Source of the DNA: Acidipila sp.
Lineage (GTDB): Bacteria > Acidobacteriota > Terriglobia > Acidiferrales > UBA7541
Assembly (NCBI GenBank): GCA_010365215.1
Contig: JAAFGT010000005.1
Coordinates: 1 to 64,000, forward strand
Reading direction: 5' to 3'
Length of the DNA: 64,000 nucleotides
Shown here piece after piece: positions 1 to 64,000 of this stretch. Every line of letters begins with the position of its first letter. The stretch's first letter is position 1. The notes below the pieces were generated by a model. The model had not been told where the DNA came from, ran no database searches, and worked only from the letters and a program-made list of their open reading frames with translations. A program made the position numbers and the translations under genes.

Positions 1-149
1 CTTCCGACCTGCTCTGCGGGATCGGGAAGCGCGTTCCACGACACTATGTCCGGTGAGGCAGCGCGACGGCGCAACTTGCGCAGTAAAGATTCTCTAAATT
101 TAAGCCGCGTTGCAAAGGGCAGGTTGCCGGTTTGCTTTCACTTCTGCCG

Positions 150-2642
150 TCACTCGTGACGCAGGGCTACTAGAGGGTCCACTCGCACCGCCCGCCACGC
201 GGGAGCCGCAGTGGAGATAACGGCAATCAATAAGGTGAATACACCCGCAGCGCCATAGATGAGCGGGTCCGCCGGGCTTACCGATACCAGCGCGCTGGCT
301 ACCAGTCGGCCAAGCGCTACGGCGGCCACCGAACCAATTGCCAGCCCCGCCAGTGCGAAAATCAGGCCTTGCCAAATGATCATGCGCAGCACGTCGGCTG
401 ACTGTGCGCCCAGGGTCATGCGGATTCCGATTTCGCTGGTGCGTTGCGCCACGGAATAACCCATCACGCTGTACAGGCCAATCGCCGCCAATAGCAGAGC
501 AACACCACCCAACACGCTGAGCAGGCTGGCGGCAACACGTTGTATAAACAGCGAACCGGAAACGCTCTCCTCGAGCGAAGTGGTGTTAAATACTGGTACC
601 GCCCCGTCCACGGCCTGCACCTGAGTTCGCAACGCCGTGATGGCGCTATCGATCGAGCCGTTGGTGCGCACGTAAAAGGTCAAGCCCATCTCCGGGCGGT
701 AGATTTGCCGTATGGGCACGTAGAAATACGGCGTCGCCGTCTCGTTAAGCCGGTAGATTTTGCTGTCCTGCACCACGCCGACGATGGTGAACCACTTCCC
801 CCAGCCGCGTACCTTGCTGCCCACCGCGATTTGGTGAGGCAGAAAGCGGCGCGTGAATTCCTGATTCACGATCATCACCGGAGTCGAGGCGCGATCGTCG
901 CGCATGTCGAAGTCGCGGCCCTGGAGAAGCGGGATCTTCAGCAGATCGAAATATCCCGGAGCGGCCAGCGTGCGATACAGCTTCATATTTTCGCCGGGCG
1001 AGGGCACGTACCCTTGAATCTCAAGATCTTCCCACGAGCCTGCCGAGACGCTGAGGGGAACGTAATCGGCATAACTGACCGCGGTGACACCGGGCTGGCG
1101 CTCGAGCTGCTCGCGAACGCGGCGGCAAAATGAATCGGCCTGCTGCGCGTCATAACTTGCCGCCGAGAGACTCATGTCCGCCAGCGCTACGTGGCCGGCA
1201 TCGAAGCCGGGAGGGATGCCGCCAGCCACATGAAAACTTTTGATAAAAAGCCCGGCGCCGATCAGCGTTACGACGGCCAGGGCCATTTCCGAGGTCACCA
1301 GGAGACCGCGGAGCTTCTTGGAATGCGCTCCCGATGTTCCGCCTCGGCCGCTTTCCTTCAGTGTTTCGTTGACGTTTTCCCCGGCAACGTGCAGCGCTGG
1401 AGCCAGGCCGGCGAGCACGGCGACAACAACCGCCAGAGCCATGGCGAAGAGAAACACACCGGCGTCGACGGGAGCGGCGGCGAGAGTGGGAATCGTGTCT
1501 TGCGGAACCAGCCAGCGCAGCGAATCGCCCAGCCACGAAGTAATCGCCAAGCCGCCCAGCGAACCCGCAATCGCGATGAGCAGGGACTCGACGAGAAACT
1601 GCTGAATCAATCGCCAACGCGGCGCTCCCAATGCCCGGCGGATGCTGAATTCCTTCTGCCGGGTAATCGCGCGCGCCAGGAGCAGATTGGCTACATTCGC
1701 GCAGACGATGAGCAGCACAACGCCGCAGGCGCCCATCAAGATGCTCAGAGGCGCACGCAGCGAATCCTGAATTCCGTAGTGAGCTTTGGACATGGGCAGC
1801 AAGGTTGCGCTCATGCCTGCGTTGGTGTCGGCGTCAGCCTTGGCCATATATGTGGCGATGGATTGCACTTGGGCGCGCGCCTGCTCGATGGTTACTCCGG
1901 GAGCAAGGCGGGCGAGCACGCGGAACATGCGTGTCTTCCGGTCGCGCAGCATCCAGTCGCCAGTGGAAGTCAACTGGCCGTACATCGTCGCGGGAGTCCA
2001 CATGGAGAGTGCCAGCCCGGGCATGGAGCCGCGAAAAGCCGCCGGCGCAACGCCAATGATGGTGTAGGAATAATGATTGATGCGCACGGTGGCGCCGATT
2101 GCCCCGGGATCCGAGTGGAAGTGGCTGGCCCAATAGGAATGGCTGATTACCACCAGCGGGTGTGCATTCTGCTGTTGGTCGACTTCCGCAGTGGAAAAAA
2201 ATCTGCCCGCCTCGGGTTTAATGCGCAGTACATCGAAAAAATTCCCGGATACGACTTCGCCCCACACCCGCTCCACGCTTTTATCGTTACCTACGGCCAG
2301 GGCGATCGGCTTGCTCACCGACATCGATTCCAGCAGCTTGCAGTTGTCGCGCAGGTCGCGAAAATCCAGGTAAGAAGTGGGCACCCACGCGCCGTCGGGG
2401 GTCAGCGATTCCAGTTCGACGATGCGCTGGGCTTCGCCGGCACCCGGAATGGGGTTCAGCAACACGGAACGCACCCAACTGAAGATATTCGTGCTCGCGC
2501 CGATGCCTATGACGATGGTTAATATCGCTACGGCGGCAAAGCCGGGACTCTTGCGCAGCCATCGCAGCGTATAGCGCAGGTCTTGCAAGAGCGAAGACAC
2601 GGGCGAGTAGATATGCGAAGTCATATGCGAAGCCATGGGCAC
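150..2642 (-). CDS. ADOP-family duplicated ABC permease (MacB/FtsX type)
   Basis: Inner-membrane permease of 830 aa with two MacB-like periplasmic core domains and two FtsX-type membrane regions in one chain. The N-terminal stretch 'DLRYTLRWLRKSPGF' followed by a glycine-rich helix is the usual opening of the acidobacterial duplicated orphan permeases. A first periplasmic domain covers roughly residues 50-280 and three TM helices lie at about 300-420. A second periplasmic domain (about 480-690) and a C-terminal FtsX region ending 'AWRAVRVDPLVALRHE' follow. No ATP-binding gene adjoins it, as is normal for this family, so the substrate is unknown. Candidate starts are the first ATG or Met4. Confidence 0.93.
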   Translation of the reverse strand: MPMASHMTSHIYSPVSSLLQDLRYTLRWLRKSPGFAAVAILTIVIGIGASTNIFSWVRSVLLNPIPGAGEAQRIVELESLTPDGAWVPTSYLDFRDLRDNCKLLESMSVSKPIALAVGNDKSVERVWGEVVSGNFFDVLRIKPEAGRFFSTAEVDQQQNAHPLVVISHSYWASHFHSDPGAIGATVRINHYSYTIIGVAPAAFRGSMPGLALSMWTPATMYGQLTSTGDWMLRDRKTRMFRVLARLAPGVTIEQARAQVQSIATYMAKADADTNAGMSATLLPMSKAHYGIQDSLRAPLSILMGACGVVLLIVCANVANLLLARAITRQKEFSIRRALGAPRWRLIQQFLVESLLIAIAGSLGGLAITSWLGDSLRWLVPQDTIPTLAAAPVDAGVFLFAMALAVVVAVLAGLAPALHVAGENVNETLKESGRGGTSGAHSKKLRGLLVTSEMALAVVTLIGAGLFIKSFHVAGGIPPGFDAGHVALADMSLSAASYDAQQADSFCRRVREQLERQPGVTAVSYADYVPLSVSAGSWEDLEIQGYVPSPGENMKLYRTLAAPGYFDLLKIPLLQGRDFDMRDDRASTPVMIVNQEFTRRFLPHQIAVGSKVRGWGKWFTIVGVVQDSKIYRLNETATPYFYVPIRQIYRPEMGLTFYVRTNGSIDSAITALRTQVQAVDGAVPVFNTTSLEESVSGSLFIQRVAASLLSVLGGVALLLAAIGLYSVMGYSVAQRTSEIGIRMTLGAQSADVLRMIIWQGLIFALAGLAIGSVAAVALGRLVASALVSVSPADPLIYGAAGVFTLLIAVISTAAPAWRAVRVDPLVALRHE

Positions 2643-2946
2643 CCCACGATATGGGAGTTGCAGCTAGAAGGCCACCTGTAACTATAAGCGTAGTAAGCGA
2701 TTGCTGGTTCGCTGCTGTTCGCAAATGGGATTCCATTGTGCGGAACCGGCCACGCGCCCCGCTTATTGCAATCCACAGCGCCAAGCCATGACGGACTCCG
2801 GCCGGTCTTGACCTGGATGCTATACTCTGGCCAACAAAAGACGGGTCGGGCCTTTTTCTGTTTTTTTGGCCGGACGATTTCAAAATTTATGCATTCGTGG
2901 AAACTGTTGCGGCGGTCGGCCGAAGCAGTTTTTACAGGGGAGTTTT
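2643..2946. other. Divergent intergenic region, no gene
   Basis: This 304-bp gap separates the divergent permease and PIN-TRAM genes and must hold both promoters. A TATACT hexamer at 2821-2826 could be a -10 element, but no good -35 lies 16-18 bp upstream. A T-rich run lies at 2851-2868. I see no tRNA, hairpin terminator or small ORF with a ribosome-binding site. Confidence 0.4.
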
Positions 2947-4284
2947 ATGTCTCGTCCTCAAGCCCGAGAGGGGGACATCGGCGCTGCCTCGCCGGAGCGC
3001 CCGCGGCGATCGCATGCATCAAAATCCATCGACCTGGTGAATCTGCATCGGACTTCGGTGCAGGGCGGATGGGACCTTTTTGCCGTGCGGGGCGCGCTGC
3101 TGGCCATGTTCGTCGCCACGTGCGCTTACTTCCAGCCGTTCGGCCTCGACGCTCCGTTGGCGGCGCTGCTAGGCCTGGCCTTGGCCCTGGCCGTTGTACT
3201 TTTCGAAATCCGGCTGGAGCGCGCTACGCTCCAGCGATTGATCGGCGCCTCGCTGGGAGCGATCCTGGGGATTTTTGGCGCCTACCTCTCGACGCTGGTT
3301 CTTTCCCAGACCTCGATCGTCGGAAACGCTCGCTCGTTCCTGGACGTTTCGCTGCTGATTGTCCTGGCCTATGTGGGAATGGTAGTGGGCGCGAGCAAAG
3401 GCGGCCTGCTCAATCTTCAGGCGCTCAGCGTATTTGGCGGTGAACGCAGCACGGAGCGCATTTTCAAAGTGCTGGATACCAGCGTAATTATTGATGGCCG
3501 CGTGGCCGACATCTGCGAAGCGCGCTTTCTCGACGGCACACTGCTGATTCCGCAGTTCGTCCTGCGCGAGCTGCAGATGGTGGCCGACTCTTCCGACTCG
3601 CTCAAACGCCAGCGCGGACGCCGCGGCCTGGAAGTGCTGCAGCGCATCCAGAAAATGTCTGGCATCGACGTGCAGATCGCCGAGGACGACTTCGCCAATG
3701 TTCCCGACGTGGACATGAAGCTGATCGAGATGGCCAAGCTCTACGACGCTAAGATCATCACCAACGATTACAACCTCAATAAAGTGGCTACACTGCAGGG
3801 CCTGGAGATTTTGAACATCAACCAACTGGCTAACGCACTGAAGCCGGTGGTGCTGCCCGGCGAAATCATGCGCGTCTTCATCCTGCGCGAGGGCAAGGAG
3901 TATAACCAGGGCGTGGCCTATCTCGACGACGGCACCATGGTGGTGGTGGATGGGGCGCGGCGCCTGATCAATAAAACCATCGACGTTACCGTTACCAGCG
4001 TGCACCAGACCACGGCGGGGAAAATGATTTTTGGACGTGTGGATGAGCGTGGCTCGCAGTCCAATTCGCCAGCGCATGTGCAGGCGTCATCGTCGTCGAC
4101 CACCGCGCCCTCTACATCACAGGCATCGCCGGCGCTCTCGGGTGACGTCACTTCATCCGTGGAAAACAGTTCTGCGCGCGCTGCAACTGTGGGCGGCGAT
4201 GGGCACGCAGAGGTGCGCGCCTCTGAGTCGCGTTCCGCGAGCCAGCCGCCGCGACCGGTAGTGCCGGAGCCGTCCCGCTCCTGA
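2947..4284 (+). CDS. PIN-TRAM domain membrane protein (YacL-like)
   Basis: A 445-aa membrane-anchored predicted nuclease. The start is the ATG preceded by GGGGAG five bases upstream; longer in-frame versions lack such a site. Hydrophobic helices (about residues 35-150) are followed by a PIN domain opening '[15 protein letters not shown]', with further acidic residues in 'VLRELQ', '[10 protein letters not shown]' and '[10 protein letters not shown]', the expected four-acid metal site. A TRAM RNA-binding domain (about 310-370, '[20 protein letters not shown]') and a low-complexity Ser/Thr/Ala tail follow. It precedes ispD exactly as yacL does in Bacillus. The RNA target is not known. Confidence 0.9.
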
Positions 4285-4416
4285 AGTTGCCGCGGCGCGA
4301 TCTGTTTAGATCCGACTCAATTGATGAACCTCGGTACTTCTGCTCCTCGAAGCCTGGCTGCGGTGCTTCTTGTTTCGCTGGGCTGCCGGTTGCGGTAGAC
4401 TGCTACCCCCTTGACC

Positions 4417-5145
4417 ATGCGCATCGCTGCCATATTGCCCGCCGCCGGTTTAGGAACACGCATGGGCGCGGAAACGCCCAAGCAGTTCCTGGAGCTGGGC
4501 GGTATTCCGCTGGTAATTTTCACGCTGCGGCGGCTGGCCGCCTGCCCGGCGATTACGCATTTCTTCGTAGCTACGCTGCCGGAAGAGGTAGCTCCCCTGG
4601 AAAAGCGTGTGGGCCAGGAAAAGTTTGGGCGGCCGGTGCGTGTGCTGCGCGGCGGCGCCACGCGCCAGGAGTCGGTGGCCCGCGCGCTGGACGAAGTGAG
4701 TGCGGACACGGAATTCGTGCTGGTGCACGATGCGGTACGGCCATTCGTCACGCGGGAGCAGATTGAGCGGGTGATGGCCGAAGCGCAGGCCTGCGGCGCG
4801 GCCATCCTGGGAATTCCCGCCACGGATACGATCAAGGAAGTGAAGCGCGTGGCGCAGTCGCGCGCCAGCCAAACGGAAGACGTTGCGCTCATCACCGCCA
4901 CCATCCGCCGGGAGCGCATCGTGCTGGCGCAGACGCCGCAAGTATTTCGTGGCTCGCTGCTCAAGGAAGCGTTCGCGCGCGCCGCGGCGGATGGCGCCAC
5001 CGCTTCCGATGAGTCCATGCTGGTGGAGCGCCTGGGCCAGGACGTTCACGTGGTGCACGGCTCCGAACGCAACATCAAGATTACGCGGCCCGCGGATATG
5101 GAGCTGGCGCGATTTTATCTCCAGCAGGAACTTGCGGGAAAATGA
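4417..5145 (+). CDS. ispD: 2-C-methyl-D-erythritol 4-phosphate cytidylyltransferase
   Basis: MEP pathway enzyme that joins CTP and MEP to form CDP-ME in the cytoplasm. The CTP-binding signature 'AAILPAAGLGTRMG' opens the protein; 'VLVHDAVRPFVT' and the C-terminal 'ESMLVERLG...NIKITRPADMELA' are typical of IspD. It has 242 aa from the ATG chosen here, a normal length; a TTG six bases upstream is also possible. The stop overlaps the ispF start (ATGA), implying translational coupling. Confidence 0.96.
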   Translation: MRIAAILPAAGLGTRMGAETPKQFLELGGIPLVIFTLRRLAACPAITHFFVATLPEEVAPLEKRVGQEKFGRPVRVLRGGATRQESVARALDEVSADTEFVLVHDAVRPFVTREQIERVMAEAQACGAAILGIPATDTIKEVKRVAQSRASQTEDVALITATIRRERIVLAQTPQVFRGSLLKEAFARAAADGATASDESMLVERLGQDVHVVHGSERNIKITRPADMELARFYLQQELAGK

Positions 5146-5666
5146 TCCGCACGGGCATCGGTTACGATCTGCACCGCCTGGCCGACGGCCGGAAACTGAT
5201 GATCGGAGGGGTGGCCGTCCCCTTCGACAAAGGGCCGGTGGGACATTCCGACGGCGACGTGCTGGCACATGCTATCTGCGATGCCGTGCTGGGCGCCGCC
5301 GGCCTGGGCGATATCGGTACGCATTTTCCCGACACCGATCCCAAGTGGAAAGGCGCCTCTAGCCTGCGGTTTCTCGAAGTCCTTCCCGCCATGCTGCGAA
5401 AGAAACGCGAGCGTATTGCAAATATCGACGCGGTAGTGATTTGCGAGCGCCCCAAACTGGGTCCGCACTTCCCTGCCATGCGCGACCTTCTGGCGCGGGC
5501 GTTGGGCATTCATCCCGAACAGATCAACTTGAAAGCCAAGACCAATGAAGGTGTAGACGCGGTGGGGCGTGGCGAGGCCATTGCCGCCTACGCAGTGGTC
5601 ACACTGGAATCGACGGCTTCCGTGCAGCGTTCGGCGCGGCGTTCCACGCGCGGCAAATCGCGATGA
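5142..5666 (+). CDS. ispF: 2-C-methyl-D-erythritol 2,4-cyclodiphosphate synthase
   Basis: MEP pathway cyclase converting CDP-ME 2-phosphate to MEcPP with release of CMP. The metal ligands are visible in 'GIGYDLHRL' and 'GHSDGDVLAHAICDAVLGA', and 'DIGTHFPDTDPKWKGASS' is the conserved loop. The family core is about 158 residues; this 174-aa protein has a short basic Ser/Arg tail. It overlaps ispD upstream and the next gene downstream by ATGA junctions, so the three are one translational unit. No ispE is present in the window. Confidence 0.96.
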   Translation: MIRTGIGYDLHRLADGRKLMIGGVAVPFDKGPVGHSDGDVLAHAICDAVLGAAGLGDIGTHFPDTDPKWKGASSLRFLEVLPAMLRKKRERIANIDAVVICERPKLGPHFPAMRDLLARALGIHPEQINLKAKTNEGVDAVGRGEAIAAYAVVTLESTASVQRSARRSTRGKSR

Positions 5667-6337
5667 ATGCCGCGCCATTGGATTCTGATCCAGCGATTCA
5701 TCCAAGAGCCCAGAGTGTGGATCGAGTGTTAGCGGAGGGCGGCACGCCCCATCAGACGAATGATCGGCCGATTGATCGACCGCTGGACCCATCTGTAGAG
5801 GCGCCTGCGGATGTGCCGGAGCCGCGGGGCATCGCCGTTTCCGGCGCACAGATTGCTGCGTTGCTGCGCGAACGCGGCTGGTTAGGCGACGGGACGACGC
5901 CGGAGATCGAAGACTGGTTAGTTGAAGCTGCGGCACTGCTCGGGCCACAGGCAGAGGACCTGGCTGCGCTCGAGGACTTGCTCACGCTGATTTTTCACTA
6001 TGACGCGCAGGGGCTGCTAGCGTGGCCGGCCAGTCACGCGGTAATCGTGCGGGAGAGCGCTCGCGAAGTGCTTCGCGCACTGGGTACGATGGTTCTTGCG
6101 GGCCCGGCATTGGATTCCGGGCGCTACAAGGAAATTGTTGCCGCGCTGCGCACCGGCACTGGAAGCCAGGGACAGAAACTTTTTTATCCCGTGCGGCTGG
6201 CACTGGCAGGGCGCATCGGCGGAGGCGCGCTCGACCGCGTGATTCTGCTGCTGGATGGCGCGGCGACGCTGCCGTTTCGATCGCAAGTAAAAAGCAATCG
6301 CCAGCGCATCCTGGAATTTTGCGCGGCGATGGATTGA
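5663..6337 (+). CDS. Stand-alone GltX anticodon-binding-domain-like protein
   Basis: A 224-aa protein without a catalytic synthetase domain: no HIGH or KMSKS signature and no Rossmann fold. The first 70 residues are Pro/Asp-rich and probably unstructured. The C-terminal part, especially 'GQKLFYPVRLALAGR' and the following 'GGALDRVILLL', closely resembles the end of glutamyl-tRNA synthetase, where the sequence runs K-L-[FM]-x-P-[LV]-R-x-A-L-T-G-R. It sits between ispF and rlmB, the place gltX holds in the Firmicutes cluster. I infer a GltX-derived tRNA-binding remnant or accessory factor; activity is unknown. The start overlaps the ispF stop. Confidence 0.7.
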   Translation: MNAAPLDSDPAIHPRAQSVDRVLAEGGTPHQTNDRPIDRPLDPSVEAPADVPEPRGIAVSGAQIAALLRERGWLGDGTTPEIEDWLVEAAALLGPQAEDLAALEDLLTLIFHYDAQGLLAWPASHAVIVRESAREVLRALGTMVLAGPALDSGRYKEIVAALRTGTGSQGQKLFYPVRLALAGRIGGGALDRVILLLDGAATLPFRSQVKSNRQRILEFCAAMD

Positions 6338-6375
6338 GTCATGGCGGGGTGGCTACCTAGGAGCGCGGCCGCAGA

Positions 6376-7101
6376 ATGGACCGACTAACTGGAATTCACG
6401 CGGTACGCGAAGCCCTCTCCGCGGGGCGCGCACTCGATCGCATTGTCATCGCACGCGGCCGCAAAGGGGACCGCATCGAGGAGATCGTTCGGCTGGCGAA
6501 GGAGCACGGCGTTCCCGTACGCTTCGAAGACCGCGAGCAGGTAGCGCGCCTGGCGGGCCCGGGGGAACACCAAGGCGTGGTGGCGCTGGCCGCGGCGAAG
6601 CAGGCCACGCATCTGCAAGACCTGTTAGCCAGCGGCAAGAAAGGCGGGTTGCTGATCCTGCTCGACGGCGTTGAAGACCCGCGGAACCTGGGCGCCATCA
6701 TCCGCACGGCGCTCGCCGCCGGCGCGATCGGCGTGGTAATCGCCGAACGCCGCGCTGCGGGACTCACCGAGACCGCCGGGCGCGCCGCCGCTGGGGCGCT
6801 CGAACATCTTCCGGTCGCGCGCGTCACCAACCTGGCGCGCACCATGCAGGAATTGAAAGATGCGGGATGGTGGCTGGTGGGTCTTGACGAGCAGGCGACA
6901 AAAAATTATACCGAAGTAGATCTGGCCGGGCAGATCGCCATCGTTCTAGGCGGCGAAGGCAAGGGACTGCACGAGCTGGTGCGCAAGCGCTGCGATTTTC
7001 TGGTCTCGATTCCCACCACCGGCCCGGTGCGCTCGCTCAACGTTTCCGTAGCCGCCGGCATCGTGATCTTCGAAGCTGTCCGGCAGCGGCGGAAACGCTA
7101 G
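6376..7101 (+). CDS. rlmB: 23S rRNA 2'-O-methyltransferase, RlmB/SpoU family
   Basis: SPOUT-class methyltransferase that uses SAM to 2'-O-methylate a guanosine, in RlmB G2251 of 23S rRNA. A substrate-binding N-terminal domain opens 'DRLTGIHAVREAL'. The three SpoU motifs follow: 'LDGVEDPRNLGAIIRTA', 'IAIVLGGEGKGL' and 'SIPTTGPVRSLNVSVAAGI'. Its 241 aa match the family. It lies 38 bp after the GltX-like gene and is convergent with the OsmC-like gene, their stop codons overlapping by two bases. Another SpoU target cannot be excluded. Confidence 0.92.
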   Translation: MDRLTGIHAVREALSAGRALDRIVIARGRKGDRIEEIVRLAKEHGVPVRFEDREQVARLAGPGEHQGVVALAAAKQATHLQDLLASGKKGGLLILLDGVEDPRNLGAIIRTALAAGAIGVVIAERRAAGLTETAGRAAAGALEHLPVARVTNLARTMQELKDAGWWLVGLDEQATKNYTEVDLAGQIAIVLGGEGKGLHELVRKRCDFLVSIPTTGPVRSLNVSVAAGIVIFEAVRQRRKR

Positions 7102-7562
7102 CCTTCTTCTTTAATTTCTGCCGACCAGGTGATGGGAAAGCCACGCTTAATGCTTTGGTGTACAGGGCAGTAGTTCTCGTGGCTGGCCAGGGCACGATCC
7201 GTTTCCGCCCGGCGGCCGGCGGGAATGGTCACCTGGTAGCCCACATGAACGCTATCGATGAGAAACATCTTTCCTTCGGAGCGAATCTTTGCTTCCACAT
7301 GGGCCACGAGATTATTCTCAGTGGGGATCTTGCGCGCTTCCAGCGCGCCGGCAAGCGTGCCCGCCATTCAACCGGCGAGGGCGGCCACCAGGTGGTCGAT
7401 GGTCGTGGGCAGCGGCTCAGCAGGCTCGGCATTATAAAACGCCGCATAGCCGCCGTGCATTCCGAATCGCAGCGGCTGGTCAAATCCCTCGATATGCGCT
7501 TCGCGAAGCGGGCGCTTCTTCTGCTCCAGGCGTATTCGCGCGGTGTGAATGATCTCGGACAA
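7098..7562 (-). CDS. OsmC-family peroxiredoxin, candidate selenoprotein (in-frame TGA = Sec65)
   Basis: OsmC-family proteins are thiol peroxidases that reduce organic hydroperoxides with two cysteines. Here one frame is interrupted by a single TGA (7368-7370). Before it the frame reads 'TTIDHLVAALAG', and after it 'MAGTLAGALEARKIP' through to the second motif 'ASHENYCPVHQSIKRG'. The TGA lies exactly where the family has its peroxidatic Cys (AxxGCxxxT), while the resolving Cys in 'NYCPVH' is kept. Read through, the protein has 154 aa with Sec at 65, a normal OsmC length. I take the TTG at 7562 as start because AGGAG lies six bases upstream. A hairpin lies just after the TGA. The alternative is a point nonsense mutation. 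Confidence 0.75.
7332..7348 (-). promoter_or_regulatory. Candidate bacterial SECIS hairpin
   Basis: Downstream of the TGA on the coding strand, GCGCGCT and AGCGCGC form a perfect 7-bp stem closed by a GGA loop. It begins 19 nt after the TGA. Known bacterial SECIS elements are short hairpins inside the coding region about 16-37 nt after UGA with a G at the start of the apical loop, which this fits. The region is GC-rich, so a chance hairpin is possible. Confidence 0.6.
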
Positions 7563-7617
7563 TTTGGTCTCCTGTGGGTCTGCGCGGTTGCTCCCCGCGA
7601 CAGAAGCTGCCAATTTA

Positions 7618-8139
7618 CTATTTGTCGTAATGAACGAGGGAAAAAACGTCGGAATTGGTAAGTTTTTCGCGTCCGTCAAGAAAAGTCAATTCCACGGCGA
7701 AGGCAGCGCCGGCAACTTCCCCGCCCAGTTGGCGAATCAGTTTTGAGGTGGCCGCGGCCGTGCCCCCGGTGGCGAGCAGATCGTCGCACAACAGCACGCG
7801 CTGTCCCGGCTGCACCGCGTCCTGATGGATTTCCAGCGTGTCGGTGCCATATTCCAGGGCGTAGCTGACGCTGGCGGTTTTCCACGGCAGTTTCTTCGGT
7901 TTGCGCACCGGCACGAATCCTGTGCCGAGCTGGTAGGCTACCGCCGGCGCGAAAATGAATCCGCGCGCCTCAACGCCGGCCACTACGTCAATATTCTTTC
8001 CTTTATAGTGTGCGGCAATTCCGTCGATCACCGTACGCAAACCTTCCGCGTTCTGCAGGAGGGTGGTCAGATCGTAAAACAGGATTCCGGGCTTGGGCCA
8101 GTCCGGCACTTCCCGGATCAACTTCTTGAGATCCATCAT
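7618..8139 (-). CDS. apt: Adenine phosphoribosyltransferase
   Basis: Purine salvage enzyme making AMP from adenine and PRPP in the cytoplasm. The protein opens '[19 protein letters not shown]', a hallmark of Apt. It carries '[19 protein letters not shown]' and the PRPP-binding loop '[16 protein letters not shown]'. At 173 aa it is full length. It lies 55 bp upstream of the OsmC selenoprotein candidate on the same strand and may be co-transcribed with it. Confidence 0.95.
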
Positions 8140-8230
8140 TCACCGGCCTCCATCAATGAAAATCAATACGGCAATTTCCGCCTGGCCGGACGCGCACGCT
8201 CGCCTGAGCGCGCCAGAACGGAGCGAAATT

Positions 8231-8524
8231 TCAAGGCTCGTACTCGATGGAAAATCCATCCGTATAACGCGCGACGATCTCGGCCGGTTCCTCGGCGACG
8301 GCGGACACTACGGCTCCGCGCGGGCCCTTCTCGAGATCGTTGTGCAGCGAAGAGAGCTGCTGCTCATCTCCCACAGCATAAACTTCCACGCGCCCGTCGC
8401 GGAGGTTACGCGTGTAGCCAGCCAGTCCCAGCCTTTGCGCCGCGCGTACGGCGAAAAAGCGAAACCCCACGCCCTGCACCGCGCCGGAGACCAGGAAACG
8501 TTTCGCGTTGAGCTCTGTCGCCAC
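8231..8524 (-). CDS. acyP: Acylphosphatase
   Basis: Small cytoplasmic enzyme hydrolysing the carboxyl-phosphate bond of acylphosphates. The 97-aa protein has 'VSGAVQGVGFRFF', with the phosphate-binding Arg in GVGFR, and 'LAGYTRNLRDGRVEVYA', with the catalytic Asn. The start is a GTG with GAGGG six to seven bases upstream. It lies 91 bp before apt on the same strand. Confidence 0.93.
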   Translation of the reverse strand: MATELNAKRFLVSGAVQGVGFRFFAVRAAQRLGLAGYTRNLRDGRVEVYAVGDEQQLSSLHNDLEKGPRGAVVSAVAEEPAEIVARYTDGFSIEYEP

Positions 8525-8583
8525 TTTAAGCCCTCGGCGCGTTGAGGTTACTATCCTTAGGGGGACATTGTAGCAGAGCGCGT

Positions 8584-8601
8584 CTGAGATGATAATCTCA
8601 G
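8584..8601. repeat. Perfect inverted repeat in divergent intergenic region
   Basis: CTGAGAT-gata-ATCTCAG is a perfect 7-bp inverted repeat about 60 bp upstream of acyP (minus) and 170 bp upstream of the PEP-CTERM gene (plus). No T-run follows on either strand, so an operator is likelier than a terminator. No binding protein can be named. Confidence 0.35.
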
Positions 8602-8721
8602 GTTATGGCAATTATGTGCACAAGTTTGCATATTTTTACAATAAGCGCTGGGAACAAACCAAATTCTGCGTTGTAAGTGCTTGAAAATAAAAACTATTTT
8701 AAGTATTTTGGGAGTGAGTAT

Positions 8722-8738
8722 TTGGTATCACATTTGCC
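8722..8738 (+). promoter_or_regulatory. Sigma-54 (-24/-12) type promoter for the PEP-CTERM gene
   Basis: TTGGTATCACATTTGCC has GG at 8724-8725 and GC at 8736-8737, exactly ten bases apart, with TTGC intact at -12 (consensus TGGCAC-N5-TTGC). It lies 34 bp upstream of the ATG, leaving room for an initiation site near 8749 and the ribosome-binding site. The AT-rich stretch at 8615-8710 could hold activator sites. Control of PEP-CTERM genes by RpoN with PrsK/PrsR regulators is known in other bacteria. Confidence 0.6.
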
Positions 8739-8771
8739 TGAGTAGTTTGCATCGGTATCTGGAGGACTTCT

Positions 8772-9314
8772 ATGAAACTGTGTCGAATCGTATCAGGGTG
8801 TGCTTTAATCCTCTTCGCTTGCGCAGGCTTGGCGCAAGCAAATACCCTTCACGACCCGGGTATCCTCATCGGAGGCAGAAACTCCGCTATTTTTTTCACC
8901 CCGGGCCATACGTCCGTCAGCCTTACGTTTAACACCGACCCACTTTGCACGCAGAGCACCAGCAGCATTTTGGGCGCCGGTCCTGTTCCATCGATGGTCT
9001 GCGGTGTCATTAATCATACCAACGCCCCGCTGACAGGGTTCAATTTTAACTTCGGCAACAACCCCCAGCAACTGAAATTGTTCAATCTGCCCGGGCTGGG
9101 TACCTGGACCTCGAATGCCAACGGTACATTCGCCTCGTTTTTATTCACGACCCCTCTGGTCAACAACGGCGATATTCGCATTGAATTTGTAGGCTTCAAT
9201 CCCAGCCAGACATTCAGTGTCAGCCAAGTTCCCGAGCCGGCTACTCTCACTCTGCTTGCTTCCGGCCTGGGCGCTCTCTTCATGCGGCGCCGGGCTCGCC
9301 AGAAGATCGCCTAA
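8772..9314 (+). CDS. PEP-CTERM sorted secreted protein
   Basis: A 180-aa exported protein. The Sec signal peptide is residues 1-23, ending 'CAGLAQA'. The middle is Asn/Thr/Gly-rich without a recognised catalytic domain. The C-terminus has the exosortase sorting signal: 'VPEP', a hydrophobic helix 'ATLTLLASGLGALFM' and a basic tail 'RRRARQKIA'. Such proteins are cleaved and anchored by an exosortase and often belong to exopolysaccharide or floc biology. No exosortase is in the window. GGAGG lies eight bases before the ATG and a sigma-54-like promoter upstream. Confidence 0.92.
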   Translation: MKLCRIVSGCALILFACAGLAQANTLHDPGILIGGRNSAIFFTPGHTSVSLTFNTDPLCTQSTSSILGAGPVPSMVCGVINHTNAPLTGFNFNFGNNPQQLKLFNLPGLGTWTSNANGTFASFLFTTPLVNNGDIRIEFVGFNPSQTFSVSQVPEPATLTLLASGLGALFMRRRARQKIA

Positions 9315-9318
9315 GCCG

Positions 9319-12183
9319 TCAATTCGGTTTGGCGGTGAATTCCTTGATCAGCCCCTGGAACTGTGGCAGCTTGCGCAATGTGTCCAGTTCCGGGTCGGCC
9401 TTGGCTTCCTCGATTGAATATCCTTTCGTAAACGCCTCCCGCAGCGCTCGCAGGGCCTCGTCCGGCCGGTTGGCTAAAGCGTGCACCACTGCCTCCTGAT
9501 AGATCAGGTAAATTTCTCCGCGATTAAGGCCACGTCCTCGCCGGATGAATTCGAGCGCTTTGGCCGCGTCGCCCAGCTTTGCGTAGTAGGCGGCCAGGTA
9601 TCCCATCGCCCCCGAGTCTTGCGGATTCACCTGAAGATCCTTGTACGCCAACGAGATGGCCTTCTGATAAGTCACCCGCGCCTTTTCCGTCTGGCCCGAC
9701 CACCGGTAGGCATCGGCCAAATTCCCGGTCACCACCTGCTCGTTGGGGTTTAATTCCACGGCCTTCTCGAACATCTTCACGGAATCAGGATAGCGCTTGA
9801 GGTAAAAATAAATGGTGCCGAGGTTGGAGTAGGTCTTCGCGTCGGGATTCAACTGAAGGGCTTTTTCGAACAGCGGTATGGCGTCGGTGTAGCGCCCCTC
9901 CGCATAATCAACAGCTCCCACATTTAGATACCCGTTAGGATTGTCTGGCTCCAGTTCGGTGACTCGCTGGAACGCTGCCTTGGCCTTCTCATAGTTGCCC
10001 AGTCCAAACAATGCCGCGCCGAGGGCATTGTGGTTCATCCAGTAGTAGGGATTCACTTCAATGGCTTTTTCATAAGACCTGATCGCATCCTCTCGACGGC
10101 CCGCCGCCAGATGGGCGGCGCCAAGGCGGCGGTGTCCTTCGTCCGAGTTCGGCGCGAGCTCTAGAGCGCGCTTGAGCTCGGCGATGGCCTCTGAAGATTT
10201 CCCCGTGGCGCTGTAGACGCTCCCTAGGGAGAAATGCACCTCGGGAAGCTTGTCGTTGAGGCGTTCCGCCTGCTGCGCGGCGCCCAACGCCCGCTCCACC
10301 CACAACTGTTCCTTCTTCTCCCCGTACATCGTCAGGCTGGAATCGGCTACCCCGGCGTAGGCCAGCGCAAAACCGGAGTCTTTCTTGAGGGCAGCCTCAT
10401 AAAACTTGATCGCCGTTTCGATATTGCGAACGTCGTGCGAGCCGCGCATGGCATTTCGCCCCTTCAGGTACAAATCATAGGCCTCGATGTTTTCCGTGGG
10501 CCTGGCGGAGCCGCGCGCCAGCTCTTCGCCGGAGGGTTTAAGCTCTAGCGCAGTGACGATCTGGTTGTACATCTGGTCTTCGAGCGTCAGCAGATCCTGC
10601 GCCACGCCGGAAAATTCCTGGCTCCATAAGCGTTTCCCGCTAGCTACGTCTTCGAGATTAACAACTACTGCCAGCCGATCTTTTGAGCCCTGCACCTTCC
10701 CTTGCAAAATCAGGTTAACGCCAAGGTCGCGCGCAGTCTTATCGAGAGGCTGTTTGGGATCGACCTTGTCTACCGCGGACGATGAGGCGATGTGCACATC
10801 GTTCAAATGGAATAGCTTTGCGGATACCGCTTCGCCCAACCCTTCCGCCACATAGCCCAGGGTCGCCTGATCGCCCAGCACGCGGAACGGCAGGATCGCG
10901 AGATATTTGCCCTGGGAGAGCGGGGGAATTCCGGAGACAACCGACGTCGATGATCCCGCGGCAGGCGTGCGAAAGATGATATGGCGCACCGCTGGGATCG
11001 CCAGCAGCAACAGGAGAAGCGCGACTACGGCACCGGCTATATAAAGTTTTCCGCTGTATTCTCCCACCGGCAGCGTAATTCTCAGCTTGCGGCTTCCCGA
11101 AGGCGCCTGCGTATTCTCGAGGTCTGCCGCAATTTCCCGCGCGTGCTGGTAGCGCTGCTCCGGATTCCTCTCCAGACTGCGCATGATGATTTTTTCCAGA
11201 TAGGCCGGGGTATCGGGATTCAACTGCCGGGGGCTCTTGGGCTTCTCTTTCACCCGCTGGAACATCACCTGCAACGTGCTCTCGCCTTTGAACGGCACGT
11301 CGCCGGTAGCCATCTCGTAGAGAATCAGGCCCAGGGAATAGAGGTCGGAACGGTTGTCGAGCGGCTTGCCTTCCACCTGTTCGGGAGACATATAACGCGG
11401 CGTGCCCAGGTATTCGCCCGCGCGCGTCATTCCCGCCGCTCCCGCTTCCAGCGACTTGGCCAGTCCAAAGTCGGAAACGCAAATGTCGCCGTTCTGATTC
11501 ACCAGAACGTTCTGCGGCTTGAGGTCGCGGTGGATGATGCCTTCGCCGTGGGCGGCCTCCAGCGCCGCGCAGAGCTGCCGGCCGATTTGGGTTAGCCGCT
11601 CCAGCGGCAATTTCCCGTCACGCTTCAGCAGGCGCGAAAGGTCCTCTCCATCGACATAAGCCATGGAGATGAACTTCACGCCCGCAGCTTCGCCCAGATC
11701 GTGGATGCGTAAAATATTCTTGTGCGAGACCTTCGTCGCCAGCAGCAACTCCTGCTTGAACCGTTGCAGCGCCGAAGGGTCGGGCGTCAATTCGGGCCGC
11801 AATAATTTCAGCGCCACCGGACGATCGAGCTCGAGGTCGTGGGCCTTGAAAACAACGCCCATGCCGCCTTCGCCCAACATGCACTCGATCCGGTAGCGTG
11901 CCCCGAATTCCGAGCCGGGCGCCAAATCCTGGAGCCGGTTCCATCCCGAGGCGCTGCCAACGCCCGAGCCGCTTCCCGAACCGGGCATCATGGCGGAGGG
12001 CGGCGGCGTAAGCACTCCGGCAGAAGTGAGAGGTTTGCGGGCAGAGAGTGAAGAAGCAGGCGAAGAACCGCTGCTGGACGGGCCGATCGTTTCGTTTGAA
12101 TCCAGCCCGTGAAAACTTACACCACATTGCGGACAACGGGGTGCGTCGTCGGGGCTGGTCGAATTGCAACGGGGACAGATCAT
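9319..12183 (-). CDS. Membrane Ser/Thr protein kinase with zinc ribbon, TolB-like and TPR regions
   Basis: A 954-aa Hanks-type kinase. The order is: zinc ribbon 'CPRCNST...CPQCG' (residues 3-20); Ser/Gly/Pro linker; kinase domain about 94-355 with 'LGEGGMGVVFKAH', the VALK lysine, 'IIHRDLKPQNVLV', 'DFGLAK' and 'GTPRYMSPEQVEG'; one TM helix near 380-402; a TolB-N-like domain with 'ILPFRVLGD' and 'LILQGKVQGSKDRL'; and about nine TPR units to the end. The kinase is cytoplasmic and the TPR part is probably periplasmic. It is convergent with the PEP-CTERM gene. The ligand and targets are unknown. Confidence 0.93.
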   Translation of the reverse strand: MICPRCNSTSPDDAPRCPQCGVSFHGLDSNETIGPSSSGSSPASSLSARKPLTSAGVLTPPPSAMMPGSGSGSGVGSASGWNRLQDLAPGSEFGARYRIECMLGEGGMGVVFKAHDLELDRPVALKLLRPELTPDPSALQRFKQELLLATKVSHKNILRIHDLGEAAGVKFISMAYVDGEDLSRLLKRDGKLPLERLTQIGRQLCAALEAAHGEGIIHRDLKPQNVLVNQNGDICVSDFGLAKSLEAGAAGMTRAGEYLGTPRYMSPEQVEGKPLDNRSDLYSLGLILYEMATGDVPFKGESTLQVMFQRVKEKPKSPRQLNPDTPAYLEKIIMRSLERNPEQRYQHAREIAADLENTQAPSGSRKLRITLPVGEYSGKLYIAGAVVALLLLLLAIPAVRHIIFRTPAAGSSTSVVSGIPPLSQGKYLAILPFRVLGDQATLGYVAEGLGEAVSAKLFHLNDVHIASSSAVDKVDPKQPLDKTARDLGVNLILQGKVQGSKDRLAVVVNLEDVASGKRLWSQEFSGVAQDLLTLEDQMYNQIVTALELKPSGEELARGSARPTENIEAYDLYLKGRNAMRGSHDVRNIETAIKFYEAALKKDSGFALAYAGVADSSLTMYGEKKEQLWVERALGAAQQAERLNDKLPEVHFSLGSVYSATGKSSEAIAELKRALELAPNSDEGHRRLGAAHLAAGRREDAIRSYEKAIEVNPYYWMNHNALGAALFGLGNYEKAKAAFQRVTELEPDNPNGYLNVGAVDYAEGRYTDAIPLFEKALQLNPDAKTYSNLGTIYFYLKRYPDSVKMFEKAVELNPNEQVVTGNLADAYRWSGQTEKARVTYQKAISLAYKDLQVNPQDSGAMGYLAAYYAKLGDAAKALEFIRRGRGLNRGEIYLIYQEAVVHALANRPDEALRALREAFTKGYSIEEAKADPELDTLRKLPQFQGLIKEFTAKPN

Positions 12184-12357
12184 TTCCGTGAGGCCGGGAA
12201 CCCAGCCTTGGCCGGGTGTCCAAGGCGATTTGCCATTATCAGCCCGGCTTGGCGCTTAGGCAAGCTAAAGCGAAATTGCGAACAGTTTTAAGCGTCAGCG
12301 ACTAAATCGGCGGGCTATCGTCCATCGGGCTCGGGGAATATTGAGCAGGAACAAACG

Positions 12358-12765
12358 TCAGATGCCTGTGGCTCGCCTGCTTACATATTGCTTCCCTTCA
12401 CTGACTGCGCGGATGGCCGGAACGAGCTCTGTATCGACATCAATTTTCAGGACGTAACCCCGCCCCGCGCGACGAAGGGCAAATCGAACGATTTCTGACG
12501 ATTCATGCTGGCTCAAAAAGAGAATTTCCGCCGAGGGAGCGGTCTTTTTTATCTGGCTGGCCGCGGTGATTCCGTCCAATCCTTTCATATTGATATCCAG
12601 GACGATCACGTCCGGCTGAAATTTTTCCGCTTCTGTGATTGCCTGCTCTCCGTTGGTCGCTTCACTGACCACTTCAAAATCAGGCTCTGCGCGTAGCAGA
12701 CCGCAAATGCCGCGCCTCACGGCGTCGTTGTCATCCACTACGAGAATGCGAATGGTGGCCGCCAT
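12358..12765 (-). CDS. Single-domain response regulator (NarL-type receiver only)
   Basis: A 135-aa CheY-like receiver. 'RILVVDDNDAVRRG' supplies the acidic pocket, 'DVIVLDINMKGLDG' the phosphorylated Asp, and 'GRGYVLKIDVDTEL' the conserved Lys. This sequence is typical of NarL/FixJ regulators, but the frame stops at 'YVSRRATGI', where the LuxR-type helix-turn-helix would begin. The frame after the stop does not encode one. It may act by protein contact or be a truncated regulator. Met14 of the longer frame is used as start. Confidence 0.85.
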   Translation of the reverse strand: MAATIRILVVDDNDAVRRGICGLLRAEPDFEVVSEATNGEQAITEAEKFQPDVIVLDINMKGLDGITAASQIKKTAPSAEILFLSQHESSEIVRFALRRAGRGYVLKIDVDTELVPAIRAVSEGKQYVSRRATGI

Positions 12766-12989
12766 GGGGAACCTCAAATTCTGACTATCGGTCGAAAGGA
12801 GCAAATAAATGAATTAGCCGTGGTTCGAATTCGCCAGATTCCGCTAGCGCGACTGTTGGCCTGATGCTGGCGTCCATCGTAACCGCCCCGCCCGCTGGCG
12901 TCAATCGTGCGACGGGTAAGGCGTTCGTTACGGCTGTTATTCTCGAGCCGCTGGCAGCCGCTGCGCAACTCGTGGCAGAATCGGACTCC

Positions 12990-15900
12990 ATGCTGCGTCT
13001 GAAATTTTGCCAGCGAAGACTTCTGTCAGTGGGCCTCATAATGTTATTCACTGCAACCGGCTTTCCCGCGGACGCGCGGCCGCCACTGCATCCGGGATGC
13101 TTGCCTCCGCACCTGGAAATAGATAATCGCGAGCCCGCCTTTTCCGGTGTGGATGAAAATGCGCCCGGAAGGCCCGGCGTGTCCATCGTGCAGCACGGCG
13201 GCTATCCCGAGCTGCACGTCGACGGGCGGCCATTTTTCATTCATGCAGCAGCGTTTTTTTATGCCCGCATCCCTCGCAGTCTCTGGGAATCTACGCTCGA
13301 CCGTTACCGCGAATTTGGCATCAACACCGTGGATCTCTATATCCCCTGGAACTGGCATGAACCCCAAGAAGGGGAGTTCGACTTTGACGGCCACAGCAAT
13401 CCGCGGCGCGATCTCCGCAGCCTTCTTCAACTGCTTACGCGCAAAGGCTTCCGCTGCATCGCCCGCCCTGGCCCCACGATCCTGAACGAGTGGCGGCACG
13501 GCGGCTATCCCGAATGGCTTCTGGAGCGACCAGAATATGCCATGCCCGCGCTCGATCGCATCGAGGGCCGCTATCCGCCACTAGCCAACTTAAATTCTCG
13601 CAACGCGGAAGCGGCTGCGCGCGGCTGGCTGGATAATCCCGTGCACATGTCTTATGCGTCCAAATGGCTCACCGCGGTTGCGCGGGAACTTGCGCCCTAC
13701 CGCGCCAGCCAATTTGCTACGCTGCGCGGCGCAGAGAATGATCGAACACAAAAAAAACAGCCGCAAGAAAACGCGCCGCAATCGGCTGCCGGGCCACTGC
13801 TCTTCGTTCAGCTTGAGGACGACATGGCGCTCGGCCGCCTCAACATCGTGGGGCCTGCGTTCTGGCGTTATCTGGAGACGCTGCGCGGATTTCTCGAGGC
13901 CGGCGGCCTGGACACTCTTGCGTTCATCAACCCCGAGGACATGCGCGTTACAGCTGCAGGCTTCGGCCTCGCGCAGCCGATCGCCGCGATGGGGCAATGG
14001 TATCTCCGGCCATCGCCCGCTTCCGCCACGGAACGCATCCTTAACGCGGAAGATGCGTCATCGCTTGAATTTTTCGTCGAAGAGCTTAAGACGCAGCCGG
14101 CGTTTCCGCCGCTGATCATCGAATATCAAGCGGGCTGGTACGCGCCCGGCGATGACAGCCGTCCGCCGCCGAACCCTGCTTCCAACACGCTGCTAAGCAC
14201 GCGGCTGCTGCTGGCGCACGGCCTGCACGGGATTAATTACTTTCCGCTGCAAGACACGCTCTTCCCGGCGGGTTATGAAACCCCGTGGACCAACCACCAC
14301 TATCGCTGGGATGCGGCGCTCTCACTGAATGGCTTTCGCCAAGCCCGCGCGCGAGCGGTGGAACGCACCAGTGATTTTCTTGAGCTGTGGGGAAGCCTCC
14401 TCGCGGCCAGTCATAAACGGGCCGACTTCGGCGTGATCTATCCGCTCGGAGCGTTTTCTCCGAACGCGCGGGATCCCGGTGCGGCAACGGTTCATGAGGC
14501 CCTGGGAAAAGAAGACATCGCGCAGATCTCACAAACTATCCTGCGTCTCGAGCGGCTGGCCCACCTGGCCGGGTTGGCGAGCGAGCTGCTCGATCCGGAG
14601 TATCAACCCGTTGAACAACTTCTGCGCGATCCCATCTTGCTTCTCCCGGTATTCGACGCCGAGGGGAAAAACCTCAGCATGTCAGATCGCGCGCAGCGCG
14701 CACTGGTGGAATATGTGCGTCGCGGGGGGATGCTGGTGACCTTTCCCGCGCCGCCGCAGGGAGCCATTCTCGGCGAAATGTGGAAAGCGCGTCCGGCCCA
14801 ACCGCGCGAGTTGCCGAGCGGCGCCAGGGCATGGCCCTTCGGCGCCGGCCAGGTGCTGGCCATCTCCAAGGATTTCTACACCTGGGTGGCGCCGGAGGAG
14901 GATTTCGCCACCGGCCGCGCCCGATTTGAAGCCGACTGGGCGATCAGCGCTCTCCGCGGAATATTCGAATACGCAAAAATTCACCCCGCCGTCGATCGCC
15001 TCAACCCGTCGCCGGCTTCTTCCGCGCTGGTGATCACCGAACTTGCCAGCAACGAAGGCACTGGCCTGCTCGGCGAGCGCAGCGGCGGCAGCGGACTTCT
15101 CAGCGTCACCAACTTAAATCCCGGGGAATCCGTGGAAGCTTTGCTGGATGTGCTTTCGCCGCGCGCCGGCGCGGCAATTCGGCCTGGCGACACTCTACCG
15201 CTGCGGCTGACGCTTCCGCCCCACGAATCGCTGCTTCTGCCGATCCATTTTTCGCTGTGTACGGCCAGGACTGCTGAAAAAAGCTGCGACGACGAATTGA
15301 CTATCGCCAGCGCGGAGCTCCTGCGCGCCGAGCGCTCTTCCAAGACTCTGGAGCTTGCTTTTTACGCGCCTTCGCGCGCCAGCGCACGCCTGCGGCTGCG
15401 CGAGCGGCCCTCGCACCTCTCGCTCGATGAAGGACACCTGCAAGCCAATTGGAACCCGGATACGCGTGAGCTGGAAATCGAAATTCCGCGCGGCGTGGCA
15501 CCCGATTTCAAGCGCGTTCTCCAAGTTCACCTCCCTTACATTCCGGCCGTGCCCGAACGCCCCGAAATAAAGCACGCCCATCCTCCCGCTGGACGTCTGC
15601 TCAACTACTCGGCCGTGGGTGCGGTTCGCTTGCCGCTCGGAGAAGACACTTCCTTGCTGGCCGATCCGCCGCTATTCTCCATTCCCGCCGGGCACGCCGG
15701 GGACATCGTGTTCGCAGGCGAAAATCTGGACGAATCCAGCCACGACATGGAGTTGCGCATCGATGGCCCGCTCAACGGCGCTGCTACTATAGGAATTCCC
15801 GGCCACGAATGGCGCAGTCTCCATATGAAATTGCATCCGGAGAAGTTGGAGAGTTTATCTGCCGGCCTGCGCGGTGCCACGTCGGGGAGTACCTCTTCAG

Positions 15901-16823
15901 GAACGGACCCCCTGCTTCAGGGACATTTGACAGTGAGCGCTGCCGGCCAAAGCACCCAGACACCTGTCTATTTTGTAGTCGTGCCGGAGAAGGGAGCCAC
16001 CGGCTACCGTTTCGATTTTGACCGTGACGCGAATCCCGAATGGGTTCTGGAGAATTCCGGGCTGCGCCTGATCGTTTCGCCGGAAGAGGGTGGCCGGGCG
16101 GTAGCGCTGGTGGACAAGGCCAGCGGCGCAAACCTGGCCAGCACGGTTGGTTTTTTCGCCGACCATTTCGCGTTTACGCCGAATCCACCGGCTATCAATC
16201 CGGTCCGGGCCCACGGACGGTACGGCCTGTTCAACCGCAACTATCGCGCTGAGTGGCTTGAAGAGCAGGCGGGACGGGCCCTGCGTCTCTCGTACCGCGC
16301 TCCCGATGTCGCCCCGGCCGGCGCGCGCATAGAAAAAACCATTCGCCTCCTCGAGGGGAATCGGTTCGCCGTGGACTACGACGTAGTGCTTGAAACCGAA
16401 GAAGCAACTTCTCCACGGGGCGCAGTGAATCCTTTCGCTGCGCCGCTTCCGGCTGGGGTCGAACAGGCTTTCGTGGCGGTGAACTCCGTTGCCACGCATT
16501 TTGGTGGCGCGCAGAGCACGCTATTTTGCTGGCCTGTGACGGCCCCACCGCCGGAGGTGGCCGGCGCCGCGGGTGCCGGGACGCCCGCGCATTGTGAAAC
16601 GTTTGCGCCTGGCCGGGCCCTCTTTTCGCTGCCGCCATCGGCATCGCGCCTGGAAGTTCGCACGCCGGGAAAACCGACTGTGGTGATGGAATGGAAAAAT
16701 GCCGTAATGACAGTCGAAATGAAGATCTATTCCGCGCTGCTGCGCCTGGAATTTTCTAAGCTGCGGCCGGGTGGCGCTTCCGCGCGCCCGCACGTGGAAT
16801 TCACGCTGGTGCCCGCTGAGTAG
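12990..16823 (+). CDS. Secreted GH35-like beta-galactosidase family protein
   Basis: A 1277-aa exported glycosidase-like protein. The signal peptide is about residues 1-29. A GH35-type TIM barrel follows: 'IHAAAFFYARIPRSLW', 'NTVDLYIPWNWHEPQEGEF', 'ARPGPTILNEWRHGGYPEWL'. The usual VQ[IV]ENEYG acid/base motif reads 'VQLEDDMALG', with Asp278 for the expected Glu. The nucleophile region 'LIIEYQAGWY' keeps Glu378. Beta-rich domains occupy the second half. The substrate is unknown and the changed acid/base position makes normal galactosidase activity doubtful. The start follows from the signal peptide; the ribosome-binding site is weak. Confidence 0.8.
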   Translation: MLRLKFCQRRLLSVGLIMLFTATGFPADARPPLHPGCLPPHLEIDNREPAFSGVDENAPGRPGVSIVQHGGYPELHVDGRPFFIHAAAFFYARIPRSLWESTLDRYREFGINTVDLYIPWNWHEPQEGEFDFDGHSNPRRDLRSLLQLLTRKGFRCIARPGPTILNEWRHGGYPEWLLERPEYAMPALDRIEGRYPPLANLNSRNAEAAARGWLDNPVHMSYASKWLTAVARELAPYRASQFATLRGAENDRTQKKQPQENAPQSAAGPLLFVQLEDDMALGRLNIVGPAFWRYLETLRGFLEAGGLDTLAFINPEDMRVTAAGFGLAQPIAAMGQWYLRPSPASATERILNAEDASSLEFFVEELKTQPAFPPLIIEYQAGWYAPGDDSRPPPNPASNTLLSTRLLLAHGLHGINYFPLQDTLFPAGYETPWTNHHYRWDAALSLNGFRQARARAVERTSDFLELWGSLLAASHKRADFGVIYPLGAFSPNARDPGAATVHEALGKEDIAQISQTILRLERLAHLAGLASELLDPEYQPVEQLLRDPILLLPVFDAEGKNLSMSDRAQRALVEYVRRGGMLVTFPAPPQGAILGEMWKARPAQPRELPSGARAWPFGAGQVLAISKDFYTWVAPEEDFATGRARFEADWAISALRGIFEYAKIHPAVDRLNPSPASSALVITELASNEGTGLLGERSGGSGLLSVTNLNPGESVEALLDVLSPRAGAAIRPGDTLPLRLTLPPHESLLLPIHFSLCTARTAEKSCDDELTIASAELLRAERSSKTLELAFYAPSRASARLRLRERPSHLSLDEGHLQANWNPDTRELEIEIPRGVAPDFKRVLQVHLPYIPAVPERPEIKHAHPPAGRLLNYSAVGAVRLPLGEDTSLLADPPLFSIPAGHAGDIVFAGENLDESSHDMELRIDGPLNGAATIGIPGHEWRSLHMKLHPEKLESLSAGLRGATSGSTSSGTDPLLQGHLTVSAAGQSTQTPVYFVVVPEKGATGYRFDFDRDANPEWVLENSGLRLIVSPEEGGRAVALVDKASGANLASTVGFFADHFAFTPNPPAINPVRAHGRYGLFNRNYRAEWLEEQAGRALRLSYRAPDVAPAGARIEKTIRLLEGNRFAVDYDVVLETEEATSPRGAVNPFAAPLPAGVEQAFVAVNSVATHFGGAQSTLFCWPVTAPPPEVAGAAGAGTPAHCETFAPGRALFSLPPSASRLEVRTPGKPTVVMEWKNAVMTVEMKIYSALLRLEFSKLRPGGASARPHVEFTLVPAE

Positions 16824-16887
16824 TAATGTGACGGAGTGCCAGCGCAGCCCTAAACGCGGCTCAAGCATCCAAGAAACTGTGACCCAC

Positions 16888-17751
16888 ATGAGTTCTGGTT
16901 TTCTACTGTTCACGATTGCGCTGGTGCTGGCGGCCGGAACTCCGACTGGCCATGCGCAACAATCCGGACCTATTTCCGCTCCGCCGGACAAAGAGGTTCG
17001 ACGCATACCTGCGGCGTCTACTCCGCCGGCTCCGCCTATTCCGGTGTCCGATATCATCCGGCAATTCACCGCTCGCGAAGACGAATTTAGCCGCGAGCAC
17101 CTCAGATACGGCTTTCACCGCACGGTGCGCCTGCAGGAATTTCCTGCCGATGGAAGCCAAGGTGGCGAGCTCAATCTGGACGAGGAGATTTATCTGGGCG
17201 CCAACGGCAGGCGATACGAAAAGGTCACCAAAGAGGCGGGCACAGAATTAAAGAACAGCCAACTCACTTTTCAAGACCTCAAAGAGCTGGCGCGCATAGC
17301 TTTTTTCCCGCTGACTTCCGAAGAGGCGGCGCGCTACAACATCACCTATGTGGGGTCGCAACCACTCGACGAGCTGCAAACCTACGTCTTGCGCGTGCAG
17401 CCCAAGCATCTGGAGCGGCGCACCCGCCAGCTGGAAGGACTGATTTACGTAGACGACCACGACATGGCAATTGTAAAAATTTACGGCCGCTGGGTCACCG
17501 AAGTGGATAACCCCGACGGGGCATTGCCGTTTAGTCTGTTTGACGTGCAGCGGGAGCCGGTGGATGGAAAATACTGGTTTCCGGACTACGCACGATCCGA
17601 GGACGTGGTTGCTGTGAAGGAAGGTCAGACGCGACTGCGCCTGACCATTCATATGACCGGTTTCAAAGCTGGAGCAACTGGTCCCGTACCGGCGCCGACA
17701 AAGCCAACCGGCAACGAGGCACCGCCGAGCACGCCAACACCGCTGAACTGA
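16888..17751 (+). CDS. Secreted protein of unknown function (LolA-like fold suspected)
   Basis: A 287-aa protein with a signal peptide ending 'GTPTGHAQQ', a Pro/Ala-rich linker and a beta-rich body. Phrases such as 'YVLRVQPKHLERRTRQLEGLIYVDD' and 'FSLFDVQREPVDGKYWFPDY' resemble the repeated beta-strand pattern of outer-membrane lipoprotein-sorting-like proteins common in Acidobacteria; this is a weak family guess. The C-terminus is Pro/Thr-rich. It starts 64 bp after the GH35-like gene and may share its transcript. The ATG chosen gives a clean signal peptide; the longer upstream frame overlaps the previous gene. Confidence 0.7.
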   Translation: MSSGFLLFTIALVLAAGTPTGHAQQSGPISAPPDKEVRRIPAASTPPAPPIPVSDIIRQFTAREDEFSREHLRYGFHRTVRLQEFPADGSQGGELNLDEEIYLGANGRRYEKVTKEAGTELKNSQLTFQDLKELARIAFFPLTSEEAARYNITYVGSQPLDELQTYVLRVQPKHLERRTRQLEGLIYVDDHDMAIVKIYGRWVTEVDNPDGALPFSLFDVQREPVDGKYWFPDYARSEDVVAVKEGQTRLRLTIHMTGFKAGATGPVPAPTKPTGNEAPPSTPTPLN

Positions 17752-17845
17752 GTTCCAACCAGCGCAGAAGGGCTACGGCCCAGTCAAACACAACGGTGTT
17801 TTCATCCGGAACGATAATCACGTGGGAAAGCCGGTAACGGGAAGA

Positions 17846-18334
17846 CTACCGGCCAAAATGCGGGGGCACTGCCTCGTCGCGTTGAAATTCAAAATTGTCG
17901 AACTGGGCCGCCAAGCCGTGCCAGCCAGGAATCTCCGTGGCGTCGGTGCGGATGATATGCGCCGCCGTGGACATTTTTACGGTGCCCTGGCCCAAAGGCC
18001 GCTCCACCAGCGCTACTTCGATTTCGATTGCCGTGCCGGGCTCGATGCGACGGGGCGCCAGGAAATAGATGCCGCTCGAGCTGATATCGCGGGTGACCAA
18101 GCTGACGGGATGACCCTCGCAGGTGCCTTCAACCTGCGTCAGGCGAACGGGCAAACGCAGGAACGCACGCGCACTGTGGCGCCGTTCGGCGGCCACACCT
18201 ACTGCGTGCGTCGGGACGCGGCTAAAAAGTACGCGAATCCCCCTTCCCGAATCGGGAGGAGCCGGCACGTGAGATGGTTGCGCTTCCGCGCGAGTGTCTT
18301 TTGGAGATACCACGAACGTATGTGCAACACGCAT
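17846..18334 (-). CDS. PilZ domain protein (c-di-GMP binding)
   Basis: A 162-aa cytoplasmic protein with an unstructured N-terminus and one PilZ domain (about residues 50-150). Both c-di-GMP motifs are present: 'RRHSAR' for RxxxR and 'DISSSGIYF' for [DN]xSxxG. It probably adapts a second-messenger signal to surface or exopolysaccharide functions. No cyclase or phosphodiesterase adjoins it. Start taken as the ATG behind GGTGGGG; a TTG ten codons upstream is possible. Confidence 0.88.
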   Translation of the reverse strand: MRVAHTFVVSPKDTRAEAQPSHVPAPPDSGRGIRVLFSRVPTHAVGVAAERRHSARAFLRLPVRLTQVEGTCEGHPVSLVTRDISSSGIYFLAPRRIEPGTAIEIEVALVERPLGQGTVKMSTAAHIIRTDATEIPGWHGLAAQFDNFEFQRDEAVPPHFGR

Positions 18335-18425
18335 CGATAACCCCACCCAAGTAATTCGCCCCAAGGAGTAACTACCAAACTATCTGCGCGGACCCGTTTT
18401 GGGTCAACCCGCGGGAAGTTAGTGG

Positions 18426-18442
18426 TGTTGTAACATGCAACA
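18426..18442. repeat. Inverted repeat upstream of the AraC-MGMT gene
   Basis: TGTTG-taacatg-CAACA is a 5-bp inverted repeat about 160 bp upstream of the AraC-MGMT start, in a 265-bp gap between divergent genes. It could be an operator. The rest of the gap contains no supported gene. Confidence 0.25.
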
Positions 18443-18599
18443 GTCCCACCGTACCGTTATGGAGCACTTTCGCGGAAATTTTCGCTGGCACGGTGAGTAG
18501 TCCATTATCGCCCCATGCCATGCCAACTCCCCGACTGCAAGATTCGGATAGCGGCGCAGGAGGCGTTTTCGCTATGGTGGGGTTAGCAGGAGGGATTAT

Positions 18600-19592
18600 A
18601 TGAATGTGCAAGCGGGTGCGGTGCAGGACATGGGAATTCCATCGAATGGCGTGCCGTCGCGGATAGGGGCGTCCCCAGGCCAGTTAGACCAGTTGGAAAT
18701 GATTCGGCGCATCTGCCGCCACATCGACGGCAATCTTGAAGGTCCGCTAACCCTCGACGTGCTGGCTCGCGCCGCCGGAATCGATCCCTATCGCCTGCAC
18801 CGCAGCTTCAAGCGTGCCCTGGGCATTACGCCGCGCCAGTATGCCGACGCCAGGCGCCTGGGCCAGCTAAAGCATCGTCTGCAGGGGGGCGAGGACGTGA
18901 CCACGGCGCTCTACGCGGCTGGCTACGGCTCGAGCAGCCGGGTGTACGAGCGCGCGCCCGCTCACTTAGGGATGACTCCCGCCACGTACCGCCAGGGCGG
19001 GCGCGGCATGAGCATCAGTTACACCATCGTGGACTCCCCGCTCGGGCGGCTGTTGGTGGCCGCCACTACGCGCGGCCTGAGTGCGCTCATGCTGGGGGAG
19101 AATGATTCGCGCCTTGAATCGGAATTAAAACGCGACTATCCCAACGCCGAAATTAATCGCAACCGTAACGGATTCTCCGGCTACGTCCGCGCACTGCTGC
19201 GCCACCTGCGCGGGCAGCAGCCCCATCTGGATCTGCCCCTGGATGTGCGTGCCACCGCATTTCAGCGGCGCGTGTGGGAAGAGTTGTTGCGCATTCCTTA
19301 TGGCGAGGCGCGCAGCTACGCCCAGGTGGCCCGCGCTATCGGGAGACCCTCCGCCGTACGCGCGGTAGCTCGCGCATGCGCGAGCAATCACATCTCCGTG
19401 GTAATTCCCTGCCACCGCGTAGTGGGCAGTGACGGAAAATTGACCGGGTATCGCTGGGGAATCGAACGCAAGCAGGCGTTGCTGAAGCTCGAGAAGGCTA
19501 ATGCGGGGAAACACGTAGGCAAGAAATCTTCCCGGGGAAGGACTGCCGTGCGGCGCAAACAGAATTCCCGGCAGGCTAGCCCTGCGGCTTGA
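18600..19592 (+). CDS. AraC-type HTH fused to O6-methylguanine-DNA methyltransferase (Ada-like)
   Basis: A 330-aa DNA repair protein. Residues about 30-135 form an AraC helix-turn-helix pair ('LDVLARAAGIDPYRLHRSFK', 'ALYAAGYGSSSRVYE'). Residues about 140-310 are the alkyltransferase, with the acceptor Cys in 'VVIPCHRVVGSDGKLTGY' and 'IPYGEARSYAQVARAIG'. Unlike E. coli Ada it lacks the N-terminal methyl-phosphotriester zinc domain, so induction, if any, must differ. AGGAGG precedes the ATG. Its end overlaps the convergent LolA-like gene by 17 bp. Confidence 0.94.
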   Translation: MNVQAGAVQDMGIPSNGVPSRIGASPGQLDQLEMIRRICRHIDGNLEGPLTLDVLARAAGIDPYRLHRSFKRALGITPRQYADARRLGQLKHRLQGGEDVTTALYAAGYGSSSRVYERAPAHLGMTPATYRQGGRGMSISYTIVDSPLGRLLVAATTRGLSALMLGENDSRLESELKRDYPNAEINRNRNGFSGYVRALLRHLRGQQPHLDLPLDVRATAFQRRVWEELLRIPYGEARSYAQVARAIGRPSAVRAVARACASNHISVVIPCHRVVGSDGKLTGYRWGIERKQALLKLEKANAGKHVGKKSSRGRTAVRRKQNSRQASPAA

Positions 19593-20295
19593 TGCGGTGA
19601 ACGTCCTTGGGCCAGTCCTGCTTGAATTTTGAGTCGGGCAGCTTGAGGTTTCGCACCAGATTAGAGTAGTGGATGATGAAGTAATCTTCCGACCCGGTTT
19701 CGAAGAATTTCTGTTGCAGCGCGAGCCAGTTCGAAGTGTCGATCCACAAGTGGATCCGCGCAATCTGGTTGCGGATTTTTTCGTCTTTCGGAGTCAATTC
19801 CAGCAGCACCGTTTTTTTGCCGTCGAGCGTGGGTTCGGATAGAACGGTGAGCAGATAGTGCTTCTTCAGATCGCCGCCCGAAGAGTCCAGGCCGAGGAGT
19901 AACAGTTGATCCACCAACCCCTTCTGCTTGCCGAGGTTGTATTCCTCCAGGCGTTTCGTTTTGGGCACGTACACCCAGAGGGTGTCGCCGTTTCGCAAGA
20001 TGGTGCGAACGTCCGGCTTGGTAAGCTCTATGCGCATCTTATCGTCGCGTCGCACGAAAATCTGTCCTGATTCCGTCGAATGATCGTTTACCACCACGGT
20101 GACCTTGGTGCGTTCGACATCTCCGCTGACGCTATGAAATCCCTTGGCCGCATGATCGAGCTCGTCGATCACGCTTTCTACCGTTTGCGAATCCTGAGCC
20201 TGCGCAAACTGCGCGGGCCACATCGCGCAGAGCAGTACCGCCAGGCTGGCCAGGCGCCCAAAGCGAGTTGCCACGGTCTTAAATTGAAAAATCAT
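19576..20295 (-). CDS. LolA-like outer-membrane lipoprotein-sorting protein
   Basis: A 239-aa exported protein: signal peptide about 1-33 ending 'AQFAQAQD', then a LolA/LolB-type half-barrel with 'GFHSVSGDVERTKV', 'GQIFVRRDDKMRIELTKPD' and 'TLWVYVPKTKRLEEYNL'. This family carries or senses lipoproteins in the periplasm. It lies downstream of a MacB/Lol-type transporter on the same strand, consistent with a shared role in envelope lipoprotein handling. Met12 of the longer frame is used as start because it opens the signal peptide. Confidence 0.88.
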   Translation of the reverse strand: MIFQFKTVATRFGRLASLAVLLCAMWPAQFAQAQDSQTVESVIDELDHAAKGFHSVSGDVERTKVTVVVNDHSTESGQIFVRRDDKMRIELTKPDVRTILRNGDTLWVYVPKTKRLEEYNLGKQKGLVDQLLLLGLDSSGGDLKKHYLLTVLSEPTLDGKKTVLLELTPKDEKIRNQIARIHLWIDTSNWLALQQKFFETGSEDYFIIHYSNLVRNLKLPDSKFKQDWPKDVHRIKPQG

Positions 20296-20362
20296 GTTGC
20301 AGAATCCTATCACAGGCCTGCCGGGCAAAACGTCCCGGGGACCGGCTGCTGTTCATTAATTT

Positions 20363-20399
20363 AGATGCACAAACCGATGCACCAATGACTGCACAAACC
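20363..20399. repeat. Short direct repeat TGCACAAACC
   Basis: TGCACAAACC occurs twice 25 bp apart, with related GATGCAC pieces between, in the 150-bp gap between the LolA-like gene and the next gene. It is too short to assign. No promoter or hairpin is evident in this gap. Confidence 0.3.
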
Positions 20400-20445
20400 A
20401 GGCGCACAGATTAGATGCGGGAATTGCTCTGAGGGAGAACATCAA

Positions 20446-20841
20446 CTAGGGCTTAACGGAAACGTCGTAGTACAAGACTGCGCCGTTTTCTCCGGGCACG
20501 GGCTGGATGTGTTCGATGGCAAATGTCCGGCCCTTCAGCTCAGCGGCGCGCGTGCGCAGAAGCTCGTGAACTCGTTGTTGCAGCTCCGGGGAGCGCTCCG
20601 AGCGAGGCAACAGGCCGGCATCCACGTGGCAGCGCAGCTTTGCCGGCGATGTGCCGTCTGCCAGGCAGACCACTGGCGTCTGCTGCGACGGCGTGACGAT
20701 GTCGGGCTGATCGTGGAACCAACGGCGGGGAGAAAGAAATACGAATGCGACAATTACGATCACCAGCAGATCGTAGGGCACCGTGCCCCGGTCGTAGCGC
20801 CAGAACAGGATGCGGCCCAGGAATTGCCAGACGCTGCGCAC
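20446..20841 (-). CDS. Small single-TM membrane protein linked to the ABC transporter
   Basis: A 131-aa protein that I do not recognise. A short basic N-terminus ('VWQFLGRILFWRYDRG') leads into one TM helix ('YDLLVIVIVAFVFL'), then a soluble region rich in charged residues with 'CLADGTSPAKLRCHVDAGLL'. The likely start is the GTG one base after the ATPase stop (TGA-G-GTG). An ATG 27 bp further upstream would overlap the ATPase gene. Tight linkage implies it works with the transporter. Confidence 0.7.
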   Translation of the reverse strand: MRSVWQFLGRILFWRYDRGTVPYDLLVIVIVAFVFLSPRRWFHDQPDIVTPSQQTPVVCLADGTSPAKLRCHVDAGLLPRSERSPELQQRVHELLRTRAAELKGRTFAIEHIQPVPGENGAVLYYDVSVKP

Positions 20842-20842
20842 C

Positions 20843-21526
20843 TCAGGCCGCCTGCGCGCCGTCCACAATCACGCCATCGCGCATGTGGACCACCCGGTCG
20901 GCATAGGCGGCCGCTTCCGGGTTGTGCGTAATCATGACGATTGTCTGGCCCAGTTCTTTATTGAGCTGCTTCAGCATGGCCAGGACCAGTTCGGAATTTT
21001 TGGAATCCAGGCTGCCGGTGGGTTCGTCCGCCAGCAGAATTTTGGGCTCGTTAATGATCGCGCGAGCGATAGCTACGCGCTGCTGCTCGCCGCCGGAAAG
21101 CTCCGCAGGACGATGCCGCAGACGCTCCGAGAGACCCAGCATGTTCGCCACTACGCTGAAGCGGTGCGGATCGAACCCGTTTCCGTGGATGTGTTGTGCC
21201 AGGGCGATGTTGCCGCGCGTGTCCAGCGCAGGAAGCAGATTGAATCGCTGGAAGACGAAACCCACTTTGTGGCGGCGCAGTTTGGTTCTTTCGGCGTCGC
21301 CCATTTCCGCCAGGTCGTTGCCATCCACGAGCACGTGACCCCGCGTGGCCCGCGCCAAACCACCGATCACGTGGAGCAAAGTAGACTTTCCACAACCCGA
21401 AGGTCCCATCACCGCAACGAATTCGCCGGCTGGAACCGCGAAATTCACGCCGCAGAGCGCCGGCACGTCTACCCTGCCCTGCCGGTAGATTTTCCAAAGT
21501 TCTTCGGTTTTAAGAATTGCGTCCAC
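20843..21526 (-). CDS. ABC transporter ATP-binding protein (MacB/LolD family)
   Basis: A 227-aa ATPase with Walker A '[11 protein letters not shown]', Q-loop '[10 protein letters not shown]', signature '[14 protein letters not shown]', Walker B '[12 protein letters not shown]' and the switch His in '[10 protein letters not shown]'. This matches the MacB/LolD/FtsE group that powers extrusion of lipoproteins or peptides without transmembrane passage. The permease lies immediately upstream on the same strand (84 bp). Confidence 0.95.
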
Positions 21527-21610
21527 GCAGCACTCGCCCTGTTCGTAAAAACACTCTGTGGGGAATAGATTGTAGCCTTTCCAGGCCGCTCATGCCTAGA
21601 AAGCGTCGTG

Positions 21611-22711
21611 TTACTCGAAGGCCAGCGCTTCCACGGGGTCCTTGCGGGTAGCCAGCCAAGCGGGATAAGCCGCGCCAAGCAAGCCGCCCACAACTGCGAT
21701 CAACGCCGCACGAAGCACCCAGCCCAACGTGATCAGAATGGTCAGGTTCGGAAAAATCCCCAAAAACAAGGCGCGCAGCGCGAAGCTGAGCGCGATCCCC
21801 AGCGCGGCGCCGAACAGGCAGATCAGCACGCTCTCTCCTAAGACGGCTCGCGTAATGTAAAAATTCGATGCGCCCAGCGATTTCAACACCCCGATTTCGC
21901 GCGTGCGCTCCATGATGGTGGTGTACATGGCCAGGAAAATCACCAGAAAACCGATGGACATGGCCAGCGCAATCATCGAATTGATGAAAGTCTCCAGGCC
22001 GGGCAGGTTGGTGGCGGACATCAACGAAAGATAGTCCTTCAGCGGGCGTACTTCGTAGCCCTTCAGCACTCCGCGAATATCTTCCATAACCGCGGGCGTA
22101 TGTTCCGGGCGCGTACACTTGATGAAAAAGAGCGACGCTTTGTCACGCGCGGCAGAGAGTTCCTGCAAAGTGGCCAGCTGCACAAACAGCCGCGCGCCCT
22201 TGCCATGCTCGACAATCCCGGCCACGTGAAAGTCGTGCTCAAACAGTCGAAGCTCCTGCCCGACGCGCGTGCCATGCGTCTGAACGTAAACGTCGTCCAC
22301 CAGGATCTCGTCGGGCGCGGCGAGATCATGTCCCTGGTGCATCACGAAGCCGCCGGATACCGCGCGGAAACTTGGCGGATCGATGCCGTAAACAATCTCC
22401 AGCCCGCCGCTGGAATTGAATTGCAGCAGCACCGGCGCGACCGCGGCGACGTGCTTCATTTCCCTGAGCTTATCGCCGATGCGGATGGGCATGGGCGCGC
22501 TGCTGAAGGCCAGCCACGCGGAGGAAGACGGCGGCTGCAGCATAATGTCCGCGCCTACACCCTCGATGCGCTTGGCCGTCTCCGTGATCAGCCCAGTAGT
22601 GAGCCCGACGACCAGCACGACCAGGGTCACTTCTACGGCCACGGCCATGGCACTCAGCAACGTTCGGACCGGCCGGTGCCAGACGTTTTTCATCACCAGT
22701 TCGCGCATCAT
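21611..22711 (-). CDS. ABC transporter permease (FtsX/LolC/DevC-like)
   Basis: A 366-aa membrane subunit. TM helix 1 ('LLSAMAVAVEVTLVVLVVGL') is followed by a MacB-type periplasmic domain of about 190 residues and three C-terminal TM helices with 'TREIGVLKSLGASNFYI', the cytoplasmic coupling segment of the family. It ends 'ARKDPVEALAFE'-like, as usual. It overlaps the preceding lipoprotein gene by 4 bp and pairs with the ATPase downstream. The substrate is not known. Confidence 0.93.
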   Translation of the reverse strand: MMRELVMKNVWHRPVRTLLSAMAVAVEVTLVVLVVGLTTGLITETAKRIEGVGADIMLQPPSSSAWLAFSSAPMPIRIGDKLREMKHVAAVAPVLLQFNSSGGLEIVYGIDPPSFRAVSGGFVMHQGHDLAAPDEILVDDVYVQTHGTRVGQELRLFEHDFHVAGIVEHGKGARLFVQLATLQELSAARDKASLFFIKCTRPEHTPAVMEDIRGVLKGYEVRPLKDYLSLMSATNLPGLETFINSMIALAMSIGFLVIFLAMYTTIMERTREIGVLKSLGASNFYITRAVLGESVLICLFGAALGIALSFALRALFLGIFPNLTILITLGWVLRAALIAVVGGLLGAAYPAWLATRKDPVEALAFE

Positions 22712-23667
22712 GACGGCTTCACCGTGAGCTTTTCGTTCGAGGGTTTTTGTCCCGCGGGTTTTTGTGCAGGTGGTGCTTCTACGGTGGGTTCATCTCCGAC
22801 TTTAATCAACTCCACTCCGGGCGGCTGCTCCAGATAAAACCGGTCCGCGGAGATTTCCTCGTTCAATGTGAGCCGGGTGATATGCAGATTTAACGTGTAG
22901 TCGTCATGCGGCCGTGAAAGCACGATTTCGCGCGGATATCGCAATTCACCCGCAGGCTGCCAGTCGGCGTACCGTATGTCGCATTCCAGCCGGCCAGCAG
23001 TGGCGAAGGTTTCGATCCTGGCGACGCTCAAATCCGCGCGGTCGAACCAGATTTTTCGGGCGATCTGTGCAGGCGGGCCTGACGAAACCAGCGTCAGGAT
23101 GTAATAACGTTCCGGCATGGCGTTGAATTCTTCGAATAGCACTGTGGACGCAGTGGAGCCATCTGCCACGACGGTGGTAGGAAGCTCCGGCCAGAAAAGC
23201 GCGTCCACCAGATGTTGCGGCCGCAGGTTTTCCAGCGGCTTTCCCGCAGGGCGTTCGAGGCGCGTGGGGCCGACGATGAATTTACTCTTCGGAGGAATAA
23301 AGATGCGGAACGTTTCGCCGTCGCTGACCATGTCGAAGATGTTGGAGGCCACCACTGGCGCCTGCCCGATCATGCGGATACTGGCCGGTTTCTGCGCCAA
23401 CACAAATCCGTTTACCTGGCGGTAAGTATCGATCACTCCGCTGTAGGCCGAGCCTGTCTCGGTCCTGATTTCAATGCGGGCGTTGAGGCTGTGTACCGCG
23501 CGCGCCTGCTGGTTGTAGCGAGTCACCAATTCTTCGGCAGTTGCCGCCAACAGCGGGCGCACCAAAGCGGCCGGGACGGTGTGGGTCTTCTTTACGCCCG
23601 TGCATCCCGTGCTTATCATGAGTCCCGGCAATAGAACGCACAGGCAGATTTTGAGTTGGACCCTCAG
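22708..23667 (-). CDS. Putative outer-membrane lipoprotein, LolA/DUF4292-like
   Basis: A protein of about 319 aa with a beta-rich body: 'HSLNARIEIRTETGSAYSG', 'KPASIRMIGQAPVVASNIFDMVSDG' and 'IFIPPKSKFIVGP' resemble DUF4292/LolA-like lipoproteins. The frame has no ATG before the putative lipidated Cys. I infer a CTG start at 23667, with GGAG six bases upstream, because it gives a full lipoprotein signal ('LKICLCVLLPGLMISTGC'). A TTG at 23631 or the ATG at 23619 would cut that signal. It overlaps the permease start by 4 bp, so it belongs to the transporter operon. Confidence 0.72.
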   Translation of the reverse strand: MRVQLKICLCVLLPGLMISTGCTGVKKTHTVPAALVRPLLAATAEELVTRYNQQARAVHSLNARIEIRTETGSAYSGVIDTYRQVNGFVLAQKPASIRMIGQAPVVASNIFDMVSDGETFRIFIPPKSKFIVGPTRLERPAGKPLENLRPQHLVDALFWPELPTTVVADGSTASTVLFEEFNAMPERYYILTLVSSGPPAQIARKIWFDRADLSVARIETFATAGRLECDIRYADWQPAGELRYPREIVLSRPHDDYTLNLHITRLTLNEEISADRFYLEQPPGVELIKVGDEPTVEAPPAQKPAGQKPSNEKLTVKPS

Positions 23668-23773
23668 TGCTTTCTCCGTGCTAAAGCCAATTCATCACGC
23701 TAGCAGCGGTGCAAAACAGTGTCAACCGCGCCCCGGGCCCGCTCCGCAAGACAGCACCCCTGCGCGGGGCCGT

Positions 23774-24325
23774 TCAGGAAGGCAACACCACTTCCACCTC
23801 GAGGCCATCAAGTGCTCCTTGCAATTGGCGCGAAACGGCGCCGCTCTTGAGCGTGTTCGAGAGCAGCACCAGCGAGCCATTCGAAAAATCACACACCGCG
23901 CAAAAATAATAATTTGCGAATACCGGCTGGTAGGCATCCACGCCGCGCCGCGCCAGGTCGCCCTCCACGGCAGCGTCGCCGGTTATGAGCGGGCCTCCGG
24001 CGCGGACGCCGAAGGTCTCGGGCTCGAACCGCAGGAAAAGGGCCTCGAGCTCTTCGGCCTCGGGCGCAGAGATCACCAGCGAACGGGGCGAAACTGCGCG
24101 GTAAGCGAGCCCGTGCCGGTCGCAGTAATCACGCACACGCTCAATATGGCTGAAAAAATCGAGCGCCCAAGTCTTGTCGCCGGCTATGGCCGGGAGCACT
24201 CGCGACCACACGGCGGCGGCCTCGTCGCCGCGCACCGGCTCCGCCTGGGCATCCATCAGCTCCAGTCCCACCGCGTCTACATTCGCGCCCAAGTCGAGCA
24301 GTCCAATTTCCAGTAAAAACGCCAC
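23774..24325 (-). CDS. Hypothetical protein
   Basis: A 183-aa soluble protein, not recognised. It is rich in Glu, Leu and Val and alternates helices and strands. The C-terminal part has 'NYYFCAVCDFSNGSLVLLSN', with two Cys spaced CxxC. It has no signal peptide or TM helix. It starts 9 bp after the next upstream gene ends, in a run behind mltG, so it is probably co-transcribed with it. Confidence 0.6.
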   Translation of the reverse strand: MAFLLEIGLLDLGANVDAVGLELMDAQAEPVRGDEAAAVWSRVLPAIAGDKTWALDFFSHIERVRDYCDRHGLAYRAVSPRSLVISAPEAEELEALFLRFEPETFGVRAGGPLITGDAAVEGDLARRGVDAYQPVFANYYFCAVCDFSNGSLVLLSNTLKSGAVSRQLQGALDGLEVEVVLPS

Positions 24326-24334
24326 GTCCCCTCT

Positions 24335-24733
24335 CTATCCTTCGTCGTTGCCGGCGTGATTTTCCGGCACGGCAGGCATTGCGAACTTCTCCAAAAAATC
24401 GGGCGTCTGCTTGCGCACCTCGAGCCAGTCAAAAAATACTTCGGGGTTCTCCAGCCACACGCGAAACCATTGGCGAATCTCCTCTTTTTCCGCGCGCCGC
24501 GCGGCAGAGACACGCTTATTTCCCGCGATCATCTTCGCGCGCTGCAAGCCCAGCCGCGCCACTTCGAGTATGCGTTCCGCATGCGCCCGTTGTTCCTCGG
24601 CGCGAAAGCCCCGCCAGAGATCGTCCAACCGCCGAAGGCAGGCCTCGGTTTCTTGCAGATTTGAAAAGTGCAGCAGGTGGCGGAATTCTTCTTCCCTGGC
24701 CCCGCCTGAGGAACGAGCGCTCACGGGGCTCAT
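24335..24733 (-). CDS. Hypothetical protein, helical
   Basis: A 132-aa protein, mostly alpha-helical and Arg/Glu-rich ('ACLRRLDDLWRGFRAEEQ', 'RAEKEEIRQWFRVWLENPE'). I do not recognise a family. It overlaps the end of mltG by 4 bp and the next gene follows after 9 bp, so it is part of the ruvX-mltG transcription unit. There is no signal peptide or metal site. Confidence 0.65.
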   Translation of the reverse strand: MSPVSARSSGGAREEEFRHLLHFSNLQETEACLRRLDDLWRGFRAEEQRAHAERILEVARLGLQRAKMIAGNKRVSAARRAEKEEIRQWFRVWLENPEVFFDWLEVRKQTPDFLEKFAMPAVPENHAGNDEG

Positions 24734-25827
24734 GGCTGTTGGTGGTCCGGGACCAGTGGAGGTTCCGCGTCGGCTTGCTCCCGGTTCATTTCCGCGCGCC
24801 TCTGCCGGTACCGCATGACGTTGCGATTGTGTTCAAGGAGCGTGCGGCTGAATGCGTGCCGCCCTTGCGCGTCCGCGACAAAATAAAGAAAGTTCGTTTT
24901 CTCAGGTTCCAGCGCAGCGCGCAGCGATGCCGCGCCAGGATTGGCAATAGGGCCAGGCGGCAGGCCGCGGTGAAGGTAGGTATTATACGGCGATGCGAAG
25001 TGCATATCGGCGGAAGAAAGCGAGCCGCGATACTGGTGGGCCAGGCGCAACGCATAAATGACCGTAGGATCGCATCCCAGAGCTACCTGATCCTGCAGCC
25101 GGTTGTAAAAAACACTGGCGACTCGCGGCCGCTCCTCCGCTACAGCGGTTTCCCGCTCGATCAATGAGGCCATGGTCACGATTCCCAATGGACCAAGATG
25201 AGCGTCGCTGTGGTCCTGGGAAAGTTTGCTCCAGGCGACACGAAACCGCTTGACCATGGTTTCGGCGATCCTACGCGGGGGAATGCCTTTCGGGAATTTA
25301 TACGTATCCGGGAATAAAAACCCTTCCAGGTTGGGGGCTCCCGGCGCCAGATAGCGAACCAGGGTCGGGTCGGAGGCCATTTCCAGAAAATCTTTGCTCG
25401 TCGCCAGCCCCTCTTTCTCGAGCAGGTCGGCTATTTCAAAAATCGTATAGCCCTCCGGAACGGTCACGGAATGTAGATAGACGCGGCCCATAATCAGCAT
25501 GCGCATTATTTGTTTCGGCGAGAGGCGCCCCTCGAACATGTACTCGCCGGCATGAAGAGTCCGTCGAAAATTTCGCGCGGCTAATATCCGGAAGGACAGT
25601 GAGCTGCGCACCAGCCCTTTAGCCGCCAGCAGTTCAGCGATTTCGCGGTGCGAGCTGCCCCGCGGGATCTGGACAACAATCCCTTCTTTGGGGATTTTGC
25701 CGTAAGCTGCCCCCCAGTCGCGCCGCAATCCGTAAAGGCCAACCAGCCCCACGAATAGCACTGCCAGAATCGCAGTAGCCTGCCCACGCGAGAGCTCAAA
25801 TTTTTTATTTCCTACTGGTATGTCCAC
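24730..25827 (-). CDS. mltG: Endolytic murein transglycosylase
   Basis: YceG-like lytic transglycosylase of 365 aa that cleaves nascent peptidoglycan at the inner membrane. One N-terminal TM helix ('ATAILAVLFVGLVGLYGL') is followed by a LysM-like portion. The catalytic domain contains 'TMASLIERETAVAEERP' with the catalytic Glu, 'VFYNRLQ', 'DPTVIYAL' and 'YNTYLHRGLPPGPIANPG'. The start is a GTG overlapping the 3' end of ruvX, with GAGGAG upstream. Confidence 0.94.
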   Translation of the reverse strand: MDIPVGNKKFELSRGQATAILAVLFVGLVGLYGLRRDWGAAYGKIPKEGIVVQIPRGSSHREIAELLAAKGLVRSSLSFRILAARNFRRTLHAGEYMFEGRLSPKQIMRMLIMGRVYLHSVTVPEGYTIFEIADLLEKEGLATSKDFLEMASDPTLVRYLAPGAPNLEGFLFPDTYKFPKGIPPRRIAETMVKRFRVAWSKLSQDHSDAHLGPLGIVTMASLIERETAVAEERPRVASVFYNRLQDQVALGCDPTVIYALRLAHQYRGSLSSADMHFASPYNTYLHRGLPPGPIANPGAASLRAALEPEKTNFLYFVADAQGRHAFSRTLLEHNRNVMRYRQRRAEMNREQADAEPPLVPDHQQP

Positions 25828-26263
25828 TTCGAAGATGCTCCTCGAGAATTAGAACTGCAGCGCGCTGGTCAATGAGGCCTTTGTTTTTATGCTCGCCAGA
25901 CCCGCCGTGCGGATCGCTCTCCGCCGCTTCCCAGCTGGTTAGGCGCTCGTCAACCATTTCAATTGGCAGGCCGAGGAACTTGGCCACCCTGGCCCCGAAC
26001 GCCCGCGCCTCTTCCGCCATCGAGCCCGGAGTGCCGTCCATACGCAGGGCCAGGCCAATTACGATTCGGGTGATTCCGTTACTTTCTTTGATGCGAGAGA
26101 GCCTTTGCAGATCGCTGCGGCGGTTGGTGCGCTCCAGCGTGGGCAACGGCCGCGCGAGCATGCCGAGCTCGTCCGATACAGCCAGGCCCAGCCGTCGTCG
26201 CCCGTAATCGATTGCCAAGACGCGGCCCCCCGGCCGCTTTGCCACGGAGGGAGAGGGAATCAT
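25805..26263 (-). CDS. ruvX: Putative pre-16S rRNA nuclease / Holliday junction resolvase (YqgF)
   Basis: RNase H-fold nuclease of 152 aa. The motifs are 'VLAIDYGRRRLGLAVSDELG', with the first catalytic Asp; 'RIVIGLALRMDGTPG'; 'MVDERLTSWEA', with the catalytic Glu; and 'KGLIDQRAAVLILEEHL', with the final Asp. YqgF proteins mature the 16S 5' end; a resolvase role has also been proposed. Coupling to mltG is common in bacteria. Confidence 0.94.
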   Translation of the reverse strand: MIPSPSVAKRPGGRVLAIDYGRRRLGLAVSDELGMLARPLPTLERTNRRSDLQRLSRIKESNGITRIVIGLALRMDGTPGSMAEEARAFGARVAKFLGLPIEMVDERLTSWEAAESDPHGGSGEHKNKGLIDQRAAVLILEEHLRSGHTSRK

Positions 26264-26338
26264 GCCTTTCTATTATACAACTCCTGGCGGGCTGGCGTTT
26301 TGCGGTATCGTTATTCGCCTGTTGCGCCCAGTAATTTC

Positions 26339-27253
26339 ATGAAGCAGCTCATCATTAAGCAACTTATCGTCAACGCGGATGACTTCGGCATGGCCGAGGG
26401 AGTTAACCGCGCCATCCTCGAGGCTCATGATCGCGGTATCGTCACCAGCGCCAGCCTGCTGGCAGGTGGCGCGGCTTTTGCCTCTGCGGTAGCGATGGCA
26501 CGCGAAGCTCCGGGCCTCGGGGTTGGAGTGCACCTGAATCTTACGGAAGGGCGGCCCTGCGCCGATCCCGCGCACGTCTGCGCGCTTCTTACCCCACAAG
26601 GTTTTTTCTTCCCTGGCGCCTCACGGTTAGCTTCGCGGCTCCTGAGATCTCGCGTCTTGCTGCCGCAAATCGAAATTGAATTCCGCGCGCAGATTGAAAA
26701 AGTTCGTGATGCGGGGATAGAGCCCTCTCACCTCGACGGCCACCAGCACGTTCATATGTGGCCGTCCATTTTCGCGCTGGCCGCGCGGCTTGCCGACGAA
26801 TACCGCATTCCGGGGATGCGTTGCTCCCGTGAGCGTCGCGCGCCGGTGCAAGGATTGCTTCGCCGGAAGGGCTCCGCTGGTAGTAAAATACTTAAGCAGT
26901 ACGGGGTAGGAGTGGCCTTGGGCCTTTTGGCTGTGGGCGCGCGAAAAACCCTGCGGCGTGCCGGCGTCGCCGCGCCGGACTATTTTTACGGTGTTTCCGC
27001 GACCGGGTTTCTGGATGCCGCCACCCTCGAGGCGATTCTGCGCGACCTGCCCGAAGGCGTGAGCGAGTTGATGTGCCATCCCGGCTACACCGACGAGGCC
27101 CTGCGAGCCTCCGCGACACGGCTGGTGGCTCAGCGCGAGGCGGAACTCGAGGCTCTGACCCGGCCGGAGATCCGCAACCTGGCGCGGGAGCTGGGCATCC
27201 AATTGGTCAACTACCGGGAGCTTGGCAAGAAACAGTTTAAGCCGCAGAATTAA
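26339..27253 (+). CDS. ChbG/HpnK (YdjC) family carbohydrate deacetylase
   Basis: A 304-aa metal-dependent N-deacetylase for acetylated amino sugars. The metal site is visible in 'LIVNADDFGMAEGVNRA', 'GVGVHLNLTEGRP' and 'HLDGHQHVHMWPS', and 'LMCHPGYTDEAL' carries the C-terminal His. In E. coli ChbG acts on chitobiose and in hopanoid producers HpnK acts on glycosylated hopanoids. The GT2 enzyme that follows after 10 bp suggests a lipid-linked amino sugar as substrate, but no hopanoid gene is in the window. Longer upstream frames overlap ruvX antisense and are rejected. Confidence 0.88.
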   Translation: MKQLIIKQLIVNADDFGMAEGVNRAILEAHDRGIVTSASLLAGGAAFASAVAMAREAPGLGVGVHLNLTEGRPCADPAHVCALLTPQGFFFPGASRLASRLLRSRVLLPQIEIEFRAQIEKVRDAGIEPSHLDGHQHVHMWPSIFALAARLADEYRIPGMRCSRERRAPVQGLLRRKGSAGSKILKQYGVGVALGLLAVGARKTLRRAGVAAPDYFYGVSATGFLDAATLEAILRDLPEGVSELMCHPGYTDEALRASATRLVAQREAELEALTRPEIRNLARELGIQLVNYRELGKKQFKPQN

Positions 27254-27263
27254 GGAAATGCCC

Positions 27264-28277
27264 ATGCACGAAGAACACATCCATTACTCCATTGTGGTGC
27301 CGTTCTACAACGAACAGGAAAACGTCCTGCCGCTGTATATGAAGATTTCTGAAGTCATGGACGGGATCGGCGAATCTTTCGAGATGATCTTCATCGATGA
27401 CGGCAGCCGCGACCGCACCTTCCGCATCCTCAGCGAGATCTTCGAGAACGACCGCCGCGTGAACGTCCTGCGGCTGCGCAGAAATTTTGGACAGACTGCT
27501 GCGCTCAAAGCCGGCTTCGATTTTGCGCGTGGTGAAGTGATCATCTCCATGGACGGAGATTTGCAGCACGACCCCGAGGAGATCCCGCAGTTCATCGCCA
27601 AGATCCGCGAAGGTTACGACATCGCCAGCGGCTGGCGCGCGCACCGCACCGATAACTGGCTGACCCGCCAACTGCCCAGCCGCATCGCCAACTGGATCAT
27701 GGCGCGGCTTTCCGGCGTGGATCTGCACGACTTCGGTACCACATTCAAAGCTTATCGCCGTGAAGTGATCCAGCAGGTGGCGCTTTATGGCGACCTGCAT
27801 CGCTTCATTCCGGCGCTCGCCAGCCTGACCGGCGCCACCATCGCCGAGGTGCCCATCCGCAATATTCCGCGGCAGACGGGTAAATCGAATTACGGCCTCA
27901 GCCGGACAATTCGGGTGGCGCTCGATCTCATCAGCGTGAAGTTTCTGCTTAATTACCTGACGCGCCCGTTCCATTTCTTCGGCAAGCTGGCATTCACCTC
28001 GCTTGCCGGGGGAGGCGCCATCGGTTGCTTCCTGGCTTACGATAAATTCTGGCTGCGCCAGCACATCATGATCGAGCACGGGCCATTGCTGCTGATCGGG
28101 ATTCTACTGATCGTCAGCGGCATCCAGTTCATGTCGCTGGGCCTGATCGGCGAAATGCTCTCGCGCACTTATTACGAATCGCAGAACAAGCCCATCTATT
28201 CGGTGCGCGAAGTGCGCAGCCGCCGCGACGAAGCCGTGGACTCCACCCGCCGCGACTCCGGTCCGTGGCATTCCTGA
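27264..28277 (+). CDS. Membrane-anchored GT2 glycosyltransferase (GtrB/ArnC/DPM1-like)
   Basis: A 337-aa enzyme that transfers a sugar from a nucleotide donor to a polyprenyl phosphate or lipid. The GT-A domain contains 'SIVVPFYNEQENV', 'IFIDDGSRDRT', 'NFGQTAALKAGFDFARG' and 'ISMDGDLQHDPEE', with the DxD-type metal site. Two C-terminal TM helices surround 'LLLIGILLIVSGIQFMSLGL'. It follows the deacetylase closely, suggesting joint synthesis of a modified glycolipid. I chose the second ATG (27264) because AAGGA lies at a better distance. Confidence 0.9.
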   Translation: MHEEHIHYSIVVPFYNEQENVLPLYMKISEVMDGIGESFEMIFIDDGSRDRTFRILSEIFENDRRVNVLRLRRNFGQTAALKAGFDFARGEVIISMDGDLQHDPEEIPQFIAKIREGYDIASGWRAHRTDNWLTRQLPSRIANWIMARLSGVDLHDFGTTFKAYRREVIQQVALYGDLHRFIPALASLTGATIAEVPIRNIPRQTGKSNYGLSRTIRVALDLISVKFLLNYLTRPFHFFGKLAFTSLAGGGAIGCFLAYDKFWLRQHIMIEHGPLLLIGILLIVSGIQFMSLGLIGEMLSRTYYESQNKPIYSVREVRSRRDEAVDSTRRDSGPWHS

Positions 28278-28313
28278 TCGAGCCCGCTTTCCTTTACAGC
28301 AGCCCGCCTACCT

Positions 28314-29213
28314 TTACAGTTCTTGAAGGATGCAATCCGCGATTCGCGCCACCTGAACCATCTCCGCGACGTCATGCACGCGGACAATGTGCGCCCCACC
28401 TAAAATTGAAGCGGTCACCGCAGCCGCGGTTCCCCACTTACGCCGGTCTGCCGGTGCGTCGCCGAGCAGTTTGCCGATGAACGACTTGCGCGAGGCGCCT
28501 ACCAGCAACGGGCAACCCAATTGCGCCAGCTCGCGGAGCCGGGCCAGCAGTTCGCAATTCTGCTGGTAACTTTTCCCGAAGCCGATGCCGGGATCGAGGA
28601 TGAGCTGCGACTTCGGGAGACCGGCTTTGCGCGCGCGCGCTAGAGCGTCACGTAAACCCCTGGTCACGTCCGCCAGTACATTTCGCGCAAACGGCAGCTT
28701 CTGCATGGTGCGCGGCCGCCCACGCATGTGCATCAGGACCAGCGGCACACCGTGCCTGCGCGCCACACCGGCCAGTTCCGGATCGGTGCGCAGCGCTGAA
28801 ACGTCATTGATTATTTCCGCTCCGGCGCCTACTGCCGCCTCGGCCACCGCTGACTTCTGCGTGTCGATAGAAATTGGAACCTTCAGTTTCCTGCGCAGGC
28901 GCACAATCAGCGGCAGCACGCGGCGAATCTCCTCTTGCATCGAGACGCCTCGTGATCCGGGCCGCGTGGATTCCCCGCCAATGTCGATAAGGTCCGCGCC
29001 TTCGCGCTCCATGGCCAAAGCGCGATCCGTGGCGGAATCGGCGTCGAAGTACTGGCCGCCATCGGAGAAGCTATCCGGCGTGACGTTGATCACGCCCATC
29101 ACTAGCGTGCGCTCGCCCAAAACGAGCGTACGCGAGGGAAGTCGCAGTCGAAATCTCCGGCACGGCGGCATTGCCCCATTAAAACACACCTGCGCGCGCG
29201 GAAAGGCCGGCAT
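28314..29213 (-). CDS. folP: Dihydropteroate synthase
   Basis: Folate pathway enzyme condensing p-aminobenzoate with 6-hydroxymethyl-dihydropterin diphosphate. Signatures are 'MGVINVTPDSFSDGGQYFD', 'LIDIGGESTRPGS', 'ISIDTQKSAVAEAA', 'LILDPGIGFGKS' and 'LLVGASRKSFIG'. The core matches normal DHPS length; the first 30 residues are extra and a start at Met15 (29171) is equally plausible. It is separated from the VWFA gene by the divergent NTF2-like gene. Confidence 0.95.
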   Translation of the reverse strand: MPAFPRAQVCFNGAMPPCRRFRLRLPSRTLVLGERTLVMGVINVTPDSFSDGGQYFDADSATDRALAMEREGADLIDIGGESTRPGSRGVSMQEEIRRVLPLIVRLRRKLKVPISIDTQKSAVAEAAVGAGAEIINDVSALRTDPELAGVARRHGVPLVLMHMRGRPRTMQKLPFARNVLADVTRGLRDALARARKAGLPKSQLILDPGIGFGKSYQQNCELLARLRELAQLGCPLLVGASRKSFIGKLLGDAPADRRKWGTAAAVTASILGGAHIVRVHDVAEMVQVARIADCILQEL

Positions 29214-29323
29214 CGGCAGGTTGCCACCGGGGAACTGGCCCGATGCTCTGGCCTGGGATCAGACCTTGCGATATCCTTTTGGACTTCCGGGAGAGGACCG
29301 AATTTTTCTGGGAGAATTCAGCC

Positions 29324-29764
29324 ATGAGCTCGCGGCAGGAAGTCGAAGAAATTGTGAATCGTGAGACACGCGCATGGGACACGCAGGACGTGAATCTTCT
29401 GATCACCGTATTCCATCCCGATATGGTGTGGCCCTGGCCGCCACATGCTCATGCGCACGATCCCATGGAGTGGGCGATGGTCTGGGGAAGGTTCGACCGC
29501 GAGCGCTGGTCTCGCGGATGGCAGGAACTCTTCGACTCGCACACGCTGGTGCACAACGTCCGTCCCATTCGCCGGGTTGAAATTTCCAAAGAAGGCGATG
29601 GCGCGTTCGCCGTAGTGGACGTGGATACCCTGTGGCGTTCGCGCGAGGGGAAAGACTTCCACTGGAAGGGGCGCGCCTGCAAAGTCTATTGCAAGACAAA
29701 CGGCGAGTGGAAAATGACCATGCACACCGGGCTTTTGGAGTATGTCGATTCCGCTATGGAATAG
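29324..29764 (+). CDS. SnoaL/NTF2-like fold protein
   Basis: A 146-aa small soluble protein with the cone-shaped NTF2-like pattern: an N-terminal helix pair ('REVEEIVNRETRAWDTQDV'-like), 'LITVFHPDMVWPWPP', then strands 'FAVVDVDTLWRSREGKDFHW' and 'YCKTNGEWKMTMHTGL'. Such proteins are enzymes or ligand binders; no active site can be named. The ATG is preceded by GGGAG. Its end overlaps the convergent VWFA gene by 11 bp. Confidence 0.8.
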   Translation: MSSRQEVEEIVNRETRAWDTQDVNLLITVFHPDMVWPWPPHAHAHDPMEWAMVWGRFDRERWSRGWQELFDSHTLVHNVRPIRRVEISKEGDGAFAVVDVDTLWRSREGKDFHWKGRACKVYCKTNGEWKMTMHTGLLEYVDSAME

Positions 29765-30974
29765 GCGGCAGGTAATACGCGGGCCGGTGGCGAACGGTGG
29801 CGACCGGCGCTCCCGCCTGCCCTGCGGTAACCACCGCGATGGAAAGAGAATGCCAGCCCGGCTTCGAACTGCCCGCGGCCGGGTAATAGCCCAACGTGTA
29901 CTGGGCAGTGAGTTGGGCGGCGATGCGCTGGTAAATATCTGCCAGTGAGCCAATCTCGCGAAGAAAATAGAGGCGCCCGCCAGCGCGCCGCACAAGCTCC
30001 GCTAAATAAAGCGTGTAATGCGGCATACCCGATGCGGGCGCCTGGTCATCAATTAGCGACACGATCGCGTGCGACGCGAGCCACGCTTCAGTCATCGCCC
30101 GGGGGCGGGGCTGCGTGGAAATGACGTGCAGCTCGATGCCCTGCTCGCCCAGCGCGCGCGCCACATCTTCGAACGACAGCCGGTCGCGGTTCGCACCGCT
30201 TTGCGGAAGCGCGCTCGCGGGCGACCAGGAAAGACCCAGACCACTGTCCTGCCCGTCGGTAACGAGCAGCAGCGCCTTGCGCCCGGCGCGCCCGGGAAAG
30301 AGCTCGCGCGAGACCAGAAAAATTGCCCGATAGATATTTGAGCCCGGGCCCAGATCGAGTTTGACGGAGTCGATCACCTGCTCGAGCTCCGCGCGGTCGC
30401 GCGTGAACGGGAGCAGCAAGCGAGTCTCCCCGCCAAAAGCAGCAACCGCCACTTCGTCCACCGGGGAGAGCTGCGCCGCCAGCGCGCGGGCCGCGCGCTT
30501 CATCTGCACCAGATCGGGCAAGACGCTGGGGCTCGAATCGATCAGCACCACCAGGCTGGCAGGCTCGCGCGCGGCGTCGAAATGCGCGATGCGCTGCTGC
30601 GCTCCATCCTCAAAAACGCGAAATGCCTCCTGACCGAGCTCGCGCACTTGCGAGCCATCGGCACGCAAAACATTGCAGTTCACCTCTACCAGGTTGGTCT
30701 GCGCGCGCAGCCGCATTACGACGCCCGACGAGGCCGCCGGGGACTCGGGATGCGCGGCGCGCGCCGTGGCACGCAGCTCGCCCGCCGCATCACGGCGTAA
30801 AACGAGCGCGTCGTCCAGCCGCTGAGACCGCGGCAACTTCTTGGGTTTCTGCGGGGTGGTCCAGGAAGGGGGAGAGCAGAAAAAAATAGCAAGAACGACG
30901 AGGGATACAGCGCAGCGAATCGTAAAACAACGATGGCGACAAGCACTCACTGCGGCAGCGTCAATCGAGATCAA
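29754..30974 (-). CDS. VWFA-related acidobacterial secreted protein
   Basis: A 406-aa protein with an N-terminal hydrophobic segment ('CAVSLVVLAIFFCS') and one von Willebrand A-like domain. The metal-ion-dependent adhesion motif is intact in 'VVLIDSSPSV' (DxSxS). The N-terminal 'LVEVNCNVLRADGSQVREL' and 'FRVFEDGAQQRIAHF' are typical of the VWFA-related domain abundant in Acidobacteria. It is probably an adhesion or protein-binding module at the envelope. It overlaps the next upstream small gene by 14 bp. Confidence 0.9.
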   Translation of the reverse strand: MISIDAAAVSACRHRCFTIRCAVSLVVLAIFFCSPPSWTTPQKPKKLPRSQRLDDALVLRRDAAGELRATARAAHPESPAASSGVVMRLRAQTNLVEVNCNVLRADGSQVRELGQEAFRVFEDGAQQRIAHFDAAREPASLVVLIDSSPSVLPDLVQMKRAARALAAQLSPVDEVAVAAFGGETRLLLPFTRDRAELEQVIDSVKLDLGPGSNIYRAIFLVSRELFPGRAGRKALLLVTDGQDSGLGLSWSPASALPQSGANRDRLSFEDVARALGEQGIELHVISTQPRPRAMTEAWLASHAIVSLIDDQAPASGMPHYTLYLAELVRRAGGRLYFLREIGSLADIYQRIAAQLTAQYTLGYYPAAGSSKPGWHSLSIAVVTAGQAGAPVATVRHRPAYYLPPIP

Positions 30975-31269
30975 AATCGCGAAGGGGTTTTTCGATTGGT
31001 TCGTTTTTTGCTTTCTTCAGCGCCTCTTCGAACTTGCGGCTCAGAACGTCATCTTTTTTCTGTTCCGCGTCCCAAGATTTCTGGAATTTTTCCTCGCGGC
31101 GCTCAGCCTGCTCGCGCAGCAGGCGCCCGGCATCGGTGAGGTCCACATCCGGGCCGGCCACCGGGGCCGCATGGTGAGACAGCACGACGGCGAGCTGCGC
31201 ATCAACCTTAAGCGTCGCCTGACAGCAGGGGCAGACGACCTCAATGGGCGGCTCGGATTTCTTACTCAT
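30961..31269 (-). CDS. Small zinc-ribbon-like coiled-coil protein
   Basis: A 102-aa protein. The N-terminus has one CxxC ('VVCPCCQATLKVD'), as in half a zinc ribbon. A charged helical region ('LLREQAERREEKFQKSWDA', 'KKAKNEP') likely forms a coiled coil. No second Cys pair is present, so metal binding would need a dimer. It lies between ftsH and the VWFA gene on the same strand. Function unknown. Confidence 0.65.
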   Translation of the reverse strand: MSKKSEPPIEVVCPCCQATLKVDAQLAVVLSHHAAPVAGPDVDLTDAGRLLREQAERREEKFQKSWDAEQKKDDVLSRKFEEALKKAKNEPIEKPLRDFDLD

Positions 31270-31353
31270 CGCCACATCTTACGCCCACTTCCACAGGCAA
31301 AGGAAGCAGCGGCAGCGCGATAAAAATAGAGGGAAAGGGACGCTTGGTAAAAC

Positions 31354-33297
31354 CTATGCCGTTGCCGGCTTTTCACCCTTGGCGAAGCCCGGAGCGGTGC
31401 GCGGCTCCGGCCGGGCGATTTTTGGATCGCTGCTGGGCACCGCCTGGGAGGCGGATGGCGGTGGCGTGGGCTTGATCTTCTCGGGGAGCGTTTTGTTGTC
31501 CAGCAGCATTTTAATCTCGATGGCGTCGAGCACTTCGCGCTCGCGCAGCGCCAAGGCGATGCGCTCGAGCGTCTCACGATTTGTTTCCAGGATGGTGCGG
31601 GCGCTCGAATACGCGGCGGTAATGATTTTCTTGACCTCGCCATCGATGCGGATGGCCGTGTCTTCGGAGTAGTCGCGGTGTTGCGCAATCTCGCGGCCCA
31701 GGAAAATCGCTTCCTCTTTTTTGCCGAAGGCCAGCGGTCCGAGCTCGCTCATGCCCCATTCGCAGACCATGTGCCGGGCGATGTCGCTGGCGCGTTCGAT
31801 GTCGTTGCCGGCGCCGGTAGTGATATGGCCCAGGAAAATCTCTTCAGCCGCGCGCCCACCCATGAGGACGGAAAGCTGAGCTTCGAGGAAAACCTTTGTG
31901 TAGGTGTGTTTGTCGTCGATGGGCAGCTGCATGGTGACGCCGAGAGCCATCCCGCGCGGAATGATGGTCACCTTGTGCAGCGGATCGGCGCAGGGAGTCA
32001 TGGCCGCCACCAGCGCGTGGCCCGCTTCGTGATAGGCGGTGTTGCGCTTTTCATCTTCGCTGAGGATCATGGACTTGCGTTCCACGCCCATCAGGACTTT
32101 GTCTTTCGAGGTTTCGAAGTCGGCCATCATCACCAGCTTGCGGCCCTGGCGCGCAGCCCACAACGCCGCTTCATTCACCAGGTTGGCCAGATCTGCTCCC
32201 GAGAAGCCCGGAGTGCCGCGTGCCAGCACGGAGAGCTCGACATCTTCGGAAAGCGGAACTTTGCGGGTGTGAACGCGCAGAATTTCTTCGCGGCCGCGAA
32301 CGTCGGGGCGGGCGACCACCACGCGGCGGTCAAACCGTCCGGGGCGCTGCAATGCGGGATCCAGCACGTCGGGGCGGTTGGTGGCAGCAATCAGGATGAC
32401 GCCTTCGTTGGATTCGAAGCCGTCCATTTCTACCAGCAAGGCATTGAGGGTCTGCTCGCGTTCATCGTGCCCGCCGCCCAGCCCGGCGCCGCGATGGCGG
32501 CCGACCGCATCGATTTCATCTATAAAAATAATGCACGGCGCGTTTTTCTTGCCCTGCTCGAATAGATCGCGCACGCGGCTGGCGCCCACGCCAACAAACA
32601 TCTCCACGAAATCCGAGCCGGAGATGGAGAAAAAGGGCACATTGGCTTCGCCGGCGATCGCTCGCGCCAGCAGCGTCTTGCCGGTGCCCGGAGGCCCCAC
32701 CAGCAATACCCCTTTAGGAATTCTTCCGCCCAGCTTCTGGAATTTTTGGGGATCTTTCAGAAAGTCGATGATTTCCTGCAGCTCTTCTTTGGCCTCATCG
32801 GTTCCGGCCACGTCCTTGAAGGTGGCCTTTTTCTGATTGGCGGTTAACAGGCGCGCGCGCGATTTTCCGAAACTGAGCGCCTTATTTCCCCCGGCTTGCA
32901 TCTGCCGGAACATGAAAATCCACAGCCCCAGGATGAAGACGATCGGAAGCAGGTTGATGGCGATGTTGATCCATTCGCCGCGCGAGACTTCCTTGATGGT
33001 GATCTGCGTGCCTTTATCGCGCAACGATTTGGTGACGTCGGGAATCGCTTCCTTGGGAATGATCAGGTGGAATTTGCCGTTGGGGTCGCGCAGTTCGCCT
33101 TGCGCTTCCGCGCTGAACTGCCCCAGGTACAGCGTGACGTCTTTCACGTTCCCGCGCTCTATATTAGTCAGGAATTCGGTGTAAGTAGGCGTCTGCTCGC
33201 GCGAAGCCTGGCCGCCGGTCTGGGTCATTTTCCAGAGCAGGACGGCCAGCAAAATCATCACCAGCCAGAAAAGAATTGTGCGTATGGTCGAATTCAC
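31354..33297 (-). CDS. ftsH: ATP-dependent zinc metalloprotease FtsH
   Basis: A 647-aa membrane AAA+ protease that degrades unstable membrane and cytoplasmic proteins. Two TM helices flank the short periplasmic domain (about 5-25 and 110-130). The AAA domain has Walker A '[13 protein letters not shown]', Walker B '[11 protein letters not shown]', pore loop 'FVEMFVG' and the SRH '[20 protein letters not shown]'. The protease has '[12 protein letters not shown]' for zinc. The C-terminal tail is Pro/Ala-rich. It follows hpt and tilS, a classical bacterial neighbourhood. Confidence 0.97.
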
Positions 33298-33301
33298 TTG
33301 C

Positions 33302-33898
33302 TTACCTCACCCGTCGCGCCTTCACGGCGCTTCCGCGCCCGGCGCGGGTTGTTTTCTTCGGGTTTGTTCCCCGGCGTGCGGGAATCGAGCCGACGAAAGG
33401 TAAATGTCGATGGATGCCATCGCTTCCAGGCAGTCCAAAACCCACCAGATAGTTAGATGCCGCGGCGAAGCCAAAGTAATCAGGTTTCAGCGCCACCTTG
33501 CGATCCATGGCTTTATCGAAAAGCACGGCCACACGCAAGGACTTGGGACGGCTATCCAGCAGCCGCTTGATCAGAAAATCCAGCGTGACGCCGGAATGCA
33601 AGACGGCATCAACCACCAGTACGTCGCGGCCAGCCAAGTCGGGGTTGTAACTGAAGAAAATCTCCCAGCGCTCGTGGCCGCCTAAGGAAACCTGGCGCTG
33701 CTCCGAGCGGGCAAAATGGCAAACCGTGGGAACGGTGATCTGACGCACCAAGTCGGCAGCGAAAATAAACGCGCTATCGAGCATGACCACCACGTCGAGC
33801 TCGGACTTGGCATAGTCCCGCGAAATGGCACGCCCCATCTGCGCAATGCGCGTGCTCAACTGCCTGGCGCTGTGGGCCACCTTCACTTTTGCGCTCAA
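33302..33898 (-). CDS. hpt: Hypoxanthine phosphoribosyltransferase
   Basis: Purine salvage enzyme making IMP or GMP from PRPP. The PRPP loop is '[17 protein letters not shown]' (normally VEDIxDTGxT), so the acidic pair is partly changed to VDAVLHSG. '[15 protein letters not shown]' is the first loop and '[18 protein letters not shown]' the C-terminal signature. I chose the TTG start overlapping the tilS stop (TTGA), with GAGG seven bases upstream, giving 198 aa. The Arg/Lys-rich tail after residue 175 is unusual. Confidence 0.86.
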
Positions 33899-35451
33899 AT
33901 GATTTCCTCGGAAATCAGCAGGCCGACTTTTGTTTTGCGGCATGCCGCAAATTCTTCGGCCACCGGCAGGCCCGCAACCCAGGCCAACCGCCCCCCGCTG
34001 GTGAAAACCGGCCAGGCACGCCTTTCGCTCGCTGCAATGTGGCGTTCTCGAAACAGAAATTTTACTTTACGCGCCCTCTGCCTTCCGCGCGGGCGGTAAA
34101 AATCACCCGGCTGCCAATTACGCAGAAGGAAGGGCGGGTGAAGGAGGTCCGCGTCGAGAGCCTCGGCCAGAGTACTAGTGTCGCTCTGCACCGAGGGCCA
34201 GTCAACGACTTTCAGGCAGACTCGCCGATGAATTGCCGCAATGGTCACCCTGGTGGTGCCGTGAGCCGGAATCTCCACGGGGTATTCATAAGACGCTGCC
34301 GCCAGGGCTAAAGTTTCCTGAGGAGAACCAAGCTCGCCGTGCTTATTGTCGGGTTTTCCGGTCGCGCGGCTCCGCGAAAATCTTAAGCGGTCGAATGACC
34401 GTTCCACGCGCACGCCGTGGGGCAGCATCACCCGATGCCCACTGGCTGATTCCCGGGCCAGGCGCAGCACCTGTTCCACGTGTGTGGACGTGATTCCGCG
34501 ATAGTCGCCTGCCACTGCCGCAACAATGCGCCTGAGCAATCGCCGGGAAAGGGCGGGGCCAGCGGATACGGGAAACCCCGGCAACAACCCGGCAAACGGC
34601 TGCAGCAAGTCGTCTATGAGAACCTCTATGCGAACCTCGATGCGGTCGGCGATGCGAACTTCGTTGCCGTTAGCGGCGCCTGAATCCAACCAGGGCGAGC
34701 TGGCGGCGGTCAAGGCGCGAAATCGCTCCTCCACCAGCGCGGACCAAAAAGTCTCCTCGTCCCGCGAGAGGTCCGCCAAGGCGCTCAAACGCGCCACCAC
34801 CTGCGGTTGAAAATCGCGCGTTAACAGAGGCAATAGCTCAATACGCAAGCGGGCGCGAAGCCGTCGTGTATCCGTATTCGTAGAATCTTCGCGCCAGGAC
34901 TGACCGAGCGAGACCAGCCACGATCGCAAATCCTCGCGCCGCGCACCCAGAAGCGGCCGGATGATCTGGTCCCTAACCGGATAAATTCCAGCCAATCCGC
35001 TAAGACCCGTGCCACGCAGAAGATGAGCCAGCACGGTTTCCGCTTGATCGTCCGCGGTATGCGCCACGGCTACGCGCGTGGCGCGACCCTGGTCTACGCA
35101 ACGCTGGAAAAATGCGTAACGAAGATGGCGGCCGGCATCCTCCAGGTTGCGGTGGTGCGCAGTGGCCCACGCTTGAACGTCTTCGCCACCGGCAAGAAAC
35201 TCCAGTCCCAATTCCCGCGCTAGATCCTCCACAAACTTCTGATCCGCATCGGCCTCAACACCCCGCAATCCATGGTGGAAGTGCAGAACCACTACCGAGA
35301 TACCCAGCGGCACGCGCAGCAATTCCAGCAGGCGCAGAAGCGCAACCGAGTCGGCGCCACCCGATACGGCAATGCCCACCCGATCACCGGGCGAAATCAT
35401 GCCCCGGCGTTCGATCGCCTCAAGTACCTGCCGCTGCAGCGCTGTTTTCAT
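33895..35451 (-). CDS. tilS: tRNA(Ile)-lysidine synthase
   Basis: A 518-aa enzyme that uses ATP and lysine to convert C34 of the CAU-anticodon tRNA-Ile to lysidine, switching its identity from Met to Ile. The PP-loop 'VGIAVSGGADSVALL' is present, with 'VLHFHHGLRG' and 'VAHTADDQAETVLAHLLRGTG'. The C-terminal domain ends 'WQPGDFYRPRGRQRARKVKF' plus a substrate-binding tail. The start at 35451 follows GAAG and gives a typical N-terminus. Confidence 0.94.
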   Translation of the reverse strand: MKTALQRQVLEAIERRGMISPGDRVGIAVSGGADSVALLRLLELLRVPLGISVVVLHFHHGLRGVEADADQKFVEDLARELGLEFLAGGEDVQAWATAHHRNLEDAGRHLRYAFFQRCVDQGRATRVAVAHTADDQAETVLAHLLRGTGLSGLAGIYPVRDQIIRPLLGARREDLRSWLVSLGQSWREDSTNTDTRRLRARLRIELLPLLTRDFQPQVVARLSALADLSRDEETFWSALVEERFRALTAASSPWLDSGAANGNEVRIADRIEVRIEVLIDDLLQPFAGLLPGFPVSAGPALSRRLLRRIVAAVAGDYRGITSTHVEQVLRLARESASGHRVMLPHGVRVERSFDRLRFSRSRATGKPDNKHGELGSPQETLALAAASYEYPVEIPAHGTTRVTIAAIHRRVCLKVVDWPSVQSDTSTLAEALDADLLHPPFLLRNWQPGDFYRPRGRQRARKVKFLFRERHIAASERRAWPVFTSGGRLAWVAGLPVAEEFAACRKTKVGLLISEEII

Positions 35452-35615
35452 CAGTAATTCTTCATTGTTATCGCGTGGGAAAACGGAGGCACCCGGCAAC
35501 AGCCTCCAGCGGCCTATCATCTTAGCAATTATCTGGGCAAATTAAGGCAGGCAAGGGTCAAACTGAGGTGCGGAGATGTGGGAAAGGCGCGATCGCAGCG
35601 CCACGGGCGGAGGAT

Positions 35616-36026
35616 CTACCGCTGGTTGGAACCCTGCTCCTCGAGAAGGAGCCGGGTTCGAGCGATGCGCGCGTCTAGTGTTACGGCGGTGAAATAAGAG
35701 CAGCTGGCGCGTTCGCGCTCCGCCCATCCCTCTGCATTCGGCGCAAAGGCGTGGAAGCCAATCCGCAATAGCCCAAGGAAGGAGTGGTACATGCGAATGA
35801 ACCTCAGACCCATCGCGTCACCACCCGCCTCCGGGCACAGGTGGACGAGCTGACTTAGCTTCTCGAAGTCGTCACCCGAAACATGTCGATTCTCGATCCC
35901 GGTGACTTCCCGGGTGGCATCCGACAGCTCGACGCGGCTGGTGGCCGCAATTAAGGCGCGGCAGTACCAGAAAAAGAACTGCAGCAGGGCCAGCGAAGCG
36001 AACACGAAGATAGCTGCGGCAATCAT
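35616..36026 (-). CDS. Small membrane-anchored hypothetical protein
   Basis: A 136-aa protein with one N-terminal TM helix ('AAAIFVFASLALLQFFFWY') and a soluble helical rest with two Cys ('LVHLCPEAGG', 'RASCSYFTAV'). Not recognised. Its start overlaps the stop of the 7-TM gene upstream by 4 bp, so the two are translationally coupled and probably act together. Confidence 0.7.
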   Translation of the reverse strand: MIAAAIFVFASLALLQFFFWYCRALIAATSRVELSDATREVTGIENRHVSGDDFEKLSQLVHLCPEAGGDAMGLRFIRMYHSFLGLLRIGFHAFAPNAEGWAERERASCSYFTAVTLDARIARTRLLLEEQGSNQR

Positions 36027-36727
36027 CTAGTGAGCGTTGAGGGCGTGACCAGGCTCGCCGCCGCCAGGCGCGCCTCCTCAGGGACTTTCCAGAAAGTATA
36101 GGTCCACGCCAATGGCAGCCAAGTGCCCACCAGCGGGGGAAGAATCTTGGTAAGCTCCAAATGCGGGAACAGATTGCGTAACGCGTAAGTGGCCGAATAG
36201 GCGCTGAAGTACACACCGAGCGCCAGCACGAACTGGATCAGCCGCGAGCGCGTTTCGCGCATCTTCATTACCGCGCCCCACAATACGTAAGTCAGAATCA
36301 ATCCGACGAAGTAGAGATTCTGCGAGAGCTCGACCACGAACCGGCCGGTCAGATGCGTCTGGTTCTGCCGAACCATCATGAAACTCACCCACGCAGTTCC
36401 GGACAGCAGCAGCAAGGAAGCGCCGCGAATCTGATTGCTCACTCCCATCTCTTCGAAGACTTGCTGATAAAGCTGTATGACGCAGAAATAGAGCAGAATC
36501 GTGAGCAAGGTGTCCGAGTAATAGTAAAAATAAAAATATTCCGTAGAACTGAAGCCAAAGCGATGAATGACCACGAACTGGCCCACGGTGATGGAAGCTG
36601 CCGCCAGCATGTAAAGGTTGAGGGTGAAATATCGCAGGAGGCCGCGGCGGAATAACGAACACACAATCACGCTGACTTCGAGGACGAAGCCTAACAACCA
36701 CATCGTGTAATCTGCCGGCCCGAGCAT
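36023..36727 (-). CDS. Seven-TM membrane protein of unknown function
   Basis: A 234-aa polytopic protein. Hydrophobic segments lie at about residues 8-25, 32-54, 62-88, 99-120, 130-152, 162-182 and 195-215. Most of the mass is in the membrane, with aromatic-rich helix 3 ('YFYFYYYSDTLLTILLYF'). No kinase or enzymatic domain is attached. It lies 57 bp after the repeat-peptide gene on the same strand and overlaps a small membrane protein downstream. A receptor or transporter role is only a guess. Confidence 0.72.
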   Translation of the reverse strand: MLGPADYTMWLLGFVLEVSVIVCSLFRRGLLRYFTLNLYMLAAASITVGQFVVIHRFGFSSTEYFYFYYYSDTLLTILLYFCVIQLYQQVFEEMGVSNQIRGASLLLLSGTAWVSFMMVRQNQTHLTGRFVVELSQNLYFVGLILTYVLWGAVMKMRETRSRLIQFVLALGVYFSAYSATYALRNLFPHLELTKILPPLVGTWLPLAWTYTFWKVPEEARLAAASLVTPSTLTR

Positions 36728-36783
36728 TACAAATAGTCTAGAGCCTGACCGGCTTGAGAAAGATAGCGACTACTCGGCTGCTG

Positions 36784-37044
36784 CTATCGAGCCCAAGGCG
36801 ACGGTGGTACCGGGCCGCTGGTGTTGCCCCAAGGCGACGGAGGTACCGGACCACTGGTGTTCGCGATCACCCAAGGTGATGGCGGCACCGGTCCGCTGGT
36901 ATTCGCAATCACCCAAGGTGACGGCGGTACCGGACCGCTTGTGTTTGCTACCGCAGGACTAGCGCTTACCGTTAAGTTCCGAACTGCCATCGCGGAAACC
37001 AACACCAACAGCACTAACACGATGGTCTTGATCCACCTGTTCAT
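36784..37044 (-). CDS. Short exported peptide with four NTSGPVPPSPW repeats
   Basis: An 86-aa protein with GGGGAG five bases before the ATG, so probably translated. Residues 1-20 form a basic and hydrophobic export segment; an AVA motif (31-33) stands just before the first repeat. Then come four identical units NTSGPVPPSPW (34-44, 48-58, 62-72, 74-84), the first three spaced 14 residues by 'VIA'. There is no Cys. It is either a secreted multi-copy peptide precursor or a membrane-anchored Pro-rich linker. No processing enzyme gene is adjacent. Confidence 0.72.
   Translation of the reverse strand: MNRWIKTIVLVLLVLVSAMAVRNLTVSASPAVANTSGPVPPSPWVIANTSGPVPPSPWVIANTSGPVPPSPWGNTSGPVPPSPWAR
36793..36945 (-). 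repeat. In-frame tandem repeat, four copies, 42/36-bp period
   Basis: Four near-identical DNA units encode NTSGPVPPSPW. Units 1-3 have a 42-bp period and unit 4 follows after 36 bp. Third-base differences between copies show the protein sequence is kept although the DNA has begun to diverge. Confidence 0.9.
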
Positions 37045-37150
37045 AGATGCTCCCCAAGTAAAGAGTTACCCGGGGCCATCATAGACAGGCGGGTGCCAAT
37101 TCGGGACTATTTCCCGTAGCTGTGCCTAAACGATAAACACCTATCCCTCT

Positions 37151-37178
37151 GGGGGGTGCCAGGCTCTGGCAATCCTCC
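37151..37178 (+). repeat. Strong hairpin with bulge
   Basis: TGCCAG-gct-CTGGCA is a perfect 6-bp stem, extended by GGGGG pairing with CCTCC across a two-base bulge. No T-run follows on the plus strand. It is about 110 bp upstream of the repeat-peptide start on the minus strand. Confidence 0.45.
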
Positions 37179-37272
37179 TTGAACACATTCATCTTGCATT
37201 CGCTCGTCTGTAGGGTCAACGGTACTGTGGTACCACCGCAAGGTAAACTAACCCGGGTTCCATGCGCCCAAA

Positions 37273-37290
37273 GTCCGCTGAAAAGCGGAC
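37273..37290 (+). repeat. Perfect 7-bp hairpin with GAAA tetraloop
   Basis: GTCCGCT-GAAA-AGCGGAC is a perfect stem closed by a GNRA tetraloop, a stable RNA fold. ATTCTACTTT follows, weakly T-rich, so it could end a plus-strand transcript or be part of a small RNA. It lies about 100 bp before the tRNA. Confidence 0.45.
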
Positions 37291-37390
37291 ATTCTACTTT
37301 GAAGAACCGGAGATTCTTACTTTGTTGCGACACAACCGCTTCCGCCCTTGACAGTTCTGCCGCCAAGTTCCTACCATGGTAAACCGCGCT

Positions 37391-37465
37391 GCCGGCGTAG
37401 CTCAGTGGAAGAGCGAGGGTCTCATAATCCCTAGGCCGTGGGTTCGATTCCCTCCGCCGGCACCA
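37391..37465 (+). tRNA. tRNA with CAU anticodon (Met elongator or lysidine-Ile2)
   Basis: A 75-nt cloverleaf with encoded CCA. Acceptor GCCGGCG pairs with CGCCGGC; the D arm is GCTC-loop-GAGC; the anticodon loop CTCATAA contains CAT; the T loop is TTCGATT. G1-C72 pairing argues against an initiator tRNA. The anticodon CAU fits elongator Met or Ile2, and the sequence alone does not decide; tilS lies 2 kb away. Two mismatches are visible: U31-U39 in the anticodon stem and U50-U64 in the T stem. A T-rich stretch follows. Confidence 0.85.
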
Positions 37466-37527
37466 GTTTTTCTTTTTTGGCGTCTTGTTGGCAGGCTGGT
37501 ACTTACCTTAGGGTCCCTGGAGTGTCC

Positions 37528-37890
37528 ATGAAAGACCAGAAAGCGCCAAATCGGTCCCGCAAAGCGAAAGTCGGTTCCGGGAAGCGCAAGGGTTTGGCCG
37601 GCGCGGAGTCCAGCGGATGCAAGACCTCCATGACCTGGACGCTATTAGCCAGTGTGACGGGTTACTCGCCGGTGTGGGTGCCCAACGGGATGTATGACAA
37701 AGCCGCGGCGCACTTCATGAAGCAAACCAAGGGACGCTATGCGAATAATTTGCTGCGGCAAAGGATGGCACCGTTAGGGCTAGAAGCTAATTGTATCGGC
37801 ACCTGTGATGGTGGGTGGTGTAAGGATCGCTTGATATACGATGACGGATCATCGAAGACCTTTGTCTGTGAGTGCGAATACTTCGTTTAG
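37528..37890 (+). CDS. Hypothetical small protein with Cys-rich C-terminus
   Basis: A 120-aa protein, not recognised. The N-terminal 25 residues are Lys/Arg/Ser-rich. The C-terminal third has five Cys: 'NCIGTCDGGWCKD' and 'FVCECEYFV', possibly a metal or disulfide cluster. GGAG lies five bases before the ATG. It directly follows the tRNA and is less GC-rich than its neighbours, so it may have been acquired. No partner gene is evident. Confidence 0.5.
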   Translation: MKDQKAPNRSRKAKVGSGKRKGLAGAESSGCKTSMTWTLLASVTGYSPVWVPNGMYDKAAAHFMKQTKGRYANNLLRQRMAPLGLEANCIGTCDGGWCKDRLIYDDGSSKTFVCECEYFV

Positions 37891-37925
37891 CCGTTCATTA
37901 ACCGGCGGGACGAGGCGTTTGCCGC

Positions 37926-39035
37926 CTAATTTCCATCGTTCTTCAGGATCACTTTTAGCGCGCTTTCTGCGGCTGCATTTCCAAACGTGTCGTACGCCTT
38001 CATGATGTCGTTAATGGCGAAGCGATGCGTCACCAGCTTGCTCGGCTGCAGTTTGCCCGACGCCACAATCTTCAGCAGCATAGGCGTTGTAATCGTGTCC
38101 ACCAGGCGCGTGGTCAATGAAATGTTGCGGTCCCAGAGCTTCTCCATATGCAGCTCCACCGGCTTGCCGTGTACGCCCACATTCGCGATTCGCCCGCCCG
38201 GCGCGACAATGCCCTGACAGATATCAAAAGTCGCAGGAATTCCAACTGCTTCTATGGCCACGTCAACGCCGGCACCTTCGGTCAGCTCCATCACGCGATT
38301 GGCGGCACGCCCGTCCGAACTGTTGATCAGAGTGGTTGCGCCAAACTGCTTTGCGACTGCTAAGCGCTTGTCGTCCAGGTCAATCATGAAGATCGCTGCG
38401 GGTGAATAAAATTGCGCCGTTAGCAGAACGGCGAGTCCGATAGGCCCTGCCCCCACGATGGCCACCGTGTCGCCTGGTTTTACTTGCCCGTTCAGGACGC
38501 CGCACTCAAAGCCCGTGGGGAAAATATCGCTGAGCATCACCAGGGCTTCTTCGTCTCCGCCCTTCGGGAAGCTGTGCAGACTTCCGTCGGCGTGCGGGAT
38601 GCGCACGTATTCGGCTTGCGTCCCGTCGAGCGTGTTGCCCAATATCCAGCCTCCGTTTCGGCAATGGGAATACATGCTTTTTCTGCAGAAGTCGCACTTC
38701 AGGCAGGCGGTGATGCACGAGATGATGACCTTATCCCCCACATGAAACTTCGAAACGCCGGTTCCGACTTGCTCGATTATGCCGATTCCTTCATGGCCGA
38801 GGATGCGGCCCTCGGTCACGGACGGGAGATCTCCCTTGAGAATGTGCAGGTCAGTTCCGCAAATGGTGGATGTGGTGATGCGCACAACTGCATCGCCCGT
38901 ATCCTGGATGGTGGGGCGCGGCCGCTCCTCCCATGCGCGTTTTCCTGGACCGTGGTAGACCAGCGCTTTCATTCTCGTACTGCCATTTACACCGGCGGCG
39001 CGCGTAGTCGCCAATTCGAGATCAGCGGTTTTCAT
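37926..39035 (-). CDS. Zinc-dependent alcohol dehydrogenase
   Basis: A 369-aa medium-chain dehydrogenase. The catalytic zinc site is 'CGTDLHILKGD' with 'GHEGIGIIEQVG'. The structural zinc site is shown by four Cys in 'CLKCDFCRKSMYSHC'. The NAD(P)-binding motif is 'VAIVGAGPIGLAVLL'. It resembles alcohol dehydrogenases found in stress or hypoxia loci. The start at 39035 has GAGGAG six bases upstream. It follows the Crp/Fnr gene by 63 bp and is probably in its operon. Confidence 0.93.
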   Translation of the reverse strand: MKTADLELATTRAAGVNGSTRMKALVYHGPGKRAWEERPRPTIQDTGDAVVRITTSTICGTDLHILKGDLPSVTEGRILGHEGIGIIEQVGTGVSKFHVGDKVIISCITACLKCDFCRKSMYSHCRNGGWILGNTLDGTQAEYVRIPHADGSLHSFPKGGDEEALVMLSDIFPTGFECGVLNGQVKPGDTVAIVGAGPIGLAVLLTAQFYSPAAIFMIDLDDKRLAVAKQFGATTLINSSDGRAANRVMELTEGAGVDVAIEAVGIPATFDICQGIVAPGGRIANVGVHGKPVELHMEKLWDRNISLTTRLVDTITTPMLLKIVASGKLQPSKLVTHRFAINDIMKAYDTFGNAAAESALKVILKNDGN

Positions 39036-39098
39036 CGATTGCTCCTCTGCATTTCGCAAACTGGATAATCCTGGAGCGATTCACAAACCCGTGGCGGG

Positions 39099-39914
39099 TT
39101 AGCCTTCGCGCACGCGCTGAAGCCCCGGCAGATCGCGGATAATCAAAGTCGAGCCCTTCACTTCGATGAACTTCCGCTTCTTGAAGTCCGCAAACAGGCG
39201 CGTGACCGTCTCGCGTGACGCTCCCACCATCTGGGCGATCTCTTCATGCGTCAGCGTGAGCTTCAGGCGAATTTCGCCTTTTTCTGCCGGCGTGTCAGCC
39301 GACCACTCGAGGAGAAATCTTGCCAATTTCTCCGAGGCGGAGTGGGAGAGCCCAATGGTGCGCATCTCGACGATGGCTGCGTGGTAGGTTTCGCTCAGCA
39401 GTTGTGCCACGCGCAGGGCAGCCTCGCCGTGCTCGCGCAGGAACGCAAGGAAATCAGCCCGGCTAATGAAATTGGCCTGAGTTGGCTCGAGCACCTCGGC
39501 AGTCAATTCGTAAGGCTTTCCTGATACGGAGCCGGCGAGCCCCAGGACGTCGCCCGTTTCAGCAACTCTGAGGATCAACGTCTTGCCGTCGGCGGATGAC
39601 GTGGATAGTTTCACCCGGCCGTTACAAAGCACAAAAACGCCACGTGGGGTCTGGCCTTCCACGAACAGCATGGCCCCTTTGGGATACAACGCTGTGGCGG
39701 TGATGGAGGATAGACGGCCGAGAGCCTCGGGAGGGAGATCGCAAAACAGGCGGTCCTCACGGTGCGGACAGGTGAGGCAGCTCTCGATGATTTCCAGGCC
39801 GTAAGGAGCGCGCATAGCAGAACCCGCCCCAGTATACTTCGCTTTCCAATTGGGAACGATTTGAAAGTCGGTGGACATGTCTGCTGTCGTGGCCTCGTCA
39901 GCCTTTCGCTTCAT
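39099..39914 (-). CDS. Crp/Fnr-family regulator with N-terminal Cys cluster
   Basis: DNA-binding regulator with a cyclic-nucleotide-binding-like sensor domain and a C-terminal winged helix. The region 'SCLTCPHREDRLFC' carries three Cys (C-x2-C-x8-C) and a fourth is in 'VLCNGRVKL', resembling the [4Fe-4S] set of FNR, although the spacing differs. The recognition helix 'SRETVTRLF' matches Crp's RETVxR, which reads GTGA half-sites. Such sites lie just upstream. The frame opens at 39914, but a start at Met13 (39878) or Met34 (39815, GGGGCGGG upstream) fits the predicted promoter better. Confidence 0.92.
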   Translation of the reverse strand: MKRKADEATTADMSTDFQIVPNWKAKYTGAGSAMRAPYGLEIIESCLTCPHREDRLFCDLPPEALGRLSSITATALYPKGAMLFVEGQTPRGVFVLCNGRVKLSTSSADGKTLILRVAETGDVLGLAGSVSGKPYELTAEVLEPTQANFISRADFLAFLREHGEAALRVAQLLSETYHAAIVEMRTIGLSHSASEKLARFLLEWSADTPAEKGEIRLKLTLTHEEIAQMVGASRETVTRLFADFKKRKFIEVKGSTLIIRDLPGLQRVREG

Positions 39915-39944
39915 CCAGTATCAGCCGCACATGGCTTCTTGCCA

Positions 39945-39958
39945 GTGACTGGCATCAC
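39945..39958. promoter_or_regulatory. Crp-type operator A1 (GTGAC-N4-ATCAC)
   Basis: GTGACtggcATCAC, one mismatch from a perfect palindrome. Its centre (39951.5) is 41.5 bp from a predicted minus-strand start at 39910 that follows a -10 GATACT (39922-39917). It thus sits in a class II position for the Crp/Fnr gene itself. It lies exactly 22 bp from operator A2. Confidence 0.7.
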
Positions 39959-39966
39959 GCTGCACC

Positions 39967-39980
39967 GTGACGGGCGTCAC
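39967..39980. promoter_or_regulatory. Crp-type operator A2 (GTGAC-N4-GTCAC)
   Basis: Perfect palindrome GTGACgggcGTCAC, flanked by A on the right as in the Crp consensus TGTGA-N6-TCACA. The centre is 39973.5. A -10 like GATAGT at 40003-40008 would place the plus-strand start at 40015, exactly 41.5 bp away, serving the gene at 40031. Confidence 0.75.
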
Positions 39981-40030
39981 AGCGTCGCTGCCTCGCCTGC
40001 GCGATAGTGGGGAGCAGTCAGGAGGCAAAA

Positions 40031-40510
40031 ATGTCGAAAGATGAGCGCGACGTTCTCGAAGTTCTGCGATTTGAGCTCGAATTCCTGGAAAAAGGCGGGT
40101 ACGGCCGCTCACCCCGGAGTCCCTGGAGACCGCAGTTTATCTTCCAGGATTCTCCTACCTGCATGAATTACGACAGCATGGCAAATCCCGCCCCCTGCTC
40201 CGAGTGCCTGCTCTTGCAGTTTGTGCCCAGCGCAAGCCACGGAGAAAAAATTCCGTGCCGGCACATTTTGCTTAACCAAGCCGGCGAGACGATCGAATCG
40301 TTCTACCGCACGGGAACCCAGCCGGAGTTAGAAGCGGTTTATGGCAGTTGGCTGCGGCAATCCATTCAGAAGCTGGAACTGGAGCGCGCGGAAGCTCGCC
40401 CGCGGTGCGTGTGCCAGCCGGAAGCAAAGTCAGATCTCGCAGGTGACGCAACGCGCCACCATTGTCACTCGGGGAAAAATCGCGGGCATGAATGCCACGA
40501 CTGCTTGTGA
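40031..40510 (+). CDS. Cys/His-rich hypothetical protein of the Crp/Fnr island
   Basis: A 159-aa protein with a strong AGGAGG five to six bases before the ATG. Nine Cys are grouped as 'TCMNYD', 'PCSECLLLQFVP', 'KIPCRHI', 'RCVCQPE' and a C-terminal 'HHCHSGKNRGHECHDCL', suggesting metal or redox binding. There is no signal peptide or known domain. It is divergent from the Crp/Fnr gene and shares two operators with it, so it is likely a main target of that regulator. Function unknown. Confidence 0.75.
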   Translation: MSKDERDVLEVLRFELEFLEKGGYGRSPRSPWRPQFIFQDSPTCMNYDSMANPAPCSECLLLQFVPSASHGEKIPCRHILLNQAGETIESFYRTGTQPELEAVYGSWLRQSIQKLELERAEARPRCVCQPEAKSDLAGDATRHHCHSGKNRGHECHDCL

Positions 40511-40539
40511 CGCCGGGCCGCCCGGCTTGATGAGAACTA

Positions 40540-43263
40540 TCAGAGTAGTTCGAGGACGGCGGTCATAGAGTCGAGGTCAGCACCCGGGCGGTTCTTGAAC
40601 CCGAATCGCGACGCCAACGCCCGCATGTCACTATTTTCCGCAAGAATGTGCGCGTCGATGCGTTCCAGGTTTTCGTCCCGTGCGATGCGGATGAGGCGCC
40701 GGAGCAGCTCGGTTCCGATGCCGGTGTGCTGATAACGATCGGCAACCAGCACGCCTACCTCGGCTTCCTTGCCCGTGCGCGATTTGCTGATCCGTCCGAT
40801 ACCGATGATTTCCTGCCGTCCCGTAGCGGGATCGGCGCGGTCCACGACCAGCGCCATCTCCCTGTCGTAGTCGCTAAAACATCTCTGGATCAACCGCTCG
40901 TGATCTATGCGCGTGCTTAACTTGGTCATGTGAAAGTAGCGCAAGTAGACCGTGCGCTCGGAAAGCGTGGCGTGAAACTGCGCCATCTGCGGTTCGTCTT
41001 CCGGCCGAATCGGGCGAATCACCACCGGCGTGCCGTCTTTCATCGTCCACGGCGCGACATACTGCACGGGATAAGGCCGTATCGCCGGCCGCGGCAGATC
41101 CTGCGGCAAGGTTGCTAGGGGGTGCAGAATGATTCGCGCATCGAGGGCTAGAAGCCGCTCGGGTGATGCGAGTAGTGGATTGATGTCCACTTCCTGAATC
41201 CAGGGGTGCTCAGCAATCAGCTTGCTGAAGCGCGTCAGCGACACGGCCAGCTCTTGCTGATCGATTGCCGGGCGTCCCCGTGTTCCCTGAAGAGCGGCAA
41301 ATATCCGTGTCTGTTCCATCAACCGCTGCGCGAGCGTAGTGTTCAACGGCGGCAGCGCCAGCGCGCGGTCACGATAGACCTCCACGAGCTGCCCTCCGGA
41401 ACCAAACAAAAGCACCGGGCCAAACTGCGGGTCGATGCTCGAGCCCAGAATCAGCTCGTAGCCATCGAGCTTCACCATGGGCTGCACGGTGACTCCCAGA
41501 AATCCGCGCGGCCCCACCTTTTCCAGAACCAAAGACTCGATCGCCCGGTACGCATTTCGGACGGCGTCGGCGCTATGCAAATTCAGTTTCACTCCTCCCA
41601 CGTCCGTCTTGTGCGTGATGGTCTCGGAATAGATTTTGAGAACTACGGGATACCCAAGCTGCGTCGCCCGCGCGACAGCTTCGTCGGCGCTTCCGGCGAT
41701 GTGCGTTTCCACCGTGGGAATTCCCGCTAGCGCAAGCACTCGCTTGGATTCAACCTCGGTCAGGATGGTGCGGCCGGCGCCACGCACCTGCTCCAATAAC
41801 TTTTCGATCTCCGTGCGTGGCTCCTTGCGCGGTTGCGTATGCGGCTCCGCCTCGACGACGGGATCCTCACCCAACACGGGAGTTTCATAGAGCGCACGAA
41901 GATTTTTGGAATAGCGCCACATGTGCACGAAGGCCCGCGCCGCCGTATCCGGGTAGGCAAAAGTGGGAATGCCGCTGCGATTCAGCATTTCCTGACCGGG
42001 CGCCACAAGCGCGCCTCCCATCCAGCTCGCCAGCAGCGGTTTGCCCGAGCCTTTGGCGTAGGGCGCCAGGCCCTCGGCAACTTTCCCCGGGTCCGTCATC
42101 CCCTGCGGAGCGAGAATCACCAGCAAGCCGTCGCTGCCCGGATCTTTGCGCGCAATTTCCACTGCGCGTGCGTAATGTTCGGGAGCCGCATCGCCGAGGA
42201 TGTCGATGGGATTTCCGTGGCTCCAATGCGGCGGAAGAAACTGATCGAGTTCCGCCAGCGATTCGGGCGAGAGCGTGGCCAGCTCGCCGCCATTGGCAAT
42301 CAGGGAATCCGTGGCCAGCACTCCCGGCCCGCCGGCGTTGGTCACAACGGTCAGCCGCGGACCGGATGGCCGAGGCTGCTTATCGAGCACCTCGGCCATG
42401 TGGAAGAGGTCGGAGATATTTTGCACGCGCAGCACGCCGCAGCGGCGCATCGCCGCGTCGAATACTTCGTCGCTGCCGGTCAGCGCTCCGGTATGCGACG
42501 CCGCCGCCCGCGAAGCCGCTTCCGAGCGCCCCGCCTTGATCACGATGATGGGCTTGCGCAGCGCCACTTCGCGCGCCGCGGAGAGGAATGAGCGCGCCTC
42601 CCCGATGGATTCCATGTACAGCAGGATGCTGCGCGTCTGTGGGTCCTCACCGAAAAAATTGATCAAGTCGCCCCAGCCCACGTCGAGCATCGACCCGGTG
42701 GAAACGATAGCGCTGAAGCCTACCTGCTCCCGCAAGCTCCAATCCAGGATCGCCGTCAGCAGCGCACCGCTCTGGCTGAGGAACGCCACGCTTCCCGGAC
42801 GGGCAATCTCATGCGCAAACGTCGCATTTAGACCCAGCGCCGGATTCATCATCCCCAGACAGTTCGGCCCCACCAGCCGCATGGTGCCGCGCTGGAGATG
42901 CGCGTAGATCTGTCGCTCCAGCTCCGCGCCTGCTTCTCCATGCTCCTTGAAGCCCGCTGTAATCACTATCGCGGCCTTCACGCCTGCGTCCACGCATTCC
43001 CCAATTACCCCAGGAACTGTCGCCGCAGGGGTCACCACCAATGCGAGGTCCACCGGGCCCGGAACGGCGGCGATTGCGGGGTAGCTAGGTAAGCCCAAAA
43101 CTTCCGGACGATTCGGATTTACCGCGTACACTTTTCCGCTAAACGAACCATTCCGCAGATTCATCAGAACCGTGCGTCCCACGCTTCGCTCGCGATCCGT
43201 GGCCCCGATCACCGCCACAGACTCCGGCGAAAAAAACTTCTCGAGCGCGTAGCCCGTGGTCAT
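40540..43263 (-). CDS. Acyl-CoA synthetase (NDP-forming) fused to GNAT acetyltransferase
   Basis: A 907-aa fusion. Order: CoA-binding domain ('[19 protein letters not shown]'); succinyl-CoA-ligase-like domains with the phospho-His in '[13 protein letters not shown]'; ATP-grasp ('[21 protein letters not shown]'); and a C-terminal GNAT domain ('[18 protein letters not shown]'). Relatives either make acetate and ATP from acetyl-CoA or, as Pat/YfiQ, acetylate lysines of acyl-CoA synthetases. The intact His suggests the ligase may be active. Met14 of the longer frame is taken as start. Confidence 0.92.
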
Positions 43264-43359
43264 GATGGACTTTTGCTCCCCAGCGAGTGATGCGAGCCCC
43301 ACCGGCAGATAGCAGATTAGCCAGCGGTGATTTTAGGGGAGGTGGGGACGACTTGCACC

Positions 43360-45273
43360 TTAGAAATCAGTGAGCGACGCGGGTGCCAGAGCCACCCGCG
43401 CGGCATTGAGGACCGCCGCCAAATCAATAATCTCTTGCGCAATAGCTCCTCCGACGGGCGGCAGGTAGCCCGCCGCAGCCAGCAGCATCCCCACAATGCT
43501 GAGCGCCATGCCACCTACCGCGCTTTCGAGAGCGATGATCCGCATACGGCGGCCAATGTGCAGCAGCTCGTCAATCTTCCCCAGCGAAGTCTCCAGGATC
43601 ACGGCGTCGGCGGCTTCCGCGGTGATGTCGCTGCTGGTCCCGAAAGCCACCCCCACGGTGGCCGCCTGCATGGCCGGCGCGTCGTTGATGCCGTCGCCGA
43701 TAAACAAAGTATTTTCGCGCCTCGCTTCGGCGCGCACGATGGCTACTTTATCTTCCGGAGTTTGCCCCGAGTACACCTCGGTGATTCCGACGATGCCGGC
43801 CAGATACTGAACCTCGGCGTCACGGTCACCGGAGACCAGCATGACTTTTTTTACCGCGTGGCGAGGCCTGAGATGGTCGACAAACAGCCGGCTGTCGCTT
43901 CGCGGCGCATCGTGGAAGCGGAGGGCCGCAGCGTAGGCTCCATCGACAAAGACCAGGCACTCGAGGCCCGGCGCAAGGGGCGGCAGAATTAAATCAGGCG
44001 TTGACACTTTCTTGCGGCCCGTAATCAGCACCTCGCGGCCCGCCACCATTCCGCCTAATCCCTCTCCGGGGCGTTCATGGATCTGCGTGGCTGGTTCCAC
44101 GGCCAAATTCGCGAGGCGCGCGGCATTGAGCACAGCGCCTGCCAGCGGATGCTTCGAATATCGCTCCAGGCCCGCGGCAAGCCGCAGCACTTCGTGCTGC
44201 TGGAATTCCGGCGCGCAGAGAATTTCCGTCAAAGAAGGCTTGCCGTAGGTGAGCGTTCCGGTCTTATCGAAGATCAACGTGCGGCACGCGGCGATCTGCT
44301 CGAGCACGGCTGGATCTTTGATGATGATGCCGCGGCGCGCCGCCAGCGAGATCGCGCCGATGATCGCCACCGGAATGGCCAGCAGCAGGGGACAGGGTGT
44401 AGCCACAACCAAAGTTGCCAGGAAACGCCGCGAGTCACCGCTCCAGGCCCATCCCGCCGCGGCCAGCGCGAGCGCAGCGGGCGTGTACCATGCGCCCAGC
44501 ATGTCTCCCAGGCGTCGCAGGCGTGGCCGGCGCTGCTCGGTCTCCTTCATCACGCGCATGATTCTCGCGTAACGCGAATCGATGGGGAGTTTTTCGGCGC
44601 GCAGAGTCAGCGCCGTCTCGCCATTGATCGCGCCCGAAAGCACTTCGGAACCGGGCGTTTTGGCGATCTCGAACGGCTCGCCGGTCAGGTAGGATTCGTC
44701 CATTCTTCCCTGGCCCTCAACCACCACACCATCCACCGGACAGATTTCGTGCGGGAACACAACCACCGCATCGCCGACGGCGATCTGGTCGAGCGTCACG
44801 TCGGTCAAGCTTTCGCCGACCTTGCGATGAGCGGTCTGGGGCATGCGCTTCGCCAGTGCATCGAGCACCGATGAGGCGCGGCGAGTTGCCATTCCCTCCA
44901 GTGCCGTGCCCCCGGAAAGCATCAGCACGACAATCGCTCCTACCAGGTATTCCCCCAGCAGCACGGACGTGACAATGCTGATTCCGGCCAGCAGGTCGGA
45001 ACCGAATTCGCGGCGAAACAATCTCCTGGCCAGGGCGAAGACTAATGGGGCCCCGCCGAAAACGAGCGTGACGATCAGCGGCGAAAGCCACGTGCTCCTC
45101 GACACGTGGGTGGCATAGCGAAGCAACAGATGCAGGAGGATTCCCGCTGCGGTCACTGAGGCAATCGCAGTCTGGTTGAGCCACTTGGACGCCGGAGTTC
45201 CCGGCGCGGCGGAGGAAGGGGATTCCTGCCGCGCCGGGCCATGCAACCTCGCCGTCTTGGAGAGGGCGCTCAT
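43360..45273 (-). CDS. P1B-type heavy-metal-translocating ATPase
   Basis: A 637-aa membrane pump. 'VATPCPLLLAIPVAI' is the transmembrane CPx ion site; 'IFDKTGTLTYGKP' holds the phosphorylated Asp; 'LTGEP', 'YSKHPLAGA' and 'GDGINDAPAMQ' are the actuator, HP and hinge motifs. There is no N-terminal HMA or CxxC metal-binding domain. The TPC-PLL motif differs from the copper CPC type, so the metal is not assigned. It lies between the UspA gene (64 bp) and the acyl-CoA synthetase gene on the same strand. Confidence 0.93.
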   Translation of the reverse strand: MSALSKTARLHGPARQESPSSAAPGTPASKWLNQTAIASVTAAGILLHLLLRYATHVSRSTWLSPLIVTLVFGGAPLVFALARRLFRREFGSDLLAGISIVTSVLLGEYLVGAIVVLMLSGGTALEGMATRRASSVLDALAKRMPQTAHRKVGESLTDVTLDQIAVGDAVVVFPHEICPVDGVVVEGQGRMDESYLTGEPFEIAKTPGSEVLSGAINGETALTLRAEKLPIDSRYARIMRVMKETEQRRPRLRRLGDMLGAWYTPAALALAAAGWAWSGDSRRFLATLVVATPCPLLLAIPVAIIGAISLAARRGIIIKDPAVLEQIAACRTLIFDKTGTLTYGKPSLTEILCAPEFQQHEVLRLAAGLERYSKHPLAGAVLNAARLANLAVEPATQIHERPGEGLGGMVAGREVLITGRKKVSTPDLILPPLAPGLECLVFVDGAYAAALRFHDAPRSDSRLFVDHLRPRHAVKKVMLVSGDRDAEVQYLAGIVGITEVYSGQTPEDKVAIVRAEARRENTLFIGDGINDAPAMQAATVGVAFGTSSDITAEAADAVILETSLGKIDELLHIGRRMRIIALESAVGGMALSIVGMLLAAAGYLPPVGGAIAQEIIDLAAVLNAARVALAPASLTDF

Positions 45274-45337
45274 CGCTAAACGTTTCTCCGCCCAGTCCGC
45301 CGGGAGGTATGACGCGGGCGTGCGACCCGCGAAGTGT

Positions 45338-46231
45338 TCATCCGCGCACAGTTAGAACCGGGCACTTCGCCCGCGCTATGATCTGGTGAGCCACGGCGCC
45401 TCCCAGATGAGTGGCGGCTCCGGGAAATCCTTCTTCGCCACGCACTCCCAGCACGATCAGATCCGCGTGCCGCCTACCGGCCACTTCGAGGATCTTCTCG
45501 GCCACATTCCCTTTTTCGATCACGAATTCCGGCCGGCACCACAGTCCGGCCTCTTCCGGCACCAGGCTGCGCATCGCACGGAGTGTGGGCTCGGTATACT
45601 CCGCCGGGTCGATAACTCCAGTGGCCTTCGCATCTGCCCACACGTGCAAAAGCGTCAACCGCGCTTCATTCTCCTCCGCCAAGGACACTGCATAGTGCCT
45701 GGCCGCCTGGGGCTCCGGGGTGAGAGCCGTCGGATAGAGAATCTCGTCCAACTTCAGCGCAAGTTCCGGGTCAGCGGAAATGTGCGGACCCACCGTCAAC
45801 ACCGGACATGAGGCGCGCCGGATGATCTCTTCGGCCGTGGAACCCAGCAGCATCTTTTCAATTCCCGTGCGGCCCCGTGTGCCGATTACAAGGAGGTCGA
45901 TATCGCTTCCCTGAGTGACTTCTTCCAGGACTGGCCAGATGTCGCCCTGACTCACGACGACACGGTGGCGCACACCCATCAGTCGTTCCTCTAGGCGGCG
46001 AGCGTTTTCTCTAGCCGCCGTTTCCTGCTCTTCAGCGAGGACCGTCCAGCTCGCGGTTGGCGCACCCGGAAAAACATCGAAGGGTCTCACGTGCAATCCG
46101 TGCAGGGTGGCTCCATAACGCCGCGCGATTTGGATCGCGAAGGGCAAAGCTGCATCGGCCGCGGGAGAGAAGTCGGTCATGAACAAGATGTTTTTGAGAG
46201 CGATTCGCGTTTGGCAATCGAGCGTCTTCAT
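45338..46231 (-). CDS. Tandem-domain universal stress protein
   Basis: A 297-aa protein with two Usp domains. The first has the ATP-binding signature 'GTRGRTGIEKMLLGSTAEEI', with G-x2-G-x9-GS intact. The second has 'GVRGEEGFPGAATHLGG', where the GS end is altered, so it may not bind ATP. Such proteins respond to starvation, hypoxia or redox stress. It is the first gene of the minus-strand run usp, ATPase, acyl-CoA synthetase, and its promoter region holds two Crp-type operators. The ATG has GAGGTGG three bases upstream. Confidence 0.93.
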   Translation of the reverse strand: MKTLDCQTRIALKNILFMTDFSPAADAALPFAIQIARRYGATLHGLHVRPFDVFPGAPTASWTVLAEEQETAARENARRLEERLMGVRHRVVVSQGDIWPVLEEVTQGSDIDLLVIGTRGRTGIEKMLLGSTAEEIIRRASCPVLTVGPHISADPELALKLDEILYPTALTPEPQAARHYAVSLAEENEARLTLLHVWADAKATGVIDPAEYTEPTLRAMRSLVPEEAGLWCRPEFVIEKGNVAEKILEVAGRRHADLIVLGVRGEEGFPGAATHLGGAVAHQIIARAKCPVLTVRG

Positions 46232-46280
46232 GGGCCACCTCACTTATGATTCAAGCTACTCCCTGAGTGACGGGCGCGCG

Positions 46281-46294
46281 GTGATGCTGGTCAC
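46281..46294. promoter_or_regulatory. Crp-type operator B1 (GTGAT-N4-GTCAC)
   Basis: GTGATgctgGTCAC, one mismatch from perfect. Its centre (46287.5) is 41.5 bp from a predicted minus-strand start at 46246, though the -10 there (TAGCTT) is poor. It lies 22 bp from operator B2. Confidence 0.65.
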
Positions 46295-46302
46295 ATGGAA
46301 TC

Positions 46303-46316
46303 GTGACTGCCGTCAC
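46303..46316. promoter_or_regulatory. Crp-type operator B2 (GTGAC-N4-GTCAC)
   Basis: Perfect palindrome GTGACtgccGTCAC, with a C before and A after. The centre (46309.5) is 41.5 bp upstream of a predicted start at 46351 that follows TACGAT (46339-46344), a class II position for the osmC-integrase unit. Confidence 0.75.
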
Positions 46317-46389
46317 ATTCCCGAAATCGCTTAGCTGCTACGATTTTAATAGCAACATGAAACAGTCAAGCAGTCTGGGAGGTGAACAG

Positions 46390-46851
46390 ATGGGAGGCCA
46401 CCACGAGTATCGCGTGAAGGCTATCGCTACGGCGGTTCGCAGCGGCGTCCTTACGGCCGATGGTATTAATCCGGAGATCTCATTCAGCGCCCCGCCGGAG
46501 TTCAACGGCCAAGCAGGGCAGTGGACGCCCGAGCATCTTTTTGTCTCGGCGGTGGCGTCCTGCTACGTGAGTACATTTTCGGGTAGCGCCGAAGCATCCA
46601 AGTTGCCGTTCGTCTCCTTCGAACTGGAAGCGGAGGGCATTCTGGCTAAAGACGAGGGAGGCTGGCGGTTCACCGAAGTGGTTCTCAGCCCGCACCTGCT
46701 GATCACGAGCGAAGAAGATCGTGAGCGCGCCATGCGTGTTCTCCAAAAGGCAGGAAAGTACTGCTTGGTGGCTCGTTCCGTGGCCTGCCCGGTGAGGCTC
46801 GAGCCGATGATTAAATTGGAATCAGAGGTTCTGGTGCTCGCCAAGAGTTGA
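46390..46851 (+). CDS. OsmC-family peroxiredoxin (Cys form)
   Basis: A 153-aa thiol peroxidase. The peroxidatic Cys is in 'FVSAVASCYVSTF' and the second Cys in 'AGKYCLVARSV'. The start at 46390 has GGAGGTG five bases upstream; earlier starts lie in the operator region. This is the ordinary Cys version of the fold that appears with TGA in place of Cys at 7.1-7.6 kb. It is divergent from the UspA gene, and the IS481-like gene follows 34 bp later. Confidence 0.93.
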   Translation: MGGHHEYRVKAIATAVRSGVLTADGINPEISFSAPPEFNGQAGQWTPEHLFVSAVASCYVSTFSGSAEASKLPFVSFELEAEGILAKDEGGWRFTEVVLSPHLLITSEEDRERAMRVLQKAGKYCLVARSVACPVRLEPMIKLESEVLVLAKS

Positions 46852-46885
46852 GCTTGTTCGAAATGTAACAATTCAGGAGGCCGCC

Positions 46886-47704
46886 GTGCCGGACACAATG
46901 GGAACGTTGGTTGAAGACTTGGAAACGCACCCGGGCAGTATTCCAGCGCGCCACCGGCGTATGCACGCGCACCTTCGCGACGGCCTTCGCCCGAGAAATG
47001 GGCGTTTGACAGGATTGACCTTCGAAACGGAAAGCCTGGAAGGCCCGTTGGGCGAACTCAAACTAGCCTTGGTCCACGGCTCTAACCACAGCCAGCACGA
47101 CCCGCAGCAGTGCGTCTCCGCTCCGTATCCAGGATTCCTGCTTTGTCAGGACAACCACTTCGTCGCCAACATAGAAGGCGTCGGCGACATCAAGGGACTC
47201 GGCAACCTGTTCCTGCACACCGTCGTCGACGCCCACTGCTCGCTGGCCTTCGCCAAGCTGTATCATTTCGGCTCCGCCGGCTCCGCGGTGGACATCCTGC
47301 AGGACCGCGTCCTGCCTTTCTACGCCCAGCAGGGCTTGAAGATCGAACGCCTGCTCACCGACAACGGGAGAGCCTACGGTCGCAAGTTTGACGCGCGCTA
47401 TCTCTATGAGGCGCTCCTGATCCAGAATAGCATTGAGCACCTGCGCTGCGACTCGCTCCCTGCCGCCGCGGATAATCCCTTGTGCGCGCAGTTCCAACGC
47501 GTCCTGGAGGAGGAATTTTTTCTTCCCGCGCTCCGTAAGAGTTTTAATCTTCATCTTGAGACTCTGCAGTGCGATCTGGATGCATTCTTGAAGCATTACA
47601 ACTGCGTGCGCCCGTGTCCCGGCGTGCGCACGCGGGGCCGAACTCCGTTCCGCGCATTTCTCGATGCGTTGGCGGCGCGACCGTCGCGTTGTGTGGTCTT
47701 ATAG
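46886..47704 (+). CDS. IS481-like integrase-fold protein lacking the catalytic Glu (likely exapted)
   Basis: A 272-aa intact frame. The rve core matches IS481 transposases: 'CQDNHFVANIEGVG' (Asp89), 'ERLLTDNGRAYG' (Asp159) and 'LDAFLKHYNCVRP...RTPFRAFLDAL'. Where IS481 has NG-[IV]-CERF, this protein has 'NPLCAQFQRVLEEEF', so the DDE Glu is Ala201. The N-terminal 80 residues do not look like the usual HTH. There are no frameshifts, and AGGAGG stands five bases before a GTG start, so it is probably expressed with osmC. No terminal inverted repeats were seen. Confidence 0.75.
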   Translation: MPDTMGTLVEDLETHPGSIPARHRRMHAHLRDGLRPRNGRLTGLTFETESLEGPLGELKLALVHGSNHSQHDPQQCVSAPYPGFLLCQDNHFVANIEGVGDIKGLGNLFLHTVVDAHCSLAFAKLYHFGSAGSAVDILQDRVLPFYAQQGLKIERLLTDNGRAYGRKFDARYLYEALLIQNSIEHLRCDSLPAAADNPLCAQFQRVLEEEFFLPALRKSFNLHLETLQCDLDAFLKHYNCVRPCPGVRTRGRTPFRAFLDALAARPSRCVVL

Positions 47705-47713
47705 ACCACCGCG

Positions 47714-47746
47714 GTGCGAAGGCAGTGCGAAGGCAGTACGAAAGAA
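47714..47746 (+). repeat. Tandem repeat 3 x 11 bp
   Basis: GTGCGAAGGCA occurs twice exactly, then GTACGAAAGAA, starting ten bases after the integrase-like stop. The unit length is one helical turn. A 12-bp palindrome, CGAGCGCGCTCG (47749-47760), follows. This may be regulatory for the downstream kinase gene, or a trace of the mobile-element ancestry. Confidence 0.6.
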
Positions 47747-47792
47747 GACGAGCGCGCTCGCGGTCTAGAATTGCATTGCCTGGCCGCGGAGC

Positions 47793-48716
47793 ATGGACAA
47801 ATCGCGAAAGTTTCTGGTTGTGGTTAACCCGGCGGCCGGACGCGGCCGTGCAGCACAGGCCCGCGCGCCCGTAGAAGCGTACTTGCGGAGTCAAGGCGTC
47901 AACGTGGACTTCATCACCACGAGGGACGCGGCGGACGCGCGGCGCCGTGCCGGAGCCGCCGCCGCCACAGGTTACACCCACGTGGTAGCGCTGGGCGGCG
48001 ACGGCACTTTTCACCAGATCCTCAATGGCGCCTTTGGAGACGAAATTGTCCTGGGGCTGCTTCCCGCGGGCGGCGGCAATGACCTCGCGCGCGCTCTGGA
48101 CCTGCCCCGCGACGCCGTCGCTGCCGCACATACTCTGCTGCATTCGCCCATACGAACAGTGGACGTGCTGCGCGTACATTCCGCGAACGGCCCCAACATT
48201 TTTTACGTTGGCGCGGGAGGTCTGGGTCTGGACGCAGACGCCGCGCGACTGGCCAATGGCCGTTATCGCCGCTTCCCCGGGATGTTGCGCTACATCGCAG
48301 CTGCACTGGAAGCTTTCCGCAAGTTTCGTCCCTTCGCGCTCGATCTCATCGTCGATGGCGTACCTGCAAGAGCGGAGGTGCTGCTCATTGCCGTGGCCAA
48401 TTCACCCAGCTACGGCTCGGGCGTTATTGTGGCGCCTTCGGCTGAAATCGATGACGGCTGGATGGACCTGATGCTGCTGGTGGCCCCACTCGGCTGGAGA
48501 CAGATTATCGACGGCCTGATTCTTGCCCAGGTCTCCGGCGACATCCGCTGGCCGGAAATTCGGAGGATGCGAGCCCGGCGCATAAGTCTGGCGGCCGGCC
48601 GCGCCGCCGCGTTTCATGGGGATGGCGAGATTCTTGCCGAGGCGCCAGTGGAAGTTGAAGTGTGTCCGCTATCCGTGCGCATCGTCGCGCCCCATGCACA
48701 GAAAGCGCAATTGTAG
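47793..48716 (+). CDS. Diacylglycerol/lipid kinase family protein (DagK/YegS-like)
   Basis: A 307-aa soluble lipid kinase. The nucleotide-binding 'VVNPAAGRGRAAQ' and 'VALGGDGTFHQILNG' are family hallmarks, along with 'LLPAGGGNDLARALDLP'. It would phosphorylate diacylglycerol or a similar lipid with ATP. GCGGAG precedes the ATG. It may or may not share a transcript with the integrase-like gene 88 bp upstream. Confidence 0.92.
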   Translation: MDKSRKFLVVVNPAAGRGRAAQARAPVEAYLRSQGVNVDFITTRDAADARRRAGAAAATGYTHVVALGGDGTFHQILNGAFGDEIVLGLLPAGGGNDLARALDLPRDAVAAAHTLLHSPIRTVDVLRVHSANGPNIFYVGAGGLGLDADAARLANGRYRRFPGMLRYIAAALEAFRKFRPFALDLIVDGVPARAEVLLIAVANSPSYGSGVIVAPSAEIDDGWMDLMLLVAPLGWRQIIDGLILAQVSGDIRWPEIRRMRARRISLAAGRAAAFHGDGEILAEAPVEVEVCPLSVRIVAPHAQKAQL

Positions 48717-48832
48717 TTTCAAACTGAGCTGTGCGGGTCAGGCGGAACTGAGAGGAAGGATCGAAGTGCCAGCCAAACTGAGGTCCGAGCCAAAGTGCGG
48801 CTCGAGCTTATCGGCTGCTTTCTATCTCTGAC

Positions 48833-49183
48833 CTACTTCTTATCCACCTTGAGCTGAATAATGATTTCGTTGCGGGACTCAAGCGTCGAAATACTGCGCT
48901 TGGCGGACGACATGCCCTGATGCTCGGCGTGAATTTCGTAATCGACGTTAGGGTCTAGACCGCTGAAGCGATACGATCCGCCGTCATCGGCAATATGGGT
49001 GCTCACCTTCTGGGTCTTCATGTTCTCCAGATACACAATGGCCGTGGGCAAAGGCTTCTCGTCTCGATCGACCACCTGGCCGCGGACCGTGCGGAGTGGC
49101 GACTCTTTTTGTGCGCTGGCAGAAAAAGCCACGAGCGCAATCACCACGATAAGCAGCGCGTAAAATTGGCGTTTCATTTTCAT
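48833..49183 (-). CDS. Secreted carboxypeptidase-regulatory-like domain protein
   Basis: A 116-aa protein with a signal peptide (1-24, ending 'AFSASAQ') and one Ig-like carboxypeptidase regulatory domain: 'VRGQVVDRDEKPLPTAIVYLEN', then 'DDGGSYRFSGLDPNVDYEI'. These domains occur as small binding modules or in TonB-linked proteins. A similar small protein lies next to it. No partner is evident. Confidence 0.85.
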   Translation of the reverse strand: MKMKRQFYALLIVVIALVAFSASAQKESPLRTVRGQVVDRDEKPLPTAIVYLENMKTQKVSTHIADDGGSYRFSGLDPNVDYEIHAEHQGMSSAKRSISTLESRNEIIIQLKVDKK

Positions 49184-49253
49184 TGTTCCTCTTGTGTTTC
49201 TCCGTCCATGGCCGTTTAACGGCAGCCGAGCGATTAGCTATCAACTGCTTGTT

Positions 49254-49649
49254 TTACAGTGATTTAGCGGGAGCCGCTATCTCTCCCTGTTTATTAGATG
49301 CAGTTTCGAGGTGAAGCGTCAGGTCTACCCGGTTGGTCACCCGCGCGTCGACCTTCTGCGTCAGCGTGCGGAAGCCTTTGGCGGATACGGTCAGCTCGTA
49401 TTCTTCGCCTTGCGGGACACGCATGGCGAACTCGCCACGCCGGTCGGAACGCGCTTGCCAGCGCTCTTTTTTCTCGCCGGCGCGCCGCAGGCGGGCTTCC
49501 GCTCCGGGCAGCAAGCGTCCCTGAGGAGTGAAAACAGTGGCGAAAACAATGAAGGGCGGCGTACTCTTTTTGTCCGCTGCAAGGCCAAGACTCGCGGCAT
49601 GGGCCGCGAACGCCAAGGCCAACACCAGCATTGCGCGGTAAACTCTCAT
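49254..49649 (-). CDS. Secreted carboxypeptidase-regulatory/PEGA-like protein
   Basis: A 131-aa exported protein: signal peptide about 1-24, then 'FATVFTPQGRLLPGAEARLRR', 'SDRRGEFAMRVPQGEEYEL' and 'VSAKGFRTLTQKVDARV', the Ig-like carboxypeptidase regulatory pattern. It is a paralogue in fold of the neighbour 70 bp downstream. The role is unknown. Confidence 0.82.
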   Translation of the reverse strand: MRVYRAMLVLALAFAAHAASLGLAADKKSTPPFIVFATVFTPQGRLLPGAEARLRRAGEKKERWQARSDRRGEFAMRVPQGEEYELTVSAKGFRTLTQKVDARVTNRVDLTLHLETASNKQGEIAAPAKSL

Positions 49650-49723
49650 ACGAGTCGGTAGGATGGCATGGAAGGTAAAAGAGATGCAGGAGTAGGCCGG
49701 TTGACCATGGCTGATCGACGAGC

Positions 49724-49948
49724 CTAGGTCTCTTCTTCGACCTCTTCCTCCTCGTCCTCTTCGTCGTCTTCCTTTTCTTCTTTGGTGCCGGCTTCCTCTT
49801 CCTCGTCGGAAATAACGTTTACCTGGACCGGCTTGGTTTTCGTGACTTCCAGCTCTACCTCACACTCCGGGCAAGCCAGAACTTCGCCTTCTTCCACTTC
49901 ATCCTCTTCCAGATCGATCACGCCGCCGCATTCGGGACATCTGACCAC
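49724..49948 (-). CDS. LysW-like zinc-ribbon carrier protein with an extended acidic tail
   Basis: A 74-aa protein. The N-terminus 'VRCPECGGVIDLEEDEVEEG' with 'ACPECEVELEV' matches the amino-group carrier LysW (two CPxC pairs). True LysW is about 54 aa and ends EDWGE, where the last Glu is linked to the substrate. Here the tail has about 30 acidic residues and ends 'EEVEEET'. No lysX, lysZ or argX-like gene is nearby. The start is the GTG behind AGGAGG (7 bases); the longer frame to 49978 is less likely. Confidence 0.82.
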   Translation of the reverse strand: MVRCPECGGVIDLEEDEVEEGEVLACPECEVELEVTKTKPVQVNVISDEEEEAGTKEEKEDDEEDEEEEVEEET

Positions 49949-50047
49949 GTCGAGACCTCCTCTCGAGATTCGTTCCACTCTGGTGGGCGTATTATATACC
50001 TATGGGGTCAAGCCTTTGTCTATACCGCTTGAAGCCTATGGGGCGGA

Positions 50048-50587
50048 TTGAAAAACAGCAGGAACTACCCCAACGAAGCGGGCGCCGAGCTCAAAAGCAT
50101 GCTGGAAAAACCGAAGCACAACTCGCGCGAATACCCAGGACGTCCCATCGTGGGTGTCGGAGGCGTGGTGATTGAAAACGGACGCGCGCTGCTCATCCGC
50201 CGCGGGTCTGAGCCGCTCAAGGGGCAGTGGTCCATTCCCGGCGGCACACTGGAAACCGGCGAAACTCTCGAACAGGGGGTAATTCGGGAGATGGCCGAAG
50301 AGACCGGCCTGCAAGTCCGCGTGATAGAGCTGATCGAAGTATTCGAGCGCATCATGCGAGATGCCGAAGACCGCGCGCAGTATCACTTCGTGATCGTGGA
50401 CTATCTTTGCGAAAATGCCGTTTCGACCCAGCGCCCGCAAGCCGCCAGCGACGTCACGGACATTGCCTGGGCCGGCGAAGACGAGCTGGAACCATTCACG
50501 CTGACTCCCACCGCGACCCGAATTCTAAAAAAAGCCTTCGCGATGGACAGGCTGCGCGGAGCCCCCGACGTGTCCTCCAGATCGTGA
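50048..50587 (+). CDS. Nudix hydrolase
   Basis: A 179-aa pyrophosphohydrolase of nucleotide-like substrates. The Nudix box is intact: 'GGTLETGETLEQGVIREMAE' followed by ETGL, with the metal-binding REVAEE-type Glu residues. 'GQWSIPGG' precedes it. The substrate cannot be read. The start at 50048 is a TTG; an ATG at 50099 is possible. It diverges from the LysW-like gene. Confidence 0.92.
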   Translation: MKNSRNYPNEAGAELKSMLEKPKHNSREYPGRPIVGVGGVVIENGRALLIRRGSEPLKGQWSIPGGTLETGETLEQGVIREMAEETGLQVRVIELIEVFERIMRDAEDRAQYHFVIVDYLCENAVSTQRPQAASDVTDIAWAGEDELEPFTLTPTATRILKKAFAMDRLRGAPDVSSRS

Positions 50588-50693
50588 TCTTGTTTCTGAT
50601 GATCCTGAGCGCAGTGAGAAAACGCCGCAGCAAAGTGCTGGATATTACTGAAATTCGCAACTGACCACACGATGCCCCGAGCCCTTTAGCAAC

Positions 50694-50990
50694 TCAAAAG
50701 CCTGCTATGTAGAGCGCCCCACAAGCGGCTAGCCACGCGAGCGCCTGGAGCCCCAGCACCGGCAAGATCCGCACGAACGACTGGCTTCCCGCCGCCGCGA
50801 TGTACAGTACGATGATCGGGATCTGCGCAACCATCAGTATCTGGAAGACGTGCGCCTCCCAGCCTTCGTCTTGGGGTGGATGTGCGCCATATTTAGCGAT
50901 CCCGTAGAGCACAATGGCCAAAGCAACCAGCGACATGGCGATTGGAGCGTAGCCCGCCGCGCGCTTCATTCGCTCATCCATGAGAGTCAC
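50694..50990 (-). CDS. Small membrane protein
   Basis: A 98-aa hydrophobic protein with three TM helices, at about residues 13-33 ('APIAMSLVALAIVLYGI'), 47-68 and 75-97. Not recognised. It lies downstream of uppS on the same strand (28 bp) and could be co-transcribed with it. Confidence 0.7.
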   Translation of the reverse strand: MTLMDERMKRAAGYAPIAMSLVALAIVLYGIAKYGAHPPQDEGWEAHVFQILMVAQIPIIVLYIAAAGSQSFVRILPVLGLQALAWLAACGALYIAGF

Positions 50991-51018
50991 TCCCGTTTCT
51001 GCTTACCACCCTGGTTAT

Positions 51019-51777
51019 CTACCCCGCCGCCGCATCAGGCACGCGCCCGAACCGCCGTTCTCGCCGATGGAATTCCGCTACCGCTGCATCCAGATCTGCC
51101 GCGGTGAAGTCCGGCCACGCCCGCTCGGTAAAGAAAAGTTCGGCATAAGCGCACTCCCACAGCAGGAAGTCGCTCAGGCGCTGCTCCCCTCCCGTGCGAA
51201 TCAGCAGGTCGACGTTAGGAGCAGGCGGCGTGTCCGTGCCGTCCAGCAGACGCGCGAAGGCATCAGGAGAAATTTCCAGCGCGGTATAGAGCCGGCACGC
51301 CGACCTCAAAATTGCTTCGCGCGCGGAATAGTCGAGGGCCAGGCGCAACTCCAATCGCTCGCATCGCGACGTGGCCTGCTCCGCCGACTCCACCGCGGCG
51401 CGCAAATCGCCGGGCAGCCGGTCGCGGCGACCCAGGACGCGCAGCCGCACGCCAGATTCCGTCCAGCCGCGAACGTCCTGCTGCAGATACTGTTCCAGGA
51501 CGCGGAGAATTCCGCGCACCTCGGCGTGTGGCCGTTCCCAGTTCGCTGAGGAAAATGCAAAGAACGTGAGCATGTCGATCCCCAGTGCGGGCGCTCGCGC
51601 CACCACGCGGCGGACTGCTTCCACCCCGGCGCCGTGCCCGCTCTCGCGCGGCAAGCCACGAGCACGGGCCCAGCGGCCGTTGCCATCGGGCACGATGGCG
51701 ACGTGAAATTTCGCTTTCTGGGAATATCCCTGAGGCTTTCGCCGGCTCACATCGTTTCGTGAATTACTCTGTGTCAT
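51019..51777 (-). CDS. uppS: Undecaprenyl diphosphate synthase (cis-prenyltransferase)
   Basis: A 252-aa enzyme that adds eight isopentenyl units to FPP to give the C55 carrier for peptidoglycan and O-antigen. 'VAIVPDGNGRWARARG' contains the catalytic Asp; 'FFAFSSANWERP' and 'LLIRTGGEQRLSDFLLWE' are the other signatures. Other cis-prenyltransferase chain lengths cannot be excluded. Confidence 0.93.
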   Translation of the reverse strand: MTQSNSRNDVSRRKPQGYSQKAKFHVAIVPDGNGRWARARGLPRESGHGAGVEAVRRVVARAPALGIDMLTFFAFSSANWERPHAEVRGILRVLEQYLQQDVRGWTESGVRLRVLGRRDRLPGDLRAAVESAEQATSRCERLELRLALDYSAREAILRSACRLYTALEISPDAFARLLDGTDTPPAPNVDLLIRTGGEQRLSDFLLWECAYAELFFTERAWPDFTAADLDAAVAEFHRRERRFGRVPDAAAG

Positions 51778-51805
51778 AAAGTAAATACCCAAAAAAAGAG
51801 CGGGA

Positions 51806-52186
51806 CTATCGTTCCCGCGCGGCGCGAATGAGCGCCTCCATATGATTCAAATACCGCTCCAGCGCCTGCCGGCCCGCAGGGGTGAGCCGGTACACCGTTC
51901 GCGGCATTCGCTGGTGAAAAGACTTGGTACAGGCTACGTAGCGGGCTTCTTCCAGCTTGCGCGCGTGCACGCTCAGATTTCCGTCCGTCGCCTCCAGCAG
52001 TTTCTTTAGCTCGCTGAAGGATAGAGAATCATTCACCGCCAGCGCGCTGACGATGGCCAGGCGTGTACGCTCGTGGATCAGGCGGTCGAAATCGAGAGAG
52101 TGGGCGTGCCCGCGCACCTCGCCGGTGATTTTTTTTTCCACCAGCTTTTCGCCACGGACCTGCCGGACTGCGGTCGTTTTAGCCAC
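51806..52186 (-). CDS. Winged-helix transcriptional regulator
   Basis: A 126-aa DNA-binding protein. 'RLAIVSALAVNDSLSFSELK' and 'ATDGNLSVHARKLEEARYV' form the winged helix-turn-helix seen in short MarR/PadR-like regulators. The start is a GTG with GGAGG four bases upstream, overlapping the end of the membrane-protein gene by 8 bp. Coupling of such a regulator with a small membrane protein is a common bacterial arrangement, suggesting it controls its own operon. Confidence 0.85.
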   Translation of the reverse strand: MAKTTAVRQVRGEKLVEKKITGEVRGHAHSLDFDRLIHERTRLAIVSALAVNDSLSFSELKKLLEATDGNLSVHARKLEEARYVACTKSFHQRMPRTVYRLTPAGRQALERYLNHMEALIRAARER

Positions 52187-52793
52187 CGTGCCTCCGCGCA
52201 ATGATCGCGCCGAAGAGGATTTGCAGCCCCCCGAAGCCTGCGGCCATGAAAGCATCGCCCCAAGCCACGGGCGAGAACAGGGCCACGGCTCCGAGTACCA
52301 TAAAACACAATCCCATCAGCGGAACGATCTGGATGGAGAACGCCCCGGCCGTTACCACCGCCGTGCCGTAGAGCAGTAGCCACGCCCCGGGCAGATCGCC
52401 ACGCAAGCCTGCACGAAAAAGCACCGCGGTCAGCAGCGCGCCTGCTGCCAAGGGCGGCACGAAGGCCAGCGCAAATTTACGGCCCGGACCGGCGAAGAGC
52501 GGCATCTGCGCAGCGCGCGATTTGCCGGCCGCTGTCCACAAGGCTATGCAGCAGGCAGCGACTGCCTCTGCCAGCCAAGTCACCAGCCAGGCCTCCGGTC
52601 TGGTCTGCTGTGCGGCAATGGCCGCCGCACCCAACGCGGTGAGGCCCATAACTACTCCACCCCAGCCGGGCACGGCGGTAAACGATCCGGCGCGCTCCAT
52701 AGTTTCGCGAATAAATCGCAGGTTATCGCGCGCGCGGTCATCGAGGGAGATGGGCTGAGGCCCGGCAGCGCGGGGGGATTGGGAAGGTGCCAT
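52179..52793 (-). CDS. Membrane protein co-transcribed with the winged-helix regulator
   Basis: A 204-aa protein with about six TM helices after a soluble N-terminal region of 40 residues ('LRFIRETMERAGSFTAVPGWG'). The latter is typical of a family found next to PadR-like regulators. The transporter or sensor role is unknown. A consensus-like sigma-70 promoter ends seven bases before the ATG. Confidence 0.8.
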   Translation of the reverse strand: MAPSQSPRAAGPQPISLDDRARDNLRFIRETMERAGSFTAVPGWGGVVMGLTALGAAAIAAQQTRPEAWLVTWLAEAVAACCIALWTAAGKSRAAQMPLFAGPGRKFALAFVPPLAAGALLTAVLFRAGLRGDLPGAWLLLYGTAVVTAGAFSIQIVPLMGLCFMVLGAVALFSPVAWGDAFMAAGFGGLQILFGAIIARRHGG

Positions 52794-52799
52794 GAGTGG

Positions 52800-52827
52800 A
52801 TTCTAGCTTGACGGCGTTTTTTGTCAA
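52800..52827 (-). promoter_or_regulatory. Sigma-70-type promoter of a predicted leaderless transcript
   Basis: On the minus strand, TTGACA (52827-52822) and TAGAAT (52805-52800) are separated by 16 bp, close to consensus. The ATG of the membrane-protein gene begins seven bases after the -10, where transcription is expected to start, so the mRNA may have no 5' leader. AAGTACTT overlaps the -35 and AGTTAACT lies further upstream; both are palindromes and possible operators. Confidence 0.65.
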
Positions 52828-52889
52828 GTACTTTGTTATGCAGAGTTAACTGCTATTTTCCAATCGCTTTTTGCTGAATGCGCGGCGAC

Positions 52890-53645
52890 TCAGCGCGCTG
52901 CGTTCGCCGGCCGCCGCGGGTAGCGGCCCAAGAGCCAGTTCCACCGGATCACCAGCAGCTCGCCGAACATGCGCGCGCTATCGACGCCCACGCGCACTTT
53001 CGTTTCAGGATTGTGCGACCAGCGCACGGGAATTTCCAGGGCGCGCAAGCCGTGGAGCTTCGCCAGGAAAAGCAATTCCGGGTCGAAGCCGAAGCGCTCG
53101 ACGCGCTGCTGCTCAAAAATGATCCTCGTGCGCCCCACACCAAAAGCTTTGAAGCCGCACTGCGTGTCCACAAAGGGCAGGCCCAGGGTCAGCTTCACCA
53201 GCTTGTTGAAGACAATTCCGGCAAACTCGCGGAAGCGCGACTGGCGCTCGGAGATCAGCGAACGATCGAGAGCGCGCGATCCCATGGTCACGTCCACATA
53301 TTGCAGCGCGCCAATGAGCTTATCGGCCTCTTCGATGGGCGCGGAGAGATCGGCGTCGGTGAAGAGCGCCATATCCCCGCGAGCCTGCAGCATGCCCTGA
53401 CGCACGGAATAGCCCTTGCCGCGGTTCGACCCGTTGGAGAGCAGGCGGAGCGTCGGCATCGTGGCGCGAAACTCTTCCACCACGCGCGCGGTTCCATCCG
53501 TGGAGCCGTCGTCCACGACGATTACTTCCGCATCGAAGGGCCGCGCGGCTAGATAGGCGCGGATACGTTCGAGTGTATTCGGAAGCCGGCGTTCCTCGTT
53601 GAACGACGGAATAACGATGGAAATTTTAAGCCGAGGCACCGCCAT
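52890..53645 (-). CDS. GT2 glycosyltransferase (dolichyl-phosphate glucosyltransferase-like)
   Basis: A 251-aa GT-A enzyme. 'ISIVIPSFNEERRLPNTLER', 'VIVVDDGSTDGTARVV' and 'ALFTDADLSAPIEEADKL' supply the donor and DxD-type sites. 'VDTQCGFKAFG' and 'ALEIPVRWSHNPETKVRV' resemble ALG5-like polyprenyl-phosphate glucosyltransferases. Unlike the GT2 at 27.3 kb it has no C-terminal TM helices. The start overlaps the pcm stop (TGATG), so translation is coupled. Confidence 0.88.
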   Translation of the reverse strand: MAVPRLKISIVIPSFNEERRLPNTLERIRAYLAARPFDAEVIVVDDGSTDGTARVVEEFRATMPTLRLLSNGSNRGKGYSVRQGMLQARGDMALFTDADLSAPIEEADKLIGALQYVDVTMGSRALDRSLISERQSRFREFAGIVFNKLVKLTLGLPFVDTQCGFKAFGVGRTRIIFEQQRVERFGFDPELLFLAKLHGLRALEIPVRWSHNPETKVRVGVDSARMFGELLVIRWNWLLGRYPRRPANAAR

Positions 53646-54403
53646 CAGCGGTCCATCTCGCGCCAGCCATAGCGGCCCAGCAGGGGAACAAAGCGGCAAT
53701 ACTGCAAAACTTCTTGGGTGTGGGATCCCCCGTTCCGTCCCGCGTTGCGGCGAAGCCGGATCAATTCCTGAGTCCCGGGTTCCCCGGGCGCTGCCACCGG
53801 AATCACCAGGCGCCCGCCATCGGCAAGCTGCTCGATGAGCGGCGGAGGAATCGCCGGAGCGGCCGCGGTGACGATGATCCCGTCGTACGGCGCGTACCCG
53901 GGAAGACCTGCCGAGCCATCGCCGGCGATTACCACTACGTTCAAAAATCCGAGATGCTCCAGCTGGTAGCGGGCCGACTCCGCCAGTGCAGCATCCACTT
54001 CCACCGAAAACACTTCCTTTGCCAGCCGCGCGAGCACCGCGGCCTGATAACCGGAACCCGTGCCAATCTCCAGGATGCGCTCGCCGCCGGTCAACTCCAG
54101 TGCTTCGGACATCGCCGCGACCATGAATGGCTGAGAGATGGTTTGTTCTCTGCCCAGGGTCAGCGGCTGATCGCTGTAGGCTTCCGCGACAAGGTCCACA
54201 GGGGCGAACACGTGGCGGGGGATATCCAACATCGCTTCGAGCACGCGCCGGTCGCGAATCCCGCGGGCGCGAATTTGCCGCTCGACCATTTCGCGGCGAC
54301 GGTCGTCCATCTGCGGATTGAGCGGGCGCTCCACGCGGGCCTGTTGGCTGCTAGAGGAATCGCCGCCGGAGGGATCAGTTCGTATGCGGTTCGAGGGAGT
54401 CAC
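53645..54403 (-). CDS. pcm: Protein-L-isoaspartate O-methyltransferase
   Basis: Repair enzyme that methylates L-isoaspartyl residues of aged proteins using SAM. 'REQTISQPFMVAAMSEALEL' and 'ILEIGTGSGYQAAVLA' are the family and SAM motifs. The first 31 residues are Ser/Pro-rich; a start at Met32 (54310) would give a more usual length. It precedes the GT2 gene, with stop and start overlapping. Confidence 0.93.
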   Translation of the reverse strand: MTPSNRIRTDPSGGDSSSSQQARVERPLNPQMDDRRREMVERQIRARGIRDRRVLEAMLDIPRHVFAPVDLVAEAYSDQPLTLGREQTISQPFMVAAMSEALELTGGERILEIGTGSGYQAAVLARLAKEVFSVEVDAALAESARYQLEHLGFLNVVVIAGDGSAGLPGYAPYDGIIVTAAAPAIPPPLIEQLADGGRLVIPVAAPGEPGTQELIRLRRNAGRNGGSHTQEVLQYCRFVPLLGRYGWREMDR

Positions 54404-54459
54404 GGCTGGTCCAATTCACGGAATTGCTTTGCGAAGCGCAGCAACATGCGGGCATCGCG

Positions 54460-55635
54460 CTACACTACAGTGGCGCGCTGCTCCCAGGGCCGCGTGGCCA
54501 GAATTTCGCCGATCTGTTCGAGGGCCAAATCGATCTCCTCATCACGCGTATAAAAATGCGGGGAGAGCCGCACGCCGGCGAGGGGCCGGTAATCCACCAT
54601 GATGTTGCGCTCGAGCAGTTCGCGAGTTACTTCTTCCGCGTTGGGGCAATCGATCGAAACGGTGCCCCCTCGCGCCGCGGGATCCCGCGGTGTATTGACG
54701 CGCCAGCCGCGATCGAGCGCACCCTGGAGCAGACGCGCAGTCTGCCGCACCGATTTTTCACGGATGTGAGCGATCCCGGCTGCGGCGATGATTTCAAGTC
54801 CCGGCTGGCAGGCGTAAAGCGCCGGAATCTGCGTTGTGCCGGTGAGAAATTTAAATCTGCCCGCAGTCTGCGAAATAGGGCCGGCCTCAAATCCAAACGG
54901 CCGCTCGTGAGCGAACCAGCCGGTGATTGCCGGGGTGAGTTTTTTCTGCAGGTCGGGGCGCACGTAAAGATAGCCTACGCCGGGGCCTCCGCACAGCCAC
55001 TTGAGCACGCCACCAACTGCAAAATCCACGCCCAGCGCGCCCACATCTACGGGCAGTGTGCCTGCAGCCTGGAAAATATCGAGAATCACGCGAGCGCCCA
55101 CGCGGTGCGCCTTTTCAACGATGGCGCGGATGTCCACGATGGAAGCGCTGCGGAACAAGACCAGCGAGATAGGCACCAGCAACGTGCGCTCATCGATTGC
55201 GGCCAGCACGCGCTCGAGCGGCGCATGGATGCCGTCGTCGCTTTTTAGCAATTCCACTTGCGCGCCGAAGCGCCGCTGTTCGAAATAAAAATACTGGATG
55301 GACGGAAATTCGAGATCGACCATCACCACTTTGTTGCGCGGGCCGCGAAAGTCGAAGCACGAAGCGATGGCCGCCTGGGTGAGCGTAACATTCTGGTGCA
55401 CGGAAACTTCGCCCGGCCCGGCGCCAATCAGCCGGCCGATCTGGTCGCCCACTTCCGCGGGCAGGTTCCACCAGGTGTCTTCCCAGGCGCGCACTCCGCG
55501 AGTCGCCCATATTTCCGCGTAGGCGCGCATGCGGTCTGCCACCGCGCGCGGCATGGCACCAAGCGAATTGCTGATGAGATAAGTAGAGGTGTGCAGGATG
55601 GGGAATTCTTCGCGCCAACGCAGCAGATTGTCCAT
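54460..55635 (-). CDS. Class V aminotransferase (PLP-dependent)
   Basis: A 391-aa enzyme of the cysteine desulfurase/kynureninase-like superfamily. 'FPILHTSTYLISNSLGAMP' opens the fold; 'VILDIFQAAGTLPVDVGAL' includes the PLP-pyridine Asp; 'GGVLKWLCGGPGVGYLYVRP' includes the PLP Lys. The substrate is not clear; a kynureninase-type fit looks best but is unproven. The start at 55635 follows from the family; the in-frame extension to 56142 overlaps the gene on the other strand and looks artificial. Confidence 0.88.
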   Translation of the reverse strand: MDNLLRWREEFPILHTSTYLISNSLGAMPRAVADRMRAYAEIWATRGVRAWEDTWWNLPAEVGDQIGRLIGAGPGEVSVHQNVTLTQAAIASCFDFRGPRNKVVMVDLEFPSIQYFYFEQRRFGAQVELLKSDDGIHAPLERVLAAIDERTLLVPISLVLFRSASIVDIRAIVEKAHRVGARVILDIFQAAGTLPVDVGALGVDFAVGGVLKWLCGGPGVGYLYVRPDLQKKLTPAITGWFAHERPFGFEAGPISQTAGRFKFLTGTTQIPALYACQPGLEIIAAAGIAHIREKSVRQTARLLQGALDRGWRVNTPRDPAARGGTVSIDCPNAEEVTRELLERNIMVDYRPLAGVRLSPHFYTRDEEIDLALEQIGEILATRPWEQRATVV

Positions 55636-55668
55636 GGCCAATTCCCTCGGGCGCCGTTCCCATCGCCC

Positions 55669-55741
55669 CATTCGGGCGCCCCATTTCGGGCGTCGCATTC
55701 CGGCGCCCACATTCCGGCACCACAACATTCCAACACTACCA
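55669..55741. repeat. Degenerate tandem repeat, five units
   Basis: Five imperfect copies of CATTC[CG]GGCGCC, each 13-16 bp long, lie 35-106 bp upstream of the aminotransferase start. They decay from GC-rich to A/C-rich across the array. They may be a leftover of slippage or an array of binding sites. Confidence 0.6.
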
Positions 55742-55861
55742 CACGCCGCGCGAACTGCGACAACCGGAACTTGGAAGACGATTGCCCCCGCTTTCCCAAG
55801 CATCGATCTTGCCTTACCATGAATTCGTGACGCTAAGCTTTTGCCGTCGCCGGAGGAATTA

Positions 55862-56425
55862 ATGCGCATTCGCTGGATTTCACTCGCTCTTATTTGTCTC
55901 TCGTGCACCTCGCTTGCTCCGGCGCAGGCCAAGAAGCCAAACCAGGACCCGAAACCGAGCCAGGACCAAAAACCAACTATAGACATCATAAAAATGGCGG
56001 ACATCCGGCGGCTGATGCACTTGACCCGGGCGGACGCGATAGGTGAGCAGATCGCGGGGCCGTTGATGCAGAATCTCAAGCCCGACCTGGAGAAAGTTCC
56101 GCCGGAAAAGCGCGAGCGCGTACAGAAGATGAGTGACACCATGATTCAGAAAATGCTGGCCTACATGAAGGTCGAGCCCATCTCCGAGCTGGCGGTTCCG
56201 CTGTACGACAAATACTTCACCGCGGAAGAAATCCGCGCCATGATTCAATTCTACGAGTCTCCCGCGGGACGCAAATTCACGGAAGTACAACCGAAGATGG
56301 CAGATGAGCTGATCCCGATGGCTATCGGGCATGCGCAACGAATCCTGCAACGCGTGCTCACGGAGATGCAGGCGGATTACCCGGAGTTGAGAGAAGGCCA
56401 GCAGCCTACCGCACCGAAGCCGTGA
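55862..56425 (+). CDS. Secreted DUF2059 protein
   Basis: A 187-aa exported protein. The signal peptide ends 'SLAPAQAKKP'; a Lys/Pro/Gln linker follows. The DUF2059 part contains 'EPISELAVPLYDKYFTAEEI' and 'MIQFYESPAGRKFTEVQPKM', the best-conserved family motif. GGAGG precedes the ATG. Its function is unknown throughout the family. Confidence 0.9.
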   Translation: MRIRWISLALICLSCTSLAPAQAKKPNQDPKPSQDQKPTIDIIKMADIRRLMHLTRADAIGEQIAGPLMQNLKPDLEKVPPEKRERVQKMSDTMIQKMLAYMKVEPISELAVPLYDKYFTAEEIRAMIQFYESPAGRKFTEVQPKMADELIPMAIGHAQRILQRVLTEMQADYPELREGQQPTAPKP

Positions 56426-56449
56426 GCTGACGACCGGTACTCCGTGCGC

Positions 56450-59400
56450 CTACTTCAAGCGCTTGGTGCGCTTGATATCCAGACCGAAGGTGCCGTTCTC
56501 ATCGCGCAGGGCGAGAATCGAAAGATCGCGGCTGACGTTGTACTCGATTTGAAATACCTGGCGCTGCGTGGAAGTCACATTGGTGACGTAGGTGATGGTG
56601 AGGTCGCGGGTCACGCGCTGTTCAATGGTGATGCGCGCGGTAGCGTTCTGGTCGGCGCCCACGCCTGAAAACGCCGGGTCCACGCGGAAACGGCTGACGC
56701 CAAAAAGCCGTTCGATGCGCCCGCCAAGCTGGCTGGAGATGGCCTCCGAGAGGACCGCTCGCGCGCCCACATCCGCCGTTCCCCCGCCGCCGGTGCTGCG
56801 CAACTGGCTTTCCGCGCCGGTGTGGCCCAGCGCCAGCAAGGTAATGATGTCGCCGGGCGGCAGCGGAGGGTCGGCATGGTAATTGAGAGTGAGGTGGCTG
56901 GCCGGCCCGGACAGCTGGATACTCACTTCGTACTGCTGAATAGTGGTGGTGGCCTCGACGTCAATGACCGGATCGAGCCGGAACGGATTTGCAAAATTCA
57001 TGTCGCCGCGCGTCAGGCGGTAACGGTTTCCGCGGAAGTCCATCTCCCCAGCGAGGAGGTGGACGTGCCCCAGAAGGACGGGATGCTCCGCTGTGCCGCG
57101 GACGCGCAGGGCGGCTTCACTCTCGAAACGGGCGGCGTTCCACTCCAGCCGTGCGTCAGCGCTGGAGATGGCTTCAACATCAAATTGCAGGTTGCGCAGG
57201 AAAGCCGAGCCGGTGGTGCTGCCGCGCACGTTGTCGCGTGAGGCCATCACCGAGGAAAGATCCAGTCCCTCCATCATGAGGAGCCGTTCCACAACTACGC
57301 GCCCGGAGAGCAGCGCGCCGTCCGGCGTACCCTGCAGGCGCAGGTGGCCGCTGGTCAGCCAGCTCAACCCCACCGGATAGCGCACGCGCACTCTCTGCGC
57401 CTGCGTGTTCAGGTCAAAACGCAACGGGCCGTCTCCGTAACTCACGCTGCCGGTGAGCACCAGTTTCCCGCCACCCACTTCGGCGGCCACGTTTTCAAAA
57501 AACAGCCGGTTGACGTCGAACACGCAATCTCCGGTGACGTTGCTGAGCCCGGAAGGAAAATCACCATAATTGGCGGCGGCATTTTCGAGGTGCAAACGTC
57601 CCGTGATGCGCGGGCGGGGCATGGAGCCTTCGAGGGACGCATGCATGACCGCTGCGCCGCGGGCCTCGAGTTGCGGCCAGATCCCCGTGAGCAGTCGCAG
57701 GTTGGCGCGGCCATCCACCATCATGGCGATATGGCGATCGCCGGCGAAGCGTGCGAAGCCGGTGAACGTTAAATCGGTATCGGGTCCGGCAAGGTGCGCC
57801 GAAGTGATGCGTATTTCGTCGCGGCTGTAAGTGAAGCGTAGTGGTCCCACATTTTGCAGTTTGACGTACTCATAATCTAACGACATCTCACTCACGTCGG
57901 CATCCAGGCTGATCTGCCCGGGATCGGCCAGCGGCCCGGCGAACTTGAAACGCCCCACCACGCGGCTGTGACCCGTGAGTTTTTTCAATCGCAGCCCGGT
58001 CTGCAGGAACGGGTCCAAGTCCACATTTTCGACATTTATTTCGCCGCTCAGCGGATAGTTGCCTGAAAGAGTTACCGCCAGGTGGCCGTCGAGCTTGCCT
58101 GTGCCCATCGTTGAGGTAGTCTCCACGCGGAGCTCGCGGCCGTCGGAGTGAATCTTAGCGTCGAAGTCTCCCAGAATTTCATCACCCACCTTGAGTTGGG
58201 TGAGCCGGATGGTGCCTTCCGCGGAGGGGGCGCGGAGCGGGCCGTTGCCACGCACGTCAAACTGCAATCGCCCTCCCAGGGGCAGACGGGAGTTTCGTAG
58301 CGGCTCCAACTGTTCCAATCCGACATCCGCCGCGGCCAGTTCAAACTCGATGTGCTGGCTCTGTTGCAGGTAAGTCAGGGTGCCGTGGGCCACCGCCGGG
58401 CCCTTGTGCAGTTCGCCATTGGTGACGCGAACTTCATCTCCCTTCCATTCCAGATTACCGCCGGCGCGATCGAAATGCATGCTGCGGGTCACCAGGTCGT
58501 CGATGGTGAATGTAGCAGAGAGAACGGGGTCGGCCCGCGTGCCATGGCCGCGAAACGTGCCGCTCAACATTCCCTTAGCCGCGAAAGAAGTGTGAAACAG
58601 GCCCTGCAGCCCGTCGGTATCCTCGTGCGCCAGGCGGACGTCGAGGTTCCAGGTATTCTCGGGCAGGAAGGCCCACTGATCCAGTGTCATCGAAAGGTTG
58701 AGTAGGGCTGTAGCCGGCGCGCGGCGCGCACGCGTCTGCGAAAGCCGCAAATGATCGTGCGAGTAACTGAGATCTCCTTCAATTTCATCCCACAGAAAAT
58801 CTTCGTACGCCGCATCCCAGGCATGCACGTGGCCGTCGAAACTGGCCAGCGCCAGCGGGCCGGCGATCTTCCCCACCCACTGGGCGCGGCCGGCGATGCG
58901 CTGCGGTGCCGTTCCCGGCCCACGAAGCGCGTTGATGAAGTCATCCCACGGCAATACATCGCCGGCATCGAGCTTCACATGGAGCGCGGAATCCCGCATG
59001 CCCAGCCTGCCGTCCATTTCGATTCGCGTGCTCGGCGTAGCAATTAAACCGCCGGTCAGGTCCGCGGCCTGCGAGTCGCGGGAGAAATGAAATGCCGTGT
59101 GGGCAGAGACCGGTATTTTTCCGGGCGCGAGATGCGCGGGCTCGGACCATTCTGTAAAGCCGCGCGAATCCAGGTGATCAAACGCGCCGGTCCAGGTGCT
59201 GACCGCGTCTGCCGCCACCGCAGCGTCCCAGTGTAATGACTCGACGGGAAAACCGTTGTGCTGCAGCGCCGCAAGAATTGTACTTAGGCTCATCCCGGCC
59301 GAGTGCGAAGTCATGCGAAAACGAAGCCGCGGCACATCCATCTCCACGCGCGCTTTCAAATCTCCTTCGAGAAGATGTGCGTCGAGATTCGGCACCACCA

Positions 59401-60388
59401 GCCGGTCGTCTCTCAATTCGTAGCTGCCGCCGGCGCTAATCGCCGAGCTGTGGAACCACTCATAGGGAAGCGAGAACTGCCTGGCCGCCAGTTGGCCGCG
59501 TGAGCTGAGCTTGTGGTCACGATATTCTCCGGAACCGGAGAAATCGGCCTGGCCTCCCGGCGCCGCGGGCTGGCGCGCGATCGTGCGAACGTCCGCCATG
59601 GCCAGCTTCAGGTGGTACCGGAACGTCCAGTCGTCGCGTGCAAAGCTGGGCAGCTCGGCAGAAGCGTTTAGCTCCGACGCGGGCAGCTTCCAAGTTAATT
59701 CTTCCAGCGCGAAGCGGTCACGCTGCAAGGTGAATTTTGCGGCAACGTCAGAAGTGAAGGGCAGGTAGCGGCGCAATGCCAACTTCATCCGCTGCCAGGA
59801 AACCTGCCCGTGGTAAGACGCAGCGCCCACAGCGGGCGTTTCCAAATCCATGATCAAGCGGAACGCGCCGCCCTCCGCCGCTAACGGCACGCGCACGTCG
59901 TTCCAGATGAGCACGCCCTCATTCCAACGCAGCCGGCGGATGGCTAAATCGAAGAGTTGCTCGCGCGCGGGCCGGCTGGGCGACACCTGTCCCTTGGGCT
60001 GCGGCACGTTGCTGCTTCCATCCTGGTCGAAGCGCACGTGTATCGCCGGGTGGTCAGCGCGCAGTTCCTCGAGGGCGATCTGGCGGCGCCACAAAGAGAT
60101 TATGCGGATGTCCAGAAGCAGGTCGTCGGCGTGAAAAAATGGCGGAGCGCCGGCGGGTTCGTACCCGTGGACGGTAATGTTTCGCAGCTCAGCATGCATC
60201 TTCCACGGATTGAAAGTGAAGCTGTCGAGCTCGACCTTGCCGCCGGTGATCTGCTCGATGCGCGAGATTACCGCGCTGCGCATCCATCGCGCTGTCTGGC
60301 CAGTGGAGATGAGAAACGCAACGACGAGCGCAGCGATGAACAGAACCAGCGCCGAGTACTTCAGCCAGGATTTGGCGCGCGGCGTCAT
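56450..60388 (-). CDS. tamB: TamB-like translocation and assembly module protein
   Basis: A 1312-aa inner-membrane-anchored AsmA/TamB protein. One N-terminal TM helix ('ALVLFIAALVVAFLIS') precedes a long beta-helical, amphipathic region. The C-terminal DUF490 domain includes 'ITLLALGHTGAESQLR', 'RIERLFGVSRFRVDPAFSG', 'ARITIEQRVTRDLTITYVTNV' and 'FQIEYNVSRDLSILALRDENG'. TamB proteins bridge the periplasm and aid lipid transport and outer-membrane protein insertion, with an Omp85 partner. That partner is the next-but-one gene upstream. Confidence 0.92.
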   Translation of the reverse strand: MTPRAKSWLKYSALVLFIAALVVAFLISTGQTARWMRSAVISRIEQITGGKVELDSFTFNPWKMHAELRNITVHGYEPAGAPPFFHADDLLLDIRIISLWRRQIALEELRADHPAIHVRFDQDGSSNVPQPKGQVSPSRPAREQLFDLAIRRLRWNEGVLIWNDVRVPLAAEGGAFRLIMDLETPAVGAASYHGQVSWQRMKLALRRYLPFTSDVAAKFTLQRDRFALEELTWKLPASELNASAELPSFARDDWTFRYHLKLAMADVRTIARQPAAPGGQADFSGSGEYRDHKLSSRGQLAARQFSLPYEWFHSSAISAGGSYELRDDRLVVPNLDAHLLEGDLKARVEMDVPRLRFRMTSHSAGMSLSTILAALQHNGFPVESLHWDAAVAADAVSTWTGAFDHLDSRGFTEWSEPAHLAPGKIPVSAHTAFHFSRDSQAADLTGGLIATPSTRIEMDGRLGMRDSALHVKLDAGDVLPWDDFINALRGPGTAPQRIAGRAQWVGKIAGPLALASFDGHVHAWDAAYEDFLWDEIEGDLSYSHDHLRLSQTRARRAPATALLNLSMTLDQWAFLPENTWNLDVRLAHEDTDGLQGLFHTSFAAKGMLSGTFRGHGTRADPVLSATFTIDDLVTRSMHFDRAGGNLEWKGDEVRVTNGELHKGPAVAHGTLTYLQQSQHIEFELAAADVGLEQLEPLRNSRLPLGGRLQFDVRGNGPLRAPSAEGTIRLTQLKVGDEILGDFDAKIHSDGRELRVETTSTMGTGKLDGHLAVTLSGNYPLSGEINVENVDLDPFLQTGLRLKKLTGHSRVVGRFKFAGPLADPGQISLDADVSEMSLDYEYVKLQNVGPLRFTYSRDEIRITSAHLAGPDTDLTFTGFARFAGDRHIAMMVDGRANLRLLTGIWPQLEARGAAVMHASLEGSMPRPRITGRLHLENAAANYGDFPSGLSNVTGDCVFDVNRLFFENVAAEVGGGKLVLTGSVSYGDGPLRFDLNTQAQRVRVRYPVGLSWLTSGHLRLQGTPDGALLSGRVVVERLLMMEGLDLSSVMASRDNVRGSTTGSAFLRNLQFDVEAISSADARLEWNAARFESEAALRVRGTAEHPVLLGHVHLLAGEMDFRGNRYRLTRGDMNFANPFRLDPVIDVEATTTIQQYEVSIQLSGPASHLTLNYHADPPLPPGDIITLLALGHTGAESQLRSTGGGGTADVGARAVLSEAISSQLGGRIERLFGVSRFRVDPAFSGVGADQNATARITIEQRVTRDLTITYVTNVTSTQRQVFQIEYNVSRDLSILALRDENGTFGLDIKRTKRLK

Positions 60389-61194
60389 GGCAGATCCTTA
60401 CTCGTTGGCCCGGACGGGATCACCGCGGGTTTCGGAGGCGCGGGCGCAGCAGCAGGTGTAGTTCCAGGCGAAACTCCAGGCATAGTCACCGGCGGCGGGG
60501 CCGGCTTTGGCGTGGGCGGCGCGACCGACAGCCGGGCGCGTCCCCCATCCATCCGTTCGACATGTATCTGCGCGCGGGTCTGCACCAGCCACTCTTCTGA
60601 AAGCCGGCTGATGTCCTTCTGCACCAGCACCTCGCGGATCTGTTCGCTCACGCTCTCGATTGGGGGCGAAGATTCATTGCGGGCTTTCAGTTCCGGCAAC
60701 AGCGTATCGCGATAATAGACCTCGATGGCCTGAGGATCGGTCTTCACCGTGGGACGGAATTTATAATCGAGGTAGCGTTCCAGATAGAGTTCACGGGTGA
60801 CCATGCGCCGCAACGCTTTTGCAGTTAACCCCAAAGCGGCCAGGCGCGGGGCGAAGGCCTCGGAGGTTCCGGCGGTGTGCTCCAGCCTGGCGACTTCGGC
60901 GTCCACGTCGTCAGCGTCAGGCTGCGGAAAACGCGCGGCCGCCGCATCGTTGGCGACAATCCATTGGTCGATGAGCTGGCGCAGCAGCGTCTCCTCGGTA
61001 GCGGTGGCGCGACCGGTGAGCGTCTGGAAAGAGCCCAGCTCGCGGACCTCCCCCAGCGTTATGATGTCGCCTTCAATTCGCGCCACGATGCGATCCACCA
61101 CTTCACCCGCCGGCGCGGCGGGCTTTGGGACCGGGGCAGGACGCGCCACCGTGGCGACCAGCAAAATCATCGCGAATAATCCCACGCTGCGCAT
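60385..61194 (-). CDS. SurA-like periplasmic chaperone without a parvulin domain
   Basis: A 269-aa exported protein. The signal peptide leads into a SurA N-terminal chaperone domain ('VVDRIVARIEGDIITLGEV', 'LRQLIDQWIVANDAAA', 'ELYLERYLDYKFRPTV'). The usual parvulin PPIase domain is missing; the C-terminal helix of SurA follows ('ESVSEQIREVLVQKDIS'), then a Pro-rich tail. It overlaps tamB by 4 bp and touches the Omp85 gene by one base, so the three form an operon. Confidence 0.82.
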   Translation of the reverse strand: MRSVGLFAMILLVATVARPAPVPKPAAPAGEVVDRIVARIEGDIITLGEVRELGSFQTLTGRATATEETLLRQLIDQWIVANDAAAARFPQPDADDVDAEVARLEHTAGTSEAFAPRLAALGLTAKALRRMVTRELYLERYLDYKFRPTVKTDPQAIEVYYRDTLLPELKARNESSPPIESVSEQIREVLVQKDISRLSEEWLVQTRAQIHVERMDGGRARLSVAPPTPKPAPPPVTMPGVSPGTTPAAAPAPPKPAVIPSGPTSKDLP

Positions 61195-64000
61195 CAGAAG
61201 CCCGACCCGAAAGAAAAGAAAAACTGGAATGATGGAATGCGCGCCAGCCCGCCCGGCGCCGTAGGCAGCGAAAATCGCGCGGGATTGAGCTGGTAGGCGA
61301 AGTCGACGCGCACCGGCCCGATCGGGGTTGCGTAACGAATGCCCACGCCAATGGTGTGCGAAAGATAATTCAAATCATTGGGCGGCGGTGTGCTGCGCAG
61401 CGTTATCTTGCGGACATCGCTGTACACGTTTCCAACGTCGTAGAAAAACGCTCCGCCCGCATGACCATTGGTATAGGGCAGACGCAGAGGAAAGCGCAGC
61501 TCCTGATTCATCGCCAGCAGCACCAGGCCGCCCACCGGAAACCCGGTGACTGTGTCGCGCGGTCCGGCCTGATTGAGCGCGAAGCCGCGCAGGCTGCTGC
61601 CGCCGCCGGCGAAATATCTCTCCGGCAACGGAATATCGCTGGCGGATGAACCTCCGAACGGCTCCTCAATTCCGATTCGAGAAGTGCGCGCAAAAGTCAG
61701 GTTTTTCTTGATGGGCGTAAAGCTGGAGTTTTGAAAAAAGAAACGCGCGAATGTGGCGCGGGAGCCGAGCGCACGCGCCGCCAGAGCCACGTCGGCGGTC
61801 CAGAAACGTCCCTTCAAAGGATCGACGGGATTGTCCCGACGATCACGAACCCAGGTGACACCCAATCCGGCAATTCCCGTGGGCTGGCTGAATAGTGGAA
61901 CCTGCGAGGGATCGATGTGCAGCGATTTGGCATCCACCTGGACTTTGCGATAGAAATAGCGATAGAGAAAGCTGGTTATAGGGGAATGCTTCTGCTCGAT
62001 CTGCGCCACCGCCTCGTAGCGCGTGGAAGTGAACGTGCGAATATCTCTCGTTTTCGCGGCCAAGCCGGTAAGCTGGAAACTCAGAGTACGGCGGCCCATC
62101 AGGTTCGGCGCCGTGTAACTTAGCAGCGCGCGTCCCTGGAGCGTGCTGGCACGCACTTTGAAGGCCAGGGTGTGCGCGCGGCCACCGAAATTTGCCCAGC
62201 CCAGTTCAAAAATTCCGCGAGGGCTGAAAGAGATGGTGGTGGCGTTAGGGTCAGTGCTGCTCGCGAGACGCTGTGTTTCGAATCCACCTCCGTAGCCGAT
62301 GGTGAAACGCTTGGCCTCTTCGACCGCGACCACCAGAGTCTTCTCCGTTTCCGTGCCGTCGGGATTCTGCGGTGCGATATCGACGCGCGTGAAAATGCCC
62401 AGGTTGTAGAGACGCCGCTGGGTATCCACGACCTCGCCCTGGCGCAGCGGGCCGCCCGGTTGAACCTCGATCTCACGGTTGATGGTCCCCTCACGCGTGT
62501 GCTCGTAGCCGGCCAGCAGGATCTGGCTCACATTGACCCGCGGGCCTTCCACGATGTGGTAAGCGAGATGAACTTCCCTGGGCGTTTTTCCCGGCTGTAC
62601 TGTGGACTCGAAGCGCACCTGCGGAAACCCTTCGTTGTAGTAGAGGGCGAGAATGTTGTCGCGGTCGGTGGAGACGTTGGCGTCCGAATAAGGCTGGCCT
62701 TCGGTGGATTCGATTGAGGACATCAGGGTCTTTGCATCGAATGCCTTATTGCCTTCGATGCTCAACGATTCGACGACGGTCTGTTGCCCTTCCTCGATGG
62801 TAAAGCGCACGAACAGGTCGCCGGGGCGCCCGGCATAATTTTCCAGCACCTCGGCATGAACCTTCACGGCCTGAAAGCCGTTGGAAATATAAAGTGCCTG
62901 GATGGTTTCCTCGTCGGAGCGCAGCAGGCGCGCGCTGAATCGTCCCGGGATCAGAAAAGATTCAGGGAGAAGGGTCACGCGGCTGCGCAAGACCTCATCG
63001 CGAAAATAGTGATTGCCGGTGAAAGCGATTCCTTCCAGACGGCGGTGCTCGCCGCGCTGCACGGTGTAGGTAATTACGCGGCCGCCTTTAGGGTCTTCGC
63101 GTGATTCGAACTGTACATCGGAATCAAAATATCCCTTGCGCTCGAAGTAATCGCGCAAGTTGCGGCGTCCCTCCTGCAAAAGATCTTCGTCGATGGCGCC
63201 TTCCTCGTAAATAGGAATGATTCTCTGCAGATCTTTTTTGGAAATTTTGGCGCCGGTAACCACCACGCGCACAGGCGGGCCGGAAACGATATCCAGCACG
63301 ATGGGTAGCCGGTTGGCGGCCGCGTCGTAATCGCCGCGATGCACGATCACGCGCGCGCCCAGCAGGCCGCGCTTGAATAACAGCTTGCGGAGCCGCTCTG
63401 TGGCGTTGTCCAGACGCGCAAAGGTCACGGATTGCCCGGTCTTGAGCTTGGAACGTCGCAGCAACTCCAGCGCGGGATAGAGCGTGGGGTTGTGCACCTC
63501 GACGTTGCCAATCTTGGCGCGGGGTCCAGGAATGACGTGCACGGCGACGTCAAGCTGCCGCGTGGCGGGATAGGGAGTTAGCACGGGATGCAGCGCCGGC
63601 ACATAAAAGCCGTCGTTGCGCAGCACTTCGCCGAGGCGCACCAGCCCGGCTTCCAACTGACTCTGCTGAAACGGCTCGCCCAGGCCCAACCGCAATGCAC
63701 TCGCTGCTTGCTGCGACGTGGGCGGTTCGTTGAGTCCGTCCACGCGGACTATGTTGATGAACAGGTTCCCACGTACGATAAAATCAAGGCGCACGCCGCC
63801 CTCGACTTCCGTGGCTTCCACGCGAATATCGGAAAACTCCCCGGTTTGATAGAGCTGCCGCAAGCTTTCACGAACGAGGTCGGAATCGAACGGCTGGCCG
63901 GGCTTAACAGGAAGAGTGGCAAGATTTTCTTCGATCACGCTGGCGGACTCACTCACCAGACGAACTGCCACGATGCGCTCGCCTGCCTGCGGCGCCTGCC
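61194..64000 (-). CDS. Omp85-family outer-membrane assembly protein (TamA/BamA-like), 5' end beyond the window
   Basis: At least 935 aa; the frame is still open at the window edge, so the N-terminus and signal peptide are missing. About five POTRA domains (e.g. 'IRVEATEVEGGVRLDFIVRG', 'YFDSDVQFESREDPKGGRVI') precede a 16-strand-type barrel with 'DRRDNPVDPLKGRFWTADV' and 'GGSSLRGFALNQAGPRD'. The protein ends in Phe ('FQFFFSFGSGF'), the outer-membrane insertion signal. Position next to tamB argues for a TamA role, but a BamA-like enzyme is possible. Confidence 0.93.
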   Translation of the reverse strand, partial: QAPQAGERIVAVRLVSESASVIEENLATLPVKPGQPFDSDLVRESLRQLYQTGEFSDIRVEATEVEGGVRLDFIVRGNLFINIVRVDGLNEPPTSQQAASALRLGLGEPFQQSQLEAGLVRLGEVLRNDGFYVPALHPVLTPYPATRQLDVAVHVIPGPRAKIGNVEVHNPTLYPALELLRRSKLKTGQSVTFARLDNATERLRKLLFKRGLLGARVIVHRGDYDAAANRLPIVLDIVSGPPVRVVVTGAKISKKDLQRIIPIYEEGAIDEDLLQEGRRNLRDYFERKGYFDSDVQFESREDPKGGRVITYTVQRGEHRRLEGIAFTGNHYFRDEVLRSRVTLLPESFLIPGRFSARLLRSDEETIQALYISNGFQAVKVHAEVLENYAGRPGDLFVRFTIEEGQQTVVESLSIEGNKAFDAKTLMSSIESTEGQPYSDANVSTDRDNILALYYNEGFPQVRFESTVQPGKTPREVHLAYHIVEGPRVNVSQILLAGYEHTREGTINREIEVQPGGPLRQGEVVDTQRRLYNLGIFTRVDIAPQNPDGTETEKTLVVAVEEAKRFTIGYGGGFETQRLASSTDPNATTISFSPRGIFELGWANFGGRAHTLAFKVRASTLQGRALLSYTAPNLMGRRTLSFQLTGLAAKTRDIRTFTSTRYEAVAQIEQKHSPITSFLYRYFYRKVQVDAKSLHIDPSQVPLFSQPTGIAGLGVTWVRDRRDNPVDPLKGRFWTADVALAARALGSRATFARFFFQNSSFTPIKKNLTFARTSRIGIEEPFGGSSASDIPLPERYFAGGGSSLRGFALNQAGPRDTVTGFPVGGLVLLAMNQELRFPLRLPYTNGHAGGAFFYDVGNVYSDVRKITLRSTPPPNDLNYLSHTIGVGIRYATPIGPVRVDFAYQLNPARFSLPTAPGGLARIPSFQFFFSFGSGF

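Follow-up and report, generated by a model that had tools for sequence, protein, structure and literature searches.

An apparent stop codon very probably read as selenocysteine at an OsmC-type active site in an acidobacterium

The 64,000-nucleotide stretch of acidobacterial DNA analysed here (the window) carries an OsmC-domain gene on its minus strand, between a phosphoribosyltransferase gene and an rRNA methylase gene (Table 1). Translated on that strand with TGA read as U, positions 7562-7098 give one product with a single in-frame TGA, flanked as VAALAG-U-MAGTLAGAL, and with a second cysteine within HENYCPVH. The first-pass annotation had described two ORF halves in the same frame parted only by TGA, and these were confirmed to form one gene; it had placed the locus correctly but left the strand unstated, and the plus-strand reading of 7098-7562 contained no OsmC-like sequence. 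The ribosome-binding site, the TTG start and the family-like length that it proposed also held up, with homologues agreeing with the window gene on both start (MGEIVHTA...) and length. The apt-like gene and osmC are probably co-transcribed. The three closest relatives share the gene order apt-osmC-rlmB, which is also seen around a decayed copy in genome G010. When the whole window was scanned for frames joined across a TGA whose two halves both show coding-like codon usage, osmC ranked first with a score of 37.5 against 26.4 for the next, and in the remaining frames no domain spanned the TGA. A separate observation concerns positions 55823-57235 of the plus strand, where a DUF2059 gene is followed by same-frame coding-like sequence past two TGA codons, with no domain across them.

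Table 1. Coordinates of the osmC locus and its features within the window
Feature	Position	Strand	Detail
Phosphoribosyltransferase gene (apt-like), upstream of osmC	7618..8139	-	55 nt before osmC
Ribosome-binding site AGGAG	7569..7573	-	6 nt 5' of the TTG start (7562-7560)
osmC-domain gene, predicted selenoprotein	7098..7562	-	154 aa; TTG start; TAG stop at 7100-7098
In-frame TGA, predicted selenocysteine, residue 65	7368..7370	-	Peroxidatic-Cys position of OsmC by alignment
Predicted bacterial SECIS hairpin	7332..7348	-	7-bp stem GCGCGCU/AGCGCGC; apical loop GGA
Second (putative resolving) Cys codon, residue 132	7167..7169	-	Invariant in 59/59 aligned sequences
SpoU/RlmB-type rRNA methylase gene, convergent with osmC	6376..7101	+	Stop codons overlap (CTAG)

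The window protein matched the Pfam OsmC domain (PF02566) at 51.6 bits (cut-off 27.5; E = 1.3e-13), above the gathering threshold, and its predicted structure has the OsmC fold. An AlphaFold2 model with 19 homologues in the input reached a pLDDT of 91.3, and a Foldseek search with this model returned OsmC/Ohr structures throughout, the best being 2onf (TM 0.78/0.85), 1ml8, and E. coli OsmC 1nye. A profile search paired U65 with the first cysteine (AGC) of a solved OsmC protein, that of Thermus thermophilus (1ukk), and C132 with its second (CPV), placing a Sec or a Cys at the peroxidatic and resolving positions of the OsmC/Ohr family and supporting the initial assignment of the TGA to the peroxidatic cysteine. 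The protein scored below all NCBIfam OsmC/Ohr cut-offs.

We sampled 101 related genomes together with 396 from across the Acidobacteriota, a survey covering this one phylum, and found that close homologues nearly always carry one in-frame TGA, aligned with the redox cysteine of the others. Among 58 aligned relatives the codon column held TGA in 52 and TGC in six and nothing else, so that with the window included 53 of 59 sequences, drawn from many families of the phylum, have TGA at exactly the same column and the others TGC, which excludes chance. The second cysteine was conserved throughout, as had been predicted from the single sequence. Comparison of the window gene with L018-L020 gave dN of 0.18-0.37 and dS from 1.3 to saturated both before and after the TGA, with synonymous change among the closest relatives near saturation and nonsynonymous change low, indicating that the codons on either side are under purifying selection. 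Scattered stops or frameshifts, which the first-pass annotation had named as signs against a selenoprotein, were absent from sister genomes with the single exception of the G010 orthologue (L085, G010:C35:14300-15500), which has decayed through a frameshift and an internal deletion with its TGA still in place. A single-sequence scan of genome contigs returned two close relatives, a doubtful match (L054) and nothing else, and a search of viral contigs and plasmids found no homologues.

All four components of selenocysteine decoding, which the first-pass annotation had proposed looking for, were present in the window's genome: a tRNA-Sec with UCA anticodon (58.8 bits; gathering score 47), selA (545 bits), selB (366 bits, about 18 kb past the window end on the same contig), and selD (366 bits; L048:1405-2478 on the minus strand, G000:C88). 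The selD gene has an in-frame TGA of its own near the N-terminus (KAAGUAAK) and is itself predicted to encode a selenoprotein. Further matches to the tRNA-Sec model besides L001 were ordinary tRNAs where checked, L002 and L003 being tRNA-Ser. Among the 101 relatives, selB scored above the cut-off in 25 of the 28 genomes with the TGA form; of the other three, G041 has a partial selB only, and the incomplete assemblies G079 and G099 (82-88% complete) have none above the cut-off. In the Cys-only genomes selB was found above the cut-off in none of five, but these all belong to one genus and so represent one evolutionary event, not five. The sixth genome with a Cys form, G004, has selB and also a TGA copy, so that a Cys copy (L025) and a diverged TGA copy (G004:C25:12996-13448) of the OsmC family occur there together.

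Downstream of the TGA we found a hairpin that agrees with published criteria for bacterial SECIS elements, which call for a loop of 3-9 nt with a G in its first two positions, a stem of 4-16 bp, a spacing of 16-37 nt, and a minimum free energy of -7.5 kcal/mol or lower (PMC13188914). The window hairpin has the loop GGA, seven base pairs, a spacing of 26 nt from the UGA to the apical loop, and -17.7 kcal/mol over a 39-nt region, and the earlier suggestion to look for such an element near the TGA was thus answered positively. A Rfam scan of the hairpin region gave no family match. Tested alone against dinucleotide shuffles, the hairpin gave a weak signal (z of -0.5 to -0.6), and synonymous-codon shuffles and covariation were therefore applied instead. 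Across 51 distinct Sec sequences 87% of the pair cells were standard, the pairing was lost when the partner strand was slid, and cells changed on both sides numbered 13 against 2.7 expected, a value reached by none of 2000 shuffles, although these amount to only two to three tree-independent events per pair. In the Cys genes 73% of cells were paired and there were no two-sided changes; the hairpin is degraded there. The clearest examples couple a wobble base with an amino-acid substitution: where Val (GTG) replaces the downstream Ala, the upstream Ala is encoded by GCA and not GCG in nearly all cases, and a Val at the upstream position (L059, L066) goes with GCA for the downstream Ala. For the Leu at the apical loop all 51 distinct Sec sequences use CTG, as opposed to 48% CTG across all their Leu codons. 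The conserved peptide AGALEAR spans the hairpin and favours palindromic codons, and the folding excess above synonymous-codon shuffles was modest, with a mean z of -0.98 for the Sec genes, -2.17 for the window, and -0.22 for the Cys genes.

Readings of the TGA other than selenocysteine have to be weighed against these data. If the codon were a true stop created by a nonsense mutation, the 3' half of the gene would be dead, and the G010 copy demonstrates that decay does happen in this lineage; however, the recurrence of the same codon in sequences from many families refutes a pseudogene, and the purifying selection and the invariant cysteine downstream of the TGA bear out the original argument against decay, leaving this explanation extremely improbable. 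A sequencing or assembly error that turned a cysteine TGC into TGA might be imagined from the six homologues that have TGC at this site, but dozens of independent assemblies share the TGA, and the TGA genes come with Sec machinery and a hairpin, so that the chance of an error is negligible. An open frame alone would look alike if UGA encoded some other amino acid through genetic code reassignment or a suppressor tRNA, and we found nothing else in favour of such a reading. It is very unlikely given that several of the homologous genes end in a TGA stop, that the tRNA-Sec and full sel set are present, and that cysteine is the sole alternative residue at the site. We infer from the sequence data that selenocysteine is inserted, and the initial selenoprotein interpretation is supported by the Sec machinery, the conservation of the UGA, selection, and the hairpin, all the refutation checks that were run having come out in its favour.

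Based on these data, we consider it highly likely that the osmC product is a thiol-dependent peroxidase of OsmC fold with Sec65 in place of the peroxidatic cysteine, the UGA being decoded by the genome's own Sec system via the SECIS hairpin. SelA, SelB, SelD, and tRNA-Sec would decode the UGA, steered by the hairpin just downstream of it. The selenolate of Sec65 would then attack a substrate that is presumably an organic hydroperoxide, the resulting selenenic acid would condense with Cys132 as resolving cysteine to a selenenylsulfide, and a cellular dithiol, the probable reductant, would reduce this Sec65-Cys132 bond. Peroxidase activity of the window protein would be expected from its family, Cys-based OsmC/Ohr enzymes being organic hydroperoxidases, and the two-Cys geometry of OsmC/Ohr is retained. 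The alternative of a true selenoprotein with an OsmC-fold redox function on another substrate, and hence no peroxidase, draws on the position of the window protein under every NCBIfam OsmC/Ohr cut-off and on a subfamily with no member known to be characterised; we regard it as unlikely, although a serious possibility. Annotation that halts at the TGA would truncate or drop the osmC gene in dozens of Acidobacteriota, and the family would extend by one the set of antioxidant selenoproteins predicted for this major bacterial phylum.

OsmC-like selenoproteins with the motif UxxT are known from Sargasso Sea and GOS data (PMC1088965, PMC2398784), and reviews of 2022 and 2026 list them as one family with this motif (PMC9312934, PMC13188914). 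The first-pass annotation was thus correct that such proteins had been reported from metagenomes, but the published family is a different OsmC branch. NCBIfam has a single model for OsmC-related selenoproteins, NF041052 (OsmC_like_Se), which we take to represent that family on account of what it is called and of the motif ULLT in a member. The published proteins (PF02566/COG1765) have in common with the window protein the OsmC domain, a Sec in place of the redox Cys, and a downstream cysteine; in contrast to their UxxT, the window protein has U-M-A-G-T (UxxxT), with U-[ML]-x-G-T as its subfamily motif, and it scored 19.3 bits where the NF041052 cut-off is 95. A genuine member from the same phylum, L086 (G470:C43:18752-19195; motif ULLT), scored 178.7 bits against this model, and BLAST found no significant similarity between it and the window protein. 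Genome G470 carries both families, L086 (UxxT) and L056, which belongs to the window's subfamily (UxxxT). The motif, the model score, and the dissimilarity to L086 place the window protein outside the described family, although the fold and the proposed working are alike, and the curated model does not reach the window's subfamily. The survey also returned further OsmC-like matches with one in-frame TGA that lie under the NF041052 cut-off (G252:C1:4340774-4341151, G162:C46:22700-23068, and G224:C136:24586-24960). A search of the open-access literature found no paper describing the window's subfamily, which is apparently an undescribed second subfamily of OsmC-type selenoproteins in Acidobacteriota. 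We think it probable that this second family (UxxxT) usually has Sec in the Acidobacteriota and takes its Cys form in a lineage that lost SelB.

Relative to the Cys peroxidases OsmC (TIGR03562) and Ohr (TIGR03561), such as 1nye and 1ukk, the window protein shares the fold and both redox positions, but they have Cys where it has Sec, and its sequence scores 24.2 bits, under the TIGR03562 cut-off of 85.8. The Cys homologues of the sister genus g5 (L025-L030) belong to the same subfamily as the window protein, have TGC at the site, and are 36-39% identical to it in the five that were measured. Five of their six genomes are without selB, and their SECIS hairpin is the degraded one described above. 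If the Cys form indeed arose where SelB was lost, these genes offer a natural comparison of Sec and Cys, in which the cost and benefit of selenocysteine at one active site become testable between the selB-less, Cys-only sister genus and its Sec-bearing relatives.
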